Assembly: GCA_022750055.1 (NCBI GenBank)
Contig: JAKIWL010000003.1
Span: 181,300 to 245,299, forward strand
Direction: 5' to 3'
Length of the DNA stretch: 64,000 nucleotides
From: Thermoplasmata archaeon
GTDB lineage: Archaea; Thermoplasmatota; Thermoplasmata; Lutacidiplasmatales; UBA184
Under the pieces are notes generated by a model that worked only from the letters and a program-made list of their open reading frames with translations, was not told the DNA's origin and did not search any database. Position numbers and translations under genes: made by a program. Below are positions 1 through 64,000 of this stretch, piece after piece. Each line of letters opens with the position of its first letter. Position 1 is the stretch's first letter.

Positions 1-858
1 TCCAAAGAACTCGACGAACTTGTCGACGACTCCCTTTTCCCGGAGGGCCCGGGTCACCGTGAGGACGAGGTCCGTTGCGGTCGCTCCCTCGGGAAGCCGA
101 CCGGTGAGCCGGACCCCGACGAGCTCGATGCGAGAGAGGAAGTACGGCTCGCCCAGCATCGCCGCCTCCGCCTCGATCCCGCCGACCCCCCAGCCCAACA
201 CGCCGAGCCCGTTCACCATCGGGGTGTGGGAGTCGGTGCCGACGAGCGTATCCGGGAACGCTTCGGGCCGCCCATTTCGCTCGCGCCGATCGACGACTTG
301 GGCCAGGTATTCGAGGTTCACTTGGTGGACGATCCCGTTTCCCGGGGGGACGACTCGGAATTGCCGGAACCCCTTCTGGGCCCACCGAAGGAAATCGTAG
401 CGCTCCCCGTTCCGTTCGAACTCTCGGTCCAGGTTGATGAGGACCGATCGCTTTTGTCCGAAGCTATCGACCTGGACGGAGTGGTCGATCACCAGGTCCA
501 CCGGGATGACCGCGTTCACGCGCGTCGGGTCGACGTGGTGGGCTTCGGCAGCGTCGCGCATCGCGCTCAGGTCGACCACGACCGGTACACCCGTGAAGTC
601 CTGCAGCAGGGCCCGCGACGGGAAGAACGGAAGGTCCTCGACGGACTCCCCGAGAGCCAAGGCGCGCACCGAATCGATCGAGGCATGGCCGCGGTCGAGG
701 TTGCGCAGCAGGTTCTCGAGGAGGATCCGGATCGTCTTCGGCCGCCGCTTCAGGGTCGCGGCATCGACGCCGGGGATCCGGTCCACGCGCCAGATGACGG
801 AGCGCTCCTCCCCCACCTGTAACGTATCGGTGACGTCGATGGTCGAATCGGGGATCAT
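1..858 (-). CDS. acn: Aconitate hydratase (AcnA type), N-terminal 286 residues; gene runs off the left edge
   Basis: Cytosolic TCA-cycle enzyme that isomerises citrate and isocitrate with a [4Fe-4S] cluster. The frame is open from an ATG at 858 to base 1, so only the N-terminal part is present and the cluster cysteines lie outside the window. Visible family blocks are VPPGNGIVHQVNLEYLA and VGTDSHTPMVNGLG followed by GWGVGGIEAEAAMLGEP, which are typical of the AcnA/IRP branch. The gene is divergent from dcd with about 120 bases between starts. Isocitrate dehydrogenase at 15963 would take the next step. The family call is firm; the full length cannot be judged. Confidence 0.95.
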   Translation of the reverse strand, partial: MIPDSTIDVTDTLQVGEERSVIWRVDRIPGVDAATLKRRPKTIRILLENLLRNLDRGHASIDSVRALALGESVEDLPFFPSRALLQDFTGVPVVVDLSAMRDAAEAHHVDPTRVNAVIPVDLVIDHSVQVDSFGQKRSVLINLDREFERNGERYDFLRWAQKGFRQFRVVPPGNGIVHQVNLEYLAQVVDRRERNGRPEAFPDTLVGTDSHTPMVNGLGVLGWGVGGIEAEAAMLGEPYFLSRIELVGVRLTGRLPEGATATDLVLTVTRALREKGVVDKFVEFFG

Positions 859-940
859 GGCCGCCGGAGCGGCCGGGAGTTCTTGTGTTCTGCGCCCGCT
901 CTAGGCCGGCCCGGACCGTCGGACGCCGCCGCGCCCGCCC

Positions 941-950
941 CTTTATAGCT
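941..950 (+). promoter_or_regulatory. TATA-like box of dcd
   Basis: The sequence ctttatagct stands alone in very GC-rich DNA, centred about 32 bases before the dcd ATG. That spacing predicts transcription starting at or within a few bases of the start codon (leaderless). It is one of the clearest examples of a pattern repeated through the window. Confidence 0.6.
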
Positions 951-976
951 CGCGTCCGTTCCCGTCGATTCGCCCT

Positions 977-1564
977 ATGATCCTCAGTGACAGTCGAATT
1001 CTCGAGGAGGTCGGTCGGGGACACATCGTCATCCGGCCGTTCCGCCCGGAGTGTCTCGGCTCCAATTCCTACGACGTCCATCTCGGGCCCTACCTCGCCA
1101 CCTACCAGGACGGGGCCCTCGACGCGGCAAGCCCCAACCCGGTCCATGAGTTTCCCATCCCCCGGTCCGGGCACGTCCTGATCCCGGGCCAACTCTACCT
1201 CGGGGTCACCGAGGAATACACCGAGACCCACGGATTCGTCCCGTTCCTCGAGGGGAAGTCCAGCGTGGGTCGATTGGGGATCGACATCCACTCCACGGCC
1301 GGCAAGGGCGACGAGGGCTTCTGCAACTACTGGACGTTGGAGATGTCCGTCAAACTTCCGGTGCGGGTCTACGCCGGAATGCCCGTGGGTCAGCTCATCT
1401 ATTTCGAGATCTCAGGACGGGTGAACAAAGGATACGGCCAGAAACGGGGCGCGAAGTACCGGACCGTCAGCTCGCACCCGACCCCGTCCCGCATGCACCT
1501 CAACTTTCCGGAACGCCCCGCCCGTCGCCCGGCGGCCCGGGCCCGCCGCACCCGACGAACCTAG
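977..1564 (+). CDS. dcd: dCTP deaminase (Dcd/DUT family)
   Basis: Deaminates dCTP to dUTP for thymidylate synthesis; some archaeal members also hydrolyse dUTP. The 195-residue protein starts MILSDSRILEE and has the family signature EGKSSVGRLG (residues 92-101), with the nucleotide-binding Ser and Arg, then TLEM with the expected catalytic Glu at 122. The C-terminal tail is Arg-rich and low in complexity after about residue 176. Whether the enzyme is mono- or bifunctional cannot be decided from the sequence. A TATA box at 941-950 supports the ATG at 977. Its TAG interlocks with the stop codon of the convergent PHP gene. A thymidylate kinase gene lies at 54018. Confidence 0.93.
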   Translation: MILSDSRILEEVGRGHIVIRPFRPECLGSNSYDVHLGPYLATYQDGALDAASPNPVHEFPIPRSGHVLIPGQLYLGVTEEYTETHGFVPFLEGKSSVGRLGIDIHSTAGKGDEGFCNYWTLEMSVKLPVRVYAGMPVGQLIYFEISGRVNKGYGQKRGAKYRTVSSHPTPSRMHLNFPERPARRPAARARRTRRT

Positions 1565-2235
1565 GGAGCGAACCCCAGCCGCTTCAGGAGCGTCTCCTGA
1601 GCCCGGCCGGCGGCTTCATCGACGAGTTCCGGGCCGAGCCCCGCGCCCCGCGCGACACCGATGGCCTGCTCTTGGGTGAGGAGTTCCTTCGGTTCGTGCG
1701 CGTCCGAGTCCACGATCAGGGTGGCCCGCGCGCGTTCGCCCACTCGCGCTACGTGCCCGTTCGCGACCATGTGAGTCCGACGGCCCGAAAGTTCGAGGAA
1801 GACGTCATTCTGCTTGGCAAGGTCGGCCTCCTCCGCCGTGAGGAACCCGGGGTGGGCGAGGATGTCGACCTCAGGGTTCGACACGGCCGCGCGGTTCGTC
1901 CCCGGGGCGACGGGTTCGGCCAGTGTTTCGCCGTGCACGACCACGATCTGGGCTCCGGCGCGACGCGCCCGGGAGACGGCCTCGTCGAGTCGCTGGGGCG
2001 GGACGTGCGTGATCTCGACGCCCGGGATGGCCGTGATCTCCCAGTCTCGGGCGAGTTCACACTCCGCGATCTCGGCCTGGACGATCCAGTCGATGTTCCC
2101 GAAGCTGACGTGGTCGGTGATGGTGATCGCGCGCAGCCCCTTCACCACCGCGTGCCGGATCATCTCGATCCCGACGACCTCGCCGTCCGTCAAGACCGTG
2201 TGGCTGTGGAATTCAGAACGGCGGAAGACCGACAT
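1561..2235 (-). CDS. PHP-domain metal-dependent phosphoesterase
   Basis: A stand-alone 224-residue PHP-fold protein, probably a trinuclear metal phosphoesterase or histidinol-phosphatase-like enzyme. The expected ligands are all visible: HSH at 10-12, DH at 41-42, Glu74 in PGVEI, His101 in VVVHGE, His128 in LAHPG and DSDAH at 176-180. The substrate cannot be inferred. It follows leuS on the same strand with a 12-base gap, so cotranscription with leuS is likely. The TAG stop shares a CTAG palindrome with the stop of dcd on the other strand. The intact metal site contrasts with the eroded PHP domain of the PolX protein at 59839. Confidence 0.85.
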   Translation of the reverse strand: MSVFRRSEFHSHTVLTDGEVVGIEMIRHAVVKGLRAITITDHVSFGNIDWIVQAEIAECELARDWEITAIPGVEITHVPPQRLDEAVSRARRAGAQIVVVHGETLAEPVAPGTNRAAVSNPEVDILAHPGFLTAEEADLAKQNDVFLELSGRRTHMVANGHVARVGERARATLIVDSDAHEPKELLTQEQAIGVARGAGLGPELVDEAAGRAQETLLKRLGFAP

Positions 2236-2247
2236 CGGGCAAACACC

Positions 2248-5205
2248 TCACGATTCCGGCGTCGATGGCTTGGTCCCGGCGAGAGGGTCGGTGGGACGGG
2301 CCGCTGAGGCGGGCGGGCCGAGGACCCCACCGAACAGGTAGAACGCAGGTCGTCCTGGGCGGGCCCGGTCCCGGCGCGCCAACGGGTCGAACGGTTTGCC
2401 TTCTTCCTCCCGCACCACGGAGATGGACCGGAACCGGAACCGTCTCGTCAGGTATCCCTGGGCGGCGGTGAGGATCGCGAGGTCGTCGGTCCGCTCCGAC
2501 GATCCCTTCGGCTCGGAGCGGATAGAGGCGGAGACCCGGGCGATGTACTTCGCCATCTCGCCGCGGTACGCCGCGAGTTCCGGGTGGAGCTTGGAGCGCT
2601 CAAGTAGGTCCCGGAGGTTGGGTCCACCTCCCTCCGGACGGGCCCCTTCTCGGATCCATCCTTCGACCGTATGCTTCCAGGGGGCGGCGACGAAAAGGAT
2701 CGCTTCATCCGGAGCCGCCCCCTTGGCATGGGCGGGTTTGAGAACGTTTCTTAGGTCCTCCTCGATCCGGTCCACGACCTCCTCGGCGGCGAGCGCGGCG
2801 GCGGAGTAGGGGAAGGAGGCGGCGTTGGGGAACGGGGAGGCCGCGACGAGGGTCGGGAGTCGCCCATCGAGGAGCTCCTCGGCGAGGTGCGGAGTGACCG
2901 GGCTCATCGTCGCGACCCAGGTCTCAGCGACACGGACGAGTGACTCGCCGGGTTGCCCGCCGCGTAGCAGGTAGCGTCGGATCGCGAGAGGAAACTCCGC
3001 GTAGACCGCCTCCGCAACGTCCCGCATCCGGCACTCCCCGAATGCCTCCACGATCCGGGAGAGGAGCTCGTGAGTCCGGCTCTCCAGCCAGCGTTCGAGT
3101 TCCGGGGGTCCACCTCCGCCTTCGGACAATGCCGTTCGGGCCAGGCGCGTGAGGTCCTCGATGCGTTCGGAGGTCGCATCGAGGAGCGCGGGGTCCCACT
3201 CCACGTCCTGGCTGGGAGTGGCTGAAGCCGAGTAGAAGAGGCGCAGCGCGTCGGGGCCCCAGCGACGGAACGCCTCGCGGAGCGGGGGGACGGAGCCTCC
3301 CTTCGAAGCCACTTCCTTCTTGGAGATCTTCGCCCCTCCCTGGTTCGTGACCCACCCGTGAAGGAACAGTCCGCGGGGTTGGAGCGCGGCCGGGAGGAGG
3401 AGCGCGTGGGTCGCCACGAAAACCGGAAAGTGTACTCGCTTGTGCTCCTTCCCGGCGATGTTGAGGTCGAGCGGATACCAATACAGGAACTGCTGGCGCA
3501 CCGCCTGCTGGGTCGCGTGCGCCAGGCTCGGCTCTCCGCTCCCCTCTCCCAGGATCGCGTGATCGAAGAACGCGTCGGTGAGGGCGCTGAGCGGGACCTC
3601 ACCCGACGCGACGAACCCCCGGATGGGGTAGTAGGCCGGGTAGAACGTAGAGTCGGCGATCGGCTCGATCACCCAGCTCTCGTCCTTGGGAAACGGCGTC
3701 CCGAGCCAGCGACCTCGTCGGGTGCAGGGTCGGTCCGAGAGCCACTCGAAGATCGCGGGGAGCTCCCGGCGATACTCCTCGGGGCGCACCACGAGACGGC
3801 CGACGAGAGTCCGGTCCTTCTCCTTCCAGACCGGATCCCCGTAGCGGAGGAACCACTGATCCGGAACCCGCTCGATGACGACGGTGTGGCCGTTCCGGCA
3901 GACCACCGGCTCGGAGAACTCCCTTACCTGGGGCGCCGTACCCTCGGCCTCCAATCGCTCGCCCACCTTGGCCCTCGCCTCGGCGACGGAGATCCCACCG
4001 AGGATCCCGGGCATCATCCGCCCGCGGATCAGCTCGAGGCGATACAGTCGCTCCGTGGCCCGATCGAGCGCGTCGGTGTCGGCCAACCGGCTCGCACCAG
4101 AGGCCCGGGCGGCCCGTTCGGCCGGCACCCCAGCGCCGGCCAGGAGTTCCCGCTCCGAAGCGGTCAACGTGGCTTCGTCGGTCCGAATGACCGACTCGAC
4201 CGGGGGAATCCGGTTAAGGTCGTGTTCCGGGAGCTCTTGCAAAGCGACCCAGTCTGCAGGCGCGTGGGCCGGTACCGACATGACCACGCCGGTACCGATC
4301 GAAGGGGAGACGAGGGGACTCGTCAGGATCGGGATCTTCCGTTCGGTTATCGGAACGGTCACCGACGTAGACCGAAGCTCCTCGAACGGGACTTCGGCGC
4401 CGAGGTGACCGCCCAGCTGCTCGAGGAGGCGGCGCCCGCCCTCCGGACTGACGAGAAACCGGTGCGTCCCATGATGCCAGGTCGAAAGGGTCGCGTGGGG
4501 AGCGACCCAGACGTTGGTCGCCCCAAACAGCGTTTCCGGCCGCAAGGTGGCGGCGAGAAGGAATCGTCCATCGTCGAGTCGGAACGGGACGGTGTGATAC
4601 ACGATCCACTCGGCCCCGCCGCCTTGAGAGAGGTCGGTCTCGGAGGGGTCCACCGAGACCGGACCGCATACTGGGCAGACCGAGGCGAAGTGGGGTGCCT
4701 GGACGAGCGCTCCGGCCCGGTCGAGTCGATGAAACTGCCAGCGGATGAACGACCGATAGTCTTCGTCCATCGTCGTGATGTAGGCGCGTTCGTCGATCAG
4801 GAGACCGAACGCCCGGAACACCTCGAGGTAGCTGCGGCCGAGGAAGCGACCGGCGCGCTCCGGATCCTCTAGATCGTGCCATTCGGATTCCGGGACCCCG
4901 TGGTCTTCTAGCTGCCGGACCGTCGCAGGATCGCGCAGTTTCACCTTCTGGGAGAAGGTCACCGCCGGTAGTCCGGTCAGGTGCGTTCCGGTCGGGAAGA
5001 ACACCGCGCGCCCGTTCATCCGGTGGAATCGATGGAGGATGTCGGCATACGCGAACCCTCGCAGGTGTCCGACATGCAAGAACCCGCTCGAACCCGGATA
5101 TGCCACGATCGCGAAGAACTTCTCCTTCGAAGGATCGGCCTCCGCCCTTGCGAGCCCCGCTTGGGCCCACGCGGATTGCCAATGCGCTTCGCGCCCGCGC
5201 TCCAT
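2248..5205 (-). CDS. leuS: Leucyl-tRNA synthetase (archaeal type)
   Basis: Charges tRNA-Leu with leucine. The 985-residue protein has the class I HIGH motif as HVGH at residues 44-47, a CP1 editing domain with the block TLRPETLFGATNVWV, the RWLGTPFP-like catalytic core, and KISKKE starting at residue 626 where KMSKS is expected. The frame opens further upstream to 5280, but I chose the ATG at 5205. A TATA-like element, TTAGATAAGG on the minus strand (5226-5237), sits about 26 bases before it, which fits leaderless transcription, and MERGREAHWQSAW is a normal N-terminus for the family. A C-terminal tRNA-binding region is present. A long antisense open frame here is a composition artefact. Confidence 0.96.
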   Translation of the reverse strand: MERGREAHWQSAWAQAGLARAEADPSKEKFFAIVAYPGSSGFLHVGHLRGFAYADILHRFHRMNGRAVFFPTGTHLTGLPAVTFSQKVKLRDPATVRQLEDHGVPESEWHDLEDPERAGRFLGRSYLEVFRAFGLLIDERAYITTMDEDYRSFIRWQFHRLDRAGALVQAPHFASVCPVCGPVSVDPSETDLSQGGGAEWIVYHTVPFRLDDGRFLLAATLRPETLFGATNVWVAPHATLSTWHHGTHRFLVSPEGGRRLLEQLGGHLGAEVPFEELRSTSVTVPITERKIPILTSPLVSPSIGTGVVMSVPAHAPADWVALQELPEHDLNRIPPVESVIRTDEATLTASERELLAGAGVPAERAARASGASRLADTDALDRATERLYRLELIRGRMMPGILGGISVAEARAKVGERLEAEGTAPQVREFSEPVVCRNGHTVVIERVPDQWFLRYGDPVWKEKDRTLVGRLVVRPEEYRRELPAIFEWLSDRPCTRRGRWLGTPFPKDESWVIEPIADSTFYPAYYPIRGFVASGEVPLSALTDAFFDHAILGEGSGEPSLAHATQQAVRQQFLYWYPLDLNIAGKEHKRVHFPVFVATHALLLPAALQPRGLFLHGWVTNQGGAKISKKEVASKGGSVPPLREAFRRWGPDALRLFYSASATPSQDVEWDPALLDATSERIEDLTRLARTALSEGGGGPPELERWLESRTHELLSRIVEAFGECRMRDVAEAVYAEFPLAIRRYLLRGGQPGESLVRVAETWVATMSPVTPHLAEELLDGRLPTLVAASPFPNAASFPYSAAALAAEEVVDRIEEDLRNVLKPAHAKGAAPDEAILFVAAPWKHTVEGWIREGARPEGGGPNLRDLLERSKLHPELAAYRGEMAKYIARVSASIRSEPKGSSERTDDLAILTAAQGYLTRRFRFRSISVVREEEGKPFDPLARRDRARPGRPAFYLFGGVLGPPASAARPTDPLAGTKPSTPES

Positions 5206-5225
5206 CCGGCCGCGCGAAGGGACTA

Positions 5226-5237
5226 CCTTATCTAAGG
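5226..5237 (-). promoter_or_regulatory. TATA-like box of leuS; decides its start codon
   Basis: The plus strand reads ccttatctaagg and the minus strand contains TTAGATAAGG. Its centre is about 26 bases upstream of the ATG at 5205 but lies inside the longer frame starting at 5280. This supports the shorter protein. Confidence 0.5.
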
Positions 5238-5492
5238 CCTCGCGGCGCTCGACCACTCCGCCCCGCCCGTTGAAGGACACCTCGATCGCTTGAGGAAGGA
5301 ATCCCTGTTCCGGGGAGTCCTCGCCGCAGGGTTCCGGCCTCAGTACGAACGACCCGCCTCGCCTCTCCCGGCCGCCGACCGACCGAGGTCGCCCGGTCGA
5401 AAGGAACTCCCCATCACCGATCCCGATCCGGGTTCAGGCCCGCGGGCCCAGAACGGCGCACAGCTTATGCGCGGGGGCGGTGAACTTCGCTC

Positions 5493-6119
5493 GTGAGGAT
5501 CATCGAGATCTTCCATTCGGTCCAAGGAGAGGGTCCGTGGACCGGACTGCGAACCTCGTTCGTCCGGACCGCCCGGTGCAACTTGCGCTGCACCTGGTGC
5601 GATACGACCTACTCCTTCGGGCCGGGAACGGAACGGACCGTTCCGTCGATCCTCCGTGAAGTGCGGGGGCACCGGACCAAGTATGCCTGCCTGACCGGGG
5701 GCGAACCGCTCCTGCAGCGGGAGGCTCCCGAGCTGTTGCGCGCACTCTCGTCTCGCGGGATCCGCACCGTCGTGGAGACCGGGGGCTCGCTCGACATCAC
5801 CCCGATGCTAGGCATCGGCGAGGTCATCGTCAGCGTCGACGTCAAGTGCCCCGGGTCCAAGATGCAAGCGCACAACCGCTGGGAGAACCTGCCACTCCTC
5901 CGGGATACCGACGTGGTCAAGTTTGTGATCGGAGACCGGGCCGACTACCTCTACGCACGCCGGGTCGTGCAGAAGCATCCTCTCCCCCAGGTGGTCTTCC
6001 AGCCCGTGTGGGGAACCGACGCCGGTCGTCTCGCGGATTGGGTGCTCTCGGACCGCCTCGACGTTCGGGTGATGGTCCAGGAACACAAGGTTCTCTGGGG
6101 GGACGTTCCCGGTCGGTAG
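5493..6119 (+). CDS. queE: 7-carboxy-7-deazaguanine synthase QueE (radical SAM)
   Basis: Radical-SAM enzyme that contracts 6-carboxy-tetrahydropterin to 7-carboxy-7-deazaguanine on the route to preQ0. In Archaea preQ0 becomes archaeosine at position 15 of the tRNA D-loop. The 208-residue protein has the expected N-terminus IIEIFHSVQGEGPWTG and the cluster motif C29-x3-C33-x2-C36 (CNLRCTWC), followed by LTGGEPLLQ. The start is a GTG at 5493; a TATA-like cttatg (5464-5469) is about 26 bases upstream, so a leaderless transcript is likely. No queC or queD is adjacent. It is worth noting because the two tRNA genes in this window carry unusual D-loops. Confidence 0.93.
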   Translation: MRIIEIFHSVQGEGPWTGLRTSFVRTARCNLRCTWCDTTYSFGPGTERTVPSILREVRGHRTKYACLTGGEPLLQREAPELLRALSSRGIRTVVETGGSLDITPMLGIGEVIVSVDVKCPGSKMQAHNRWENLPLLRDTDVVKFVIGDRADYLYARRVVQKHPLPQVVFQPVWGTDAGRLADWVLSDRLDVRVMVQEHKVLWGDVPGR

Positions 6120-6147
6120 CGAGGCGTCCCCCGCGCCCGAACGACCC

Positions 6148-6154
6148 TTTATAC
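6148..6154 (+). promoter_or_regulatory. TATA-like box upstream of egsA
   Basis: The sequence tttatac lies about 100 bases before the egsA ATG. The predicted transcript would carry roughly 75 bases of leader, much longer than most genes here. The leader has no in-frame start codon after a TAG at 6179. Confidence 0.45.
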
Positions 6155-6250
6155 AGCGCTCGGGTCCCGTCGAGTCCCTAGGGGGGAGGGAAGACGGCAG
6201 CCCGAGAGGCCGCGCCTGGCGTAGGCACTCCGTTCGGCAAGGCCCGATCG

Positions 6251-7288
6251 ATGGTCTTTCCGAGAACCGTGCTCGCGGGTCACGGCGTCTTGTCCGAGCT
6301 GGGGCGCTCCTGCCAGCAATTCGACTTCCCGAAACAGGGCGCGATCGTCACCGGTCCGAAGACCGCGGAGATGGCGGGGCACGCGGCCCGGACTACCCTC
6401 GAGGAGGCGGGGTTTCAGGTCACGGAGATCATCGCTCACGAAGCGACCCTGGACGAGGTCCAGCGGGTGGGCGCGCTGGCCCGGGAGGCGAAGGCGAGGT
6501 TCTTGGTGGCCGTCGGCGGCGGGAGCAAGATCGACATCGCGAAGGTCGCGGCCCGGGACCTCGACGTCCCCTGGGTGAGCGTCCCGACGTCGGCGGCGCA
6601 CGACGGGATCTCGAGCCCGAGGGCTTCCCTGCACGACCCGCAGACGGTCACCAGCATCTCTGCGGTCGTCCCCATGGGCATCCTGGCGGACACTTCCCTC
6701 ATCGTGCAGGCTCCCTTCCGGCTCCTCGCAAGCGGCTGCGCGGATGTCATCTCCAACGTGACCGCCGTGCTCGACTGGAAGCTCGCGACCCGATTGCGCA
6801 ATGAGGAGTATTCGAGCACCGCCGCGACGCTCGCGGAGTACGCGGCCCAGGAGATCGCCGACCACGCACCCCTCATCAAACCGAACCTCGAGGAATCGGT
6901 CTGGGTCGCCATCCGACCCATGATCGTCGCGGGGATCGCGATGAGCGTCGCGGGCTCCTCCCGGCCGTGTTCGGGGAGCGAGCACCTGTTCAGCCACGCG
7001 CTCGACCGGAACGCCGCCCGCCCCAGCCTTCACGGCGAACAGTGTGGGGTCGGCTCGATCATGATGATGTACCTCCACGGCGGCGATTGGAAGAAGCTGC
7101 GTACGGCCCTCCACACGATCGGAGCCCCCGTTACCGCCCGGGAACTCGGGGTTTCGCCGGAGGAGGTGATCGAGGCGCTGGTGCAGGCCCACCGGATCCG
7201 TCCCGAGCGCTACACCATCCTCGGGGATAACGGCCTGACCCGAGAGGCGGCCGAGCGGCTCGCCACCGTCACCGGCGTTCTCGGATGA
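6251..7288 (+). CDS. egsA: sn-glycerol-1-phosphate dehydrogenase
   Basis: Reduces dihydroxyacetone phosphate to sn-glycerol-1-phosphate, the stereospecific first step of archaeal membrane lipid synthesis. The 345-residue protein belongs to the iron-dependent alcohol dehydrogenase/dehydroquinate synthase superfamily. It has the NAD(P)-binding GGGSKIDIAK, the active-site block SVPTSAAHDGISSP, a metal-site region DVISNVTAVLDW, and the archaeal G1PDH hallmark SSRPCSGSEHLFSHALD. ATG at 6251 is the first possible start after an in-frame stop at 6179. UPF0179 follows three bases after the stop, so the two are probably cotranscribed. This gene alone fixes the domain as Archaea. Confidence 0.97.
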   Translation: MVFPRTVLAGHGVLSELGRSCQQFDFPKQGAIVTGPKTAEMAGHAARTTLEEAGFQVTEIIAHEATLDEVQRVGALAREAKARFLVAVGGGSKIDIAKVAARDLDVPWVSVPTSAAHDGISSPRASLHDPQTVTSISAVVPMGILADTSLIVQAPFRLLASGCADVISNVTAVLDWKLATRLRNEEYSSTAATLAEYAAQEIADHAPLIKPNLEESVWVAIRPMIVAGIAMSVAGSSRPCSGSEHLFSHALDRNAARPSLHGEQCGVGSIMMMYLHGGDWKKLRTALHTIGAPVTARELGVSPEEVIEALVQAHRIRPERYTILGDNGLTREAAERLATVTGVLG

Positions 7289-7291
7289 TCC

Positions 7292-7720
7292 ATGGCCGAT
7301 ATCACCCTGATCTCCAAGGAGCAAGCGAGGGCCGGATTCGAATTCGTCTACCAAGGCGCCGCGCCGGTGTGCCGGACCTGTCCGTTCCGACACGCCTGCC
7401 TGACGCTCGATGTCGGACGGCGCTACCGCGTCGCCAAGGTCCGCCCGGTCGAGCACCCCTGCGCGCTGCAAGAGGTGGTGGCGAATGTGGTCGAGGTCGA
7501 GCCGATCTCACGCAGCCTGTTGGTCGATTCCCGCAGCGCGATCGTCGGCAGTTCCGTTGACGTGGGTCGGTTTGCTTGCTCGCGCCTGGATTGCCCGAAC
7601 TGGGATCCATGCGCCGGTCCATCTCTGCCGGTCCGACAGCGGTTCCTGGTCCAGAGCGTCCACCCATCGTTGGCCGAATGCCGGATCGGCAGAACCCTCA
7701 AGCAGGTGGAAGTGGTCTAG
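7292..7720 (+). CDS. UPF0179 family cysteine-rich protein
   Basis: A 142-residue protein of the archaeal UPF0179 family; its function is not known to me. Cysteines cluster in two groups, CRTCPFRHAC near residues 28-37 and ACSRLDCPNWDPC near residue 95, suggesting zinc or Fe-S binding. The intervening GRRYRVAKVRPVEHPC is characteristic. It starts three bases after the egsA stop and ends 16 bases before the tRNA-Pro gene, so it is likely carried on the egsA transcript. Confidence 0.85.
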   Translation: MADITLISKEQARAGFEFVYQGAAPVCRTCPFRHACLTLDVGRRYRVAKVRPVEHPCALQEVVANVVEVEPISRSLLVDSRSAIVGSSVDVGRFACSRLDCPNWDPCAGPSLPVRQRFLVQSVHPSLAECRIGRTLKQVEVV

Positions 7721-7736
7721 CGGACCCACGGGATGC

Positions 7737-7842
7737 GGGGCTGTGGGGTAGACACCGGGGGGCGCCATCGCCCTCTGGCTCGATTGGTCCATCCTTCGGG
7801 CTTTGGGAGCCCGGGACCCCGATTCAAATTCGGGCAGCCCCA
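7737..7842 (+). tRNA. tRNA-Pro (anticodon TGG) with a D-loop insertion, probably an intron
   Basis: Acceptor strands GGGGCTG (7737-7743) and CAGCCCC (7835-7841) pair perfectly, with discriminator A. The T arm is CCCGA-TTCAAAT-TCGGG and the anticodon arm CGGGC-TTTGGGA-GCCCG gives anticodon TGG. CCA is not encoded. The gene is 106 bases instead of about 75 because extra sequence lies between G15 (7751) and G18-G19 (7786-7787). The insert folds into a 9-bp hairpin (7755-7763 with 7770-7778). A relaxed bulge-helix structure can be drawn: helix ACCG/TGGT (7754-7757 with 7785-7788), a 3-base bulge GAT, and inner helix GGG/CTC. Cutting there would remove about 7753-7783 and leave a normal 75-base tRNA. 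The exact splice sites are inferred. Confidence 0.9.
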
Positions 7843-7958
7843 TTCCGGAGACTGCTGACGATCCCGCCTCGCGCGGCCGAGTTGGGCGGGATCCATGCGC
7901 ACTCCCCGGACGCGCACGACCCGGTCTCCGGTGGGGAGGCGATCGACGAAGCGATCGC

Positions 7959-8381
7959 TCAGTTTCCCATGGAGACTTCGCTGAAAACAGTACCCGTGAG
8001 CGTCGCCGGGTCGATGAGTCGGATCGATTTCAAGCGGCCCGGGTCGGGCTGAGCCGCCATCAGCTGCAGGCCGAGCTTCGTCATCTTGGCGGTGATGCCG
8101 AAGTCCCCGAATTGGGGAATCACCTCGAGCAGCTTGAGCTTCTCCAGTTCCTGGATCCCGTCCGCGACGGACTCCTCGATCGGCCCCGGATACTCCTTGG
8201 GCGTTCCTTCCTCCTTCCCAACGTCCGCGGGCTGGAAAAAGTGCCAGAGGAGCCTCACCGTCGAGGGATACACTTCGATCGACTTGTCGAACCTTCGGTC
8301 GGACAGGTCCGATTCCTCCGGTGGGGAAGATTCGGCCGGGGGCGCGGGCGCGGCCGGTTTTCGCGATCCGAATAACCGCAT
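7959..8381 (-). CDS. Hypothetical protein, possible winged-helix-like fold
   Basis: Not recognised. The 140-residue protein has a Pro/Ser/Glu-rich, probably disordered stretch at residues 8-28. A compact alternating helix/strand region follows (RLLWHFFQ, GIQELEKLKLLEVIPQFGDFGITAKMTKLGLQLM) that would suit a small winged-helix or protein-binding fold. The ATG at 8381 is preceded about 31 bases upstream by a TATA-like TCGTATGTACC, supporting this start. It stands alone, convergent with tRNA-Pro. Confidence 0.7.
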   Translation of the reverse strand: MRLFGSRKPAAPAPPAESSPPEESDLSDRRFDKSIEVYPSTVRLLWHFFQPADVGKEEGTPKEYPGPIEESVADGIQELEKLKLLEVIPQFGDFGITAKMTKLGLQLMAAQPDPGRLKSIRLIDPATLTGTVFSEVSMGN

Positions 8382-8640
8382 CTCGCTTCGGTCCTAAGGC
8401 GACCCGGTACATACGACTGGCGTCGGCCGGACCCAGAGGAGGAGGCGGGTCGGATTCCTGGGTCCGCGGTGAGCTTCCCTATCGGTCGACTTTCTCGGAG
8501 AACGTCGCTCCCTCTCGATCGTGGAGCTTTCTCCGAACGACACACGTCGAGCAAGCGCGACGGGACCGGCCCTTGCTCGGCGGTCGGATCCGCGTCCGTC
8601 GGGCCCGGAGAGGTCGCACGCCAGGGTCGCAACCCTCTTC

Positions 8641-9486
8641 ATGGCCGGAACTTCCCGACTGGGACCGATGCCCGAAAATGCAGTTGCCTCAGGACAGTCG
8701 GGTACTCCGGTGTACTCCGCTCTGATCGAGTGCGGGAATTGCGGGAAGGAGACGGAGCATCGAATCCTGCACCTCGACCCGAGGGGGAGGGGCCGTCCCA
8801 ACGCCGAGGTCCGCGGGGTCGCGCGCTGCCGGGTGTGCCGGCTCACGCACCCGTTCCGCTCCGCTCCCGAGGCGCCGGTTCCCGTTCGGTCGGTGATCTC
8901 CGAAGGGCGTCGCTCGCACGCGGAGGTTCACCGGCTTCCCAAGGGAACCCGAATCGAGACGGGCGCGCTCCTTCCCGAGACCGTCGACCCGCCCCTGCGA
9001 GTCCTTCGGATCGACCGAACCGACGGCCGGCGGGTCTCGTCGGCGAGCGCGAGCGAGGTCGGTACGCTCTGGTTATCGCCCTACCGGGGGGAGGTCGTTC
9101 GGATCTCGATCGTGGAGGGACGGCACACCCGATCCGTCACTCAGGTCTACCCCGAGACGCACTCCTTCTCGGTCGGCGGTTCGGTCGATGTCGATGGCCA
9201 GGTCTTCCGGGTGGTCGGTCTGCGGGCTCGCGCTCAGACTTGGAAGGTGCCCGGCGACACCTTCCGCGCAGCGGAGGTCACCCGGGTCTACGCCCGGCGC
9301 AACGTGATCCCCCCGGAGGGCACAAGGGCCTGGATGCGAGAGCGCGGTAGCCCGAGCTCCCGGGCGAGCTCGACCTCCCGCTCGGGTCGATCCCGCTCCT
9401 CCCCCGGGGTCAGCACGAACCGGGGCTGGCCGACCCGCTCGAGAGAGCGGAGGGGCGCGACCGTCCACAGTTCGTCCCCCTCGTAG
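8641..9486 (+). CDS. Archaeal zinc-finger protein (HVO_0476/COG1326-like) with an antisense-overlap tail
   Basis: Residues 1-225 resemble the small archaeal zinc-finger family seen in Euryarchaeota. They contain CGNCGKETEH and CRVCRLTH, which form one four-cysteine zinc site, then a beta-rich domain with the GGSVDVDGQVFRVVGLR block. The function of the family is not known to me. The last 50 or so residues (after about 9325) are Ser/Arg-rich, unlike the rest, and lie antisense to the end of the rqcH gene. They look like run-on translation after loss of an ancestral stop. The start is ATG 8641 or 8668, and no TATA box is obvious for either. Confidence 0.75.
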   Translation: MAGTSRLGPMPENAVASGQSGTPVYSALIECGNCGKETEHRILHLDPRGRGRPNAEVRGVARCRVCRLTHPFRSAPEAPVPVRSVISEGRRSHAEVHRLPKGTRIETGALLPETVDPPLRVLRIDRTDGRRVSSASASEVGTLWLSPYRGEVVRISIVEGRHTRSVTQVYPETHSFSVGGSVDVDGQVFRVVGLRARAQTWKVPGDTFRAAEVTRVYARRNVIPPEGTRAWMRERGSPSSRASSTSRSGRSRSSPGVSTNRGWPTRSRERRGATVHSSSPS

Positions 9487-11198
9487 GAGACCGGCCCGAT
9501 CGCGAGCTCGGTCGGGAGGTCCTTCATGATGTGCTTGGTCCCGTGGATCACCCAGGCACCACGGGGGACGAACTCGCCGCTCGACCCGGCTTTCGATACC
9601 TGGTCTGCCTCCACCCAAAAGGCGGACGCGCTCGCGAGCCCGGCCCGCCACGCCTTCGAGAACGACACGCCCCACTGGCCAGCCTCGTTCATCGTCGTCT
9701 CGGAGGCCGGCGCGACTCCAGGGGCCGGATGTTTCACGATCACGCTCGGGGCCCCGTGGATGTCGGCGTGAACGTATCGGTCGGTCGGGTTGAGGTATCG
9801 CCGGACGATCAGATCGTTCGAGGGCGCATCCCTTCCTCCGATGACCAGGATCCGCTCCGAAGAGAGGAACCAGCGATACCGCTCGAACCAGTGGGCGTTC
9901 CTCGGCCTCCCTTTCGGGACGATCGTGGATGCTACTCGCGGAGCCGGGTCGGGCCGGGTCTCGGTGAGGAGGCGATCGGTCTCGGCCAGAGCGACCCGGG
10001 CCCCATCGAGCTTCGCCCGGACTCGCTTCGCCTCCTCGAATAGCGCCTGGGCCGACTCTCGAAGCGGGCGCCCGATCAGAACCGAGATCGGTCGATCGCC
10101 CACCTGGATTTCGATGCTCGACCGGGCTTCGGGGGCCTCCCGGAGCGCGGCCGCGAGGGCGACTTCGGCCTCGGGGAACCGATGGAGGAGGGTCTCGGCG
10201 TCGGTGGCCAACTGAGCGGCCTCCCGCTCGAGGTCGGCGACGGCCGCAGTCTGCTGGCGGCGGTGGCGGTCCAGCTCGGCCAGGGCGCTCGCCGCGCGGG
10301 TCGCCGATTCCGAGGGGACGACGGGCGCGATCGCAGGGAAGAACGCCATCGCTGCGGCCGAAAAGGTCGGGAACGATTCCTCCGCCACGCTCGGGTCCGA
10401 CCGGAATCGTTCGGATGGGATCGGTTCGACGTCGACGGGCAACTCTCCGCGACGATACAGGAAACCCCTCGGGTGGTCGCCCAGGTCGGCGAGCATCTTC
10501 TCCATCGCTGTACGAATGGCCGATGCGGTGCGCTCGACATCGGCCGTCGCGCTCGGGGTTCCCGAGACCCCCGCCCGCGCGAGGACCTCCTCCGCCAGGG
10601 ACCCCCCGAGCGAAAGGCGAGCGGCCAGGGTCGTGGCCCGGTCGGTCCGAGACCCGGCGAGCGCAGCCTGGATCTCGGCCGGGGAGCTCGTCCAGGGGTC
10701 GGATCGCCCCGGCGGTCGCTCGTAGGCCGCCCCGACCCGGACGGCCCGGTGGGCCCAGGTCTTGGCGTGCTGGACCGCGAGGATCCGCCCCTCTCGCGCG
10801 ACGAGCAGGTTTCCCGACCCGAAGAGCTCCATGGCCAACAGAAGCGGGGGGTCGGCCGATCCGGCGACGAATTCGATCTCGAGGTACCGTTCCCCCCCCG
10901 GCTCGGCGACCGCCATGAGCCGGGTCCCCGTGAGGATTCGGCGCAGCTCCTTCGTGAGCGGGCCAAGCTCTTCGGAGTGTTCCGCCTCCTCGACGAGGGC
11001 GCCGTATCGTCCGGGGACGAGCACGAGCTCCCGTCGGCCCTCCCCGGGAACTCGAAGGGCGAGGGTCCACCCGCCCGAGGGTCGGTCGAAGGCCTTGTCG
11101 ACCCGCGCACGGACCAGGGAGCGGATCTCGCGAACCAGGGCGAGTGTGTCGAGCGCGGTGAACCGGTCCTTGGCCACGCCTGTTCCGGTTTCTGGCAC
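9288..11198 (-). CDS. rqcH: NFACT-family ribosome quality-control protein RqcH
   Basis: Archaeal homologue of Rqc2/NEMF, which binds peptidyl-tRNA on stalled large ribosomal subunits and directs tailing of the nascent chain. The 636-residue protein shows an N-terminal NFACT-N domain (FTALDTLALVREIRSLV), a helical middle including a predicted coiled coil (ELDRHRRQQTAAVADLEREAAQL), and the C-terminal NFACT-R/DUF814 domain with RWFLSSERILVIGGRDAPSN and ADIHGAPSVIVKHP. I placed the start at GTG 11198, just after the predicted transcription start from the shared TATA at 11231-11240; GTG 11177 is an alternative. The 3' end overlaps the zinc-finger gene on the other strand by about 200 bases. Confidence 0.93.
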   Translation of the reverse strand: MPETGTGVAKDRFTALDTLALVREIRSLVRARVDKAFDRPSGGWTLALRVPGEGRRELVLVPGRYGALVEEAEHSEELGPLTKELRRILTGTRLMAVAEPGGERYLEIEFVAGSADPPLLLAMELFGSGNLLVAREGRILAVQHAKTWAHRAVRVGAAYERPPGRSDPWTSSPAEIQAALAGSRTDRATTLAARLSLGGSLAEEVLARAGVSGTPSATADVERTASAIRTAMEKMLADLGDHPRGFLYRRGELPVDVEPIPSERFRSDPSVAEESFPTFSAAAMAFFPAIAPVVPSESATRAASALAELDRHRRQQTAAVADLEREAAQLATDAETLLHRFPEAEVALAAALREAPEARSSIEIQVGDRPISVLIGRPLRESAQALFEEAKRVRAKLDGARVALAETDRLLTETRPDPAPRVASTIVPKGRPRNAHWFERYRWFLSSERILVIGGRDAPSNDLIVRRYLNPTDRYVHADIHGAPSVIVKHPAPGVAPASETTMNEAGQWGVSFSKAWRAGLASASAFWVEADQVSKAGSSGEFVPRGAWVIHGTKHIMKDLPTELAIGPVSYEGDELWTVAPLRSLERVGQPRFVLTPGEERDRPEREVELARELGLPRSRIQALVPSGGITLRRA

Positions 11199-11230
11199 CG
11201 ACTGCCCTTCCCGCGGGCGGATGGCTGTTC

Positions 11231-11240
11231 GACTTAACAT
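11231..11240. promoter_or_regulatory. Shared divergent promoter between rqcH and acyl-CoA dehydrogenase
   Basis: A single AT-rich patch, gacttaacat, lies between the two divergent genes. The TTAA core is palindromic. It sits about 29 bases before ATG 11265 on the plus strand and about 39 bases before GTG 11198 on the minus strand, so one element could serve both directions. Confidence 0.45.
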
Positions 11241-11264
11241 CTTGCGGGGTTGGCGTCCGCGTCC

Positions 11265-12383
11265 ATGGCGGAGGAGCCGAATCCCGTGGAGGTCGCCTGG
11301 AGGCGGCGCGCCCGCGAGTTCGCGGAAGCGTCGATCCTCCCCTTGCAACGCTCCATCGATCGGGACGACCGCTTTCCTGCCGACCTGACCGCTCGTTTGG
11401 CCGAAGCGGGGTTCCTCGGCGTAGGATTGCCCTCCGACTGGGGTGGACGCGGGGGCAACACGCGCTGCGTCGCCGCGGTCCTCGAGGAGCTGGCCCGAGC
11501 GAGTGCCGCGGTCGCGACCCTCGTCTCCGTACACATCTCGGTCTGCGCCCAACCGATCGAGCGGTGGGGAACGGAGTCTCAGAAGGAGGCCTTCTTGCGG
11601 CCGCTCGCGCAAGGACGGTGGATCGGGGCATTCGCGCTGACGGAGGCAGGAGCCGGCTCCGACGCCGCTCGGATCGCGTGCCGGTACCGCCGCGACGGAG
11701 GCGAGCTCGTCCTTTTGGGCTCGAAAATGTTCATCACGAACGGCGCGAGCGCCGACGTGATCCTCACGTTCGCGGCGGCGGTCGATGGCCCGCACTCCGG
11801 CAGGATCTCCGCCCTCTTGCTCCGAAAGGGGACCCCCGGATTCACCGCGCCCCAGCGGCTCGACAAGCTTGGATTGCGGGGGAGCGAGACGAACGAGCTC
11901 CTCTACGACGACGTCCGACTCCCGGTGAACGCGCTGCTCGGGGAGGAAGGCCATGGGCTCTCGCTGGCGCTCGGCGCGTTGACCGCTGGACGGGTCGGCA
12001 TCGCTGCCTGCGCACTGGGGGTGGCCCAAGCGGCCTATGACGAGGTCGAGCGGGCCGTACGGGCCGATCCCCAGGACCGGAACCGGTCGACGCTCGCTCG
12101 CGCGTACACGCGGCTCGTGGCCGCGCGCTCCCTCGTGGAGCGGGCCGCGGACCGGCGCGACCGGGGGCAGCCTTTTGTCCGAGAAGGTTCCGCGGCAAAA
12201 CTCGCTTGCTCCGAGACAGCGCTATGGATCGCTGAACGAGCGGTGGACCTCGGCGGGGTTGACGCGGCGCTGGCCGGCTCCCGACCGGCCCAGCTGCTGC
12301 GCGACGCGAGGGTCTTTCCGATCGTCGAAGGCACGACGGAGATCCAGGAGCTCATCTTGGGCCGCGCCTTATCCGGCGAGTGA
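11265..12383 (+). CDS. Acyl-CoA dehydrogenase
   Basis: FAD-dependent dehydrogenase of acyl-CoA thioesters, used in fatty-acid or branched-chain amino-acid breakdown. The 372-residue protein carries the FAD-binding block ALTEAGAGSD, the KMFITNGASAD strand, the GLRGSETNEL substrate loop, and the C-terminal VEGTTEIQ motif with the catalytic Glu. Chain-length specificity cannot be read. The ATG at 11265 is 29 bases after a TATA-like box. The helicase gene starts inside its stop codon (GTGA), so the two are translationally coupled although unrelated in function. Confidence 0.93.
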   Translation: MAEEPNPVEVAWRRRAREFAEASILPLQRSIDRDDRFPADLTARLAEAGFLGVGLPSDWGGRGGNTRCVAAVLEELARASAAVATLVSVHISVCAQPIERWGTESQKEAFLRPLAQGRWIGAFALTEAGAGSDAARIACRYRRDGGELVLLGSKMFITNGASADVILTFAAAVDGPHSGRISALLLRKGTPGFTAPQRLDKLGLRGSETNELLYDDVRLPVNALLGEEGHGLSLALGALTAGRVGIAACALGVAQAAYDEVERAVRADPQDRNRSTLARAYTRLVAARSLVERAADRRDRGQPFVREGSAAKLACSETALWIAERAVDLGGVDAALAGSRPAQLLRDARVFPIVEGTTEIQELILGRALSGE

Positions 12384-14704
12384 GCGTCACCGTTCGCCCC
12401 GAGCGAACGGCTTACATTCCCGCTGGGGGCTCGGCGCACGTGGTCGTTCCTTCCCCGGCCTCGTCAGGCACTTCCCTGGCGAACCTCGGAGTACCGGACG
12501 CCGTCCGGCAGGTCGTCGAGGCCACGGGGATCCGCACCTTGTACCCACCCCAGGTCGAAGCGCTCGGCCCGGTCCTTCGGGGGGAGAGCGTGCTGTTGGC
12601 CTGCCCGACGGCGAGCGGCAAGTCGCTCGTTGCCTACCTCGCCCTCGTGCGCGCCGCTCTCGCCCACCAGACGGGGCTCTACCTCGTGCCGTTACGGGCG
12701 TTGGCCCAGGAAAAATTCGAGGAACTGGTCCAATTCGAATCGCTCGGCCTCAAGGTAGGGGTCTCGATGGGGGACTTTGACGTTTCGGCCCACACGCTCG
12801 AACGACTCGACATCCTCGTCGCCACCAGCGAGAAGGCCGACGGACTCCTACGGAAGGGATCGGCATGGCTCGACCGGCTCGGCTGCGTCGTGGCCGACGA
12901 GGTCCACCTGATGCGTGACCCCGAACGGGGCCCCACCCTCGAGGTCTGCTTGACAAGACTGCGGCTCCTTCGACCGAACCTCCAGGTGGTCGCCCTGTCA
13001 GCGACCGTCGGGAACTCGGAGGAACTCGCTGCGTGGCTGAAGGCTCGTCACGTGGCGAGCGAGTTCCGCCCGATCCCACTGAAGTCGGGAGTCTACTTCG
13101 ATGGTCGAATCACCTTCACCGACCTGTCGACTCGCCCGATCGGCCCGCCGGGGGAGCCCCTACCCAGGCTCGTACGGACCGTCCTCGAGGACGGGGGTCA
13201 AGCGCTCGTGTTCGTGAACACCCGACGTTCGAGCGAACAGACGGCCCAGGCCCTCGCTCCTACCGTACGCGCGACCCTCACCCCCGAGGGCCGAACGGCC
13301 GCCCGGGAGGCGGCCGAGGCCCTCGGAGCGCTCGGCGAGGAGGAGACCGAAGGGATCCGAAGGCTGTCGGCCTTGTTGCCGAACGGGATCGGGTTTCACA
13401 ACGCCTCGCTCACCAACTCCGAACGCCGGGTCGTCGAGCGCGCTTTCCGGGACCGGGTCGTACGGGTCCTCGTAGCGACGCCGACCCTCGCCGCCGGGAT
13501 CAACCTCCCTGCGCGGCGGGTGATCGTCCGGGACACGACGCGATACGATGACCGACTCGGAATGCAGGCCCCGATCCCGGCGCTCGAGGTCCAGCAGATG
13601 TGCGGCCGGGCGGGCCGTCCGGGACTGGACCCGGCCGGAGAAGCGGTGCTCCTCGCCCGGAGCGAGGAGGAGGTCGAGTCGCACCTCGATGACTACCTAT
13701 CGGCGCCTCCCGAGGCCGTCCGTTCTCAGTTGGCGGCCGAACCGGCCCTTCGGATGCACCTACTCGCGCTCGTCGCGAGCGGGGCGGTGAGGAGCTCTTC
13801 GGACCTCCAGCGGTTCTTCGAGTCGACGTTTTTCGGTCACGCTCGTCCGGTCCGCGAGCTCGATTCGACGGTCCAGAGCGTGCGCGCGTTTCTGGAGGCT
13901 GAGGGATTCCTGGACCGAGGCGAACGACTCCGGGCCACCGAGTTCGGCACGATGACCTCCGAGCTCTATCTCGACCCGATGAGCGCGATCGTCCTCCGCT
14001 CGGCCCTGGAGCGCGCCCCTATCGGCGTGCGGCCGTTTGCCCTCCTCTCGGCGATCGCCGCGACCCCGGACCTCCCGCCGATGTTCCTGAGGAGGAACGA
14101 GGAGAAGGCGCTCCTCGAGCGGTTCCTCGAGGAGGAGGCGGAGCTCCTCGTCAAGCCCGAGGAGGAGCCGTTGAGGTTGGACCTCGACCTGTTCCTCTCG
14201 ACCCTCAAGACCGCTTGCGTGCTCGAGGCCTGGATCTCGGAGACCCCGATCGTCCAGATCACCGACCGTTTCAACATCGGGGCGGGAGACGTTCGGGGCC
14301 GGGTCGAGGATGCCGAATGGCTGCTGGGCGCTGCGACACGACTCTCGTTGAAGTTTCAGCGGCGGGCCACGCGCTCGATCGACGCCCTCTCGCTCCGGGT
14401 CCGATACGGGGTCCGGGACGAGCTGCTCGATCTCGTCCGGTTGAGCGGCATCGGACGGGTCCGAGGGCGCGCCCTGTTCGACGCCGGCTTCGCCGACCGC
14501 GACTCCCTACGGTCCGCCTCGGTGGCCCGCCTCGAGGCGGTCCTGAATTCGCGCTCCCTCGCCCAGAGCGTCCTCCACCAAGTCGGTGCGCCAACCGACC
14601 CAATCCCGGGGTCCGGGCTCCCCACCGCCGTTCCGAACGCGACTACGGCCGTTCGAGCCCGAAGGAAGAGCCGCCCGCTCGAGGAGTTCCGGACCGGGCC
14701 GTAG
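12380..14704 (+). CDS. Ski2-like DNA/RNA helicase (Hel308 type)
   Basis: Superfamily 2 ATP-dependent helicase, most like archaeal Hel308, which acts on stalled or branched replication forks. The 774-residue protein has motif I TASGKS (Gly80-Lys81-Ser82), motif II DEVH (173-176), motif III SAT (207-209), motif IV ALVFVNTRR, and motif VI QMCGRAGRPG near residue 410. After these come a winged helix and a ratchet-like helical domain, and a C-terminal helix-hairpin-helix segment (LVRLSGIGRVRGRALFDAGF). The usual Hel308 Q-motif is replaced by a YPPQ block at 55-58. The GTG start at 12380 overlaps the acyl-CoA dehydrogenase stop. The last 62 bases overlap the Orc1-like gene on the minus strand. Confidence 0.88.
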   Translation: MSVTVRPERTAYIPAGGSAHVVVPSPASSGTSLANLGVPDAVRQVVEATGIRTLYPPQVEALGPVLRGESVLLACPTASGKSLVAYLALVRAALAHQTGLYLVPLRALAQEKFEELVQFESLGLKVGVSMGDFDVSAHTLERLDILVATSEKADGLLRKGSAWLDRLGCVVADEVHLMRDPERGPTLEVCLTRLRLLRPNLQVVALSATVGNSEELAAWLKARHVASEFRPIPLKSGVYFDGRITFTDLSTRPIGPPGEPLPRLVRTVLEDGGQALVFVNTRRSSEQTAQALAPTVRATLTPEGRTAAREAAEALGALGEEETEGIRRLSALLPNGIGFHNASLTNSERRVVERAFRDRVVRVLVATPTLAAGINLPARRVIVRDTTRYDDRLGMQAPIPALEVQQMCGRAGRPGLDPAGEAVLLARSEEEVESHLDDYLSAPPEAVRSQLAAEPALRMHLLALVASGAVRSSSDLQRFFESTFFGHARPVRELDSTVQSVRAFLEAEGFLDRGERLRATEFGTMTSELYLDPMSAIVLRSALERAPIGVRPFALLSAIAATPDLPPMFLRRNEEKALLERFLEEEAELLVKPEEEPLRLDLDLFLSTLKTACVLEAWISETPIVQITDRFNIGAGDVRGRVEDAEWLLGAATRLSLKFQRRATRSIDALSLRVRYGVRDELLDLVRLSGIGRVRGRALFDAGFADRDSLRSASVARLEAVLNSRSLAQSVLHQVGAPTDPIPGSGLPTAVPNATTAVRARRKSRPLEEFRTGP

Positions 14705-15788
14705 CGAACGGTCCACCAGGGATCGGATGCACGAGCTCGAGGCGTGACTGGGTTCCCCCTGAGCCGCCGGTGCGGACCTCTCGCCGCAGGACCCCAGCGG
14801 CCTCGAGGCGCACGATCCGTCGCCACAGGGTGGTCGAAGGGAGCGGTCGGACCCCCTCGGAACGGGCGAGGCGGGCCTCCCATTGCTTGACGTCCCGTAG
14901 GAGGGTGGCTCCCGAGCACGCCGCCCGCTCGATGGCTTCCAAGAGCCGGGGTTCGACCGCTAGACGAACGGCCGCAGACGGCGCGGCATACGGAGACCCC
15001 GGAAAGATTCCGGCCGGGCCGAAGATCTCCCCACGAAGAAGTTCGATCGCCTGCCGGGCTCCGATCCCGTGGAACGTGGCGTGTTCGGCGATCTCCTTCG
15101 CCCAGCCCTCCGGTGCCTCCCGCCCGAGCGCGCGCCGAGCTCGGTCTCGGACGATCGCCTCGACCTCCCTCTGGCGATAGCCCGGTAGGACGACCGCGGC
15201 GTCGACCGTAATCCCCGCTGCCCTCGCCCGTGTCCAGCAAGCTTCCGCCCCCTCGGTTCCCGCGAGCAGGAGCCAGAGGTTCGGGGGTGAGTCCGCCCCC
15301 TCCGGAAGGAATCGGTTCGGGGCGAGCAGCGGCCCGAGGATCGGCCCGATGTCGGCGCAATCCGCGCCGAGGTCATCGAGGAGGACGACCGCCGGGCGCG
15401 CCGAATGCAAGAGTCGACGCAGGAACCCTGCCATCAGTTGAGGGACCGAGAACCCGTGGGCGCAGAAGGACGGATCCAATCGGTGCATCAGCTCCGTCGC
15501 GATCCCGAGGGGACCGGCGGCCCATCTGACCCGGACCGGAGCGAAGAGGGCCGGAGTGGGTTCCCCCGATTGCCTCAGCCGCTCGACGACGCCGAGGCCA
15601 GCTCGCCGGGCTACGACGGAGGTTCCAGACCCAGGCGGTCCCTTCAAGATCGCCACCTCCGGCCGGGTCCGCTGCGACCGGGGTACCGGCAGTTGACGGC
15701 GGAGTGCTTCCAACGCTTCCGAGCGTCCGACGAGGACGGGAGGGATCCAATCGGGGGCGAGCACTTCGGGATGGTCGGGTCGGAGCAT
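14643..15788 (-). CDS. Degenerate Orc1/Cdc6-like AAA+ ATPase with C-terminal winged helix
   Basis: Looks like the archaeal replication initiator family, with a VGRSEALEALRRQL start, AAA+ core, and C-terminal winged helix (TTLWRRIVRLEAAGVLRREV). Key residues are altered. The P-loop at 50-57 reads GPPGSGTS, with Thr56 in place of the invariant Lys. Walker B is VVLLDDL (138-139), and the sensor-1 strand is LWLLLAGT without the usual Asn. Nucleotide binding is therefore doubtful. It may be an inactive paralogue acting as a DNA-binding or regulatory protein, and another AAA+/STAND relative cannot be excluded. ATG 15788 (381 residues) is about 24-26 bases from an AT-rich TATA (TTATATTA). The 3' end overlaps the helicase gene. 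Confidence 0.72.
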   Translation of the reverse strand: MLRPDHPEVLAPDWIPPVLVGRSEALEALRRQLPVPRSQRTRPEVAILKGPPGSGTSVVARRAGLGVVERLRQSGEPTPALFAPVRVRWAAGPLGIATELMHRLDPSFCAHGFSVPQLMAGFLRRLLHSARPAVVLLDDLGADCADIGPILGPLLAPNRFLPEGADSPPNLWLLLAGTEGAEACWTRARAAGITVDAAVVLPGYRQREVEAIVRDRARRALGREAPEGWAKEIAEHATFHGIGARQAIELLRGEIFGPAGIFPGSPYAAPSAAVRLAVEPRLLEAIERAACSGATLLRDVKQWEARLARSEGVRPLPSTTLWRRIVRLEAAGVLRREVRTGGSGGTQSRLELVHPIPGGPFATARSGTPRAGGSSFGLERP

Positions 15789-15796
15789 GAATGCAA

Positions 15797-15835
15797 GATT
15801 ACTACCTAATATAAGAAATCTAATATTAGCATCGT
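15797..15835. repeat. AT-rich island with 14-base-spaced CTAATAT repeats upstream of the Orc1-like gene
   Basis: Roughly 80 percent A+T across about 34 bases, in a genome where such composition is very rare. CTAATAT occurs at 15806-15812 and 15820-15826, a 14-base period. The second copy lies within the perfect palindrome CTAATATTAG (15820-15829). It contains the TATA box of the Orc1-like gene. It could be an autoregulatory operator, a promoter, or part of a replication origin; only the composition and repeats are seen. Confidence 0.6.
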
Positions 15836-15962
15836 TCACCCGGTCCACCCGGGAGTCTCCCTCGTCGCGGTCGGATGAGCGTACCCAGGCCGGCTCTTGA
15901 CGGGAGTCGCAGGCGGCAACGGATTTGTACTGTACCCACCTCGACGGAGCTCGAGGGGGGCG

Positions 15963-17048
15963 TTGGCGCATCGGATCACGCTCATTCCTGGAGATGGGAT
16001 CGGCCCGGAGGTGACCACCGCCGCGTTGCGGGTGGCGGAGGCGACCGGAGTCTCGCTCGATTGGGAGGTGGTGCAGGCCGGAGAGGTCGCGATCCGGGAG
16101 AGCGGCACGGCGCTACCGGAGGCAGTTCTCGAGTCGATCCGACGGAACCGCCTCGCGCTGAAAGGACCCATCACGACCCCGATCGGGAGCGGGTTCCGGT
16201 CGGTCAACGTCGCGCTCCGGCAGCAGCTCGACCTGTTCGCTTCCGTACGTCCCGCGCGCGCCATCGCCGGCGCGGGGACCCGCTTTCCCGAGACCGACCT
16301 CGTCGTGGTCAGGGAGGCGACGGAGGGCCTCTACTCGGGGGTCGAGCACTGGGTCGACCGCGAGCACAGCGCCGCGGAAACGGTCAACGTGATCACCCGC
16401 AAGGCTTGCGATCGGATCACGAAGTTCGCGTTCGAGCTCGCCCGTCGGGAGCGGCGACGCAAGGTGACGGGCGTTCACAAGGCGAACATCATGAAGACGA
16501 CCGGGGCGCTGTTCCAGACGGCGTTTCGGGAGATGGCCCAACAGTACCCCGACATCCCGAGCGATGAACGGCTCGTCGACAACGCGTGCATGCAGCTCGT
16601 CAAGAGGCCCTCGGAGTACGACGTTATCGTCACGACCAACCTGTTCGGGGACATCCTCTCCGACCTGTGTGCGGGCCTCGCCGGGGGTCTCGGCGTCGCC
16701 CCGGGGGCGCTCTACGGTGAGTCGATGGCGTTGTTCGAGCCGGTCCACGGCTCGGCGCCGAAGTATGCCGGCCAGGACCGGGCCAACCCCGTTGCAGAGA
16801 TCCTCAGCCTCGAGCTCCTACTCCGACACATCGGCGAGGCGGAGGCCGCCGAGCGCGTCTTCCGGGCCGTCTGGGAGACGATCGCCGAGCGTCAGGTCCT
16901 GACCTACGACCTCGCCGGGCCTGGATCCACGGACCAGCCCGTGGTGGCGTCGAGCTGTTCGGCGATGGCCGCGGAGATCGCGCGCCGCGTCCCACTCGTG
17001 GACCTCTCCCGCCCCCGGCCGGCCTATCATCCGTCCTCGAAGAGCTAG
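15963..17048 (+). CDS. icd: Isocitrate dehydrogenase, NAD(P)-dependent
   Basis: Oxidative decarboxylation of isocitrate to 2-oxoglutarate in the TCA cycle. The 361-residue protein begins HRITLIPGDGIGPEV. It contains GFRSVNVALRQQLDLFASVRP, where the Ser and Asn occupy the isocitrate-binding positions of IDH and not the isopropylmalate ones. VVREATEGLYSG, VHKANIMK, NLFGDILSDL and EPVHGSAPKYAG also follow the family. Length resembles the short archaeal/mitochondrial branch. The start is TTG 15963, chosen because a purine-rich GAGGGGGG precedes it by two bases and homology begins there. A TATA-like ttgtact is about 36 bases upstream. Aconitase is at the left edge. Confidence 0.9.
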   Translation: MAHRITLIPGDGIGPEVTTAALRVAEATGVSLDWEVVQAGEVAIRESGTALPEAVLESIRRNRLALKGPITTPIGSGFRSVNVALRQQLDLFASVRPARAIAGAGTRFPETDLVVVREATEGLYSGVEHWVDREHSAAETVNVITRKACDRITKFAFELARRERRRKVTGVHKANIMKTTGALFQTAFREMAQQYPDIPSDERLVDNACMQLVKRPSEYDVIVTTNLFGDILSDLCAGLAGGLGVAPGALYGESMALFEPVHGSAPKYAGQDRANPVAEILSLELLLRHIGEAEAAERVFRAVWETIAERQVLTYDLAGPGSTDQPVVASSCSAMAAEIARRVPLVDLSRPRPAYHPSSKS

Positions 17049-17147
17049 AACGGGATCGCCGAGTTCCCGTGGGCTTTCCACATTGCCCGGCGAGCGCGTT
17101 CCCATCGGAGAGTTTATCGAATCGGCCCACCGAGTCCTCAAGCAGGA

Positions 17148-17681
17148 ATGGAACCTACCCGAGCCGTTCGCATCCCGGCCGCCCGGCCAAGTAGCGAGGG
17201 AGCAGGGACCCGCGGGACCGCAGGAGCCGATGGGGCGGTGCACCCGTCCCTGAACCGATCCGGCTGTCAGCGAGCGATCCGAACCTACGCCCTCTTCCTC
17301 GTCGCCTTGCTCGCGATCTACGGGATCTTTTTGGGGACCTTCCTGACGGCGCCCGAGTCCGGCGTTCGCTCCAATCCGTCGGAGTACGGATTCTTCAGCC
17401 TCGTCCTCGTCGTGATCGGACTATATGGGTTCGGTGTCACCGTCTGGCGGGCGCCGCGCGAGGTCCGGGCCACCGAGCAGGAGGTCGTGGTCCTCGGTCG
17501 GACGGGGCGCGAACGGCGATTCTCAAGGGGACCCGGATTCGTTGTGAGTGTGCTGAAGCGGTATCCCGGGGGTCTGTTCTCGGACGAAGCGACCGAGCTG
17601 GTCCGGGTCGCTCTGCCCGATGGAAGCGCCCGAGTCTACCTCGTCGACGAGGGACTGATCCCCTCGACCTCCCCCGGGTAG
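17148..17681 (+). CDS. Small membrane protein with two transmembrane segments and a cytoplasmic beta-rich domain
   Basis: Not recognised. The 177-residue protein has a disordered N-terminus of about 40 residues, two hydrophobic helices (YALFLVALLAIYGIFLGTFL and FFSLVLVVIGLYGFGVTVW), and a soluble C-terminal beta-rich region (VRATEQEVVVLGRTGRERRF) that resembles a minimal PH-like domain. The ATG at 17148 is about 33 bases after tttat at 17113-17117. It lies between icd and a convergent basic protein gene. Larger membrane PH-type proteins occur at 37886-40704. Confidence 0.75.
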   Translation: MEPTRAVRIPAARPSSEGAGTRGTAGADGAVHPSLNRSGCQRAIRTYALFLVALLAIYGIFLGTFLTAPESGVRSNPSEYGFFSLVLVVIGLYGFGVTVWRAPREVRATEQEVVVLGRTGRERRFSRGPGFVVSVLKRYPGGLFSDEATELVRVALPDGSARVYLVDEGLIPSTSPG

Positions 17682-17702
17682 CGCGCCCGGCGGACTCCGG
17701 GC

Positions 17703-18092
17703 CTATTCGAGCAGGTCTTCGAGCTCGTTCGCGACGAGAGAAAGCAGCTGGTCGAGGAATCGGTTCTTGAGCTCCGTTATCTGGCCGGTGTCGGTCTCGA
17801 GCCGGGCGAGGAATTCATCCCCGTCGCGCAAGAAGGAAAGGGACAGCAGATGCGCCCGGACCGCCCCGCGCGCTGGGGCGGGTTCAGGGACCGGCGGGGC
17901 GATCGCGGGTTTGGCGGCCCCCGACTTCGGGCGCGGCATGGGGGTCGGTTTCTCGGAACCCTTCTTCGCCACCGCCTTGGGCGCTCCTTTCTTCGGTACG
18001 GCTCGGGTCGCGGCCTGGGCTGGAACGGGAGACTTGCGGACCGACTTTACGGAAGGACTTGGCTTCCGAGGTGCCTTTCGGGAAGATGCCAT
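17703..18092 (-). CDS. Lys/Pro/Ala-rich protein with a short helical C-terminus
   Basis: Not recognised. The 129-residue protein has a strongly basic, low-complexity N-terminal two thirds (repeated KK, PKP and AVPKKG) resembling the tails of histone-like or nucleic-acid-binding proteins. The C-terminal 50 residues are acidic and amphipathic (LETDTGQITELKNRFLDQLL, ending ELEDLLE), suitable for dimerisation. The TATA-like CTCTAAATAGGG is about 39 bases upstream of ATG 18092. DNA or RNA binding is an inference from composition only. Confidence 0.7.
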   Translation of the reverse strand: MASSRKAPRKPSPSVKSVRKSPVPAQAATRAVPKKGAPKAVAKKGSEKPTPMPRPKSGAAKPAIAPPVPEPAPARGAVRAHLLSLSFLRDGDEFLARLETDTGQITELKNRFLDQLLSLVANELEDLLE

Positions 18093-18218
18093 TCTGAACG
18101 GCCTCGGCGCGCCCCCACCAACCTTCCCTATTTAGAGATTCGCGGGAAATTTCGTTGATAACGGGCTTCCGGCTCGCCGCACAGTACCATCATCTGGTCG
18201 AGGGCGTACTGTCACACC

Positions 18219-19994
18219 GTGGGACCGCCCGACGCGATCGAGGAGACGAGACCCCTCGAGGAGGGACGGCTCGAACTGCCCCATCTGTTGTGGGTCTTCG
18301 CCCTGTTCGGTGCCACCGTCTTTCTCGTTCTCGAGCCCCTCGTGCGGTTCGCGGTCTTTGGGTCCGATACGGGTGAATACTACCGCCTAACGGCTTCGAT
18401 CGCCCTGAACGGCCACCTGCCGGCCCAGTACCTCGGGTGGGGTTCGGCCTATCCGGATTTCCCGGGAACGTTTCTTCTTGCCGCCGCGGCCGGAGGCGCC
18501 ACCGGGGTCGACGCCCTCTCGGCCGTGACCGGGGCGATCCCGATCGTGGCAGCCCTGTCCGTCTTGCCGCTGTTCCAGCTATTCCGCCGGGTCTTCCCGA
18601 ACGACTCGGTCGCCCTCGTCGGAGCCGGCCTGGCGACCGTCGCGTTCCCGCGTATCTTCTCTCTCGCTCACCCGGCTCCCCTCGCCCTCGGGGATTTCTT
18701 CGTCATCGCCGCGCTCTGGATGTTCGTCGAGGGGCGTCGCGACGTACGGTGGTACCTGCCGCTCGCGATCACGAGCGCGGCCCTCGTCGCCACCCACCAC
18801 CTCTCCAGCTTCTTCTTCATTGTGAGCGCCCTCGGTAGCCTCGTCCTCGTCGAGCTGTATCGACCCGGAGCCTGGAGCCGCCGATTCCCGCTTCGCGAGC
18901 TCGCCTTCGCCGGGGCCTTCCTCCTCGGGCTATTCGCCTTTTGGTTCGAATACGCACGTTCCTTCCTGCCGACCGTGAGCCAAGGGGGGATCGGGACCGG
19001 GCCGATCCTGCTTGTCCTCTTCGAGGGCGGCGCAGTCGCGACGGTAGTCCTCGCCGGGGCCAGCCTCCGATGGCGGCGCACCCGCCCCTGGCCACGCTCG
19101 GTCGTTCGGATGCCCAGCGACCGGTCCGTGGCCCGGGACTACGCCCTCCTCCTCGCCGGAACCTTCGTCGGGATCCTCGCGATCACGGCGGGGCCTTTGC
19201 CGGGAACCACCCAGACGACGACCGTCGCCGCGGTCGTCTACTTCACGCCGATGCTTGCGATCGTCGCCCTCGCCGCGGGTACGCGGCGCCTCGTCAGCGC
19301 GTCCCGGCTCGGACCGTGGGTGATCGCCTGGCTGACGGCCGTCGGCCTCTCGGCGCTCGCGGCGCTTGCGCTCAGCAACCCCACGATCAGCCCAGCGCGA
19401 CACGCCGAGTACCTCGTCATCCCCCTCGGACTGCTCGTGGCCATCGGAGTGGGCCGGCTCATCGCGCGGTCGCAAGCCCGGTGGGGACGCCCTGCCCTGC
19501 TCGCCGGCGGGATCGCGGTCGTTCTGCTGATCGCCGCCAACGGTGCGATCGCCTATCCACCTCCATCGGATTTCGGCGGGTTCCAGGAGGGACTGACCAA
19601 CGGCGACGCCGCTCTCTGGGGTTGGGCGGGCGTCGGCGTGCCGAGCACCGCGGTGGTCGCCTCGGACCATCGGTTGAGCTCCATGCTCTTCGGGATGGAT
19701 GGGAATCGCGCCACCTGGGATTCGACCCCGGCCCTCTTCACAGGCTCCGACCCTGCCGCCGCCGCGCGGGAACTCGAGAGCGCTCGGGCCCCGCACGACT
19801 TCTCGCCGATCGACGCCGTGGCGCTGGATGGAACCATGCGGGATACGGGCGTCGCCCTGGACCCGAGCGCGCTCGCGCAACCGATGAGCGCGAGTGCGAA
19901 CGCTTGGTTCCTCGCCCCGCCCTTCGTGCCGGTTTACGAGAACGGCCCCCAAACGATCTACTGGGTCGAAGGTCCGGTCACGGCGCTCTCGTAG
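18219..19994 (+). CDS. Multi-pass membrane protein, possible GT-C-type glycosyltransferase
   Basis: A 591-residue integral membrane protein with about a dozen hydrophobic helices and a final extracytoplasmic domain of about 130 residues ending PVYENGPQTIYWVEGPV. The first loop contains GSDTGEYYRLTASIALNGHLP, where an acidic residue after the first helix resembles the catalytic loop of GT-C transferases such as AglB/PMT-like enzymes; THHLSS occurs later. The role is inferred from topology. The start is GTG 18219; a TATA-like gttgataac lies about 60 bases upstream. The 3' end overlaps mptE on the opposite strand by 37 bases. Confidence 0.72.
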   Translation: MGPPDAIEETRPLEEGRLELPHLLWVFALFGATVFLVLEPLVRFAVFGSDTGEYYRLTASIALNGHLPAQYLGWGSAYPDFPGTFLLAAAAGGATGVDALSAVTGAIPIVAALSVLPLFQLFRRVFPNDSVALVGAGLATVAFPRIFSLAHPAPLALGDFFVIAALWMFVEGRRDVRWYLPLAITSAALVATHHLSSFFFIVSALGSLVLVELYRPGAWSRRFPLRELAFAGAFLLGLFAFWFEYARSFLPTVSQGGIGTGPILLVLFEGGAVATVVLAGASLRWRRTRPWPRSVVRMPSDRSVARDYALLLAGTFVGILAITAGPLPGTTQTTTVAAVVYFTPMLAIVALAAGTRRLVSASRLGPWVIAWLTAVGLSALAALALSNPTISPARHAEYLVIPLGLLVAIGVGRLIARSQARWGRPALLAGGIAVVLLIAANGAIAYPPPSDFGGFQEGLTNGDAALWGWAGVGVPSTAVVASDHRLSSMLFGMDGNRATWDSTPALFTGSDPAAAARELESARAPHDFSPIDAVALDGTMRDTGVALDPSALAQPMSASANAWFLAPPFVPVYENGPQTIYWVEGPVTALS

Positions 19995-20695
19995 GGCCGC
20001 CGAGCCCCGTCCCGACCCCACCATTCGATCGGCGTTCCGCCGCGCTCCGCGAGGTCCCGGATCAGCCGCTCGGCCCACGCGAGTTTGGCGAGTTTGAGTG
20101 GGGCCGAACTCCTCTCCTCCACGGTCCGAAAGTCGAACCCCCATAGTAGGATGCGAGCGGCGCCGACGTGATCCGCCAGGTAGACCGACCGGTCCCCGTC
20201 GGTGAAGCCGCCGACATCGATCAGGCCGTCTCGCGGTGGGCCCGCCCACGACCCGGCGAGTTCCCCGGAGAACTCCGGTACCCATCGCTCGAGAGCCCGT
20301 AGGTTGTCGCCATGCGCGTGGATCAGCACGAGCGACCCGGCTGAATTCGCCGCCACTTCCGAGGGCACCGGTCCGTCGAGGTCCGTCACCACGACGTCCG
20401 GAATCAGTCCGGCCTCCATGCAGACGCGCGTTGCCCCGTCGGCCGCGATGATGGCGGATCGCCGGTCGCCTTTCCCCAGGCGCCAGACCGGGGGCGGTCC
20501 GGCGCCGGGGGCCAGGCCCACGACGACCACCTCGCGCTCCGAGAGGCGACGAGCGAGCCGTTCCAACGCCCCCGAGCGCGCCGCCTCTGGGAGGAGGCGC
20601 GCGAGAGAGTGTTCCGCCTGTTCCTCGCGCTCGAACGGGTAACCGAACTCCGAACGGATCTCCTCGTAACGACGGACCCAACGATCGTACTCCAT
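19958..20695 (-). CDS. mptE: 6-hydroxymethyl-7,8-dihydropterin pyrophosphokinase, MptE-like (DUF115)
   Basis: Archaeal enzyme that pyrophosphorylates 6-hydroxymethyldihydropterin for pterin cofactors such as tetrahydromethanopterin or folates. The 245-residue protein contains IIAADGATRVCMEAGLIPDV, VVTDLDGPVPSE, LIHAHGDN, GGFTDGDRSVYLA and LLWGFDF, which together are diagnostic of the MptE/DUF115 group. I chose ATG 20695 (MEYDRWVRRYEEI) over an upstream GTG and ATG because GAGGTCGCG precedes it and the upstream residues are low complexity. It is divergent from ftsZ and convergent with the membrane protein gene. Confidence 0.9.
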   Translation of the reverse strand: MEYDRWVRRYEEIRSEFGYPFEREEQAEHSLARLLPEAARSGALERLARRLSEREVVVVGLAPGAGPPPVWRLGKGDRRSAIIAADGATRVCMEAGLIPDVVVTDLDGPVPSEVAANSAGSLVLIHAHGDNLRALERWVPEFSGELAGSWAGPPRDGLIDVGGFTDGDRSVYLADHVGAARILLWGFDFRTVEERSSAPLKLAKLAWAERLIRDLAERGGTPIEWWGRDGARRPYESAVTGPSTQ

Positions 20696-20805
20696 CGCGA
20701 CCTCGCCATCCCGGACACCCGGGCGCCCGACCAAACCCCTTGCGGGTCCCGGAATCGGCGGAACTCCTCGCCGCCTCCTCGAAAACGTAGCTTCTCCGGG
20801 GGATG

Positions 20806-20815
20806 CTTTATAACT
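20806..20815 (+). promoter_or_regulatory. TATA-like box of the ftsZ-secE-spt5-rpl11 cluster
   Basis: The sequence ctttataact is about 39 bases before the ftsZ ATG, giving a predicted leader of 10-15 bases that includes the purine-rich GGCGAGGAAAG as a possible ribosome-binding site. It probably drives the whole downstream cluster. Confidence 0.6.
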
Positions 20816-20849
20816 GAAGGTCTGCATCCTCCGGCGAGGAAAGTACGAA

Positions 20850-21980
20850 ATGCGCCCCCTCGCTCAGGAGATTCTCGCACACCTTCCCGGAACCGATTCC
20901 AAACGCCCTGGCTCCTCCGCGCCGCTCGCCCCTTCCAACGACGACGCCGAACTCGAGGCGGTCCTTGCCTCGCTGAAGACCCACATCAAGGTCGTCGGCT
21001 GCGGTGGCGGGGGCTGCAACACGATCAATCGGCTCTCCGAGGAAGGACTCAGCGACACGGAGATGGTGGCGTGCAACACGGATGCGCAGCATCTTCTCGC
21101 GATCCACGCGCCGAAGAAGATCCTGCTTGGCCGACGGCTGACCCGCGGTCTCGGGGCGGGTGCGCTGCCGCAGGTCGGCGAGCAGGCGGCGCAGGAGGCG
21201 GAGGAGGAGATCAAGAAGGCCCTGTCGGACTCAGACATGGTCTTCATCACGCTCGGGCTCGGCGGAGGAACGGGGACCGGCTCGGCTCCCGTGATCGCCA
21301 AGCTTGCGAAGGACGCCAACGGCGGCAATCCCCTGACGATCGCCGTCTGCACCCTCCCGTTCGCGTCGGAGGGGTTGGTCCGTCAGGAGAACGCGATGTC
21401 GGGCCTAGAGCGCCTTCGTTCCACGATCGACACCGTGATCACGATCCCCAACGACCGGCTCCTCGAGCTCGTGCCCCGCCTTCCCATCCAAACCGCGTTC
21501 AAGGTCGCGGATTCCGTCCTGGCCCGGGCAATCCGGGGCATCACGGAGATCATCACCCGGCCGGGCCTGGTCAACCTCGACTTCAACGACCTGCGCACGA
21601 TCATGAAGGGAGGCGGCGTCGCCCTCATCGGGATCGGGGAGTCCGAGAGCGACAACCGAGCCGAGGACGCCGTCCTCGAGGCGATCCATTCCCCGCTCCT
21701 GAAAGTGGACATCGCCGGCGCGACCGGCGCCCTCATCAACGTCACGGGCGGACCGGACATGACCGTCTCGGAGGCCCAGAAGGCTGCCGAGGTGGTCCAG
21801 AAGGTCGTCAGTCCGAACGCCCGGATCATCTGGGGGGCCGCGGTCGACCCGACGATGCAGAGCACGATCCGGGTCATGCTGGTGGTCACCGGTGTTAAAT
21901 CCCCCCAGATTTTCGCGGGACCCTCGGCCGGCGGCGCCCCGGCCCGCAAAGCGGGTCCGGAGCTCGACGTCGTCCGCTAG
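20850..21980 (+). CDS. ftsZ: Cell division GTPase FtsZ
   Basis: Tubulin-like GTPase that assembles the division ring. The 376-residue protein has an N-terminal extension of about 45 residues, then [17 protein letters not shown], the tubulin signature [10 protein letters not shown] near residues 138-147, [12 protein letters not shown], the synergy loop [11 protein letters not shown], and a short C-terminal tail ending GPELDVVR. It heads a run ftsZ-secE-spt5-rpl11 with gaps of 8 and 17 bases and then overlaps. The order ftsZ-secE-nusG(spt5)-rpl11 is widespread in Euryarchaeota, which supports common transcription. Assignment to FtsZ1 or FtsZ2 was not attempted. Confidence 0.96.
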
Positions 21981-21988
21981 GGTAACCA

Positions 21989-22234
21989 ATGGCGTTCCTC
22001 GACCGGGCCAAACGGATCCAGGATGAGTTCGACGGTCGTCTGAAGACCGTCGGCCACGGCAAGTTCGGCCGGGTCCTGCGGATGGCCCGCAAGCCCACGA
22101 CGGACGAGTACGTCCGGGTGCTCGAGATCACCTGGCTCGGCGCGGTGCTGATCGGCGTGGTGGGGTTCATGATCTACATCTTCTTCAGCCAGGTCGGCCC
22201 CTGGCTCTGGGCGAACCTCTTCGCGAGCCTCTGA
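21989..22234 (+). CDS. secE: Protein translocase subunit SecE (Sec61 gamma)
   Basis: The small subunit that clamps SecY in the Sec translocon. The 81-residue protein has an amphipathic N-terminal helix, the conserved RVLRMARKPTTDEYVRV motif, and one C-terminal transmembrane helix (GAVLIGVVGFMIYIFF). Length and position between ftsZ and spt5 are normal for Archaea. The ATG at 21989 follows the ftsZ stop by eight bases. Confidence 0.94.
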   Translation: MAFLDRAKRIQDEFDGRLKTVGHGKFGRVLRMARKPTTDEYVRVLEITWLGAVLIGVVGFMIYIFFSQVGPWLWANLFASL

Positions 22235-22251
22235 GGCGGGGGACCCCCGCG

Positions 22252-23259
22252 GTGGACATCATGGAAGGGAATTCGGGCGGCGACGGCATCGGTCTGATCA
22301 CCGGGGAAGACGCGGTCCATCGCGTCGCCCCGAAGACCGCCCCCGAGGCCCGCCCGGTCGTACCGAGCCCGGGGAGCCCCGTGCCCCCCGCTCGCCCCCC
22401 TGCGGCGGGACAACTCACGTTGAAGGCGGCGGACGACGAGAGCCGGTTCGTCACGGCCGGCACGATCACGACGCTCTCGGCAGTCCTGACGAGCCAACGT
22501 CCCGAACCCACGACGGTCCAGGTCTCGGTCGAGATCGCGTACACTTCTACCTACCCGGGCGAGGGGGCCGACTGGCCGGTCCGCTGGCTGCTCCCCGGGA
22601 AGCGGAGCTTCTCTGACCTCGTCGCGCGCCGCGAGAAGTTCATGGTCCCGCTCTCCCCAGGTCACTCCGTCCCCTTCGCGTTCGAAGTCACCGCGCCCGT
22701 CGGGGTGCGCTACGGCGACCGGCTCGAAGTGCGCCTGACGGCCCGGTTCGACGATTCCACGTCGAACGACGCGACCCTGACCCTCGCGCTCATCGCACGC
22801 CAGGCGATCCTGGCGATCAAGACCTCGCGCGGCTACGAGCGCGAGGTCGCCGACACGCTGCTCGCCCGCGCCGAGGAGAAGCCCGACGTCGTCTTCGCGC
22901 TCCTCGTGCCCGCGGCGTTGCGTGGCTACGTCTTCGCCGAGGGGATGAGCTTCGAGGGGGTTCACGAGATGCTCAAGGGCATCCGGAAGGCCCGCGGCCT
23001 CGTCGCCGGCGAGACGACGCTCAAGGAGGTCGAGCCGCTCCTCGTCCCGAAGATCACGGTCGAAGGGTTCGTGGAGGGCGCGATCGTCGAGCTCATCAGC
23101 GGGCCGTTCAAGGGCGAAAAGGCCCGCGTCAAGAAGATCGACCAGGCGAAGGAGGAGATCACGGTAGAGCTCATCGAGGCGGTCGTCCCGATCCCCGTGA
23201 CGGTCCGGGGCGACCACGTTCGGATGCTGGAGAAGGGAGGCGGAAAGAGTGGCGGATAG
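22252..23259 (+). CDS. spt5: Transcription elongation factor Spt5 with a long N-terminal beta-sandwich extension
   Basis: Residues 184-335 are a complete archaeal Spt5: an NGN domain (AILAIKTSRGYEREVADTLL to LVAGETTLKEVEPLL) that contacts RNA polymerase with Spt4, and a KOW domain (FVEGAIVELISGPFKGEKAR). Archaeal Spt5 is usually about 150 residues. Here a further 180 residues precede it: a disordered Pro/Ala linker and a region resembling an Ig-like or CARDB sandwich (VTAGTITTLSAVLTSQRPEP to SNDATLTLALIAR). The single uninterrupted frame argues for a real fusion. The start is GTG 22252 or ATG 22261. Its end overlaps rpl11. Confidence 0.93.
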   Translation: MDIMEGNSGGDGIGLITGEDAVHRVAPKTAPEARPVVPSPGSPVPPARPPAAGQLTLKAADDESRFVTAGTITTLSAVLTSQRPEPTTVQVSVEIAYTSTYPGEGADWPVRWLLPGKRSFSDLVARREKFMVPLSPGHSVPFAFEVTAPVGVRYGDRLEVRLTARFDDSTSNDATLTLALIARQAILAIKTSRGYEREVADTLLARAEEKPDVVFALLVPAALRGYVFAEGMSFEGVHEMLKGIRKARGLVAGETTLKEVEPLLVPKITVEGFVEGAIVELISGPFKGEKARVKKIDQAKEEITVELIEAVVPIPVTVRGDHVRMLEKGGGKSGG

Positions 23260-23716
23260 CGTGAGCGTGCTCGTCGAAGGAGGAAAGGCATCGGCCGGGG
23301 CCGGCCTCGGGGCCGCGCTCGGCCCGCTCGGGGTGAACGTGGTCCAGGTGGTCCAACAGATCAACGAGCAGACGAAGGGCTTCGCCGGCCTGCGCGTCCC
23401 GGTCCTCGTCAAGGTCAATCCGGCGAACCGACAGTTCACCCTCGAGGTGGGCCGCCCTCCCGTCGCCGCCCTCCTCCTCAAGGAAGCCGGTAAGGAGAAA
23501 GGGTCCGGGAAGGCGAAGACCGAGGTCGTCGGGAACGTGACCCTCGACGCCGTCCGACGGATCGCCGAGGCGAAGGGCGCCGACCTATTCGGCCGGTCCA
23601 TCGAGGAGAAGATCAACCAGGTCATCGGTACCTGCGTCTCGGCCGGGCTCACGGTCGATGGGAAGGACCCTCGCCTGCTCCTGAAGGAGCGGACGGGCGC
23701 GCGGGGTCCCCGATGA
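23249..23716 (+). CDS. rpl11: Large-subunit ribosomal protein L11 (uL11)
   Basis: Component of the GTPase-associated centre that binds 23S rRNA. The 155-residue protein has the expected GGKASAGAGLGAALGPLGVN N-terminus, VKVNPANRQFTLEV, the linker before the rRNA-binding C-terminal domain, and the late GTCVSAGLTVDGKDP. The GTG at 23249 overlaps the spt5 stop by 11 bases. The genes for L1, L10 and L12 that often follow in Euryarchaeota are not present; a 99-residue gene of unknown function follows instead. Confidence 0.96.
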   Translation: MADSVSVLVEGGKASAGAGLGAALGPLGVNVVQVVQQINEQTKGFAGLRVPVLVKVNPANRQFTLEVGRPPVAALLLKEAGKEKGSGKAKTEVVGNVTLDAVRRIAEAKGADLFGRSIEEKINQVIGTCVSAGLTVDGKDPRLLLKERTGARGPR

Positions 23717-24012
23717 TGGGCTCTGCGCCCGGCCAGTCCCCGGACCTGTCCAACGCCGAGATCGTCGACTACACCCACATCGAGGGCGACGGGCGGGTCC
23801 GATTGAAGCTCAAGGACGGGTCGATCATCGAGGTAAAGCTCGAGATCATGAACATCCTGCGCGCCGGCCACGACCCGAACACGGGGCTGCCGGCGTACAT
23901 CGTCCAATCCGCGCCGCTCGTCCGGCTCGTGGAAACCCCGAAGGAGCTCCGGCGCGCGCCCTCCCGTCCCGGCACCGGAAAGGACCAGAAGTCGATCCCC
24001 GGATTCGGCTAG
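23713..24012 (+). CDS. Conserved-looking small protein coupled to rpl11
   Basis: Not recognised. The 99-residue protein starts with an ATG that overlaps the rpl11 stop (ATGA), so it is probably translated by reinitiation. Residues 14-75 form a strand-rich core (VRLKLKDGSIIEVKLEIMNIL then VQSAPLVRLVE) and the tail is basic and disordered. The coupling suggests a role in translation or secretion, but that is context only. Confidence 0.75.
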   Translation: MMGSAPGQSPDLSNAEIVDYTHIEGDGRVRLKLKDGSIIEVKLEIMNILRAGHDPNTGLPAYIVQSAPLVRLVETPKELRRAPSRPGTGKDQKSIPGFG

Positions 24013-24039
24013 CGAGCGCCCGGGACCGAGGAAGCCCCG

Positions 24040-24375
24040 GTGGCGTCGTCGTCCGTGACGGTCGACCCATCCGAGGCCCCGGCCGTCGCTCCCGAACCGG
24101 AAGGGGGCCGGGAGCGCCTCGGCCTGCGGATCGCCGGGTCCCTCCTCCTCGTCATCGGGCTGGGGTTCGGCGTCCTCGCTAACCTCTACCTCCATTCGGT
24201 CGCGGGAGCGAGCGGGACCTCCTTCGGTCCCTGGACGATCACCCCGACGATCGGGCCGTACGCGTGGGCGACCGTGGGCTTCGGTCTGTTCGCGACCCTC
24301 ATCGGGATCGGTCTATGGTGGGTCTCGCGCCGCCAGCCCAAGGGCCCGATCGGGCTCCCCGGCGCGTCGTTCTGA
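24040..24375 (+). CDS. Small two-helix membrane protein
   Basis: Not recognised. The 111-residue protein has a disordered acidic N-terminus of about 28 residues. Two hydrophobic helices follow (IAGSLLLVIGLGFGVLANLYL and YAWATVGFGLFATLIGIGLWW) with an SRRQPKGP positive-inside flank. The GTG at 24040 follows the previous gene by 27 bases, so it probably belongs to the ftsZ-spt5 transcript. It is convergent with a zinc protein. Confidence 0.68.
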   Translation: MASSSVTVDPSEAPAVAPEPEGGRERLGLRIAGSLLLVIGLGFGVLANLYLHSVAGASGTSFGPWTITPTIGPYAWATVGFGLFATLIGIGLWWVSRRQPKGPIGLPGASF

Positions 24376-24404
24376 ACGTTGCCCAACGCCGGCGTAGAGG
24401 CGGG

Positions 24405-24593
24405 TCAGCGGATCATCCGCCGCGACGGCGGCGTCCGGGGCCCGTCGGGGCCCGTCCCCTTCCGGTGGAGAATACGGCATTCCGAACAGAGTCGCTCGTC
24501 GGTGTCGAGACAGTTCCGGCAGAACGTCCGTCCGCAGAACGAGCAGCGAAGGGTCGCCGGAGTGCCGCACTTCTGACAGGTACCGACGAGCAT
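24405..24593 (-). CDS. Small zinc-finger protein (eight-cysteine, HIT/RING-like)
   Basis: A 62-residue protein in which cysteines are regularly spaced: CQKCG, CSFCG, FCRNC and LCSEC, enough for two zinc sites in a cross-brace arrangement resembling HIT-type or B-box fingers. The C-terminal tail is basic and Pro-rich. ATG 24593 lies four bases after the stop of the HAD phosphatase gene, so it is the last gene of the gatD-gatE-HAD chain. Its function is unknown; small fingers of this kind usually mediate protein contacts. Confidence 0.8.
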   Translation of the reverse strand: MLVGTCQKCGTPATLRCSFCGRTFCRNCLDTDERLCSECRILHRKGTGPDGPRTPPSRRMIR

Positions 24594-24597
24594 CACG

Positions 24598-25341
24598 CTA
24601 CTCCGCGGGCGTTGCAAGTGGCCGGACGAGGCCGAGATGGATAAGCCCTTCGACGAAACCCTCGGCGTAGGATCGGCGGGAAACGTAGCGCGCCGCCCGG
24701 CGCGCCGAGGGGCTGCCCGACCGGAAGCTGGCCGAAGCGCCGGCCCCCCGGAGGAGTTGCGCGTCGTTGTCGCCGTCCCCGAGGGCCGCGCATTCCGAGA
24801 TCGACACGCCGATCCGACGCAGAGCCTCCTCGACGGTGCCGAGCTTCCCGACCCCGGCCTCGATCAGATGGATCGCAAACCCGGTCGATTCGACCCGGAC
24901 GGGGAGGCCCCGGACCGCCTGGCGGATCCGGCGCACGCTCACCGTGGCCTCGAGCGCGACCTCGGTCTCCCGCCAACGGTCGGTGAACAAGGTCCGGACC
25001 GGGACCCCACGGGATCGCAGACGTCGTAGCGCTCGGAGGGCCACCTTGCGGTCGGCGCGTCGTTCGACGTGCTCCGATCCAGATGGGCCGGTATAGAGGA
25101 TCCCCCCGTTCTCTGCGACGATCGGGCCGCTGAGACCGAGCGACCGATGCAACGCGAGCGCTATCGGGAGAACGTTCCCCGTGGCCAGGAGCACCGGGAT
25201 CCCTCGGTCCTCGACGGAGCGCAGGACGCGGATCGCCTCGGGGTCGAGCCGCCTCGACCGGTCGGTCAGGGTACCGTCGACATCGGTAACGAGGGCGCGG
25301 ATGCGCGGGACCGAGCGGCGGCCCAGACGGTGGAGGGTCAC
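24598..25341 (-). CDS. HAD-family sugar phosphatase, archaeal phosphoglycolate phosphatase type
   Basis: Soluble HAD phosphatase of the Cof-like/archaeal phosphoglycolate phosphatase type. The 247-residue protein has motif I VTDVDGTLTD with both catalytic Asp residues, motif II LLATGN, a type-IIB cap, and motif III/IV ALGDGDNDAQLL. GPIVAENGGILYTG is typical of the subgroup. The GTG start at 25341 overlaps the gatE stop (GTGA). Phosphoglycolate is the expected substrate from family knowledge, but related sugar phosphatases share this pattern. Confidence 0.85.
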   Translation of the reverse strand: MTLHRLGRRSVPRIRALVTDVDGTLTDRSRRLDPEAIRVLRSVEDRGIPVLLATGNVLPIALALHRSLGLSGPIVAENGGILYTGPSGSEHVERRADRKVALRALRRLRSRGVPVRTLFTDRWRETEVALEATVSVRRIRQAVRGLPVRVESTGFAIHLIEAGVGKLGTVEEALRRIGVSISECAALGDGDNDAQLLRGAGASASFRSGSPSARRAARYVSRRSYAEGFVEGLIHLGLVRPLATPAE

Positions 25342-27212
25342 GTACCCTTCGGCGCCGGCCCGTCGGCGAGCGCCTCCCGGAGCGCCTCCGCGACCGCCTT
25401 CCCATCGCAGCGCCCTCGAACCTGCTTCATCAGGTCGCCCATCAGGGGCTGGAACGAGTCTTCCCCCCGCTCGCGGACCATCTCGGCGTTCTGGTCCACG
25501 AGCTGCTGAGCGAGCGCGCGCAGCTCGACGTACGGTAGGCGAGTGAGCCCGGTCCTCGCCCGCGCCTCCTCGAACGACGGGGCGCCCTTCGCGAGCTCCG
25601 TGAGGACCGGGAGGATCCCTTCCTTGGAGAACTCGCCCCACTCGACCGCCGTCAAGAGCGCGTCGAGGGTCTCGATGGAGATCCGGTCCGCTTCCCAATC
25701 AGGGAGGCTGTTCTCGAGGGAGGCGAGGTCCTGAGTGAGGATCCGAGCCACCCCGGAGGCCGGGTGCCCACGCTTGACGAGCTCGAGGAACCGGTCGGTC
25801 GCGCCAGAGCGCTGGATCTGCCGGGCCAGTTCCTCGGAGAGCTTGTGCTCCGCGACGAGTCGGGCGCGGGCGAGCTCCGGACGCTCGGGCAGGGTGGAGC
25901 GGACCTCCTCAAGAAGAGTTGGGGTGATCGCGATCGGCGGCACATCGGTCTCCGGGTACATCCTATCCCGACCGGGCAGCGGCCTGGAGTAGCGAGTCGT
26001 TCCGTCCGGGAGCGGGTCCCGGGTCTCGGGAGGGATCCCGTCGAGCGCGATCCGGGCCCGGTGTCGTACGGCCTCGAGCCCCGCCCTCGAAACGGAGGCG
26101 GTCGGTGCCGCGACCAGCACGAAGGCGTCGTTGGACGCCGTCGCTCCCAGGGTGGCGCGCAGCTTCTGGGCGACGAACTCGTCGATTCCTTGGGACGGGA
26201 GCTCGTCGGAATGGAGCAGGCCCTTGACACCGGCGGAGCGCGCGTAGTCGGCGAACTCGCGTCCTAACCGCTCGGACGATCCCTCTCGGGACTTGAGCAA
26301 CCCACCGAATCCGGGGAGGCCGAGGCCCAGGACCGCCCCGCCTCCGCGCAGGGCCCGGGCGATCGGTCCCTCCGCGCGCGCTCCCAGCAGCTGGCTCACC
26401 TCCTTCGCCGGCGAATCGGGGACGCTCGCCCCGCGCGAACGAAGCTCGGCCGTGACCTCGAGGAGGAATTCCTGGCGCTCGACCTCGTGGCTCGTGTACT
26501 GATGGATGCGCCGAAGATCCTGGACTCCCTTGATCTCGACGCGGGCGCCGCCCATGGTCGAGACGTTGAGGTCCTCCCGAATCGTCCCGATCCCGCGCCG
26601 GACCCGCCCCGTGGAACGAAGGAGAAGTCCGATCTCCTCGGCGACGGCCCGGGCCTCGGGTCCCTCGGAGATCTCCGGCCCGGTGGCGATCTCGATCAGC
26701 GGGATCCCCAACCGGTCCAACCGGTAGGTCACCTCGCCGGCCTGTTCGGAGACCTTGCGGGCCGCGTCCTCTTCGAGGCAGATCGTCGGGATCGAGATCG
26801 TCTTCCCCGCGACATCGAGCGACCCGTCCACGGCGACGAGGGCCGTGCGTTGGAACCCTGCCGTATTCGACCCGTCGACGACGATCTTGCGCATCACCTC
26901 GACCTCGTCGAGGGGAGTGGCGTTCATTAGGAGGGCCATGGTCAGGGCGACCCGCAGGGCCTCCGGGTTCAATCGGTGCGGCGGCTCCTCGTCGAGCTCG
27001 ACGAGGCAACTCGACAGCGTAGCCTCGTAGCGGTAGGTGAGTCCGCGGCTCGCCTGGAACGCGGCGGCCGGGTCGATGGTGTGGTTCTCACCGCCGGTGG
27101 CGCGCAGCTGACGGGAGACGGTCCGGACGACGTCGTCAGAGAGCTCTGCCGGGCAATCACAGAAGAGCTTGCCGGTCGCCAGCTGCTGATGGACCTCGAG
27201 CCCGGCCTTCAT
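25338..27212 (-). CDS. gatE: Glutamyl-tRNA(Gln) amidotransferase subunit E
   Basis: The tRNA-binding kinase/transamidase subunit of the archaea-specific GatDE enzyme, which converts Glu-tRNA(Gln) to Gln-tRNA(Gln). The 624-residue protein starts MKAGLEVHQQLATGKLFC. It contains the GatB-like cradle with EEPPHRLNPEAL and ERQEFLLEV, an inserted AspRS-like region, and a C-terminal YqeY-like tail (MGDLMKQVRGRCDGKAVAEA). The ATG at 27212 overlaps the gatD stop (ATGA). The HAD phosphatase gene starts within its own stop. Confidence 0.96.
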   Translation of the reverse strand: MKAGLEVHQQLATGKLFCDCPAELSDDVVRTVSRQLRATGGENHTIDPAAAFQASRGLTYRYEATLSSCLVELDEEPPHRLNPEALRVALTMALLMNATPLDEVEVMRKIVVDGSNTAGFQRTALVAVDGSLDVAGKTISIPTICLEEDAARKVSEQAGEVTYRLDRLGIPLIEIATGPEISEGPEARAVAEEIGLLLRSTGRVRRGIGTIREDLNVSTMGGARVEIKGVQDLRRIHQYTSHEVERQEFLLEVTAELRSRGASVPDSPAKEVSQLLGARAEGPIARALRGGGAVLGLGLPGFGGLLKSREGSSERLGREFADYARSAGVKGLLHSDELPSQGIDEFVAQKLRATLGATASNDAFVLVAAPTASVSRAGLEAVRHRARIALDGIPPETRDPLPDGTTRYSRPLPGRDRMYPETDVPPIAITPTLLEEVRSTLPERPELARARLVAEHKLSEELARQIQRSGATDRFLELVKRGHPASGVARILTQDLASLENSLPDWEADRISIETLDALLTAVEWGEFSKEGILPVLTELAKGAPSFEEARARTGLTRLPYVELRALAQQLVDQNAEMVRERGEDSFQPLMGDLMKQVRGRCDGKAVAEALREALADGPAPKGT

Positions 27213-28534
27213 GGGGTCTCGACCGGGAGATGGCGGGCCACGAACTCCCCGGCTCGGTCCGAAAGCATCAACCGCCGAACCTCGGCGGGGTCGGTCGATC
27301 GACCGAGCGACCACAGGAGCTTTACAAGGGCCGTTTCTGGCAGGAGATCTCGGGCGTAGAGGACACCGGCCTTGAGCAATTCCCGGCCGGTCGAGTAGAC
27401 GAAGGGGTCGGCATTGCCCTCGAGGCACTGGGTCGTCATCACCACGACGACCCCGGAGCCCAGGGCCTCACGGATCCACGGCAGGTGCGCGAGGCTCACA
27501 TGGCCGAGACCCGTTCCGGCGATCACCAATCCTCGAAGCCCTTGCGAGAAGGCCCCGCACCGCCGGGGGTCGAGCCCGGGGTGATACCAGAGAATCGCCG
27601 CGCTGGGATCGAGGGCCCCTGAGGTCCGGGCGGGGCCCGCGCTGCGCGGACGGATCGCCTCGTGGAAGGAGATCACCTCCCCTTCGATCACGCCCAGCGG
27701 GGGGCCGTCGCGGGTCCGGAACGCGTCCCTCCGGCTCGAGTGCATCTTGCGTACACGAGTCCCCCGGTGGATGGCGAAGCGATCGTCGGAGAGCCCCTCG
27801 TGCATGAGGACCACGACCTCCCCTAGCTCGGGGTAACGCGCCAATCGGGTGGCCTGGGCCAGGTTGGTGAAGGCATCGGAGGACGGGCGATCCGGGGACC
27901 GCTGCGCTCCGACCAGGACGACGGGCCCTGGCAGGTCCTCGAGCAGGAAGGAAAGGGCCGCAGACGTGAAGGCGAGTGTGTCCGTCCCGTGAGCCACGAC
28001 CACCCCTTGCGCCCCCTCTCCAAAGACCCGGACGACGTGCTCGGCGAGCTCGACCCAGTCGGAGGGGACGATCTCCTCGCTCAACCGGTCCGAGACCGGA
28101 ACGAGGCGGACCGGACCATCCCGCTCGAGGTCGGGAAAGAAACCGAGGACCTCCCGTTCGGTCTTCACCGGTCGGACTCCCCCGGTGCGATAGTCCACCC
28201 TCGACGCGATGGTTCCCCCGGTGGTAAGAAGGGCGACCCAACGGCCCTCGTTCGGTTGCTCAACGGTGACGGCGGGTGGCTCGGAGGGTTCCGGTTCGGG
28301 GTCCATCGACGGTGGCTCGGCGGCGCGGACGATGTCCTTCGGGCCGATGCGGATCCCGATGTTGTATCCGGAGTCGAGCTTGAGTTGGATGACGCGATCC
28401 CCGGACAGGTCGTGGGAGGGTACCAGCGTTCCCTTCCACCGGCGACCGTTCGCGGTCTCGATATCGACCCAGCGACCCATCGGGAGGGCACGGAGCGCTT
28501 CCCACGGATCGGTCGACCCCCCTCCTTCGCCCAT
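27209..28534 (-). CDS. gatD: Glutamyl-tRNA(Gln) amidotransferase subunit D
   Basis: The asparaginase-like glutaminase subunit of GatDE that releases ammonia for transamidation. The 441-residue protein has the N-terminal SH3-like domain (GRWVDIETANGRRWKGTLVP), the nucleophile motif TTGGTIAS at 104-111, the second active-site block AHGTDTLAFTSAAL, and MTTQCLEGNADPFVYSTG. It is translationally coupled to gatE. The start at ATG 28534 follows a TATA-like CCTTAAGGA around 28586. It is divergent from tRNA-Arg. GatDE with no bacterial-type GatCAB is diagnostic of Archaea. Confidence 0.96.
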   Translation of the reverse strand: MGEGGGSTDPWEALRALPMGRWVDIETANGRRWKGTLVPSHDLSGDRVIQLKLDSGYNIGIRIGPKDIVRAAEPPSMDPEPEPSEPPAVTVEQPNEGRWVALLTTGGTIASRVDYRTGGVRPVKTEREVLGFFPDLERDGPVRLVPVSDRLSEEIVPSDWVELAEHVVRVFGEGAQGVVVAHGTDTLAFTSAALSFLLEDLPGPVVLVGAQRSPDRPSSDAFTNLAQATRLARYPELGEVVVLMHEGLSDDRFAIHRGTRVRKMHSSRRDAFRTRDGPPLGVIEGEVISFHEAIRPRSAGPARTSGALDPSAAILWYHPGLDPRRCGAFSQGLRGLVIAGTGLGHVSLAHLPWIREALGSGVVVVMTTQCLEGNADPFVYSTGRELLKAGVLYARDLLPETALVKLLWSLGRSTDPAEVRRLMLSDRAGEFVARHLPVETP

Positions 28535-28622
28535 TGCTCGATTGCGGCCAATCCGGCGGCGACCGTCGGAGTCCCTCGGCTCCTTAAGGACGGCGCTACC
28601 CGAGCACCGGCCGAAGCCGACG

Positions 28623-28630
28623 TTTTATAA
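28623..28630 (+). promoter_or_regulatory. TATA-like box upstream of tRNA-Arg
   Basis: The sequence ttttataa lies about 48 bases before the mature 5' end of the tRNA-Arg gene. This predicts a precursor with roughly 20 bases of 5' leader that RNase P would remove. Confidence 0.5.
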
Positions 28631-28674
28631 TCCGGCCCCAATCGCGAGGCTCAAATCGATCGATCGAACGCAAT

Positions 28675-28782
28675 GCCCGTGTGGGGTAGCTTCGGGTTCG
28701 GGGACGTTCCCCATCCCGCTGCACTGGATTATCCTAGAGGCCTGCGGAGCCTCAGACCTGGGTTCGAATCCCAGCACGGGCG
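28675..28782 (+). tRNA. tRNA-Arg (anticodon GCG) with a D-loop insertion, probably an intron
   Basis: Acceptor strands GCCCGTG (28675-28681) and CACGGGC (28775-28781) pair fully, with discriminator G. The anticodon arm GAGGC-CTGCGGA-GCCTC gives anticodon GCG, and the T arm is CTGGG-TTCGAAT-CCCAG. CCA is not encoded. Total length is 108 bases because about 34 extra bases lie between G15 (28689) and G18-G19 (28726-28727). They fold as nested stems CGGG/CCCG (28693-28696 with 28715-28718) and GGGG/CCCC (28700-28703 with 28709-28712). Removing about 28690-28723 restores the normal D-loop AGCTGGATTA. The position matches that in tRNA-Pro. The splice sites are inferred and a canonical bulge-helix-bulge is not clear. 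Confidence 0.9.
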
Positions 28783-29000
28783 TGTCCTTCGTTCGGGATG
28801 CGCGCGGACCCGTCAGGTCTGTCGAGATCCCACCTTGGGAGGGTGACGCGGGATCGTTCCCAAATCGGGTCCATCGTTCCGTCTCCCCTGCTTTGACAAG
28901 TTGGAGGGGGTTTTCGGTTTCGATCCGTACCTTCCGAAAGGAGGACGTGGGTTCGCGAAGGCCAATCCAGGGGCGCAACGGTGGAACGATCCGAACTAGA

Positions 29001-29279
29001 TCACTTATAGGTGGACGGGTGGGTCTTTCCCTCGTCGTCGACGATCGTGATGCACTCGCCCTCGCACTCGAAGAGGCAGGCCTCGCACATGATACAATCC
29101 GGACCGTTGATCACTGCGGATTTCTCGGCGCGGAACTGGAACTTTGCCCCCACCGCCGGGTCGTCCACGATCCCAGGGAACCGCTCCCTGGGTTGCATTT
29201 CGAAGACGTTTACCGGACAGACGTCACGACAGTGTGCGCACCCGGTGCATTTCGAGAGTTCGACATCGACCGTGACCAT
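29001..29279 (-). CDS. Two-[4Fe-4S] ferredoxin
   Basis: Small electron carrier of 92 residues. Two cluster motifs are visible: C11-x2-C14-x2-C17-x3-C21-P and C62-x2-C65-x2-C68-x3-C72. An insertion of about 40 residues lies between them, as in ferredoxins that pair with 2-oxoacid oxidoreductases. No oxidoreductase gene is adjacent, so the partner is unknown. A GGAGGTC ribosome-binding site precedes ATG 29279 and a TATA-like TTAAGTAT is about 39 bases upstream, so this gene is leadered, unlike many neighbours. Confidence 0.92.
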   Translation of the reverse strand: MVTVDVELSKCTGCAHCRDVCPVNVFEMQPRERFPGIVDDPAVGAKFQFRAEKSAVINGPDCIMCEACLFECEGECITIVDDEGKTHPSTYK

Positions 29280-29689
29280 GGTGGGTCCGACCTCCGTGGG
29301 GGAATTTGGCCCGATACTTAAGAGGGTCCCAAGCGGGGTGATTGGCCCTGCTGCTTCAATCGAGGAGCGGTCCGGGATGCGATTGGCGGATGCGCCGGCA
29401 CGTCACCCGGCCCGACGGGGCTCCCCCCTCGGGGGCACGTGCGTCCAGAGAACGCGGACCCGGTCCAACGTACCTTTTTTTCAAGGGCGTGAGCGACGTC
29501 GGACCGGGGAACTCGAACCCCTTCGACGGGGGCCGAACGATCTGGAATGCTGGCGAGACCGAGAGGGCCCCTACGTGAAACGCCACGAAGGAGGGTCCCG
29601 GAACTGGAGTGTGCTCCGACCCCCCACCGAGCTGGTTTCGAGTCTGAGTGAGGTCGTAGCGGGCCGAGGCCTGACTCGGTGGACGTAGC
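29280..29689. other. Gene-free stretch between ferredoxin and the ABC transporter
   Basis: About 410 bases with no convincing protein. The palindromic TATA-like atacttaag near 29315 could fire in both directions. On the plus strand a GC-rich segment with a CCCCC/GGGGG hairpin (around 29425-29440) and a GGACC/GGTCC hairpin is followed by seven T residues near 29475-29481, the longest T run I noticed. This would fit a short structured RNA of about 135 bases with a terminator, but no known RNA family was recognised. Confidence 0.4.
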
Positions 29690-29699
29690 GATAAATACT
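29690..29699 (+). promoter_or_regulatory. TATA-like box of the ABC transporter operon; decides its start
   Basis: The sequence gataaatact is centred about 27 bases before ATG 29721 and falls inside a longer frame beginning at GTG 29679. The spacing favours a leaderless transcript starting at the ATG. Confidence 0.6.
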
Positions 29700-29720
29700 C
29701 TTCCCCCCCCCAGCGCGGCG

Positions 29721-30668
29721 ATGGCTAGCGGGTCGATCCGGATCGCCGGACTCACCAAGAGATTCGGTTCGTTCGTGGCCCTCGACCACCTGAACCTCAC
29801 GCTCGAGGGGTCGAAGTGTGTCGGATTCCTGGGCCCGAACGGGGCGGGGAAGACGACCGCCCTCAAGTTGCTGACCGACATGATCTTCCCTACCGAGGGC
29901 GAGTGCGAGATCAACGGGATTTCCGTCCAGAAGGAACGCAAGCGGGCCCTCGCGGATGCCGGAGTGCTGATCGAGAGTCCGGAGATCTATCCGTCCATGA
30001 CCCCGAACGAAGCGCTCGAGATGGTGGCCGACCTTCGAGGCGTCCCCGCTTCGGAACGAAAGGACCGGATCCAGGCCGTATTGGCCGAGGTCAAAATGGC
30101 CGACTGGGGGAACCAGAAGGTGGGGCGATTTTCTAAGGGGATGAAGCAACGGATCAATATCGCCGCCGCCCTGGTCCACGACCCGCAGGTCGTCATCCTC
30201 GACGAGCCCTCGACCGGCCTTGATCCGCGGGGGATGGCCGAGGTCCGTACGATCGTCCGGGATCTGAAGAAGAGCGACCGATTGATCTTCATGAGCAGCC
30301 ACATCCTGAGCGAGGTCACCGAGATCTGCGATGAGGTGGCCCTCATCGATCACGGCAAGCTCCTGTTCTACGACACCCTGAACAACGTGACCGCCCGGGT
30401 TTCCGAGGGGCACGGTTCGGTCGACGTGGTGTTCGCGCGTCCGCTTCCGCCCGAAGTGGCGTCGGGTCAGATTCGCACTCTGACCGGGGTGACGGGTATC
30501 CTAGCCCTCTCCCCCGATCGGCTCCGGATCGGCTTCGACGGCGGCCGGGCGATCCAGGAGAAGCTGCTCGAGAGTCTCGTGGGGATGCATCTCGGCGTCG
30601 TGAGCCTGACCGAATCAGAGAGCGCGCTCGAGGAGGTCTACTTGAGCCGGATCTCCCGGGGGGATTGA
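29721..30668 (+). CDS. ABC transporter ATP-binding protein
   Basis: Nucleotide-binding subunit of an ABC-2-type exporter. From ATG 29721 the protein has 315 residues with Walker A GPNGAGKT (38-45), signature FSKGMKQR beginning at 137 (Lys-Gly-Met variant of LSGGQ), Walker B VVILDEPSTGLDP near 155-167, and the switch His in MSSHILSE. The C-terminal 90 residues form the extra domain common in this subfamily. The permease gene starts four bases later, so the two form an operon. The substrate is unknown; relatives export lipids, peptides or antibiotics. Confidence 0.93.
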   Translation: MASGSIRIAGLTKRFGSFVALDHLNLTLEGSKCVGFLGPNGAGKTTALKLLTDMIFPTEGECEINGISVQKERKRALADAGVLIESPEIYPSMTPNEALEMVADLRGVPASERKDRIQAVLAEVKMADWGNQKVGRFSKGMKQRINIAAALVHDPQVVILDEPSTGLDPRGMAEVRTIVRDLKKSDRLIFMSSHILSEVTEICDEVALIDHGKLLFYDTLNNVTARVSEGHGSVDVVFARPLPPEVASGQIRTLTGVTGILALSPDRLRIGFDGGRAIQEKLLESLVGMHLGVVSLTESESALEEVYLSRISRGD

Positions 30669-30671
30669 GCC

Positions 30672-31529
30672 ATGGCCACTCCGACCGTCGCGATCCCCGC
30701 GACCCACCGGATCGTTCCCGACTCCCTCCCGCAGGTCCTGAAGCTGACACGGTACCAACTGCGCGAATACCTGCGGTCCCGTCGTTTCTTGGCCCTGCTC
30801 GGGATCGTCGTCACCATCGGCGTGATCCTGTCCGCCGTGGTCGGACACTTCCGAGGGGTCCTGGTTTCTGACAACCTCTCTTTCTACGGCAATTTCTGGG
30901 GCAGTGGCGTCTATCTCGTCATCGTCCTCTCGGCCGTGTTCTTCGGCGGCGATGCCATCGCGGGCGAATTCCAGAACAAGACCGGTTACTTCCTGATGGG
31001 TCTACCCATCCGGCGGTCCACCGTCTACGTTGCGAAATTCATCGCGGCGTTCCTAGCGTCGACGGCGATGGTGCTCCTGTTCCTCGTCATCCTCGTCGGG
31101 AACGGTGCCTTCTACTTCGGAGGCGGACTCTTCCCGTGGCAGCTGGCCCTCTCGCTCGTGTTGGCGATCGCATATCTGGCGGCCGTCCTCGGGGCGACAT
31201 TCCTGTTCAGCTCGCTGTTCAAGACGAGCGCCTATGGATTCGTCCTGACCGCGATCCTGTTCCTGTTCGGGTTCTCTATTCTCGAGTCCCTCGTCTCCGG
31301 GCTGATCAAGATCGAACCCTGGATGGTCATCTCCTACGCCCAGTCGACGATCGGTGGGGTCTTCTTCTCGACCACGAACTGGGGGTTCCATGGAACGATT
31401 TCGGCGGGGGTGTTCGGGAACACCATGTATACCGCGGGGATCGGGGAAGGGATCGTGATCATGGTCGCCTACTTCTTGGTCACTGCCCTCCTCGGCCTTT
31501 TCCTCTTCGAACGTGAGGAATTTAGCTAG
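30672..31529 (+). CDS. ABC-2-type transporter permease
   Basis: Membrane subunit of the exporter, 285 residues with about six transmembrane helices (for example FLALLGIVVTIGVILSAVVG and GSGVYLVIVLSAVFFGGDAI). FGGDAIAGEFQNKTGYFLMGLPIRR is the elbow and coupling-helix region typical of ABC-2 permeases. It probably functions as a homodimer with the ATPase encoded immediately upstream. The N-terminal amphipathic stretch LPQVLKLTRYQLREYLRSRR precedes the first helix. The substrate cannot be inferred. Confidence 0.88.
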   Translation: MATPTVAIPATHRIVPDSLPQVLKLTRYQLREYLRSRRFLALLGIVVTIGVILSAVVGHFRGVLVSDNLSFYGNFWGSGVYLVIVLSAVFFGGDAIAGEFQNKTGYFLMGLPIRRSTVYVAKFIAAFLASTAMVLLFLVILVGNGAFYFGGGLFPWQLALSLVLAIAYLAAVLGATFLFSSLFKTSAYGFVLTAILFLFGFSILESLVSGLIKIEPWMVISYAQSTIGGVFFSTTNWGFHGTISAGVFGNTMYTAGIGEGIVIMVAYFLVTALLGLFLFEREEFS

Positions 31530-31655
31530 GGCCGCGACCGGCAAATCGTCGAGCTAAGCTTCCAGTCGAATCGGAGGTTCCGTCCGCCCGTTGTCCGCCT
31601 CCGATCTCTGACGACCGCCCATACCGGACCCCCCTGTTTCCACTGGACATTCTCC

Positions 31656-31665
31656 CTTTATGTAT
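31656..31665 (+). promoter_or_regulatory. TATA-like box of the tiny coupled ORFs
   Basis: The sequence ctttatgtat is centred about 37 bases before ATG 31697, leaving a short leader that contains the purine-rich GGGAAGCGGG. Confidence 0.45.
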
Positions 31666-31696
31666 GACATCCGTCAGACAGACGGGAAGCGGGCCC

Positions 31697-31858
31697 ATGA
31701 GCGAAAACCGAGTGAAGTGGCTTCCTCTCGCCATCTTGCCGACGACGGAATCGTACCGGTCGACGCCGGACCTTCCGATCGCCTACATCCCCAAGGGCAC
31801 ACCGTCCTGGACCCGCCGTCCGACCCCGACGGAGGCCCGCCGAGGGCGCCTCCGATGA
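31697..31858 (+). CDS. 53-residue small protein, first of a coupled pair
   Basis: Not recognised. The short frame has strong G/C bias at third codon positions like the genes around it, a TATA box at 31656-31665, and a purine-rich site before ATG 31697. The product is a mixed hydrophobic/basic peptide (WLPLAILPTTESYRSTPDLP) with an Arg-rich end. Its TGA overlaps the ATG of the next small frame (ATGA), the same arrangement used by verified gene pairs in this window. An antisense shadow cannot be excluded. Confidence 0.5.
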   Translation: MSENRVKWLPLAILPTTESYRSTPDLPIAYIPKGTPSWTRRPTPTEARRGRLR

Positions 31859-32058
31859 GCGGCCTATCTGATGGTCCCGAACTCGGGTCGGTTTCCTCTC
31901 GGAAGGTCTCGCTGGGGCTCGCCACGCCGCGGGGATACGGGAACCGGCCCCGGCTCAGCCCCCAGGCGGCCGCTGCGTTCGCAACGATGGTGGACACGGC
32001 ACGCGCTCGCGCCGCCAGCGAGGGCCGCACCCTGGTCTATACCGTTCGGTGGCATTGA
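31855..32058 (+). CDS. 67-residue small protein, second of a coupled pair
   Basis: Not recognised. It starts in the stop codon of the previous small frame and has high G/C at third positions. The second half is Ala-rich and likely helical (SPQAAAAFATMVDTARARAA), ending TLVYTVRWH. It may form a small complex with its upstream partner. No transmembrane segment is visible. Confidence 0.5.
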   Translation: MSGLSDGPELGSVSSRKVSLGLATPRGYGNRPRLSPQAAAAFATMVDTARARAASEGRTLVYTVRWH

Positions 32059-32143
32059 GCCGAGCCGCGGGGGAGTCTCCCCCGAACCCCCAGTCGGTTC
32101 CCCGAATCCGCTCAGGAACAGCCCCGGGAGACTCGGCGCAAGG

Positions 32144-32593
32144 CTACCGCGACGAGGAAACGGGTCGCACCCGCTCGATCGCTTCCTTGGACAGCTCGTC
32201 GGCCCGTCGGTTCTCATCCCGTGGTACCCAAAGGAAGCGGACCTCCTCGAACTCTTTCGATAGGGCCGCGAGCCGTTGGTGATAGGCTCGCAGATGTTCC
32301 GCCCGGACCTCATACTCGCCTTCCATCTGTCGAACGACGAGCTGGCTGTCGCCGACGAGTAGCACCGCCCCGTCGTACCCTCGATCCCGCAGATACTCGA
32401 GGGCTCGTATCGCTGCGGTGTATTCGGCCACATTGTTCGTCGCGCGCTCCGATCCGGGCGGAACGGCGAGACCACTCTCCTCTCGGTCCAGACCCTCCCC
32501 CGAGATCGTGAACCCGTAGGCAGCGGTGCCTCCGCTGCGGGGAGGCTGACAGGCCCCGTCGAAATGAACCGTTACGAGACGGGGGAACAACAT
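32144..32593 (-). CDS. rnhA: Ribonuclease HI family protein
   Basis: RNase H fold nuclease that cuts RNA in RNA:DNA hybrids. From ATG 32593 it is 149 residues. The catalytic residues are in place: Asp in VHFDGAC, Glu in NNVAEYTAA, Asp in LVGDSQLVV, and the last Asp in ENRRADELS. It lacks the N-terminal hybrid-binding domain. The arrangement DGAC...NNVAEY is the archaeal/plant-like type 1 form. An earlier ATG at 32653 is possible but adds a low-complexity stretch. It is convergent with the tiny ORF pair. Confidence 0.9.
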   Translation of the reverse strand: MLFPRLVTVHFDGACQPPRSGGTAAYGFTISGEGLDREESGLAVPPGSERATNNVAEYTAAIRALEYLRDRGYDGAVLLVGDSQLVVRQMEGEYEVRAEHLRAYHQRLAALSKEFEEVRFLWVPRDENRRADELSKEAIERVRPVSSSR

Positions 32594-32781
32594 CGTCGCG
32601 CGTGGAATGCGATCGTCGTTCACGGCGGCCCCCGGGACCCCCTGCGCCGACATGAGGGTTTGCGTTCTGCCTCCCCTTCGATCCCGTAACGGGAGTCAGG
32701 GGCGGCGCGAGCGGGAAATCGCCCCGCGCGTTCGCACGAACCTTCAAGCCTGAGTCGACCCATCGTTCCGGGGGCATCCTC

Positions 32782-33153
32782 ATGGCCACCTCAGTCTCGA
32801 CCCTCCCGTTGGGGGTCGCCATCCTGGCGGTCCTGGTCGGATTGCTCGGACTCTTCATCGCCATCATCGGGGTCCTGGTGCTCCTCGCGGTCGGGTTCGG
32901 GACGGTCCATTTCGCCGCCGCGTTCGGGGTCACGTTCATCGGCGGACTTCTGCTGACCATCGTAGGGATCGTCATCCTCGCCGTTGCGAAGGGTCTGTGG
33001 GACCAGGAGCTGTGGGCCCTGGTCATCAGCATCCTCGCGATCGGATTCATCCTCCTCGGGGTCATCCTCCAAGGGGCTGTGTTCTCCGTGGAAGGCGTAG
33101 TCCTCGTCCTCTTCGAGGTCTACCTCCTCGCGGTCAACCGACACTTTCGCTAA
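32782..33153 (+). CDS. Four-helix hydrophobic membrane protein
   Basis: Not recognised. The 123 residues are almost entirely hydrophobic, with four predicted transmembrane helices connected by very short loops (for example LGVAILAVLVGLLGLFIAII and FIGGLLLTIVGIVILAVAKG). It resembles small archaeal DUF membrane proteins that lack catalytic motifs. The ATG at 32782 follows a 128-base gap from the divergent RNase H gene. Confidence 0.78.
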   Translation: MATSVSTLPLGVAILAVLVGLLGLFIAIIGVLVLLAVGFGTVHFAAAFGVTFIGGLLLTIVGIVILAVAKGLWDQELWALVISILAIGFILLGVILQGAVFSVEGVVLVLFEVYLLAVNRHFR

Positions 33154-33182
33154 CCCCGTCGTCGGTCCGGCCCCTCCGAGGC

Positions 33183-33189
33183 GTTATAG
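33183..33189 (+). promoter_or_regulatory. TATA-like box of the cyclophilin gene
   Basis: The sequence gttatag is centred 25 bases before ATG 33211, the spacing expected for a leaderless archaeal transcript. Confidence 0.6.
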
Positions 33190-33210
33190 GCCGAGCTTCG
33201 GTGGCCGGCC

Positions 33211-33675
33211 ATGGCAAACCCGCGCGTGACGCTGAAGACCACCCACGGCGACATCGGACTCGAGATCTTCGAGGACAAGGCCCCGAAGACCGCAGCGAAC
33301 TTCCTGACGCTCGTGCGCAAGGGGTTCTACAACAACACGACCTTTCATCGGGTCATCCCCGGATTCATGATCCAAGGGGGCGACCCGAAGGGGGACGGAA
33401 CGGGCGGCCCTGGGTACACCATTCCGGATGAGTTCCATCCTCTCCTCACTCACGCTGGACCCGGCATCATCTCGATGGCCAACGCCGGTCCTGACACCGG
33501 AGGCAGCCAGTTCTTCATCACCCTCGCCGCGACCGACTGGCTCGACCGAAAGCATGCGATCTTTGGGAAGGTCGTCGCGGGCCAGGACGTGGTCGACCGG
33601 ATCGGGGGCGTTCCACGCGGTGCGGGAGACCGCCCCAAGACACCGGTCCGAGTCCTCTCTGCCTCGGTCGCTTGA
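33211..33675 (+). CDS. Cyclophilin-type peptidyl-prolyl cis-trans isomerase
   Basis: Cytosolic protein-folding catalyst. The 154-residue single-domain protein has TTHGDIGLEIFEDKAPKTAANF, NNTTFHRVIPGFMIQGGDP with the catalytic Arg, GPGIISMANAGPDTGGSQFFIT, and WLDRKHAIFGKVVAGQDVVD. It lacks a signal peptide. Length and motifs are complete. A TATA box places transcription at the ATG. Confidence 0.96.
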   Translation: MANPRVTLKTTHGDIGLEIFEDKAPKTAANFLTLVRKGFYNNTTFHRVIPGFMIQGGDPKGDGTGGPGYTIPDEFHPLLTHAGPGIISMANAGPDTGGSQFFITLAATDWLDRKHAIFGKVVAGQDVVDRIGGVPRGAGDRPKTPVRVLSASVA

Positions 33676-33683
33676 ACGGCCGC

Positions 33684-34163
33684 CTAAGCCGGAAAATCGA
33701 ACGGGTAGCGCTCGGCTGGGCGAGCGCCATCCTCGACGCTCGTCAGGAGCGCCGAGACCAAGAGCAGAAGCGGGATGACCGTGGCGATCAGTACGAGCAT
33801 GGAGAAGGTGACCGAGACCGACGCTCCCATGAATCGGATCGTGGCCGTGGCCTGGCCCGCCAGCCACAGGAGGTAGGCGAGGAGCCCGAGGGCGTGGAGG
33901 ATCGACACCGGTCCATACGCTCGTGTCGGCTTCGAAATGTACCTAGCGAGCGAGAGCAACAACAGGGCAATGCCGAACAGCAAGATCGTACCGTACGAGA
34001 ACGGGTACGGGATGCCGAGTCCATCGGTGATCCGGTGGGCCGCGTACGGCAGTCCGAGGTAGAAGAGGCCGATCGGGATCGACCGCAAGAGTCCCCAACC
34101 GAGGCGGTTCGAGAGCGACGGAAGTCGGTAGGTGGAGGGGGGCGGTGGGACGTACTGGCTCAC
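33684..34163 (-). CDS. Four-helix membrane protein coupled to a secreted-domain protein
   Basis: Not recognised. From GTG 34163 the protein has 159 residues with four transmembrane helices (GLLRSIPIGLFYLGLPYAAH, YGTILLFGIALLLLSLARYI, ILHALGLLAYLLWLAGQATA, FSMLVLIATVIPLLLLVSAL). The GTG overlaps the TGA of the upstream gene, so the two products are probably made together and may form one envelope complex. The N-terminus is Pro-rich. Confidence 0.75.
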   Translation of the reverse strand: MSQYVPPPPSTYRLPSLSNRLGWGLLRSIPIGLFYLGLPYAAHRITDGLGIPYPFSYGTILLFGIALLLLSLARYISKPTRAYGPVSILHALGLLAYLLWLAGQATATIRFMGASVSVTFSMLVLIATVIPLLLLVSALLTSVEDGARPAERYPFDFPA

Positions 34164-34978
34164 CCGAACGACCTCGTGAGGAGGGGGACGTTCCACGGAC
34201 CTCCCTGGAACGAGACCGCGATCGAACTGCCGGGCCCCTGACACGACGGAGGAAGGTAGACGACGGTACCTCCCTGGAAGGAGGTGTGCGAGTTGGCAGT
34301 GACCGGGAACGCCCCGCTCGTGCACGGCTGCCCGGCCGAGTCCTGGACCTGGTAGCGGATCACCCCGCCGACCGCAAACGACGAATCGTCGGAGAACGAG
34401 ACGGTCAAGGGTACGGCGACGGTTCCATTCATTTGGAGGCTCGGGGTGCCCGAGACGACCGAAAGGTTCGCGAACGGGGCCCCCCAGGAGATGTTCCGAG
34501 GGAGGATGAGCCCGATCGAGTAGACCCCGGCGTAGGTCGCGTTGACCCAGGCCCAGCCGGGGAGCTGCATGTCATGCGTCAGCAGGATTCCGTCGACCTG
34601 GGAGGAGATCGGTACCGTCAGCTCGATCGGAACCTCGCCCTGGTGACCCCCTGCGATCGAGACCTCGGGCGAGGATCCGGTAGCGATGACGACGCCGTCG
34701 GTCCCGGGCATCCGGACGAGGGTGCTTATCCGCAGGCCGTCCAAGGCAAAGTACCCGGGATTGTTCACTGAGACGTTCGTTCGGAACACCACCGAGTTGG
34801 CTGCGCCCGGGGCGACGGAGCTGTGGGAACTCGACACAGACCCCGGACGGAGTTGGACTACCGAGTACACGGAGAGGAGCACGAAGATCGCGAGGGCCAC
34901 CACGGCCAGGATCGAAAGGATCCCGAAGCTCGTGGCGGCCGATCGTAAGAAAGGACGCTTGGCCACCGATCTCCCCAC
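34160..34978 (-). CDS. Membrane-anchored extracytoplasmic beta-rich protein
   Basis: A 272-residue protein with one N-terminal transmembrane anchor (FGILSILAVVALAIFVLLSV) followed by about 230 outside residues rich in Ser, Thr, Gly and Val. It has Asn-x-Ser/Thr sites (NVSVNNPG, NATYAG, NISWG, NLSVV, NGTVAV) suited to N-glycosylation, and one cysteine pair (PCTS and PSCQ). It resembles LEA-14/Ig-like secreted domains. TATA-like CTTTTACTAG is about 31 bases before ATG 34978. It is coupled by GTGA to the next membrane protein. Confidence 0.8.
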   Translation of the reverse strand: MGRSVAKRPFLRSAATSFGILSILAVVALAIFVLLSVYSVVQLRPGSVSSSHSSVAPGAANSVVFRTNVSVNNPGYFALDGLRISTLVRMPGTDGVVIATGSSPEVSIAGGHQGEVPIELTVPISSQVDGILLTHDMQLPGWAWVNATYAGVYSIGLILPRNISWGAPFANLSVVSGTPSLQMNGTVAVPLTVSFSDDSSFAVGGVIRYQVQDSAGQPCTSGAFPVTANSHTSFQGGTVVYLPPSCQGPGSSIAVSFQGGPWNVPLLTRSFG

Positions 34979-35004
34979 TCCGCTGTATGATGCGCTGGGG
35001 TCCT

Positions 35005-35683
35005 AGTAAAAGGGTTTCTCGATAGCTTGCTGGCCGAAAGCCCCGCACGCTTCATCCTCCACCGACAGGCTAACTTCCATCTCCCGGTCCGTCCTCATCG
35101 ACCGACGTGTTCCTCACGGTCACGACCGCGACCGCTGACTGCCAGTCTCCCGGTAGCGGCGAACGCTATCGTCCCCGCGACACTCTCCAAGTCCGGGCCG
35201 GTCCATTCGACGCCGGCCAAGCCGCTCTCTCGAGCCGACCGGATCCTGATCTTTCTCGATTCGAGTTTTCACCCAGGGTGGCGATGCCTTGGGCGACGGT
35301 CCGCGCGATCGGCCGCTCCCGAACGGTCTCGATGTTGCGAACCTGGAAACCCACTGACGGGAGAGGATCGACCGTCCGTCGGGAAACGTCCAGGCGTTCG
35401 CGGCCGATCTTGCCGGCTCGGCAACCCGGGGCTCGACCTAGGCCGTGGGGCGACCCACTCCAGGCCGGGGGGAGCTTGCCTCGATGTGGGCCGGCGACGC
35501 TCCCGGGACGCACCCCGTTCATGTCCCCGGACCCTCCGACCGGTTCCCGCTCGAGCACGCGGACTTTAGTCGGGAAGCCTTGGCAGGGGGCATGCTCCAG
35601 TCCGCACGATGGCTCGCTTCAGGCGGGGTGAGTCGACCTCCGGGCTTGTATTCCCGTTGCGATGTCCTGGCGGAGGGCCCGAC
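35005..35683. other. 680-base gene-poor stretch with traces of a decayed gene
   Basis: No intact gene is convincing. On the minus strand near 35290-35360 one frame reads VRNIETVRERPIARTVAQG with coding-like third positions, and a different minus frame further on reads GPDLESVAGTIAFAATGRLA before a stop near 35105. Two coding-like blocks in different frames suggest a frameshifted remnant. The 3' end of the region contains the presumed aspartate kinase promoter (ttgtatt near 35645). Confidence 0.35.
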
Positions 35684-36865
35684 GTGACCGAAACCGTACG
35701 GCGACTGGTGGTCAAGTTCGGCGGCTCGGTCCTGACGAGCGGGACCGCGGTCGCCGAAGCCGCGCGCCTTACGATGGAGGCATCCGCCGAAGAGCGGCTC
35801 GTCGTCGTGAGCGCACCAGAGGGGATGACCGACAGGCTCGTGAAGTTCGTCGACGAGGTGCCCTACCCGATCGACCCGGCCGACGAAGCCAATCTCGTCG
35901 CCTTCGGTGAGAGGATCAGCGCTCGTCTCTTCACGGCCATCCTGCGCAGCCATGGAGTGGCCGCCCGGTTGCTTGAGCCGGAGGATCCGGCCTGGCCGGT
36001 CGCAACCCGCGGTGGCAGCGTGGGGGCGGAGATCGACCCGGGCCCCACGCGCGAACGGTGCGTCGAACTCCTGGGTCCGATGCTTCGTGAGCGGGTCGTG
36101 GTGATCTGCGGGTTCCTGGGCCGCGAGGGCGGAAAGGTGACCACACTGCGGAGGGGCGGCAGTGACACGAGCGCGCTCGCGTTGGGTGCCTTCTTGCAGG
36201 CAACGGACGTGGTCCTCGTGAAAGACGTTCCCGGGATCCTATCGGCCGATCCCCGGGTCATTCCCGACGCGCGCCCGATCGCTGAACTTCGCGCAGGCGA
36301 CCTCGCCGAATTGGTCCGATCCGGGTCCCCCATCGTCGCCCCGGAGGCGCTCGAGTACCTCAACTCGGGCCCGCGAGTCAGGGTCATCCCCCTGGGTCCG
36401 CCCCTCTTGGACTCCGCCGGGACGTGGGTCCAACCGGGTCCCCTCGACCGAGCGATTCCGGCCCTCTCGCAGTCGACCGACGCCATTGGTTCGGTCACCG
36501 TCGTGGTGGAGGAGGGGACCAATGGACTGAAGGTGTTCAGCGAACGCGTCAATGGACACCCATGGTTCGGCCTTTCGGCGACCCCGAACACCGTGACGAT
36601 CTTCCTGCCGGAGTCGGAAGTCCTCGCGCTGGTCCGCTCCCTGCATGCGACACATTCGTTCAAGGCCGTCACGAGCCGAACGGGCCTGTCCCTCCTGGTC
36701 GACGACGCGGGCACGACCGAGCGCCCTCCCGAATCCTCGGCGGAGGGAGCGGGAGGGCGGGTGGTCGGTGCCTTCGAATCCGGAGGGATCGTCCATTCTG
36801 TTATCGAGGGGGAAGCTCGGCTCCCGGTCGGGCGGCGGAAGGGGTCGGGGAAGCGGGTCCGATGA
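35684..36865 (+). CDS. lysC: Aspartate kinase
   Basis: Phosphorylates aspartate at the head of the Lys/Thr/Met pathway. From GTG 35684 it is 393 residues: VVKFGGSVLTSG (P-loop-like kinase start), VVVSAPEGMTDR, ANLVAFGERISARL, and the phosphate-binding LRRGGSDTSALALGAFL followed by VLVKDVPGILSADPRV. The C-terminal 130 residues contain a weak ACT-like region (NGLKVFSERVNGHPWFGLSA), so feedback control is possible. I chose this GTG because CGGAGGG precedes it and homology begins there. No other lysine or threonine genes are adjacent. Confidence 0.92.
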   Translation: MTETVRRLVVKFGGSVLTSGTAVAEAARLTMEASAEERLVVVSAPEGMTDRLVKFVDEVPYPIDPADEANLVAFGERISARLFTAILRSHGVAARLLEPEDPAWPVATRGGSVGAEIDPGPTRERCVELLGPMLRERVVVICGFLGREGGKVTTLRRGGSDTSALALGAFLQATDVVLVKDVPGILSADPRVIPDARPIAELRAGDLAELVRSGSPIVAPEALEYLNSGPRVRVIPLGPPLLDSAGTWVQPGPLDRAIPALSQSTDAIGSVTVVVEEGTNGLKVFSERVNGHPWFGLSATPNTVTIFLPESEVLALVRSLHATHSFKAVTSRTGLSLLVDDAGTTERPPESSAEGAGGRVVGAFESGGIVHSVIEGEARLPVGRRKGSGKRVR

Positions 36866-37080
36866 CGGGTCCTCAAAGGAGCGAATTCCCCTTGCCATTC
36901 CCGCCTGGTCGGAGCGAGGGCGCTCTGAAGCCCGACGGGATCCCGCCCTCTGACCCAATGGAGCGCGGTCTGGCGGCGGTCCGGTTATCCTACCGCCCAT
37001 TCGCCCGGCGGGAGCCGCATCCTGGGACCTCGAGACCCCGGCTGACGGCGGGGGCCGGAAGGGTTCGCTTGGCTCCGACG

Positions 37081-37317
37081 TCAGCTCTTGATCGCGACGA
37101 GATTCGCTTCTCGAAGCGCTTGCTTTTCCTTCTCGTTGAGGTCGTGCATATGGACCGAAACCGTCACGGTCCCGTTCAGCTCGAGTCCGAGCGGGGTCCC
37201 CTTCCAATCGAGAGCGACGTGCTTCAACCGGATGTCCACCTGTCCCTGCTTGTCCGTCAGCGCCTTCAGGACCTCTCCTACCAAGGCCCCGGCCGTATCC
37301 CAATGTTCCCCCGTCAT
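37081..37317 (-). CDS. Small conserved-looking protein of unknown function
   Basis: Not recognised. The 78-residue protein has an N-terminal helix (AGALVGEVLKALTDKQGQV) and three strands (IRLKHVALDW, GLELNGTVTVSVHMHD), ending in a charged helix. ATG 37317 is about 35 bases after the TATA-like ACTTTAGCG. The size and helix-strand plan resemble the 76-residue protein at 63690, but no sequence identity is evident. The 215 bases before lysC's stop on the other side hold nothing else clear. Confidence 0.7.
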   Translation of the reverse strand: MTGEHWDTAGALVGEVLKALTDKQGQVDIRLKHVALDWKGTPLGLELNGTVTVSVHMHDLNEKEKQALREANLVAIKS

Positions 37318-37474
37318 GGTCGTTCCCTGACCTCGGAATGCGACCCTCGCTAAAGTCCTTGCGCCCACGGCGGTTCCGGGCGGGTCCGGTTGCCCCCGGA
37401 ACCCGTCCCGGACGGGAGCGCGCACCGGAGGTCATCCTCCTCGTCTAATGCGCCCGCGTTGTGGGCATTGGACC

Positions 37475-37840
37475 GTGGTCGCCCGACCGAAGGACCCGAA
37501 ACTCGACCGACTGTTTTCGGAGCTCCCCGCCGAGTTGGGGCCGACCGCGCGCCGACTTCGGCAGGTCGTACGGTCCACCTCGCCGGAACTCACCGAGTGC
37601 GTGAAGTGGGGCAATCCCGTCTGGTTCGGTCGCGGCGACACGCTCTGCATCATGGTCTACCCGCACCACCTCAACCTCGGTTTCTTCCGGGGCGCCGAGC
37701 TGAGCCGCACCTTCCCCGCGATCACGGGCACCGGCAAGTCGCTTCGCCACGTCCGGATCTCGAGCCCGCGAGAGGCGGAGTCCCGCGCTGTCCGATCGAT
37801 GATTCGCGCAGCGGCTCAACTCGATGCACGCTCCGCCTGA
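37475..37840 (+). CDS. DUF1801 (YdhG/YjhX-like) domain protein
   Basis: Small cytosolic protein of the DUF1801 superfamily, related to the frataxin-like YdhG group; its biochemical role is not settled. The 121-residue protein includes LFSELPAELGPTARRLRQVV, the hallmark ECVKWGNPVWFGRGDTLCIM and YPHHLNLGFFRGAEL, and ends with RHVRISSPREAESRAVRSMI. I placed the start at GTG 37475 because a TATA-like gtctaat lies about 29 bases upstream; ATG 37448 would fall inside that element. Confidence 0.88.
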   Translation: MVARPKDPKLDRLFSELPAELGPTARRLRQVVRSTSPELTECVKWGNPVWFGRGDTLCIMVYPHHLNLGFFRGAELSRTFPAITGTGKSLRHVRISSPREAESRAVRSMIRAAAQLDARSA

Positions 37841-37885
37841 ATGGGCCCGTCCGGGGCGATCCTCGTCAGCGGCGAACCGACCGGT

Positions 37886-39970
37886 TCACATCAGGCGGGC
37901 GCCGCACGCCGGGCAGAACGCGTAGCCCGCCGGCGCGAACGATTGTCCGCAATGCCCGCAACGGACGAGATGGTCCGTCGGGGGCCCCACCCACCGGGGG
38001 GGCGCGGGCGGGGGAGGGGGTGGCGCCGCGTACATCTCGGGACCCTCGGAGGGGAGCCGGGCCGAAGGGAGGGGGACCGAAGGCAGGCCCGACGGCCCCG
38101 ATCCAGTCGGCGCGGTCGTACCGACGGGGGGAGGAGAGGGCCGGGCCCGCCCGGGAGCGGAGGGGCGCGACGCCATCGGGCTGCTCCGCATTTCGAGTCC
38201 CAGCGGTTGGGCCTGCGCGACCGAAAGGGGCCAGACGGGGGCCGATTCGCTCGCGACGATCGCCTTCGCCTGGTCGACGGAGACGGCCGCGAACAAGGTG
38301 CGGGGGCGGGCCCCGACCGTCGAGTACTGGAACATATAGGACCCCCTTTGGGGCTGGAACGAGGCGGGCGAGAGGTTCGACCATGCCACTCGCGTATCCC
38401 CGACGCGTCGAGCGAATACCACCCCGAGCCGGGTGAGTCCGACTCGGTCGATCACCACCTGGCGGTTGATCAGCAGGGCAACGCCCAGGAGTACGGCGAG
38501 GAAGATCCCCCCGACGACCGTTACGACCAGGCCTGCCCCGGTCGAGCCCGCGCTCGTGACAAGGAGGATCGGAACGAAGACGGCGAACGCGGCGACGAAT
38601 ACGATGGCGATCTGGGATCCTTGCCGTGCCCCCCATCCGCTGCGCCGTTCGACCCATCGTATGGGCTCGGTCGGGCCGAGCGGGAATCCGGGGGCGGCCC
38701 GACGGATCCGCCAGCGCTGGCTCAGGTACGCGGACCCGACGATGACCAGCACGAGGAAGAGGAGGACCCCGACTCCCGCGGCGACGGCGAGCGCGAGCGA
38801 GAACGTGGGCGCAGGGTTGAGCAGCAACTGCCAGGTACTGCCCGAATAGACCCAGGTGCTCGGGGAATCCCCGTCCGCGCTCACTCCCGAGAAGAACAGA
38901 ACGACCGAGTCGTGGGCCTCGTAGGTGACCTCGGCGCCGTAGATGGCCGTTGGGGGGTTGGACGTGGCGAGGGGACGCCAGCCCGAGGCCCCGAAGGTCC
39001 AGACGTCGCTGTAGTACGCTCCGTTGTCGTACCCCCCGACGAAGAGGAGATAGCCGTCGGCCGCATCGTAGACGGAGTTGGCGTTCCGTCGAGGCGACGG
39101 CGCGCTGGTCTGGACGGGCGCGAGGTCAGTCCAGGTTCGATTCGAATAGGCCCACGTGTCGCCCCGGACCCCCTGGGCGGAACCGCCCCCGAAGAGGATC
39201 GACTCCTTCAGACTGGGGTCGTACTCGAAGACGGCTGAATTCCGGGCCGCGGGGATCGGGGCTCCCCCAGCAGGGACGATCGCCGTCCAGCGGCCCCCCG
39301 AGAACGACCAGGTGTCGTTCATCCCGAGCGCGCCGTTTCCCCCGCCGAACCCCCCGAAGAGGACGGCCGCACCGGACCCGGACGGGTCGTACGAGAGCGC
39401 CGCGCCGCCTCGAGCCGGCGGGGAAAGGTTGAGCTTCGGGGTGAGGTCGGCCCATCGGCCGGAGGCGAAGGTCCACGTATCCCCCAGCGCCGGTACGCAC
39501 TGGGCGTTCGCACAGCCTCCGAACAGGACGAGCTCGCGGTCCGCGGAATCGTAAGTCATCGCCGCGTCCCAGCGAGGTGGGGGGGCGACCGAGAGAGTAG
39601 GGGTCAGGTTCGTCCAGTTGCCCGACCGGAAGCTCCAGGTCGTCCCGACCGAATCCTGGAACACGTCCTGCCCTCCGAACATCAGGGCGTACCCGTCGAC
39701 CGCATCGTACGCCATCGATCCGAAGACCGTCGGGGGCGGACTCACTCCGTTAGATCGCAGGAACGTCTGCAACCTCGCCGCCGAACCAGCCGGCCCCGCG
39801 GCCGCCGCATGCCCGGGGTTCGTCATCGCGAGCGGTACGGCGATCAGGAGGGCGAGGACCACCACCGTGATCGGAGCCCCGAGTCGGCCGCCGACCGGCG
39901 CTCTGACTGGCGAGCGACCTCGGCTCGGGAGGCAGGGCCGGCGGACGGCCGGCACGTCGTGTTCGGTCAA
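37886..39970 (-). CDS. Kelch-repeat membrane protein with cytoplasmic PH-like domain and C-terminal zinc ribbon
   Basis: A 694-residue multi-domain protein. After an N-terminal signal-anchor (TVVVLALLIAVPLAMTNPGH) come about six kelch-like blades, each with a YD...LFGG...DTW...W pattern (for example MAYDAVDGYALMFGG and YDSADRELVLFGG), forming an outside beta-propeller. Three or so transmembrane helices follow, then a cytoplasmic region like a bacterial PH domain (VVIDRVGLTRLGVVFARRVG), a long Pro-rich linker, and a terminal zinc ribbon CGHCGQ...CPACG. The TTG start at 39970 overlaps the stop of the preceding PH/zinc-ribbon gene (TTGA). It may sense surface ligands; this is inference from architecture. 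Confidence 0.85.
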   Translation of the reverse strand: MTEHDVPAVRRPCLPSRGRSPVRAPVGGRLGAPITVVVLALLIAVPLAMTNPGHAAAAGPAGSAARLQTFLRSNGVSPPPTVFGSMAYDAVDGYALMFGGQDVFQDSVGTTWSFRSGNWTNLTPTLSVAPPPRWDAAMTYDSADRELVLFGGCANAQCVPALGDTWTFASGRWADLTPKLNLSPPARGGAALSYDPSGSGAAVLFGGFGGGNGALGMNDTWSFSGGRWTAIVPAGGAPIPAARNSAVFEYDPSLKESILFGGGSAQGVRGDTWAYSNRTWTDLAPVQTSAPSPRRNANSVYDAADGYLLFVGGYDNGAYYSDVWTFGASGWRPLATSNPPTAIYGAEVTYEAHDSVVLFFSGVSADGDSPSTWVYSGSTWQLLLNPAPTFSLALAVAAGVGVLLFLVLVIVGSAYLSQRWRIRRAAPGFPLGPTEPIRWVERRSGWGARQGSQIAIVFVAAFAVFVPILLVTSAGSTGAGLVVTVVGGIFLAVLLGVALLINRQVVIDRVGLTRLGVVFARRVGDTRVAWSNLSPASFQPQRGSYMFQYSTVGARPRTLFAAVSVDQAKAIVASESAPVWPLSVAQAQPLGLEMRSSPMASRPSAPGRARPSPPPVGTTAPTGSGPSGLPSVPLPSARLPSEGPEMYAAPPPPPPAPPRWVGPPTDHLVRCGHCGQSFAPAGYAFCPACGARLM

Positions 39971-40704
39971 GCGCTCGCCCCCGCGGCGACCAGCTCGGGC
40001 GGGAGTATCGGGGCGCCGCATCGAGGGCATCGGGGAGGGTCGCTTACGATCCGGCGAACGTCGATGAGCGCGTTACAGTACTGACACGTGACGATGAACT
40101 CCCGTGCGCGATCGAGCAAGGCCTGGCGGATCCGAACCTGCCGGGCCCGCGCGAGCAACACCGAGAACGCATCCTGAACGTATCGGTAGACCTGGGGAGT
40201 GTTCGGCAGGTCGCTCCAGACGATTTTCATCGTTCGGTGCAGGCTCAAGACGGCGGTGGGATTCCGGACCACCCCACTGTCGAATGTGAGCCGGCCAGTC
40301 GAATCCCCGACTTGCGTCATGTTGCTCACGGCGTCGTTCGCGATCTCCTGAAAAGTGCCGCTTCGGACACCCGACGTGGCCAGCACCCGCCGATCGGTGA
40401 GCGCGAACGCGGAGCCTCGCCAGGCGAAGACTGCATAGACGATCAGCAGAACCAGGACGCCGTCGAAGAACGGGCCCGTCGGGTTGGTCGGGAGACCGAA
40501 CGAGACGGCCACAAACAGCAGCAGCAAGAACCCGTACAGCACGAGTCGTCCCCAATATCGGCTGAGCAGGCTGGGCCGGGTCTCGAACAGGACCGTCTCC
40601 CCACGGAACACGTAGCGGCGCGGGAATACGCCGGGGGTGTGGCACGGCGGGAGCTCGTCGACCAGCCCGGACAGCGTCTGGGGGCGGGCCGCCGCGGCAC
40701 TCAT
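39967..40704 (-). CDS. Membrane PH-domain (bPH2) protein with C-terminal zinc ribbon
   Basis: A 245-residue protein with two transmembrane helices (LVLYGFLLLLFVAVSFGL and GPFFDGVLVLLIVYAVFAWR), a bacterial PH-2 domain (FALTDRRVLATSGVRSGTFQEIANDAVSNMTQ is its core), and a zinc ribbon with CQYCN and CPRCG. YVFRGETVLFETRP before the helices is typical of the family. It is coupled to the kelch protein, which shares the PH-like plus zinc-ribbon cytoplasmic layout, so they probably act together. ATG 40704 is chosen over 40722 on similarity to a normal N-terminus; no TATA box is obvious. Confidence 0.85.
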   Translation of the reverse strand: MSAAAARPQTLSGLVDELPPCHTPGVFPRRYVFRGETVLFETRPSLLSRYWGRLVLYGFLLLLFVAVSFGLPTNPTGPFFDGVLVLLIVYAVFAWRGSAFALTDRRVLATSGVRSGTFQEIANDAVSNMTQVGDSTGRLTFDSGVVRNPTAVLSLHRTMKIVWSDLPNTPQVYRYVQDAFSVLLARARQVRIRQALLDRAREFIVTCQYCNALIDVRRIVSDPPRCPRCGAPILPPELVAAGASA

Positions 40705-40849
40705 CGACCGCGGACCCCTCACTCCGGCCGGGGGGTCCGGGATCCTCGCCGATCGAGAGTGGGTCGGAACAGCGGACGGCCCTGCGTATCCCCGGGTCCC
40801 TCCCGGGTCCGGTCCGCGGTACGAAGGAACCGTCCGAGGAGGTGCCCCA

Positions 40850-41248
40850 TCACATCTGTTTCTCGAAATCCAAGATGGTCGCGAAGATCGCCGAATACAG
40901 GTGGTTCGTGCCCGGGCCGAGCTCGAGCTGCCAGACGTCGCGGACGGCGAGGATCTTGTGGCGTACCTTGCCGAGCTCCGCCCCGTTCGCGCCGACGATA
41001 GCGTACTTCCGGCGGAGGATGTTGCCCTTCGAGGACATCAATTGGGACCCGTCCGGGGCGACCCATGCCGCCTTGAGTCCGCCGATAAAGCTCCGCTTCA
41101 TGTCGATGTGGCCGAAACTCCCTCCGGTCGCCGCATCGACCACTTGGAAGACCGAGGTGTTTCCACCCTTGCCCTTCCGGATATGCATCGCGAGCTGTCC
41201 TTGGGAGTCCTTCACCTCATACTCATACTCCCTCCGCCGGGCTGCCAC
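40850..41248 (-). CDS. LURP-one/scramblase-like protein, C-terminal part (frame-shifted from N-terminal part)
   Basis: 132 residues of beta-rich sequence (YEYEVKDSQGQLAMHIRKGK, SFGHIDMKRSFIGGLKAAWV, KYAIVGANGAELGKVRHKIL) ending in a hydrophobic helix region FATILDFEKQM. This matches the repeated strand plan of the LURP-one (tubby-like) family. The GTG at 41248 lies within the end of the N-terminal frame, a 37-base overlap in a different frame. Either it is translated by reinitiation as a separate subunit or a one-frame slip joins the two halves. Membrane association is expected from the family. Confidence 0.65.
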   Translation of the reverse strand: MAARRREYEYEVKDSQGQLAMHIRKGKGGNTSVFQVVDAATGGSFGHIDMKRSFIGGLKAAWVAPDGSQLMSSKGNILRRKYAIVGANGAELGKVRHKILAVRDVWQLELGPGTNHLYSAIFATILDFEKQM

Positions 41249-41472
41249 CGGCCCACGTACCCTCCGGCAACCTGCGAGACCGCCGATCCGATCAACGCCC
41301 CGGTCAGATTCTGCCCGGCGTCGAGGCTGATCGTCCCGAGGACCCGCTGATTCGAATCCATGATCGAGTAGTTCTTCCCGAGGGAGAGGATCGCCATTTT
41401 CATCAGCAACATCGGTTGACCGTTCAAAGCAGTCACCAAGTTCTGCGCAGCCGGGTTCATTGTGGCGGCCAT
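41212..41472 (-). CDS. LURP-one/scramblase-like protein, N-terminal part
   Basis: 86 residues containing LLMKMAILSLGKNYSIMDSN, the usual first hairpin of LURP-one-like proteins, then a Gly/Ala-rich segment (GALIGSAVSQVAGGYVGRW) and a short out-of-frame tail. The natural continuation, by family structure, is the next frame starting at 41248. ATG 41472 follows a TATA-like TCTACATAACC at about 41567 with a leader near 70 bases. It may be half of a disrupted gene. Confidence 0.6.
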   Translation of the reverse strand: MAATMNPAAQNLVTALNGQPMLLMKMAILSLGKNYSIMDSNQRVLGTISLDAGQNLTGALIGSAVSQVAGGYVGRWQPGGGSMSMR

Positions 41473-41784
41473 GGCGCCACCCACGACGGAGGTAACTTGA
41501 GCTTGTCGAGCGGCACGTTTTTCCCAGGCCCGGACCGCGCCTCTCGACGCTCCCCCCGGGGGGTTATGTAGACCCCACGACCTTTCGGCCGAGGCGACGT
41601 TCGTGGAGGATTCTATCGGCGACTTCCCCGCCGTAAACGGCGGGTACGGGGGGACGGGCACAGCCGGCTTGTCGAGCCCACGACGCGCATCCCCATTGCC
41701 GTGTTTCGCGTACGAACGGGCCCGCCGGGGGTGCGAGGGCCCGGTCGAGGGTCCGCTCGATCCAACGAAACCCTTCGAGGTACT
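41473..41784. other. Divergent intergenic region, LURP-one-like gene and msrA
   Basis: About 310 bases without a gene. It contains ggggggttatgtagacc around 41560-41575, a TATA-like element facing the LURP-one-like gene and preceded by a GC-rich inverted repeat (cccccc/gggggg type). On the msrA side the only AT-rich patch is immediately before the ATG. No RNA gene or protein was identified. Confidence 0.45.
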
Positions 41785-42390
41785 ATGACCGCTGCGTCTT
41801 CTCCCGAGCGCCCGCCCTCGGGAACCACTTCGGCCTCCACGCAAGGCACGATCGAGGTGGCCACCCTGGGCGGGGGGTGCTTCTGGTGCACGGAGGCCGT
41901 CTTTTCCGACTTGCGAGGGGTGACGAGCGTGTTCCCCGGGTACAGCGGGGGCCGCACGCCCAATCCGACGTACGAACAGGTCTGCGAAGGCAATACCGGG
42001 CACGCCGAGGTGGTCGACGTCACCTTCGACCCGAACGTGATCTCCTACCACGACTTGCTCTCGATCTTCCTTTCCGTGCACGACCCGACCACGCCCAACC
42101 GCCAGGGAAACGACGTTGGTACCCAATACCGGTCGGCGATCTTCTTCCACAACCCGTCGCAGGAGTCGACGGCCCGGCAGGTCATCGGTGAGGTCGAGCG
42201 ATCCGGGATCTGGAACCGCAAGATCGTCACGGAAGTCGCCCCGTTCACCGTCTTCTATCCGGCGGAGTCGTACCACCGACAGTACTTCCGACAGAATCCG
42301 GAGCGCGCGTACTGCCAGGCGATCATCGCACCCAAGGTCGCGAAGTTCCGAAAGCACTTTGCCGACCGCCTCAGCCCGTCGATCTCGTAA
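41785..42390 (+). CDS. msrA: Peptide-methionine (S)-S-oxide reductase MsrA
   Basis: Repairs oxidised methionine in proteins. The 201-residue protein has the active-site GGCFWCTEA with Cys32 and Cys35, then VFPGYSGGRTPNPTYEQVCEGNTGHAEVV, and PAESYHRQYFRQN. The resolving cysteine is probably the one in YCQAI. It lacks a fused MsrB domain, and no msrB is adjacent. The start ATG 41785 follows ctttcgaggtact closely; an upstream open frame is low complexity. A disordered N-terminus of about 22 residues precedes the catalytic domain. Confidence 0.95.
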   Translation: MTAASSPERPPSGTTSASTQGTIEVATLGGGCFWCTEAVFSDLRGVTSVFPGYSGGRTPNPTYEQVCEGNTGHAEVVDVTFDPNVISYHDLLSIFLSVHDPTTPNRQGNDVGTQYRSAIFFHNPSQESTARQVIGEVERSGIWNRKIVTEVAPFTVFYPAESYHRQYFRQNPERAYCQAIIAPKVAKFRKHFADRLSPSIS

Positions 42391-42501
42391 CGCGGGCACT
42401 TGCGGGCGAGGAATATCGCACCCGGCGGGGCCAGAGGCGCGAGCGGCACCTTCATGGAGGGGTTCTCAGTGCCCCGTCCCACGGGAAGGTAATCGAGCGG
42501 T

Positions 42502-42960
42502 ATGTGCCCTCGTCGAATCCGTAGGGTGGACCCCTCGCAGGTGGCCGACGTCGGAACGGATCCCGAGCTCGACGCCCTCGAATCCATCGGCGAAGCGTTC
42601 CAGGAAGCCTGCGAACACGCCGCCCGTCTTCCGCCTCTTCGCACCGCTCGGCTCGGACCGCTCGTTCGGCTCCCCATGAGCGGATTGTGGCCCGGGGAGT
42701 TTGGATGGGCGCGCGCCCTCGCCTTCGGACGGGAAACGCCGAGTGCCACTATCCTGTGCTTTCTCCTCCCGGGAGCGACCTCCCGACCCGAGGTCGCTGA
42801 AACTCCTCTCCCCGACGTCGACCGAAGCGAGTACGAATTCCTCGAGGTCCTCTCCGGTCCACCCTGGCACGTCCTGGCGGCGCGGGGGACCCCAGGAACC
42901 ACCGCGCCGGCCGTTCGGAAGTTCGCACGGGCCGTGGCGGACGAGCTCCGGGCGGGCTAG
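42502..42960 (+). CDS. Hypothetical 152-residue protein upstream of acetyl-CoA synthetase
   Basis: Not recognised. It has an acidic helical N-terminal half (DPELDALESIGEAFQEACEH), a hydrophobic strand pair (SATILCFLLPGATS), and a C-terminal helix (VRKFARAVADELRAG). No signal peptide or metal motif is seen. It ends ten bases before the acetyl-CoA synthetase start, so cotranscription and a related regulatory role are possible. Confidence 0.65.
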   Translation: MCPRRIRRVDPSQVADVGTDPELDALESIGEAFQEACEHAARLPPLRTARLGPLVRLPMSGLWPGEFGWARALAFGRETPSATILCFLLPGATSRPEVAETPLPDVDRSEYEFLEVLSGPPWHVLAARGTPGTTAPAVRKFARAVADELRAG

Positions 42961-42969
42961 CCTCCATCT

Positions 42970-45117
42970 ATGCCGTCCCGGGGGCGGACCCAACGGCCGC
43001 CGGCCCCCCGGTCTCGCCGTCGCCCCGTCGACGATGGGGATTCGGTCAGCGAGGCGGAGATCGCCGTTCATTGGAAGGAGGAGGAGCCCGTCGGGCCACC
43101 GGCCGACCTGGCCGCTTCGTTGGGCCCTTCGGAGCGCGCCCTCCGGGCACGGTTCGCTCGGCTCGGGTTCCCCGAATGCTTCCGGGTATACGCCGACCTG
43201 CTCACTTGGGAGCAACCGTGGACGCGAACCCTGGATGATTCCCGTCCGCCCTTCTACCGATGGTTCGTCGGCGGCCGACTGAACGCGTCGTTCAACTGCA
43301 TCGACCGGCACGCTCGGCGGTTCCCGGACCGGGCCGCCTTCCGGTTCGTCCCCGAACCCCCGGACGAGCCCGTCGTGACCGTCACGTATCGCTCGCTGCA
43401 GCGGAGGGTCGAGGAGACCGCCTCGTTCCTGCGAGAGCGAGCGGGCGTGCGGATGGGCGACCGAGTGACGATCCACCTTCCGATGACCCCGGAGCTCCCC
43501 GTGACGATGCTCGCCTGCGCTCGCATCGGCGCGGTGCACTCGGTGGTCTTCGCGGGGTTCAGCGGAGAGGCCTGCGGCCGACGCATCGCCGATTCGGGGA
43601 GTCGGGTGCTCGTCACAATGGACGCGTTCTGGCGGAACGGCCGGCTCCTCGACCACCGTCCCGCGGCCGAACTCGCTATCGCGACCGCCGCCCAGGATGG
43701 CCAATCGGTCGACCACGTCCTCGTCTGGGAGCGCTATCCCGGGCGGTACTCCTCCCGAACCCCCCCCGTCACCGGCCGGGACGCGCTGCTGCCGGACGCC
43801 CTGCTGGAGTTCGCGGGGCGTCGCGTCCCGCCGGAACCGATGCCGTCGGAAGCACCGCTCTTCTTGATGTACACGAGCGGAACGACCGGGCGGCCCAAGG
43901 GCGTGCAGCACGGGACGGGTGGCTACCTCTCGTACACCGCCGGGACGACGCGGACGGTGCTCGACCTGCACCCCGAGGACGTCTATTGGTGTCTCGCCGA
44001 CATCGGATGGATCACCGGCCACTCCTACATCGTCTACGGACCGCTCGCCCTCGGCGCCACATCGGTCCTGTACGAGGGGGTCCCGACCTTCCCGGACTCG
44101 GGTCGGCCGTGGCGGATCGCCGAGGCGTTGAACGTCAACGTCTTCCACACCTCCCCTACGGCGATCCGTCTCCTTCGCAAGCTCGGGCCCGCCGAGCCCG
44201 AGCGCTACCGGTTCCGATTCCGCATCCTGGCCACGGTCGGCGAGCCCATCGAGCCGCAGACCTGGCGGTGGTACTACGAGGCGGTCGGGAAGCGCTCGGC
44301 GGCGGTCGTCGATACCTGGTGGCAGACCGAAACGGGAGGGATCCTCTGCTCGACCCTGCCGGGTCTCGATGCGATGAAACCCGGCAGCACCGGGCCTCCC
44401 CTTCCCGGGATCGATCCCGCTATCCTTGATGATCGGGGCGTGGAGGTGCCGGACGGAAGCGGTCGCGCCGGGAACCTCGTGCTTCGAACTCCGTGGCCCG
44501 GTCTGATGCAGACGATCTGGAACGATCCGGACCGGTTCGTCTCGACCTACTTTGCCCGGTACAATACCGACCCGAAGAGCCGGGACTGGAGGCGTTGGCC
44601 CTATTTCTCCGGCGATGGCGCGACCCGAACGGCGGACGGCTACCTCCGGATCCTCGGTCGCATCGACGACGTGATCAACGTGGCGGGGCACCGTCTCGGC
44701 ACGAAGGAGATCGAATCGGCGTGCCTCTCGGTTCCGGACGTCGCCGAGGCTGCGGTCATTCCTGAAGCGGACGAGGTGAAGGGGCGGGTCCCGGTGGTCT
44801 ACGTGTCGTTGCGGCCCGGAGTGTCCGACCCGATCCGGGTGACGCGGGACATCGCCGACGCGATCGAGACCCAGATCGGGAAGATCGCCCAACCGAAGGA
44901 GGTCTGGGTGGTCCCTGAGATGCCAAAGACCCGGTCGGGAAAGATCATGCGTCGGGTCCTGTCGGCCATCTCGAATCGGAGGGACGTCGGCGACGTGACC
45001 ACCCTCGCCGACCCCGCCGTGGTCGAGGAGATCCGCCGCCTCGTGCAGGGAGCTGGGGCCGGACCGGTCCGGAGCCGTCCCTCCGACCCGCCGAGGAAGA
45101 GGACGGGACCCCGATGA
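42970..45117 (+). CDS. acs: Acetyl-CoA synthetase (AMP-forming)
   Basis: Activates acetate to acetyl-CoA through acetyl-AMP. The 715-residue protein has an N-terminal ACAS domain (FFGG-type YRWFVGGRLNASFNCIDRH), the AMP-binding loop YTSGTTGRPKG starting at Tyr301, WWQTETGG, YFSGDGATRT, GRIDDVINVAGHRL, and the catalytic C-terminal Lys658 in TRSGKIMRR, the site usually controlled by acetylation. N- and C-terminal extensions are disordered. It overlaps the aldo-keto reductase start by four bases (ATGA). With aconitase and isocitrate dehydrogenase it supports acetate oxidation. Confidence 0.96.
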   Translation: MPSRGRTQRPPAPRSRRRPVDDGDSVSEAEIAVHWKEEEPVGPPADLAASLGPSERALRARFARLGFPECFRVYADLLTWEQPWTRTLDDSRPPFYRWFVGGRLNASFNCIDRHARRFPDRAAFRFVPEPPDEPVVTVTYRSLQRRVEETASFLRERAGVRMGDRVTIHLPMTPELPVTMLACARIGAVHSVVFAGFSGEACGRRIADSGSRVLVTMDAFWRNGRLLDHRPAAELAIATAAQDGQSVDHVLVWERYPGRYSSRTPPVTGRDALLPDALLEFAGRRVPPEPMPSEAPLFLMYTSGTTGRPKGVQHGTGGYLSYTAGTTRTVLDLHPEDVYWCLADIGWITGHSYIVYGPLALGATSVLYEGVPTFPDSGRPWRIAEALNVNVFHTSPTAIRLLRKLGPAEPERYRFRFRILATVGEPIEPQTWRWYYEAVGKRSAAVVDTWWQTETGGILCSTLPGLDAMKPGSTGPPLPGIDPAILDDRGVEVPDGSGRAGNLVLRTPWPGLMQTIWNDPDRFVSTYFARYNTDPKSRDWRRWPYFSGDGATRTADGYLRILGRIDDVINVAGHRLGTKEIESACLSVPDVAEAAVIPEADEVKGRVPVVYVSLRPGVSDPIRVTRDIADAIETQIGKIAQPKEVWVVPEMPKTRSGKIMRRVLSAISNRRDVGDVTTLADPAVVEEIRRLVQGAGAGPVRSRPSDPPRKRTGPR

Positions 45118-45974
45118 GCCCCCGATCGGCGCGCGGCGCGTTCGATCTTTCGGAGGGGATCCACTCTACGACCGAGATCCGGCCGGGGCTGAGAATGCCC
45201 GTGCTCGGGCTCGGTGTCTGGCAGACCCCGGCCGGGATCGCGACCGAAGAAGCCGTCCGGGCGGCCCTCCGGTCCGGCTACCGGCTGATCGATACCGCCG
45301 CGATGTATGGCAACGAGAGCGACGTCGGCCGAGCGATCCGCCATTCCTCCGTCCCGCGGGAGGAGCTGTTCGTTACGACGAAGCTCTGGAACGACGACCA
45401 GGGCTACGAAGGGGCCCTCGCCGCGTTCGAGCGCAGCCGGTCCAGGCTCGGAGTCTCGACCGTCGACCTGTATCTCATCCACTGGCCGGTCCCTGGGAAG
45501 AGGGAGGAGAGCTGGAGGGCCCTGACCCAACTTCAGCAGGAGGGAAGGGCCCGGGCCATCGGGGTGAGCAACTTCACGATCGCCCACCTCGAAGCCCTCG
45601 CCCGCGTTTCCGAGGTCACCCCGGCGGTGAACCAGGTCGAGTTCTCGCCGTTCCTGTTCCAAGCGGAGCTCCTGGAGTATTGTTGTTCCCACGGGATCCA
45701 GCTCGAGGCCTACTCCCCATTGGTTCGAGGCCGGCGGCTCGACCACCCCGTGATCGGGGCCCTCGCTGCCGCCCATGGAAAGAGCCCGGCCCAGGTCGTC
45801 CTGCGCTGGGACCTCCAGCACGGCGTCATCCCGATCCCCAAATCCACCCGTCCCGAGCGCATCCAGGAGAACTCGCAACTCTTCGACTTCGAGCTCGGAC
45901 CGTCCGAGATGGCGGCTCTCGATGGCTTGGATGAGGGCCTTCGAATGGCCTGGGACCCGAGCGAGATCGGGTAA
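45114..45974 (+). CDS. Aldo/keto reductase
   Basis: NADPH-dependent carbonyl reductase of 286 residues with a TIM-barrel fold. The catalytic tetrad is visible: Asp and Tyr in LIDTAAMYGNE, Lys in TTKLWNDDQG, His in LIHWPVPG. NADP-binding motifs PIPKSTRPERIQEN and GVSNFTIAHLE are present. It is translationally coupled to acetyl-CoA synthetase. The substrate is probably a small aldehyde or keto compound such as 2,5-diketo-gluconate-type substrates, which cannot be specified. Confidence 0.93.
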   Translation: MSPRSARGAFDLSEGIHSTTEIRPGLRMPVLGLGVWQTPAGIATEEAVRAALRSGYRLIDTAAMYGNESDVGRAIRHSSVPREELFVTTKLWNDDQGYEGALAAFERSRSRLGVSTVDLYLIHWPVPGKREESWRALTQLQQEGRARAIGVSNFTIAHLEALARVSEVTPAVNQVEFSPFLFQAELLEYCCSHGIQLEAYSPLVRGRRLDHPVIGALAAAHGKSPAQVVLRWDLQHGVIPIPKSTRPERIQENSQLFDFELGPSEMAALDGLDEGLRMAWDPSEIG

Positions 45975-46023
45975 GGAGCGGCCGATCCAGCGGGTGCGCG
46001 TGTCCGGCGCACAGCGCTCTGGA

Positions 46024-46745
46024 CTAGGTCGAGGACCCCGGACGGTTCGGAGGCGACGAGGGCGGAGGGTTCGGCTTCCACCGTCGTCCCAGGATCGTGC
46101 CGAGCCAGATGAACTCGGCGAGGAGCGGCAACGCCAATCCCACGAGGACCGATAGGCCGAAGACCGCGATTCGCCGCAGGCTCTGAACCTCGGCGAATTC
46201 GACCCATTCATCCGGTAGCCCCGGGTCCACGAGTCGGTGCCCCTTCGTGGAAAGGCGCCAGATCCCGTAGAGCACGAGACCCGTGATCAGCTCGACCGTC
46301 CCGAAGAGGCCCACGGCGAGGATGGCCGATTCGCTTCGGTCGGTCACGTCGTGCGGTCCGTAGGCAAAGACGAGGGCCAGGATGAACGGCGTGACGGAAA
46401 TGAGCAGCAGGAACAGGTTGTTGAGCCGCATGAGCGCGGAGTCGTACCGTCGGATCGCAGAGAAGATCCGGTGGTGCTCCCCCCACTAGCTCGCAACGAC
46501 GACGAAGGCCAGCGCGTAGTCGAGCAGACGAGGTTCCAACGTGGCGAGGTACCGGACGAGGGAGGGCATCGTCCCCGACTGAGTGACCGCAGGCAAGGCG
46601 AGATTGATCACGAGGAGGGTCATCGCGAAGCTGAAGACGCCGTCGCTCAGCGCGTTGATCCGGCTCAGGTCGGACCCCGTGCCGTCGATGCCCTCGTACG
46701 GGAGGATCGCGGCTGGCTCGCCGGGCTTCAGGATACTGCTCGCTC
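46024..46745 (-). pseudogene. TMEM175-family potassium channel, disrupted by an in-frame TAG and lacking a start codon
   Basis: The translation in one frame reads RINALSDGVFSFAMTLLVIN, the TMEM175 (DUF1211) FSD-type pore motif. It continues to LLDYALAFVVVAS, then a TAG at 46488-46486, then WGEHHRIFSAIRRYDSALMR and four more helices without a frame change. Family members usually have an aromatic residue before this Trp, so TAC to TAG is the simplest lesion. No ATG, GTG or TTG occurs in this frame between the TATA-like GGTTTATCC (about 46771) and the pore motif. It looks like a recently inactivated gene; a sequencing error or readthrough is possible. Confidence 0.75.
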
Positions 46746-46910
46746 CGTTACCTCGGAGCAGGCCGACGGATAAACCGTTCCGTTCGGAGGTCGATTGGAG
46801 GGGTCGGAGCCTGGACCGGGCGGCCTCGGAGGGCCTTGCGAGCCGAGCCGGAGGACTCGACCGGCCCGCCCTTCCCTCCCCGCGAATCCGGGGCCCGAGG
46901 TAGGGTGGGC

Positions 46911-47501
46911 TCAGGACGGGGGAGAACTCGAGTAGACGGTGAACTGGTACGATCCGCTCAATTGGAACGTCGCGAGGTTCCAGACCACGATCTCCCAGTT
47001 CGTTCCGTCGAATTGGTTCAAATTGGGTGTGCCGAGATCGCCCGCGCTGGCGTTCTGACAGGAGGGTGAGTTGCCGGGGAAGCACCAGACGGGGGCCATG
47101 GGCGCTCCCCTCACGTAGGCATCCCACGCGGCGGGAGTCCAGATCCCCACATACACACTGCACGCGTCCGCCGGCGAGAAGGTGTTGGCGCAGACGCCGG
47201 ATTCGTTGAACAGACCGTGGGTATAGTAGGTCCATGAGAGCATGCTGAAGGAGCCGTCGACGTAGACCATCGAATCGTGGTTCGGCAGGGCCCGGACGGG
47301 CATCACGATGGAATGGTTCAGCCCGCCGAGGAGGTCGCCTTGGTAACTGTGTTGGTCCCACACGGCGAGGGTACTCGGCCCGGTGGGAGAAGGGGGGGAC
47401 TGGCTCGATGGAAGGCCCGGCAGCCCTACGCCGACGAGAATGACCGCCATGGCGGCCGCGCCCGTCAGAGCGAGGGAGAGTCGCCTGAGCTGCATCGACA
47501 C
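46911..47501 (-). CDS. Secreted or lipid-anchored extracytoplasmic protein
   Basis: A 196-residue protein with an N-terminal signal or anchor helix (LALTGAAAMAVILVGVGLPG) followed by a Ser/Pro linker and an outside domain rich in aromatic residues and Asn (MLSWTYYTHGLFNESGVC). Cysteine pairs (CANTF...DAC and WCFPGNSPSC) probably form disulfides. Sequons NHS, NES, NAS and others suggest glycosylation. It is not recognised as a family. GTG 47501 or ATG 47495 could start it; a TATA-like CTTAACC lies about 39 bases upstream. Confidence 0.78.
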   Translation of the reverse strand: MSMQLRRLSLALTGAAAMAVILVGVGLPGLPSSQSPPSPTGPSTLAVWDQHSYQGDLLGGLNHSIVMPVRALPNHDSMVYVDGSFSMLSWTYYTHGLFNESGVCANTFSPADACSVYVGIWTPAAWDAYVRGAPMAPVWCFPGNSPSCQNASAGDLGTPNLNQFDGTNWEIVVWNLATFQLSGSYQFTVYSSSPPS

Positions 47502-47659
47502 GGTGGCTGGCCCCGCATTTCCGGCATTCCTCCAGTAGGTTAAGTGCTCTTGCTGAAACGCCCTCTCGTCGGAAGGTCCCTTCCCGGTTGCTCGGTTCGG
47601 ATGGCACGCGACTGGCCCACTCCAGCAAGAGGTCGGGTGAGCGTCCCGGGCTACGGAGT

Positions 47660-47666
47660 CTTATCG
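47660..47666 (+). promoter_or_regulatory. TATA-like box of the first SDR gene
   Basis: The sequence cttatcg is centred 28 bases before ATG 47691 and lies inside a longer frame beginning at 47544. It supports the internal ATG as the true start. Confidence 0.5.
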
Positions 47667-47690
47667 AAGCCCGACTCTGCCGGAGCAGTC

Positions 47691-48545
47691 ATGGCGGGCG
47701 TGCCGGATCCGGAGCCCCCGTACCTGATCACCGGGGCCACGGGGGCGGTCGGAGCCGCGGTGGCACGGGCCCTCGCCCGGGAACGAAAGCCCCTCGTTCT
47801 CTGGACTCGAACGCGGACGGGAGGGCAGTCGGTCTGCGAGACCCTGCGTGCGGAGTTCCCTGACGTTGCGGTGCGGCTCGTGGACGGCGACCTGGGGCAC
47901 ATGAGCTCGGTCCGCAAGACGGCGGCCGAACTCGAGCTGGTGTGCCCGCGACTCGGCGCCATCATCCACTGTGCGGGGGTCCTGACACGCCTCCGGGAGG
48001 AGACCCCGGAGGGGCTCGAACGCATGTTCGCCACTAACCACCTCGGGCCATTCCTGCTCACTCGCATGCTGTGCGAGCGGCTCGAACGGGCGCGACCGAC
48101 GCGGATCGTATTCGTGTCGGCCGCCTCCGCGGCGCCGATCCACTTCGAGGATCTGCAATCCCGGCGGACGTTCCGCGCCCTGCCCGCTTTTGCCTCGTCC
48201 AAGACCGCTCAACTCCTGTTCGCTTTCGCCCTCGCGAGGCGGTTCAGCTCGGGCCCGTGGACCTCGAATGTTTTCTTTCCGGGCGTGGTTCGATCGGGCC
48301 TGCTGCGAGAGGCGCCCTGGATCGTGCGCGCGTTCTCGCGCGCCGTCGGGTCGGCGGCCGATCGGGCCGGAGATTCGTTGGCCTGGGTTGCCACCGCCGC
48401 CTCCCTCGCCTCCGCGAACGGACAGTTCTTCGAAGGGACCCGGATCGGTTCGACCCCTGACTACGTGCAGGACGTGGGGCGGCAGGAACGCCTCTGGGAG
48501 GCGAGCGAGCGAATCCTGTCGACGACGCAGGGCCACGCAGGCTAG
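47691..48545 (+). CDS. Short-chain dehydrogenase/reductase-like protein with Phe at the catalytic Tyr position
   Basis: Rossmann-fold SDR of 284 residues related to retinol-dehydrogenase-like proteins. It has the cofactor motif TGATGAVG (14-21), IIHCAG where NNAG is usual, the active-site Ser143 in VFVSAAS, and then FASSK at 167-171 where YxxSK is expected. The missing Tyr removes the usual proton donor, so catalysis may be lost or altered. ATG 47691 is leaderless by TATA spacing. A second, intact SDR follows after 145 bases. Confidence 0.85.
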   Translation: MAGVPDPEPPYLITGATGAVGAAVARALARERKPLVLWTRTRTGGQSVCETLRAEFPDVAVRLVDGDLGHMSSVRKTAAELELVCPRLGAIIHCAGVLTRLREETPEGLERMFATNHLGPFLLTRMLCERLERARPTRIVFVSAASAAPIHFEDLQSRRTFRALPAFASSKTAQLLFAFALARRFSSGPWTSNVFFPGVVRSGLLREAPWIVRAFSRAVGSAADRAGDSLAWVATAASLASANGQFFEGTRIGSTPDYVQDVGRQERLWEASERILSTTQGHAG

Positions 48546-48690
48546 GGGAGGTCCGCCGTCGGCACTGCTTGCATCGACGGAATCGCGTACCCGGGGGCTC
48601 CGGGCCGGCGCGCCGTTTGCCGCGCGCTCGAACCTTCCGCCGGACGGAAGGTCCATACCCCATCCCCCCTTGGGAGCCTCCGTGGGCGTG

Positions 48691-49461
48691 ATGGAGTGGA
48701 AAGGAAAGGTGGTGTTGGTCGCGGGAGTGGGGGGCGGACTCGGCAGCGCGCTCGTGCAGGTGCTGTGTTCCGCGGGGGCCACCACGATCGCGGTGGCCCG
48801 CCGGACCGGTTCCCTCTCTCCGCTCGAAGCCCTCGCCCGTGCGCAAGGGTGGAGCTTTCGATCTCTTTCGGCGGACCTAGGCCGTCCGGCCGAGGTCGGT
48901 CGCGTATTCGAACGGGTGACCGACGAGTTCGGGCCCCTCGATGGACTCTCGGTCAATGCCGGACATTGGGTGGTCGGGGATCCGCTCCTGCACAAGTCCT
49001 CCGACGACGAATGGACCAAGGGCCTGTCCGATAACCTCGACCCGATGTTCTTCGTGTGCCGAGCGGCCCTGCCCGCCATGATCGCTCGCGGAAGGGGTGC
49101 CATCGTGCTCGTGTCCGCGACCGAGCGCGTCCGCTATTCCGGTAACGCCTCCTACTGCGCCAGCAAGGGAGCCCTCGTGGACCTCGGAGCGAAGCTGGCC
49201 CATGACTATCGGTCATCGGGGATTCGAGTGAACGTGGTCTTACCCGGTTCGATGGAACACGACGTGGACGTTTCGGCCCCCCCGCAGGAGGCGGCCACGC
49301 TACGGTTGCGCGACCAGTCCGGAGTAGGCGCGTGGGAAGTGGCCCGGACGATCCGGTTCCTTCTCTCGGACGAGGCGCGGTGGGTTTCGGGCGCCGCCGT
49401 CCGAGTCGATGGCGGATTCTCCACCCACGGGAAGGAACAACCCTCGGTTGGGGTGCCCTAG
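48691..49461 (+). CDS. Short-chain dehydrogenase/reductase (FabG-like)
   Basis: NAD(P)-dependent oxidoreductase of 256 residues. Motifs are complete: VAGVGGGLGSALVQ (cofactor), LSVNAGHWVV (NAG), IVLVSATERVRYSG (Ser), and YCASKGALVDL (Tyr and Lys). VDGGFSTHG ends the fold in the classical manner. The substrate is not identifiable. The ATG at 48691 is used instead of the long upstream open frame, which is antisense-like and low complexity. The paired arrangement with the degenerate SDR upstream suggests duplication and divergence. Confidence 0.9.
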   Translation: MEWKGKVVLVAGVGGGLGSALVQVLCSAGATTIAVARRTGSLSPLEALARAQGWSFRSLSADLGRPAEVGRVFERVTDEFGPLDGLSVNAGHWVVGDPLLHKSSDDEWTKGLSDNLDPMFFVCRAALPAMIARGRGAIVLVSATERVRYSGNASYCASKGALVDLGAKLAHDYRSSGIRVNVVLPGSMEHDVDVSAPPQEAATLRLRDQSGVGAWEVARTIRFLLSDEARWVSGAAVRVDGGFSTHGKEQPSVGVP

Positions 49462-49481
49462 CGAGTGGCTCGGCGGCCGGG

Positions 49482-50417
49482 TCACACCTCGTTGACGATC
49501 TGACTGCCGCGAACGAACGTACCCTGCCGAAGGTCTGCGAGGGCCTGGGCGATCTCCTCGCGCGTGTTCATCACGATCGGCCCGTACCAGGCGACCGGTT
49601 CGTGGAGGGGACGTCCCGCACCGAGCAGGAACCGGACCCCACCGGATCCTGCCCGGATCCGGACCGCGTCTCCGTCGCCGTAGAGGAGCGTGTGACCCGG
49701 GCCGGTCGGGGCCGGCTGGGCCCCGGCCGGCCGGTCGGACCCGGGCGCCGTGGGTCCGCTTCCCTCGCCCACCACGCCAAGCCCATCGAACCGTGCCGTT
49801 CCCTCGATCGCTTGGGCAAACGCAGTGTGACCCCGCTTCACCGGTAGGTGGAATTCCGAGTCGACCGGGAGCGTGACATCGAGATAGACGGGGTCGACCG
49901 GGATATGCTGGACGGGCCCGACCACCCCCTGATACTCCCCGGCGATGACCCGGACCTCTCGGCCGTCCTCTCCGTGGACGAGGGGGATGTCGCGCGACTC
50001 GACGCCCCGGTAGGAGGGCGTCTCGAGCTTGTGGTCTCGGGGAAGGTTGACCCACAGCTGGAACCCGGACAGGACCCCCTCGGTGCGCTTGGGCATCTCC
50101 TGATGGAGGATCCCGCTTCCGGCGCTCATCCATTGGACATCCCCGGAATCGATCACCCCTTTGTTCCCGAGCGAGTCCTCGTGGGCGGTCTTCCCATGGA
50201 GCATGTAGGTGACCGTCTCGATGCCCCGGTGGGGATGCCATGGGAATCCAGCGAGGTAATCGGCCGGATTGCTCGACCCGAAGTTGTCGAGCAGCAGGAA
50301 CGGATCGAGCAGGGGCACCTCGGAGTTGCCGAACATCCGTCGCAATCGGACCCCGGCTCCCTCAAGGGTCTCGGTGCCACGAAACGTCTGCCGTACCGAC
50401 CGGATGGTTTCCGACAT
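49482..50417 (-). CDS. Pirin family protein (bicupin)
   Basis: Metal-binding bicupin of 311 residues. The N-terminal cupin has the pirin metal motif HPHRGIETVTYML, GSGILHQEMP, and the WVNLP block; the second cupin has VYLDVTLPVDSEFHLPV and AWYGPIVMNTREEI. Some pirins act as quercetinases and others as redox-sensing regulators; the sequence does not decide. There is a low-complexity Pro/Gly insertion near residue 245. A GAGGAG ribosome-binding site precedes ATG 50417 and a TATA-like GTTATAGG is about 36 bases upstream. Confidence 0.93.
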   Translation of the reverse strand: MSETIRSVRQTFRGTETLEGAGVRLRRMFGNSEVPLLDPFLLLDNFGSSNPADYLAGFPWHPHRGIETVTYMLHGKTAHEDSLGNKGVIDSGDVQWMSAGSGILHQEMPKRTEGVLSGFQLWVNLPRDHKLETPSYRGVESRDIPLVHGEDGREVRVIAGEYQGVVGPVQHIPVDPVYLDVTLPVDSEFHLPVKRGHTAFAQAIEGTARFDGLGVVGEGSGPTAPGSDRPAGAQPAPTGPGHTLLYGDGDAVRIRAGSGGVRFLLGAGRPLHEPVAWYGPIVMNTREEIAQALADLRQGTFVRGSQIVNEV

Positions 50418-50553
50418 GCGATCCTCCTCTTCGCAAATCCCGGCGGTCCTATAACTCGGACCGCTGGAGCCGGAGCAACCAACTGGCCCACGAGGGGGGT
50501 CCTGCCGAGAACGGCGACTCGACGGGCAGCGACGTCCCGGGACGAATCGTCCT

Positions 50554-52566
50554 CTAGGCACCGGCGGTGGGCTCGAAGGGGCTGGCCTGGACCCACCGTT
50601 CGAACGCGTCGAAGTTGAACTCTCTCTGGAGGAACGCCTCGACGAGCTCTTTCGCCGGTCGCTCGCTTCCGGGGGAAAGGATCTCCTGCGCGTACCGGCG
50701 GGCCAGGTCGGGGTCGGCGAGCGTCCCCGTCTCTTCGAAGGGCCGGAGGAGGTCGCGCGCGATCGCGAGCGACCAGACGTAGGTATAGTAGAACGCCGAG
50801 TAGCCGGTCAGGTGGCCCCAGGACGCCTCCGGATGGTACGCCGGATCGAGCGGGATCGGAGTGTGACGGTCGTACGAATCCCGCAGGATCTTGGACGGGT
50901 CGGATCCCTCCGGGTCGCCGAGGTAGAACTGAAGGGAGGCTTCCGAGAGGGCTACCTGTCGGGCCCACCGGGACGGGCGCCCGAACGACTCGGAGGCTTT
51001 CATCCGTTCGAGCAGGTCGATCGGGATCCCCTCGCCGGTATCCGGGTCACGAGCGAAACGTCGGAGGGTTGCCGGGTCGCGCGCCCACTCTTCGAACAAT
51101 TGGGACGGCGCCTCCACGAAGTCCCATTCGATCAGGGACTGGGAGTTGTACAACCACCGAACGTGGCCCGAGAGCATGGCGTGCAATAGGTGGCCGAACT
51201 CGTGGAAGAACGTCACCACGTCCCCGTACTCCATTCGCGCCGTCTCCGGGTCCCCGGACGGATCGAGGAAGTTGCACACCAGGGCGCTTTGAGGGAGCTG
51301 GATACCCTGCAACCCTTCCCGGACCCCGAAGCAGGCCGCGTGGTTGTACTTGCCTTCCCGAGGAGTCATGTCCAGATAGAAGCGCCCGATCCTCCTCCCG
51401 TCGCGGAGGACGTCGTACGCCTCGACCGTCGAGTGCCAGAGCTCGACCGACGTGTTCCGGTCGAAGCGAAGCCCGAACAGCTGCCCACACAGCTCGAAGA
51501 GGCCGGCCCGGACCTGCCCGTAGGGAAGGTACGCGCGCAACTGCTTCATGTCCACTCCGAAGCGTTCTGTTCGAATCTTGGCCCCGTAGTACCCGTCGGC
51601 GAACAGCCCGATGTCCCAGTTCTCGATCCGAGTCGATTCCGGATGGTCCTTTCGTTTCCGGACCAAGAGGCGTTCCGTGTCGGCGATCGCGGCCGCCCGT
51701 GTCAACGTACCGACCCGGGCCAGGAACGTTTCGGCCGCCTCGGGGGTACGCATCATCTTGTCCTCGAGCGCGTAGGCGGCGTAGCTCGCGTACCCGAGCG
51801 ACGTCGCGAACTCGTGTCGGAGCGCGAGCAGCCGCTTCAGGACCGGTAGGTTTTCCGGATAGGCGCGATTCGCGAACTCCATCAGTAACCGACGCCGTAC
51901 ATCCGCGTCGTCGCAGTAGGTCATGACCGGTTGGAAATCGGGATAGTCGGTGGTCAATCGGACCCGACCGTCGGGTGCAGCCGGGTGGGACCGCAGGTAG
52001 TCCTCGGGCAGGCCGACGAGACTCGACCGCTCGAGGACCTCGATCGTCCGCCGGGAAGCGGCGATGTTCTCGGTAAACTCATTGGAGACGCGGTCGATCT
52101 CGTTATTCAGAGCGAGCAGTCGGGTGCGGCTCGCTGCATCCTTCTCGACCCCCGCCCGCCGCATGTCCCGAAGCATCTTCCATACCGCGAATCGGCAGGT
52201 TGGGTCCGCGCCCGTGAAATCCAGATCCGAGAGCGCTCGATAGGCGACCTCGTTCACCCGATACGAATTGAAGAATCGGTCCGCCGCCTCCGACACATCG
52301 CGTCCGGCACTGCGGGTCGCCTCCTCCGGGTGAACGGCGAAGAGGAAGCTTCCGTGCGCGCTCAGGTCCCGCACCTCCGTTAGCAATCGGTTCAGCGGGT
52401 CGAGGAACCCATCGATGGTTCGAGCGCCCCCGGTGGCCCCGAGCTGGTCGAGCTGGGCGGTCGCTCGGGCGATCCGTCCCTCCCCCATCCTTCGAAGTTC
52501 CTCCGCCGAGAGACGGAAGGTGAGCTCGCCCAGGGTTGCCTCTCGATCGGCCCCTGAATTCGACAT
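50554..52566 (-). CDS. M3-family oligoendopeptidase
   Basis: Cytosolic zinc metallopeptidase of the PepF/thimet group that degrades peptides. The 670-residue protein has the zinc motif H455-E-F-G-H459 and the downstream Glu ligand in FVEAPSQLFEEW, plus YGTYHP-type DPAYHPEASWGHLTGY near the C-terminus, important for substrate binding. The long N-terminal helical domain (IDGFLDPLNRLLTEV) covers the channel. No signal peptide is present. ATG 52566 is followed by acidic residues, normal for the family. No related genes adjoin. Confidence 0.94.
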   Translation of the reverse strand: MSNSGADREATLGELTFRLSAEELRRMGEGRIARATAQLDQLGATGGARTIDGFLDPLNRLLTEVRDLSAHGSFLFAVHPEEATRSAGRDVSEAADRFFNSYRVNEVAYRALSDLDFTGADPTCRFAVWKMLRDMRRAGVEKDAASRTRLLALNNEIDRVSNEFTENIAASRRTIEVLERSSLVGLPEDYLRSHPAAPDGRVRLTTDYPDFQPVMTYCDDADVRRRLLMEFANRAYPENLPVLKRLLALRHEFATSLGYASYAAYALEDKMMRTPEAAETFLARVGTLTRAAAIADTERLLVRKRKDHPESTRIENWDIGLFADGYYGAKIRTERFGVDMKQLRAYLPYGQVRAGLFELCGQLFGLRFDRNTSVELWHSTVEAYDVLRDGRRIGRFYLDMTPREGKYNHAACFGVREGLQGIQLPQSALVCNFLDPSGDPETARMEYGDVVTFFHEFGHLLHAMLSGHVRWLYNSQSLIEWDFVEAPSQLFEEWARDPATLRRFARDPDTGEGIPIDLLERMKASESFGRPSRWARQVALSEASLQFYLGDPEGSDPSKILRDSYDRHTPIPLDPAYHPEASWGHLTGYSAFYYTYVWSLAIARDLLRPFEETGTLADPDLARRYAQEILSPGSERPAKELVEAFLQREFNFDAFERWVQASPFEPTAGA

Positions 52567-52733
52567 GATGGACTCCCCCCCCGGAACCGGACCCGCTCAT
52601 ATCCTCGCGCGTCGGGTCTCTGGGACGATCCCCCCTCGACGGTGTCGCTGCCGAGGCGCTCCCGTACGGGGCCGCGCGAGGCCGTCGTCCAGAGAGGGCG
52701 AGCCTTCAAGGGTTCGCGGCGCTGGACCCAAGC

Positions 52734-53678
52734 ATGCGCGCCTTCGCGGTCAAGGCTTTCCCGTCGCCTCCCGAACTCATGGACCTCCCGAAGCCGGTTC
52801 CCGGCCCGGGCGAGATACTCGTCCACTTGGGGGCGGCGAGCGTCAACCCGATGGATTGGAAACTCACCGGCCTTGCCGAGGGCGGGTTGGTTCCCCACGT
52901 CGTGCCGTTCGTGCTGGGGATCGACGGGGCCGGCGTGGTCGAGGGGGTGGGCGACGGCGTATCGAGATTCAAGATCGGAGATGGGGTGTTCGGCCAGTTT
53001 GCCCACACCCCCTACGGCACCGGAACGTATGCCGAATTCACCACGGCCCCGGAGACCCTTGGGATTTCCAAGACCCCACGGGGCATCTACACCGGCCCGG
53101 CTTCGGCGGTGCCCACTGCCGGCATGACGGCCCTTGCAGCGGTGGACGCCATCGGGCTGCGGAAGGGCCAGACCCTCCTGATCCAGGGTGCGAAGGGGGG
53201 CGTCGGGTCGTTCGCGACCCAGATCGCATCCAATCTCGGGATCCTCGTCGTCGCCGCGAGCCGGGGGGATCACGGGACCTACATGCGCAAGCTCGGAGCG
53301 TACGAGTACTTCGACTCGTCACGCATCGGTTGGACCCGGGACTACCGGGGTGCCCACCCTAGCGGAGTGGACGCGGCCCTGGACCTGGTGGGCACTGAAT
53401 CCCTCTCTGACCCCTCTGCGTCCCTCGTTCGGGATGGCGCCGTTGTCGGTTCTCCCGTCGTGGCTCCGGGGGCGAGTGGAACGACCGAGCGGGGGATTCG
53501 GATCCTCCCCATCCAGCTCCAGCCGAGCACCAGCCTGCTCGACCGACTTTCCGCCGAGATCTCCTCCGGTCGGCTTCGAATCCCGGTCGAATCCACGGTC
53601 CCTCTCTCCGAGGCGGCCGAGGCGATCTCCCTCAGCCGCCAGGGACTCGGACGCGGCAAGACCGTTCTCACGATCTGA
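52734..53678 (+). CDS. Zinc-independent quinone oxidoreductase-like MDR protein
   Basis: Medium-chain dehydrogenase/reductase of 314 residues. It begins MRAFAVKAFPSPPELMDLPK with the GroES-like domain VPGPGEILVHLGAASVNPMDWK, followed by the Rossmann motif LIQGAKGGVGSFATQIASNLG. No catalytic or structural zinc cysteines are seen, so it belongs to the NADPH:quinone/enoyl reductase branch. The product may reduce quinones or enals. A TATA-like ccttcaagg lies 24 bases before ATG 52734. Confidence 0.92.
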   Translation: MRAFAVKAFPSPPELMDLPKPVPGPGEILVHLGAASVNPMDWKLTGLAEGGLVPHVVPFVLGIDGAGVVEGVGDGVSRFKIGDGVFGQFAHTPYGTGTYAEFTTAPETLGISKTPRGIYTGPASAVPTAGMTALAAVDAIGLRKGQTLLIQGAKGGVGSFATQIASNLGILVVAASRGDHGTYMRKLGAYEYFDSSRIGWTRDYRGAHPSGVDAALDLVGTESLSDPSASLVRDGAVVGSPVVAPGASGTTERGIRILPIQLQPSTSLLDRLSAEISSGRLRIPVESTVPLSEAAEAISLSRQGLGRGKTVLTI

Positions 53679-54017
53679 GCTAACCGCACCTCCGGCGTGA
53701 AACCGTCGGGGGGATCGGTCGGTCTCGCCCGGTGCCCTCCCCCGGAACGAGGTCGACCTAGAGCGAGCCGCCCTGGTCGGACCCCCCCGTTCGACGACGC
53801 CACCGAACGGGTCGAGGGGCCGGGTCCGTGGGGCAGACCGGAAAGGGCGGGGCCCTCGAGGAGCGCATCGAACGTCCCTCGAAGGCCTGATTACGGGAAC
53901 CTCCTAGCCCGTCGGGGGACGCCCGATGCATCCTGAACGAACCCGTGCCTCGATCGGGCCGGCGCCGAACGGTCGCAGACGGCGCGCGGCGACGAACGTG
54001 CGCCCGACCAGGGTAGC
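53679..54017. other. Gene-free stretch before thymidylate kinase
   Basis: About 340 bases with no convincing coding frame. A strong hairpin at 53786-53811 is followed by CGAGGG/CCCTCG pairing (about 53812-53860), giving a compact structured segment roughly 110 bases after the MDR stop. No T run follows it, so it is not a typical terminator. No TATA box stands out for thymidylate kinase. Confidence 0.4.
53786..53811. repeat. Perfect 8-bp inverted repeat (hairpin)
   Basis: CCCGTTCG (53786-53793) and CGAACGGG (53804-53811) with a 10-base loop, in the intergenic region after the MDR gene. It could be a protein-binding site or an RNA stem. Confidence 0.6.
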
Positions 54018-54614
54018 ATGAGCCGATCTCGTGAGGGCCGCTATGTAGTCCTCGAGGGCATCGACGGCTCTGGCAAGACCGAACTCTCCGATCGGCTCGT
54101 GCCCCCGATGGTACAGCGCGGTCACTCCGTTTCGAGGTTCCGGGAGCCGACCGACGCTTTCCTGCGGGCGCAGGGAGCTCGACTGGTCCGCCGTGACCCG
54201 GTCGGGGCAGCCCTCTGCTTCACCCTGGACCGACTGATCCTCCGACCGGAGGTGGAACGATGCCTCTCCCGAGGGGATCTCGTCCTACAGGATCGCTCGT
54301 TCTACTCCACGCTCGCGTACCAGTCCGTGGGGCTCGACGAGGGCCCTCGGGGGGAGCTCGAACGCCTCCAACGCACGGTCGCGATCGAGCCGGACCTCGT
54401 CCTATTCCTCGATGTACCGGTGGACGTGGCCCAGAGTCGGATCGCGGACCGCGGGGCAGCCGACGAGTTTGAAGACCGCACCTACCTCGGCGAGGTCCGA
54501 TCCAATTTCGAACGGTTGTTCCGTCCTCCCCGCTGGGTCCGCCTGGATGCGATGGGCTCGAAGGAAGCCACCCTCGACCACGCGCTGCGAGCCCTCACCG
54601 ACTTCGGCCTCTGA
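54018..54614 (+). CDS. tmk: Thymidylate kinase
   Basis: Phosphorylates dTMP to dTDP. The 198-residue protein has the P-loop GIDGSGKTE (14-22), the DR/E substrate motif REPTDAFLRAQG, LTLDR-type FTLDRLIL, the lid-containing QDRSFYSTLAYQ, and LFLDVPVDVAQSRI. It supports the same dTTP pathway as dcd. ATG 54018 is the first start before the P-loop. It is convergent with the ammonium transporter, 68 bases apart. Confidence 0.95.
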   Translation: MSRSREGRYVVLEGIDGSGKTELSDRLVPPMVQRGHSVSRFREPTDAFLRAQGARLVRRDPVGAALCFTLDRLILRPEVERCLSRGDLVLQDRSFYSTLAYQSVGLDEGPRGELERLQRTVAIEPDLVLFLDVPVDVAQSRIADRGAADEFEDRTYLGEVRSNFERLFRPPRWVRLDAMGSKEATLDHALRALTDFGL

Positions 54615-54681
54615 TCCTCCTGGACCCGCCACCGTCTCGGCTCGTCGCACTCCCGGGGCGCTGAGTCGTCCGAAGCCGGAC

Positions 54682-56034
54682 CTATCGGCCGTCGATCGAG
54701 ACGAGGGCGGGAGGCCCCGCGGCCATCGGGTGGGAGACCGACACTGCGATCGGGGTCGGGCCCGGCTCGGAGGCACCCTCCGTCGGTGGGACGGTGATCC
54801 CGCCCAGAAGTTTCGCGATCAGGACCATCGAACCGAAGGAGAGGACGAACACGACGATCAGGACCACGACCACGCCGAACATCTCCACGCCGAGCTGGTG
54901 GATCGCCGACAGTCCACCGCCGAACAACAGACCGTCCGGGAGTCCGGGCGCGCCCGAACCGGTCGAGAACTGAGTCTGCGAGAAGAACGCGATCATGGCC
55001 ACCCCGAAGACCCCTCCGACGAGGTGCCCGGGGAACAGGCCGACCGGATCGGAATACCACCGGAATCGGGCGAAGATCTTCTCGGCCCCGAGGAAGAGAG
55101 GCCCGCCGAGCAGCCCGAGGAGGATCGCGCTCCCGGGGCTGACGAATCCGGCGAGCGGGGTGATGATGATCAGGCCCATCAGGATCCCGTTCGTCCCCCA
55201 GAGCATGTCGGGTCGGGTTCCGTCGACGAGGTACGCGCTGACCAAGAGGGAGAGGAACGCCGCCGAGGCGGCGAGGAACGTCGTCAGGACGACGACGATC
55301 GCCTCATCATTGAACTGAAGGACGCTTCCCGGATTGAACCCGAACCAGCCGACCCACAGGAGCAGGATCGCGAGGGTCAACCAACTCGGCTGAATTCGGA
55401 TCGGAACCTGGGGGCTCGTCTTCGCCCCGCGGGCCCTCTCTTCGCGCCAGATCTGGACGACCACGCCCATTCCCGCCGCCCCTGCGGCTCCGTGCACGAC
55501 GAGGCCTCCTGCGAAATCGACCATCCCTAGGTTCGCGAGCCACCCCGAGGGATTCCAGATCCAGGCGGCAGGCAGGTTCCAGATGATGAGGAAGTAGAGG
55601 ATCGTGTACAGCCCGATCGCCTTCAGCTTCACCTTTCGGAGGAACACGACCCCGACCAGGGCGAGGGTAACCGCCGCGAACGCGGTCTCGAACAGGAAGT
55701 ACGTCCCGAGCGTCAGGCCCTGGCTCTGGACGGACCACCAGACGTCCGACACCGGGTTCGCCGAACCGGAGGAGAAGCCTCCGAGGAAGAATCCAGCAGC
55801 GTAGCCCGGGTTCCCGAGGAGACCATTCCACGTCGGGGCGAACGCGACGTTGAACCCGACGGCCGCCATGATCACGACCGCCGCGCCGGTCATGAACGTC
55901 GTCTTCAGGAGGCTGAAGGAGAACATCTCGCCGAGCTCGCCGACCTCGAGCAGGCCGACGGCGATGGTCATCGTGAATACGAGCAGGCCGGCGAGCAGCA
56001 CCCACAGATTGTTGACGAGGAAAGAGGCGATCAC
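54682..56034 (-). CDS. amt: Ammonium transporter (Amt/Mep/Rh family)
   Basis: Integral membrane channel for ammonium uptake. The 450-residue protein has about eleven helices and the family motifs GLVVHGAAGAAGMG (first pore-lining His), WVGWFGFNPGSVLQF, and FPGHLVGGVFGVAM with the second pore His. The C-terminal tail is short, Pro/Ser-rich and lacks an obvious cytosolic regulatory helix. No GlnK/PII gene is adjacent, which is unusual because the pair is commonly linked. The start is GTG 56034. The TATA-like GGCTAAATAGG at about 56119 leaves an 60-base leader. Confidence 0.94.
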   Translation of the reverse strand: MIASFLVNNLWVLLAGLLVFTMTIAVGLLEVGELGEMFSFSLLKTTFMTGAAVVIMAAVGFNVAFAPTWNGLLGNPGYAAGFFLGGFSSGSANPVSDVWWSVQSQGLTLGTYFLFETAFAAVTLALVGVVFLRKVKLKAIGLYTILYFLIIWNLPAAWIWNPSGWLANLGMVDFAGGLVVHGAAGAAGMGVVVQIWREERARGAKTSPQVPIRIQPSWLTLAILLLWVGWFGFNPGSVLQFNDEAIVVVLTTFLAASAAFLSLLVSAYLVDGTRPDMLWGTNGILMGLIIITPLAGFVSPGSAILLGLLGGPLFLGAEKIFARFRWYSDPVGLFPGHLVGGVFGVAMIAFFSQTQFSTGSGAPGLPDGLLFGGGLSAIHQLGVEMFGVVVVLIVVFVLSFGSMVLIAKLLGGITVPPTEGASEPGPTPIAVSVSHPMAAGPPALVSIDGR

Positions 56035-56326
56035 AGATCGAACGTTACGTCCCCTGCCCTGCCATCGATCGATCCTTTCCTTGAGGGAGCTAGACCGAAA
56101 TCGGCGGGGGGGCCTATTTAGCCGTTAGTTTGGAACGGTGGGCCCCGTCGGTGGGACCCGGTCCGGAGGCTGGTTCTTTCCCCTGTAGGAGCGCGCCCAA
56201 GATCCCGAAGCGGTGGGTTGGGTTCCCTCGATTTCGGGGTCCACCGGGAGGCCTAGCACGCTACCCGGTGTGATGGGAGCGTTCAGTTTAAGCCCTGGAC
56301 CCGGATTTTGTCCTCGGGAGATCCGG

Positions 56327-57772
56327 ATGGGCGCGGCGATGAGCTACTCCGAAGCGCGCTACGAGCGCGTCGCCGTTCCGGAGGAGCCACCCGAGCGACG
56401 GATCCACAGCTTCGACGAAGTGCTCCACTCGTACTCCAAAGAGGAGGCGATCATGGAGGCCAGCCGGTGCCTTCAGTGCGCCCTGCCCTTCTGCGTCGAG
56501 GCCTGCCCGATCACGCAGGACTGCCGGGGGTACATCGGGCTCGTCGCCGGCGGCCAGTTCGACGACGCCGCCCGGCTCACCCTTCAGGAGAACCCCCTCG
56601 CGACGACGCTCTGCAAGGTCTGCTACCACTACTGCGAGGACGCCTGCATCATGCGCCACCGCGGGGTCCCGATCGCGATCCGCCACCTCAAACGCGCCGC
56701 GATGGAGTTTGGGAACGATCAATTGGTCTACGTGCCCAATGCCCCCCGACACCAGCGGGTCGCGGTGATGGGTGCGGGTCCGGCCGGGTTGATGGCCGCC
56801 TGGGAACTCGGACTGCGTGGATACCCGGTGACCGTGTTCGAGAAGCTGAAGGTCATCGGCGGGCAGGCGGAGGCGATCCCCCACTACCGGATGCCCGGAA
56901 GCGAGCTTCTGCAAGACCTGGAACGCTTCCGCAACCTCGACGTCACGTTCGTTCCGGGAACTCGGGGCGGGGTCGACGTGGCCCCCGAGGCGCTCCTGTC
57001 GGATGGCTACCGAGCCGTCTATCTCGCGATCGGAGCCTCCAAGGCCGGGTCCCCCGGGATCCCCGGGGAGAACCTGCCCGGGGTCATCTACGCCCTCGAC
57101 TTCCTGCTCGACGTCAACGAGGACAAGATCGCGCCCCTCGGGAAGAACATCGTAGTGGTCGGGGGCGGGGACGTCGCCGTGGACTCGGTCCGATCGGCGC
57201 TTCGGCTCTCCCCCGGAGCCCAGGTCTCGCTCGTGTACCGCCGTACCCGCCAAGAGGCGCCGGCGGGCGAGGAGGAGATCCGCGAGACGGAACCCGAAGG
57301 CGTGCGGCTGTTCTGGCTTCTCTCCCCATTGCGTGTGATCGGAACCGACCACGTGGAGGGGGTGGAGTTTCAGCGAATGGAGCTCGGCCCGCAGGATTCC
57401 TCCGGTCGGAGGGCCGTCCGTCCGGTCCCCGGCGGAACGCAGGTCATCGAGTGCGACACGGTCATCCTCGCGATCGGCCAGAACGCCGACCTGACCGGCT
57501 TTTCCACGGACCTCGAACTCAAGATCGGTTCGAAGGGGTGGCCAGAGGGCATCCACCCGGACACCATGACCGCGGTCGAAGGGGTCTTCGCGTCAGGTGG
57601 ACGGTCGGTCGTGCACGCGATGGCGGCGGGCACCCGGGCCGCCGAATCGATCGATACGTACCTCGCTCGAAAGGAGGGAAGGGCGCCCACGGCGAGACCG
57701 GATCCCTTCGGCGCAGCGACCGCCCCCCCGAGGGTACCGGAAGGGTACTCGACCCCGGTTTGGAAACCGTAG
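56327..57772 (+). CDS. Glutamate synthase small subunit (GltD)-like FAD/Fe-S oxidoreductase
   Basis: Flavoprotein of 481 residues related to the NADPH-dependent beta subunit of glutamate synthase. It has an N-terminal Fe-S domain with RCLQCALPFCVEACPI and CKVCYHYCEDAC, then FAD motif VAVMGAGPAGLMAAWEL, NADPH motif IVVVGGGDVAVDSVRSAL, and a closing VFASGGRSVVHAMAAG. No large GltB subunit is adjacent, so it may instead feed electrons to another partner, as in ferredoxin:NADP-type relatives. It is next to the ammonium transporter, which suggests nitrogen assimilation. ATG 56327 follows GGGAG and a TATA-like tttaag (56287-56292). Confidence 0.9.
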   Translation: MGAAMSYSEARYERVAVPEEPPERRIHSFDEVLHSYSKEEAIMEASRCLQCALPFCVEACPITQDCRGYIGLVAGGQFDDAARLTLQENPLATTLCKVCYHYCEDACIMRHRGVPIAIRHLKRAAMEFGNDQLVYVPNAPRHQRVAVMGAGPAGLMAAWELGLRGYPVTVFEKLKVIGGQAEAIPHYRMPGSELLQDLERFRNLDVTFVPGTRGGVDVAPEALLSDGYRAVYLAIGASKAGSPGIPGENLPGVIYALDFLLDVNEDKIAPLGKNIVVVGGGDVAVDSVRSALRLSPGAQVSLVYRRTRQEAPAGEEEIRETEPEGVRLFWLLSPLRVIGTDHVEGVEFQRMELGPQDSSGRRAVRPVPGGTQVIECDTVILAIGQNADLTGFSTDLELKIGSKGWPEGIHPDTMTAVEGVFASGGRSVVHAMAAGTRAAESIDTYLARKEGRAPTARPDPFGAATAPPRVPEGYSTPVWKP

Positions 57773-57843
57773 CGAGCTCTATCGGGACCCGGGTTGAAGA
57801 CCGGCCCGAGAGCCAGTAAGGTGCGCGCATTCGACCGGCCGGT

Positions 57844-58479
57844 TCAGGCGGCGGGTCCGAACCATTTGGACAGGGAGGGCACGAACTCGGAGGGGCCCTT
57901 CAAGCGGACGGACCGCAATCCCCATTCCCGCGCCCCCGCGACGTACTCCTCCGAGGCATCCAGATAGAGGATCGACGACGGCTCGACCGCGGCCCGCTCG
58001 ATCGCCTGGATGTAGACCTGAGCGTTCGGTTTCGCAATCCCCTCACGGAAGGACAAGATCGTGTCGTCGAAGAGTTCGGAGAGCGGGTACTTCCGGTCGA
58101 TCGCCTCGAACACAGGACCCGGGATGTTGGCGACGGCGAGCACGCGTACCGGGTCCCGTTCCCGCAGTTTTCGAAGGAATTCGTAGTTCGTCGGGACCGA
58201 TTCGAGGGCCGAATCGAGGACGACGCGGGCAAACTCCTCCACTCCCATGGTCAGCTCTGCCTCGAGGCAGACCTCGCGGTAGAACGCCTCGAGGTCCTCG
58301 CCTCCGCGCTCGAACGCCGAGATCCGGGAGCCGAACGCCGCCAATACGTTCCGGGGGTTGGCCCCGGTACGGTCGGCGAGCTGGCCGGCGGCCCGGACCC
58401 ACAGCTCCTCGACCAGGATGCCGAGGATCTCGGTCAGGATCGCCTGCGGTCGGGGAGGGTCGGCCGCCCCCTGCTGCAC
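57844..58479 (-). CDS. HAD-superfamily fold protein lacking the catalytic aspartates
   Basis: A 211-residue HAD-like protein with a helical cap (LADRTGANPRNVLAAFGSRI) and the later motifs GIAKPNAQVY (Lys retained) and ILYLDASEEYVAGA. The first motif, expected as DxD, reads ILTEILG, with Glu17 and Leu19 at the two aspartate positions. Motif II is VLAVAN instead of a Ser/Thr form, and the motif IV DD pair is DA. It is probably a non-catalytic binding protein. The GTG at 58479 is set by a TATA-like CTTTATCG about 26 bases upstream. Confidence 0.82.
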   Translation of the reverse strand: MQQGAADPPRPQAILTEILGILVEELWVRAAGQLADRTGANPRNVLAAFGSRISAFERGGEDLEAFYREVCLEAELTMGVEEFARVVLDSALESVPTNYEFLRKLRERDPVRVLAVANIPGPVFEAIDRKYPLSELFDDTILSFREGIAKPNAQVYIQAIERAAVEPSSILYLDASEEYVAGAREWGLRSVRLKGPSEFVPSLSKWFGPAA

Positions 58480-58615
58480 CGGGGCGGTATGGACCGCCGA
58501 CGATAAAGGCGGGACTTCGCAGCCCGCCCAGTTCGGACCCGCGCTCTCCTGAGTGGGCGGTCCACGGCGGTCCGAGTGCAGTCGGCCAGGACGCATCCCA
58601 CGACCGTGGGGAAAG

Positions 58616-58623
58616 GTTTTAGA
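58616..58623 (+). promoter_or_regulatory. TATA-like box of the OB-fold gene
   Basis: The sequence gttttaga lies about 28 bases before ATG 58647. It is spaced for leaderless transcription. Confidence 0.55.
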
Positions 58624-58646
58624 CCCCGTGGGTTCGGCGGTGGTCG

Positions 58647-58934
58647 ATGGCCAGCATAGCGAGCCTCCGCGCGAATTCTAGTGCGACGATCGATGGGACC
58701 ATCAGGGCCATCTCGGCGGTCCGAGAAGTGAACACGGTCCGAGGACCCTCCCGCGTCGCGGACGCGACCATCCAGGATGAGACGGGTACGATCGTTCTGA
58801 CCCTCTGGGGAGACGATACGAAACGCTACACGATCGGCCAGAAGCTTCGGATCACCGATGGATGGGTGAAGGATTTCCGCGGGAAGCTTCAGATCTCCCC
58901 CGGCCGTTCCGGCCGGATCGAGATCCAACCCTAG
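58647..58934 (+). CDS. OB-fold nucleic-acid-binding protein (RPA/SSB-like)
   Basis: A single-domain OB-fold protein of 95 residues, like the small archaeal RPA-type or tRNA-anti proteins. The pattern ATIDGTIRAISAVREVNT, SRVADATIQDETGTIVLTLWGD, GQKLRITDGWVKDFRGKLQI is the five-strand OB barrel with the conserved Gly-Thr-Ile turn and Leu-Trp pair. It lacks zinc and a C-terminal acidic tail. It could bind single-stranded DNA or RNA. It lies divergent from the HAD-like gene, both promoters close together. Confidence 0.88.
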   Translation: MASIASLRANSSATIDGTIRAISAVREVNTVRGPSRVADATIQDETGTIVLTLWGDDTKRYTIGQKLRITDGWVKDFRGKLQISPGRSGRIEIQP

Positions 58935-59054
58935 GCCTACGGGCGGACTTCCGCGGCGGAAAAGGCACCTAATCGATCGCGGGGCGCGTTCGGCCCTCGT
59001 TACGGCAACTGAATGGCAATTCCGTTTGGCGGGGTCGTGCCGGAGCGCGGCGCC

Positions 59055-59585
59055 TCAGCCTTTCCCTTGCGCGGGCTCGGCCGGGGGCATCGGCTGTGGC
59101 GGCGGGCGGACCGCCTGTTTACTGGCCGCCCCGACGAGGAGTAGGAGCAAGCCGATCACGACGAGGGCAATCCCGGCCAACCCACCGGCTAGGGGTTCGC
59201 CCACGGTGACGGAGATGGTCGTCTTGCCAGTCAGTCCCGTCGGGACGACGAGGTAGTAATTGCCCTTCACGCCACTCCACGTGAGCGTCCCGGTGCTCCC
59301 CTTTCCGGAGGCGACCCGGTCGCTGCTGGGGTTGAAGTGCGTGCACGTGGAGTCGGTGCCACAATTGTACACGGTGACATTCACGGGGAGTCCGGAGTCG
59401 GACGAGTAGGTGGCCGAATAGGGTAGGTTCGGGCTGAGGAGGGCGAGGGGTGGATTAGCGTTGACCGCCAGCCCGGCGGTCGCCGGCACGTCGCTTGAAC
59501 CAACCGCCAGGCTCATGGGGACGTACCAGAGCACGAATCCCAAGATCAGCACAATGACTCCCCCGATCACCCAACCCGTCCTCAT
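59055..59585 (-). CDS. Membrane protein with two terminal helices and an outside beta domain
   Basis: Not recognised. The 176-residue protein has an N-terminal helix (IGGVIVLILGFVLWYVPMSL), an outside domain of about 100 residues with a Cys pair (YNCGTDSTC), and a C-terminal helix (GIALVVIGLLLLLVGAAS) followed by a Pro/Gln tail. Beta-strand alternation (TLTWSGVKGNYYLVVPTG) suggests an Ig-like or pre-peptidase-like domain. TATA-like GTTAAATA is about 31 bases before ATG 59585. Confidence 0.78.
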   Translation of the reverse strand: MRTGWVIGGVIVLILGFVLWYVPMSLAVGSSDVPATAGLAVNANPPLALLSPNLPYSATYSSDSGLPVNVTVYNCGTDSTCTHFNPSSDRVASGKGSTGTLTWSGVKGNYYLVVPTGLTGKTTISVTVGEPLAGGLAGIALVVIGLLLLLVGAASKQAVRPPPQPMPPAEPAQGKG

Positions 59586-59838
59586 GGAACCTCCGTCGGG
59601 GGGAATCTGGCGCGGTATTTAACTTGCCGAAAAGGGACGATTTCGGCCCCCGGATATGGGTGGATGGGGTCCGTCGTCCCGGGTCGCGTTCCGAGCGCTT
59701 CCGTTCTGGCCTGGCCCAGCGTGGTGGGTGGGCTTTGCTTGGGGGCGGCTCCTCCAAGGCAAGGTGAAAGGGGTCTCTCGACCCAGCGCAGCGATCTGTG
59801 GATCACGAAATAGCGGTTGCTCAGGTTCGGGGGAACGC

Positions 59839-61512
59839 TCACCTCGCGTTTGTGGGCCGGCCGCTTGCGGGGTCGGGCGCGGCGTTCAGGATCCGGTCTG
59901 CGTGGGTCCAACCTCGCCGGGCGAGTCCGATCGAGAGCTCGAGGTCGGCGAAATCCCCCACCGCTTTCGATCCCGCGCTCAGAACGAGAGACGTCCCGGC
60001 ATCCACCGCCCGCCGGATCGATCCGGAGTCGAGTCCGTCCATCGGTCCGTCCGGAGTGACCTCGAGGGCCACCCCGACGTTCCTGCCCCACTCGATCCAA
60101 GGCGACGCGCGTTCCCCGATCGGCTCGGAAGGGTCCGTGGCGAACCTGAGATGTCCAAGAAACCAGGGAAAGAATGGGACTCGCTCCGTGGGCGCCGGCG
60201 CAGGCGGGCGAGGCGTTCCATCCCCCGGCAGGCCCACGAGGTAGTCCACGCCCGGGGGCAATTCCCGCATGGCCTCGATCTCCCCCAGGGGAGCCTCGTA
60301 GCCGACCAGGAGGCGCGGAGCGGCAGGTCCACCCTTCGCCGGCCACTCCGAACGAAGGCGGCGGACCCGCCGAGTCCAATCCGTCCCTTCGTGAGGGCCC
60401 GGGAGGACGACGCCCACATACTGGAGGCCTTGCCGGGTGGCCCCTGCGGCCATCTCGGAGAGCTCTCCGTCCGAACCCAGGAGATGCTGATGCAGTTCCC
60501 CGCGCAGGTCGCTCAAGTTCACGAGGCTCGGCACTCTCCCCAGAGCGGCGCCGTCAAGCTCGCCCTGGTTCTCCCGGATCTCGGGAGGGATCCAGGGTAG
60601 GTCTAGAGCCCGATAGACCTCCTCCTCGGTCGCCCCCGCCACGCGAACCTCACCCCGGAGGACGCCGTATTCGTTGATCTTCAATCCCCGCTCCCGCGCC
60701 CACGTCCGAAGCCGCACGTTGTGGTCCTTCGAGCCGGTGAAGTACTGGAGGGCTGCGCCGAAGCTCTCGGGCGGCACCACTCGGAGGTCGACCTGGATTC
60801 CGGGGTCAAGGATCACCGTACACTTCGTTTCCCCTTTCACGACGATCTGACGTACCCCGGGCAACTTGGCGAAGGTCTCGATCGCCGCTCCCGGGGAACC
60901 CGAGGTTGCCAGGATGTCAATGTCGCCGACGGATTCTCGTCGGCGACGGAGGCTTCCGGCGATCTCGACCTGATCGACGAGGGCGGCGGCAACGATCGCA
61001 CGGACCACGCCCTGGGCGATCGCCCACGCGGTCCGAAGCGGGAGGCGACGGGCGACGGTGCCGGACGCCTTCTCGAGATCGCGTCTCAGATTTTGGATCT
61101 TTCGGGGGCCAAAACCCGCAACTCCGGAGAGCCGGTCGTGTCCGATCGCATCGAGGAGCGCGGCGGGGCTGTCAATGCCCAGCTCTCGGTAGAAACGAGA
61201 GGCGGTCTTCGGTCCGACCCCTGGGATCCGCATCAGGGCGAGTACTCCGGGTGGGATCTCCTGTTTCAGCCGCTCGTAGTACTCGACCTTCCCGGAGTCG
61301 AGGTACTCCTCGATCTTTCGGCGGATGGCCTCGCCGACCCCCGGGATCGCTCCGAGGAGGTCGTTCTGCCGCAGCGTCCGGAGGTCCTCCCCGGCTCCGA
61401 GGATCGAGCGCGCGGCCCTGCGGTAGGCCTCCGGCTTGAACCGTTCGCTCTTGAGCTCGAGAAGGTCCGCGATCCCCAGGAGGACCTCCGAGACCTCGAC
61501 GTTGACCGACAT
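59839..61512 (-). CDS. polX: DNA polymerase X family protein with eroded C-terminal PHP domain
   Basis: Repair-type polymerase of 557 residues. The 8-kDa and helix-hairpin-helix regions (IPGVGEAIRRKI, IPGVGPKTASRFY, VAGFGPRKIQNL) precede the palm with the catalytic triad at Asp197, Asp199 (GDIDI) and Asp242 (VDLRV); SLRRRRESVGD and FTGSKDHNVRLR are typical. The C-terminal PHP domain (from about 334) keeps HxH in ELHQHLLGSDG and some later ligands, but the DH, one central His and the final DAH have been replaced (VVLPGP, VGLPGD, SAGSKAV). The 3'-5' nuclease activity is therefore probably lost. ATG 61512 is chosen over an upstream ATG. Confidence 0.92.
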   Translation of the reverse strand: MSVNVEVSEVLLGIADLLELKSERFKPEAYRRAARSILGAGEDLRTLRQNDLLGAIPGVGEAIRRKIEEYLDSGKVEYYERLKQEIPPGVLALMRIPGVGPKTASRFYRELGIDSPAALLDAIGHDRLSGVAGFGPRKIQNLRRDLEKASGTVARRLPLRTAWAIAQGVVRAIVAAALVDQVEIAGSLRRRRESVGDIDILATSGSPGAAIETFAKLPGVRQIVVKGETKCTVILDPGIQVDLRVVPPESFGAALQYFTGSKDHNVRLRTWARERGLKINEYGVLRGEVRVAGATEEEVYRALDLPWIPPEIRENQGELDGAALGRVPSLVNLSDLRGELHQHLLGSDGELSEMAAGATRQGLQYVGVVLPGPHEGTDWTRRVRRLRSEWPAKGGPAAPRLLVGYEAPLGEIEAMRELPPGVDYLVGLPGDGTPRPPAPAPTERVPFFPWFLGHLRFATDPSEPIGERASPWIEWGRNVGVALEVTPDGPMDGLDSGSIRRAVDAGTSLVLSAGSKAVGDFADLELSIGLARRGWTHADRILNAAPDPASGRPTNAR

Positions 61513-61701
61513 GCGACCGGTCCGAACGGCCGTTCGATGGAAAAGTCCGACTGTCTCGTCCCAAACCCTCCGGAGGCAGCCCCACCCATGCGAGCCCTGA
61601 CGCAACCACTCGGCGCACGGATTTGCCAGGGGCTCGCCGAGCGCCGGGGGCGGCGGGACGCACCCCCGTTCCGCGCGGGTCAGGGCCCCGGACGGCTCGA
61701 A

Positions 61702-61785
61702 CTATCCCGGCCCGGGAAACGGCATCGGCGGTCCCGGGGCCGGCCACGGACCGGACCCCGGCCCTCCGGGCAGGGGGATCGGCAT
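61702..61785 (-). CDS. Possible 27-residue Pro/Gly-rich peptide
   Basis: A tiny frame starting four bases after the stop of the next upstream minus gene (TGAGCCGATG). The product is about half proline and a quarter glycine, with Met and Trp interspersed. It could be coupled to that gene as a separate peptide, or be the frame-shifted tail of it. Size and composition make it doubtful. Confidence 0.25.
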   Translation of the reverse strand: MPIPLPGGPGSGPWPAPGPPMPFPGPG

Positions 61786-61789
61786 CGGC

Positions 61790-62041
61790 TCAATCCTCGA
61801 GCAGCTTCTCGATCCGTTCGAGGATCTCGCTCTCGACCTTGTCGCCCTTCCGGCCGCCTTCCCAACGCGCGTCGACGAGCTTGACGAGCTCCCCGGCGAG
61901 CTGGTCCATCCACGGGCCTTCCTGTGCCTCGAACCGTTTCTTGATCTTCTCACGCAGCAGTTCGTTGTACGCCCGATACGCGCTCCACACCCACGGCCCG
62001 TAGGACGGTCCGTGTCCGCACTCTTCCTCTCCTTCTCCCAT
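61790..62041 (-). CDS. Small charged helical protein of unknown function
   Basis: Not recognised. The 83-residue protein is highly charged with amphipathic helices (AYNELLREKIKKRFEAQEGP, SEILERIEKLLED) and a Trp/Tyr-rich N-terminal part (YGPWVWSAYRAY). A CGHGP near the start is the only Cys/His cluster. It is probably cytosolic and oligomeric. A TATA-like GATAGGATACTC is about 37 bases before ATG 62041. Confidence 0.7.
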   Translation of the reverse strand: MGEGEEECGHGPSYGPWVWSAYRAYNELLREKIKKRFEAQEGPWMDQLAGELVKLVDARWEGGRKGDKVESEILERIEKLLED

Positions 62042-62134
62042 GTGTTCTCGTTCCCGGTCGCCTTGCGACCGAGTATCCTATCGGAAGGAGAGGGATATTG
62101 AGCGAAGAACGGGGGACCCGGTCACGGGTCCGGG

Positions 62135-62731
62135 CTAGTTCGCGAGATTCGGACGCTCGTCGCGGGAGAACCGGGTCAGGTCTTCGTCGGACGGGGTCCG
62201 GGGGGTGTCGCGCACCGAGTCCAGGGCGCGGGCGAGGAGCGCATAGGCCGCGTCGTCCGCCTCGGGGCTCGTGGAATCGGCATCAGCGAGTACGCGAAGC
62301 GTGCCCCGCCGGACCGAGAGCATCGCGTGCTCCGAGGTCGTCCCCAGGGTCCATACAAGCCACGGATCCCCGGGATGTTCGTAAACCCCAAGCCATCGGA
62401 GCGGACCGAGCCAGCGACCGGCGAGGCGGCCGAGCAGGTCGTGGGCCGATACGTTCGGCGGCAACCGCACCGACGCGACCGTCCGTGCCCGAGGGGGCCC
62501 CGAGGCAGCCCGCGGGGGCACCGGTTCCCGGAGCGCATACCCATTCTCGGATCGGAGGACCATGCCCTCACGCTCCAGCCGTCGGAGGGCGCGGACGAGA
62601 GACTCCGGGTGGACCTTCAGAGTTCGTCGTAGCCCGTTGAACGCGAGCGTCCCCGAATTGCTGGCCAGCGCGCCGAGGACCCGTTCGTCCACCCGGGCAT
62701 GAGGGCCGACCTCCATGTCCCAGTCCTTCAC
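62135..62731 (-). CDS. Winged-helix transcription regulator
   Basis: A 198-residue protein with an N-terminal winged helix (VDERVLGALASNSGTLAFNG, RTLKVHPESLVRALRRLERE, GMVLRSENGYALR) followed by a roughly 110-residue domain with alternating strands (RTVASVRLPPNVSAHDLLGR, WLGPLRWLGVYEHPG) and an acidic C-terminus. It resembles archaeal Lrp/PadR-type sensors in layout, but the second domain is not identified. GTG 62731 coincides with the predicted transcription start from the TATA-like TCTATACC near 62757; ATG 62716 is the alternative. Confidence 0.8.
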   Translation of the reverse strand: MKDWDMEVGPHARVDERVLGALASNSGTLAFNGLRRTLKVHPESLVRALRRLEREGMVLRSENGYALREPVPPRAASGPPRARTVASVRLPPNVSAHDLLGRLAGRWLGPLRWLGVYEHPGDPWLVWTLGTTSEHAMLSVRRGTLRVLADADSTSPEADDAAYALLARALDSVRDTPRTPSDEDLTRFSRDERPNLAN

Positions 62732-62835
62732 GGACCCGGAATCGACGAGGACGGGTATAGACGCGTGGTTACCCGGACGTAGCCAAGTAGAGGGGCCGAT
62801 CGAGAGGGGGTGCCGGGGTGAAGGCGAACCCGGGG

Positions 62836-63480
62836 CTACCTCGGGGGCGGCTGTCGGATCGCGCGCCGCTCGAGCAGGGCGCCATAGGCTGGGATCCGCC
62901 CCCACCGGCCTCCCAGGAACTCGGTCCGCAGGAACTGGAACCGTTCCTCGAAGACCCCAGTCACCTCCGACACGGACGGCCGGTGGGACGGTCCGAGCGG
63001 GCGGGTGTATTCGCGTGCGACCCACGCGAGGGCGAGGCGACCCCCCGGTCGAAGGACCCGAGCGAGCTCCGACACGTAACGGGTACGGGATCGGATCGGG
63101 AGGGTGTGGAAGCAACCCACGTCGATGGCCCCCGCGAAGCGCGAGCGAGGGTACGGGAGGGCGAGCGCGTCGGCGACGCGGAAATCAGCCCGAGTCCGGA
63201 GGCGGCGAGCCCGTCCGGCCGCGGCCGAAATGGCCGAAGGGGCCACGTCGATCCCGCTCACTCGATATCCGGATCGGGCGAGGAACAGGGAGTTGGTCCC
63301 GGCTCCGCATCCGACGTCGAGGACCCGGCCCCCGTCGGCAAGCCAGTGTTGCGAGACCGATCGCCGGATCCACTCGAACGGTCGGGAAGAAAACCATGGG
63401 AGTTGCCGATAGGGAGTTTGTTCGTAGACCTGCCGCCACCGACGACGGGCCGGTTCGGGCAACCCTCGACGCCGGACCAT
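62836..63480 (-). CDS. Class I SAM-dependent methyltransferase
   Basis: A 214-residue Rossmann-fold methyltransferase. SAM motif I is VLDVGCGAGTNSLFLARSGY and the acidic end of strand 2 is GIDVAPSAI. The motif II/III region is RVADALALPYP, FAGAIDVGCFHTL, and the post-motif is LARVLRPGGRLALAWVA. It is related to ubiquinone/tellurite-resistance-type enzymes. Substrate is unknown. The N-terminus WRQVYEQTPYRQLPWFS is typical of TehB/thiopurine-like members. TATA-like GGCTTAAGGC lies about 43 bases upstream of ATG 63480. Confidence 0.9.
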   Translation of the reverse strand: MVRRRGLPEPARRRWRQVYEQTPYRQLPWFSSRPFEWIRRSVSQHWLADGGRVLDVGCGAGTNSLFLARSGYRVSGIDVAPSAISAAAGRARRLRTRADFRVADALALPYPRSRFAGAIDVGCFHTLPIRSRTRYVSELARVLRPGGRLALAWVAREYTRPLGPSHRPSVSEVTGVFEERFQFLRTEFLGGRWGRIPAYGALLERRAIRQPPPR

Positions 63481-63659
63481 CCCTGCACCCCCAAACGCCG
63501 TCGGGTCGACGACGGCTCCTTCGCCTTAAGCCTTCGTTCTCCGAAGGCGGGACGTCGGTCCGACGACCGGGCGGAAGGGGCCCGCCCGGCGTAGCTACGG
63601 TACTCGACCGGCCCGGGGGTGCGGTCCACCCGGGCGGGTATCGCCTGTCCCGCTCACAG

Positions 63660-63669
63660 TTTATTATAG
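63660..63669 (+). promoter_or_regulatory. TATA-like box of the last small gene
   Basis: The sequence tttattatag is centred about 26 bases before ATG 63690, the typical leaderless spacing. Confidence 0.6.
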
Positions 63670-63689
63670 GGGTGACACTCGCATCGTCC

Positions 63690-63920
63690 ATGCCCGACAC
63701 CTCCTCCAAAAGCTCGACCGCTCAGGCCCCCGATTCGGCGATCGCCCAGATCGTTCAGATGAATCCACGACGCGTCACGGTCACGCTCACTCTGCCGGTC
63801 TCCGGCGGGGAAGGCCGACCCACGGTCACTCTCGAATGGTCCCGGGAAGACACGACGATGCCCCTCAGTGACCTCCTACTGCGGATCGAATCTTACGTGA
63901 GCCGTTTCGGCAGCAAGTAG
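63690..63920 (+). CDS. Small protein of unknown function
   Basis: Not recognised. The 76-residue protein has a disordered Ser/Thr-rich start, strands (RRVTVTLTLPVSGG, PTVTLEWS), and a C-terminal helix (LSDLLLRIESYVSRFG). ATG 63690 is supported by a strong TATA box, and the upstream open frame is antisense to the methyltransferase gene. The last 80 bases of the window contain nothing recognisable. Confidence 0.75.
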   Translation: MPDTSSKSSTAQAPDSAIAQIVQMNPRRVTVTLTLPVSGGEGRPTVTLEWSREDTTMPLSDLLLRIESYVSRFGSK

Positions 63921-64000
63921 GATCGGGCCGTCGATCGGTACTGTCAGAAGAGGCTCCTCTCGGGGCGTCACCACTGCGAGCGTTCCGAACGCCGGCGTGC

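Follow-up and report, generated by a model that had tools for sequence, protein, structure and literature searches.

The window, that is, the whole stretch of 64,000 nucleotides analysed here, carries on its plus strand a tRNA-Pro(TGG) gene at positions 7737-7842, whose D-loop is interrupted. The acceptor strand GGGGCTG (7737-7743) pairs with CAGCCCC (7835-7841) and A73 follows at 7842, the anticodon stem CGGGC (7797-7801)/GCCCG (7809-7813) encloses TTTGGGA with the anticodon TGG, and the T arm occupies 7818-7834. G15 lies at 7751 and G18 at 7786, and these coordinates confirm the 34 intervening bases counted in an earlier reading made from the letters of the DNA (the sequence-only reading). 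That reading had also described all the arms as perfectly paired, which is not true of the D stem, where T13xT22 and G10-T25 are found, the same as in an intron-less relative (L068) described below. The site of the insert is other than 37/38, and the rest of the gene is intact.

The gene is proposed to be composed of a 5' exon at 7737..7753 (the 5' strand of the acceptor, T8, G9, the 5' strand of the D stem, A14, G15, A16 and C17), an intron of 31 nt at 7754..7784, placed at the D-loop site 17/17a by comparison with relatives, and a 3' exon at 7785..7842 (T17a, G18, G19 and the remainder to A73), all on the plus strand. Within the intron, CCGGGGGGCG (7755-7764) pairs with CGCCCTCTGG (7769-7778) around the loop CCAT to give a hairpin, h' (7755..7778, plus strand), of 10 bp including two G-U pairs, instead of the 9 bp that had been counted before.

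On the raw window, neither ARAGORN nor Rfam at the gathering score detects any tRNA, and the tRNA-Pro(TGG) precursor is thus missed by both. ARAGORN calls tRNA-Pro(tgg) once 7754-7784 is removed, but the call carries little information on where exactly the junction lies: when a 31-nt deletion is slid along the gene, 28 of 76 positions give a tRNA-Pro call, and the test does not discriminate. In addition, a second intact tRNA-Pro(TGG) gene, which according to the sequence-only reading would mark this copy as a pseudogene, was looked for in the genome holding the window (1.52 Mb, 94%-complete) and was not found by BLAST at E <= 0.01; the two Pro matches at this threshold are the interrupted TGG gene and an intron-less GGG gene.

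Another interrupted gene in the window is tRNA-Arg(GCG) at 28675..28782 on the plus strand, with a proposed intron of 33 nt (28692-28724) at the same site 17/17a. The tRNA scans of the window (ARAGORN, Rfam) and of the genome both missed it; ARAGORN calls the spliced form as a tRNA and does not call the precursor.

Relatives of the gene and conservation of the insert

When the contigs of GTDB genomes were scanned by pattern for tRNA-Pro genes whose D-loop holds 22-52 extra nt, genes interrupted at the same place were found in 73 contigs, which are titled Thermoplasmata archaeon (69), Candidatus Lutacidiplasma silvani AcS3-62 (one), Euryarchaeota archaeon (two) and bacterium (one). The contig titled bacterium, DAIDCO010000009.1, bears an archaeal tRNA locus, and its label is probably wrong. 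By tblastn, one or more open frames from the first 16 kb of the window have a match in 72 of the 73 contigs, and the frame immediately upstream of the gene (7289-7717) is matched in 71 loci with a median identity of 68%; the loci therefore look orthologous, and the insert is no product of chance. These locus matches, rather than a tree, suggest a placement with or near Ca. Lutacidiplasma (Thermoplasmatota). Together with further relatives, the interrupted tRNA-Pro genes of these contigs make up 104 gene copies and 73 distinct sequences.

Moreover, a BLAST set of 61 genomes was used, consisting of the genome that holds the window and 60 relatives, of which 37, the former included, belong to the same genus. 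Full-length matches to tRNA-Pro(TGG) occur in 30 of these 37 genomes and G010 also has an inserted gene (L077), so that the insert is present in all 31 complete same-genus TGG genes read; the gene of G004 is cut by a contig end, and in five genomes (G006, G015, G022, G034 and G035) a TGG gene could not be read. G038, a member of the same order, possesses an intron-less tRNA-Pro(TGG) gene (L068) with matching exons, and intron-less tRNA-Pro(TGG) genes are also present in the seven class members inspected. The Pro(GGG) and Pro(CGG) genes of the genus are likewise intron-less (6 of 6 inspected), and they read TAGCTTGG or TAGATTGG across the site.

Among the 73 distinct relatives, the intron varies in length (28-36 nt) and in sequence, while the exon differences outside the pattern-fixed parts are almost solely compensated changes in the anticodon stem. 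All the relatives were selected or re-found by a pattern fixing parts of both exons, and consequently the exon conservation at those parts is partly by construction. The hairpin is kept in all 73 distinct genes. In every one of these sequences the fold of the insert is more stable than the average for 60 copies with shuffled bases, which preserve base composition and not dinucleotides, with z values of -1.1 at the weakest, a median of -3.0, 60 of 73 below -2 and -3.65 for the copy in the window. Furthermore, over nine positions of the hairpin arms compared ungapped, 79.8% of the cells are paired, as against 68.0% +/- 1.0% (maximum 71.1% in 1000 shuffles) when the arms are swapped between species, a contrast which is not to be read as a probability because the sequences are related; at ungapped positions 7 and 9, most of them have no pair. 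The alignment fold of the 73 sequences contains two-sided pair changes at helix positions 4 and 5. As judged from the arm swaps and from this alignment, the inner helix h' is kept by covariation.

Splice sites, pairing registers and rival explanations

The variable insert, the kept hairpin, the near-invariant exons and the intron-less gene of G038 all support the non-canonical D-loop intron which the sequence-only reading had proposed. The insert is very probably a non-canonical archaeal tRNA intron at the D-loop site 17/17a, cut by EndA and joined by RtcB. The insert, its covarying hairpin, the conserved exons, the intron-less relative and the genes for EndA and RtcB are given by the sequences; from them we infer the excision, the exact cut sites, the central helix and the acting enzyme as follows. 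In the precursor the intron would fold into the stable hairpin h', and the exon bases G12-T13-A14-G15 would pair, imperfectly, with the four intron bases directly 3' of the hairpin to form a central helix, H. This helix would expose two cleavage sites, one in the 5' bulge directly behind C7753 (position 17) and the other behind T7784, before T17a, and EndA would cut at both, whereupon RtcB would join the exons to produce a 75-nt tRNA-Pro(UGG).

The proposed 5' bulge is ACA (7752..7754, plus strand; CTA in 53 of 73 distinct relatives), with a putative cut after C7753. The proposed 3' splice site is ATT (7783..7785, plus strand), with a putative cut after T7784, and it would lie in a loop rather than in a closed 3-nt bulge, because no outer helix adjoins H in the proposed Pro register. 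The last two intron bases among the 73 distinct relatives are AC in 54, AT in 14, AA in 4 and AG in 1, the last base thus being C, T, A or G in the same numbers, and T17a, the base after the 3' cut, is T in 73 of 73. In the majority form, cutting between CT and A and between AC and T yields TAGCTTGGTCC, which is the intron-less sequence. Because the base before T17a varies, T17a is constant and this cut yields TAGCTTGGTCC, the intron was set at 7754-7784, at site 17/17a, and the mature tRNA-Pro is predicted to be 75 nt long. The 75 bases given by the sequence-only reading are therefore retained, but its excision of 7753-7783 was rejected on the same grounds and the boundaries were moved by one base.

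The intron strand of H in the window copy is CTCG (7779..7782, plus strand), opposite G12-T13-A14-G15 (7748-7751), where 2 of 4 pairs can form. Across the 73 distinct Pro genes, three of the four pairs are present in 67, all four in one and two in five, and since the window copy is one of these five, its H is among the weakest; the mismatch U13xC accompanies the strand CTCT in 65 of 73. Compared with a motif in which a central helix of 4 bp stands between two 3-nt bulges, the Pro intron would thus have, in the proposed register, a relaxed, bulge-helix-loop-like form, and H is weak in the window copy. In the distinct tRNA-Arg(GCG) sequences, H is fully paired (4/4) in 26 of 27. Free folding of the Pro precursor of the window did not form H and paired G15-A16-C17 with the bases at G19-C20a, and the consensus fold of the 73 sequences did not form it either, the partners of T13-A14-G15 there being G18, T17a and the final base of the intron; the free fold of the Arg(GCG) precursor is not a cloverleaf. 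The central helix ACCG/TGGT drawn in the sequence-only reading found no support and was rejected, its bases belonging to the conserved hairpin and to G18-G19-T20.

A competing register, in which TGGGG (8-12) pairs with the intron bases CTCTA, contains more pairs than the GTAG register, since it is complete (5/5) in 67 of 73 sequences and has 4/5 in the other six including the window copy; free folding yields yet different pairs, and a cut shifted by one base to 7753-7783 would leave the mature length unchanged. An intron with such another pre-tRNA register or such a shifted cut is nevertheless rather unlikely. The GTAG register is preferred because the usual cut two bases beyond H, a rule given in PMC4090602, would fall between A14 and G15 in the TGGGG register, that is, on the wrong side of G15, which would be removed, and because the same-site tRNA-Arg(GCG) has the GTAG register complete in 26 of 27 sequences. 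Against the shifted cut stand the variable base before T17a and the intron-less sequence given by the 17/17a cut in the majority form, as described above.

Alternatively, the hairpin might survive processing and lengthen the D-arm of the mature tRNA, in which case it would be part of the structure and no intron. Its presence in 73 of 73 distinct genes and the free folding, which leaves it inside a closed D-arm, would be in line with this, but the insert varies in length (28-36 nt) and sequence where the exons do not, an intron-less orthologue and intron-less isoacceptors exist, the T-loop inserts of 30-35 nt in the same genome would break the T-loop if they were kept, and the insert at the same site of tRNA-Arg(GCG) pairs with the exon like a splicing motif; we regard retention as improbable. 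Least credible of all, with a chance close to nil, is that the gene is decaying into a pseudogene or is a product of faulty assembly. The failure of ARAGORN and Rfam to find the gene and the weak central helix of the window copy might be taken in this sense, but the exons are conserved, the stem changes are compensated, the 73 distinct genes come from many assemblies and the neighbouring frames are common to 72 of 73 loci. CCA codons require a tRNA-Pro(TGG) gene, and no other TGG gene was found in the genome. Both readings were rejected; as to the pseudogene, the tRNA body is constrained and no functional copy was found elsewhere in the 94%-complete genome.

Other interrupted tRNA genes of the genus

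By pattern, 26 of the 37 genus genomes have the same-site intron of tRNA-Arg(GCG), as against 0 of 24 others. The initiator tRNA-Met also has a D-loop intron, with the central helix CAGG/CCTG and two AAA bulges; a pattern for it finds matches in 30 of the 37 genus genomes and, beyond the genus, in G053, which belongs to the same class but to a different family. The initiator tRNA-Met of G053 (L249) has a longer D-loop intron at the same site as in the genus, and therefore the site may predate the genus or have been hit twice. A pattern for T-loop introns at 59/60 has matches in 36 of the 37 genus genomes, in none of the 3 further genomes of the order and in 7 of the 21 further class members, where some of the matches in the seven class members are chance-like, that of G050 sits in a tRNA by eye, and some genus matches are chance as well, one of seven in the genome of the window looking like coding sequence. 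By drawing, the T-loop introns are close to the strict bulge-helix-bulge (BHB) motif because the T stem supplies the outer helix. Two T-loop-intron matches on one strand, separated by about 150-180 bases, occur in at least 14 genomes of the genus, as on C1 of G010 (L203), C26 of G025 and C108 of G023, and these probably represent a conserved pair of interrupted tRNA genes.

In the genome of the window, at least 40 tRNA genes were recognised: 32 from the scan, the anticodons of which were read by eye, and eight added by pattern and eye, namely Pro(TGG), Pro(GGG), Arg(GCG), Trp, Leu(TAG), Lys(TTT), Asp(GTC) and Gln(CTG). No tRNA for Ala(GGC), Ala(TGC) or His was seen among these genes. Non-canonical introns are present in 13 of the 40 recognised genes, ten of them in the T-loop (Glu CTC, Arg TCG, Gly TCC, Asn, Arg TCT, Ser GCT, Leu TAG, Lys TTT, Asp and Gln CTG; inserts of 30-35 nt) and five in the D arm (Pro, Arg GCG, initiator Met, Leu TAG and Lys TTT). 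tRNA-Leu(TAG) (L285, G000 C4) and tRNA-Lys(TTT) (L304, G000 C1) apparently have one D-arm and one T-loop intron each. After intron removal, ARAGORN calls all 13 genes with the expected anticodon; 4 of the 10 T-loop precursors, however, are called even before splicing, and on these precursors the test is uninformative. Canonical 37/38 introns were recognised by eye in tRNA-Tyr, an anticodon-CAT tRNA (L021), tRNA-Leu(TAA) and tRNA-Trp, and the total comes to 19 introns in the 40 recognised genes. For 217 archaeal genomes a mean of 0.21 introns per gene is given in PMC8450103, and for the Thermoproteales one of 0.84.

The sequence-only reading regarded a D-loop intron here as unusual; the non-canonical nature stands, but the case is not an isolated one, the genus being rich in such introns. 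That the insert of tRNA-Pro(TGG) would be one of many non-canonical introns in an under-studied archaeal genus is well supported by these gene comparisons. Scans without intron models miss tRNA genes in these genomes.

The splicing endonuclease and comparison with known systems

The genome of the window contains one RtcB gene and one open frame with two PF01974 matches, and no further PF01974 match was found in it at E <= 1. Residues 21-335 of the 353 of this EndA match A. fulgidus 1r0v in a single stretch (E 4.7e-27); the lowest E-value is that of 5x89, in separate stretches. The motifs KTGFKYG.HF and VRK, which we take to be the catalytic residues, are in the C-terminal half. The subunit type, which the sequence-only reading had named as a check, appears from these matches to be alpha'2-like, with two fused PF01974 units in one chain and without the CSL/ASL loop. 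The CSL/ASL insertion before the SLxE motif is absent in 13 of 13 genus EndA proteins covering the region, all of which keep the A. fulgidus spacing where it would sit; the 13 come from 14 proteins extracted, 31 genus genomes had a match, and G000 and G027 were read by eye. 3p1y is longer at this position and by alignment is the A. fulgidus chain with an extra stretch; it is presumably the CSL chimera.

The point of interest is that non-canonical introns are paired here with a loop-less alpha'2-like endonuclease. In the reviews, alpha4 and alpha'2 enzymes are limited to canonical BHB introns, scattered relaxed introns are tied to heterotetrameric or three-unit endonucleases, and the CSL/ASL loop is linked to relaxed introns (PMC4090602, PMC4033280, PMC6379350); the EndA enzymes of A. 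fulgidus and T. acidophilum are classed as narrow (PMC6379350). Given this rule, the D-loop introns are unexpected and the T-loop introns less so. However, the rule may be softer than stated, because the alpha'2 EndA of A. fulgidus excises a bulge-helix-loop intron at 37/38 from full-length pre-tRNA (PMC6379350) and two euryarchaea with multiple-intron tRNAs are tabulated in PMC4033280. In addition, the ASL added to A. fulgidus EndA gives a wider specificity (PMC12397907), and the homodimeric enzyme of Ferroplasma cuts minimal BHB substrates (PMC8707768). We give an even chance to the view that non-canonical introns, relaxed D-loop ones included, have spread in the genus to roughly one in three tRNA genes, a figure counted in one genome only, while an alpha'2 EndA without CSL/ASL was kept. 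If this is true, a loop-less EndA would have another way of cutting relaxed motifs, and the kinds of intron open to an archaeon would not be set by the subunit type.

Sites 20/21 and 59/60 are among the known non-canonical intron positions, and the tRNA-Pro(UGG) of P. islandicum has introns at 25/26 and 56/57, as cited in PMC4090602. Site 17/17a does not appear in the list of sites given in the text of that paper, which ends in "etc.", and its novelty is not claimed. Non-canonical introns outside the Thermoproteota are not new as such, because the BHB models in PMC8450103 were built from introns including euryarchaeal ones. In a title-level literature search no title reporting these introns in the Lutacidiplasmatales was found, and the main text of PMC9287336, on the Lutacidiplasmatales, contains no word starting with "intron".

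The non-canonical introns of the Thermoproteota, Nanoarchaeota and Nitrososphaerota, which have BHB or relaxed hBH/HBh' motifs, are alike in being short hairpins off the anticodon loop, several per genome and even two in one gene, whereas here the host belongs to the Thermoplasmatota, the site is 17/17a and the EndA is alpha'2-like instead of a heterotetramer. With the canonical 37/38 introns, which are cut by alpha4 or alpha'2 EndA, the present case shares the enzyme type, and the genome also has such introns, but the position is different and the motif is relaxed in the proposed register. ARMAN-2, with its epsilon2 EndA, is likewise an archaeon outside the Thermoproteota with dispersed relaxed introns, as described in PMC12397907 and PMC6379350, but the EndA here has two units and is without the loop insertion. 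The present lineage appears to loosen the link between scattered, relaxed introns and the type of endonuclease, and it offers natural substrates together with one small enzyme.
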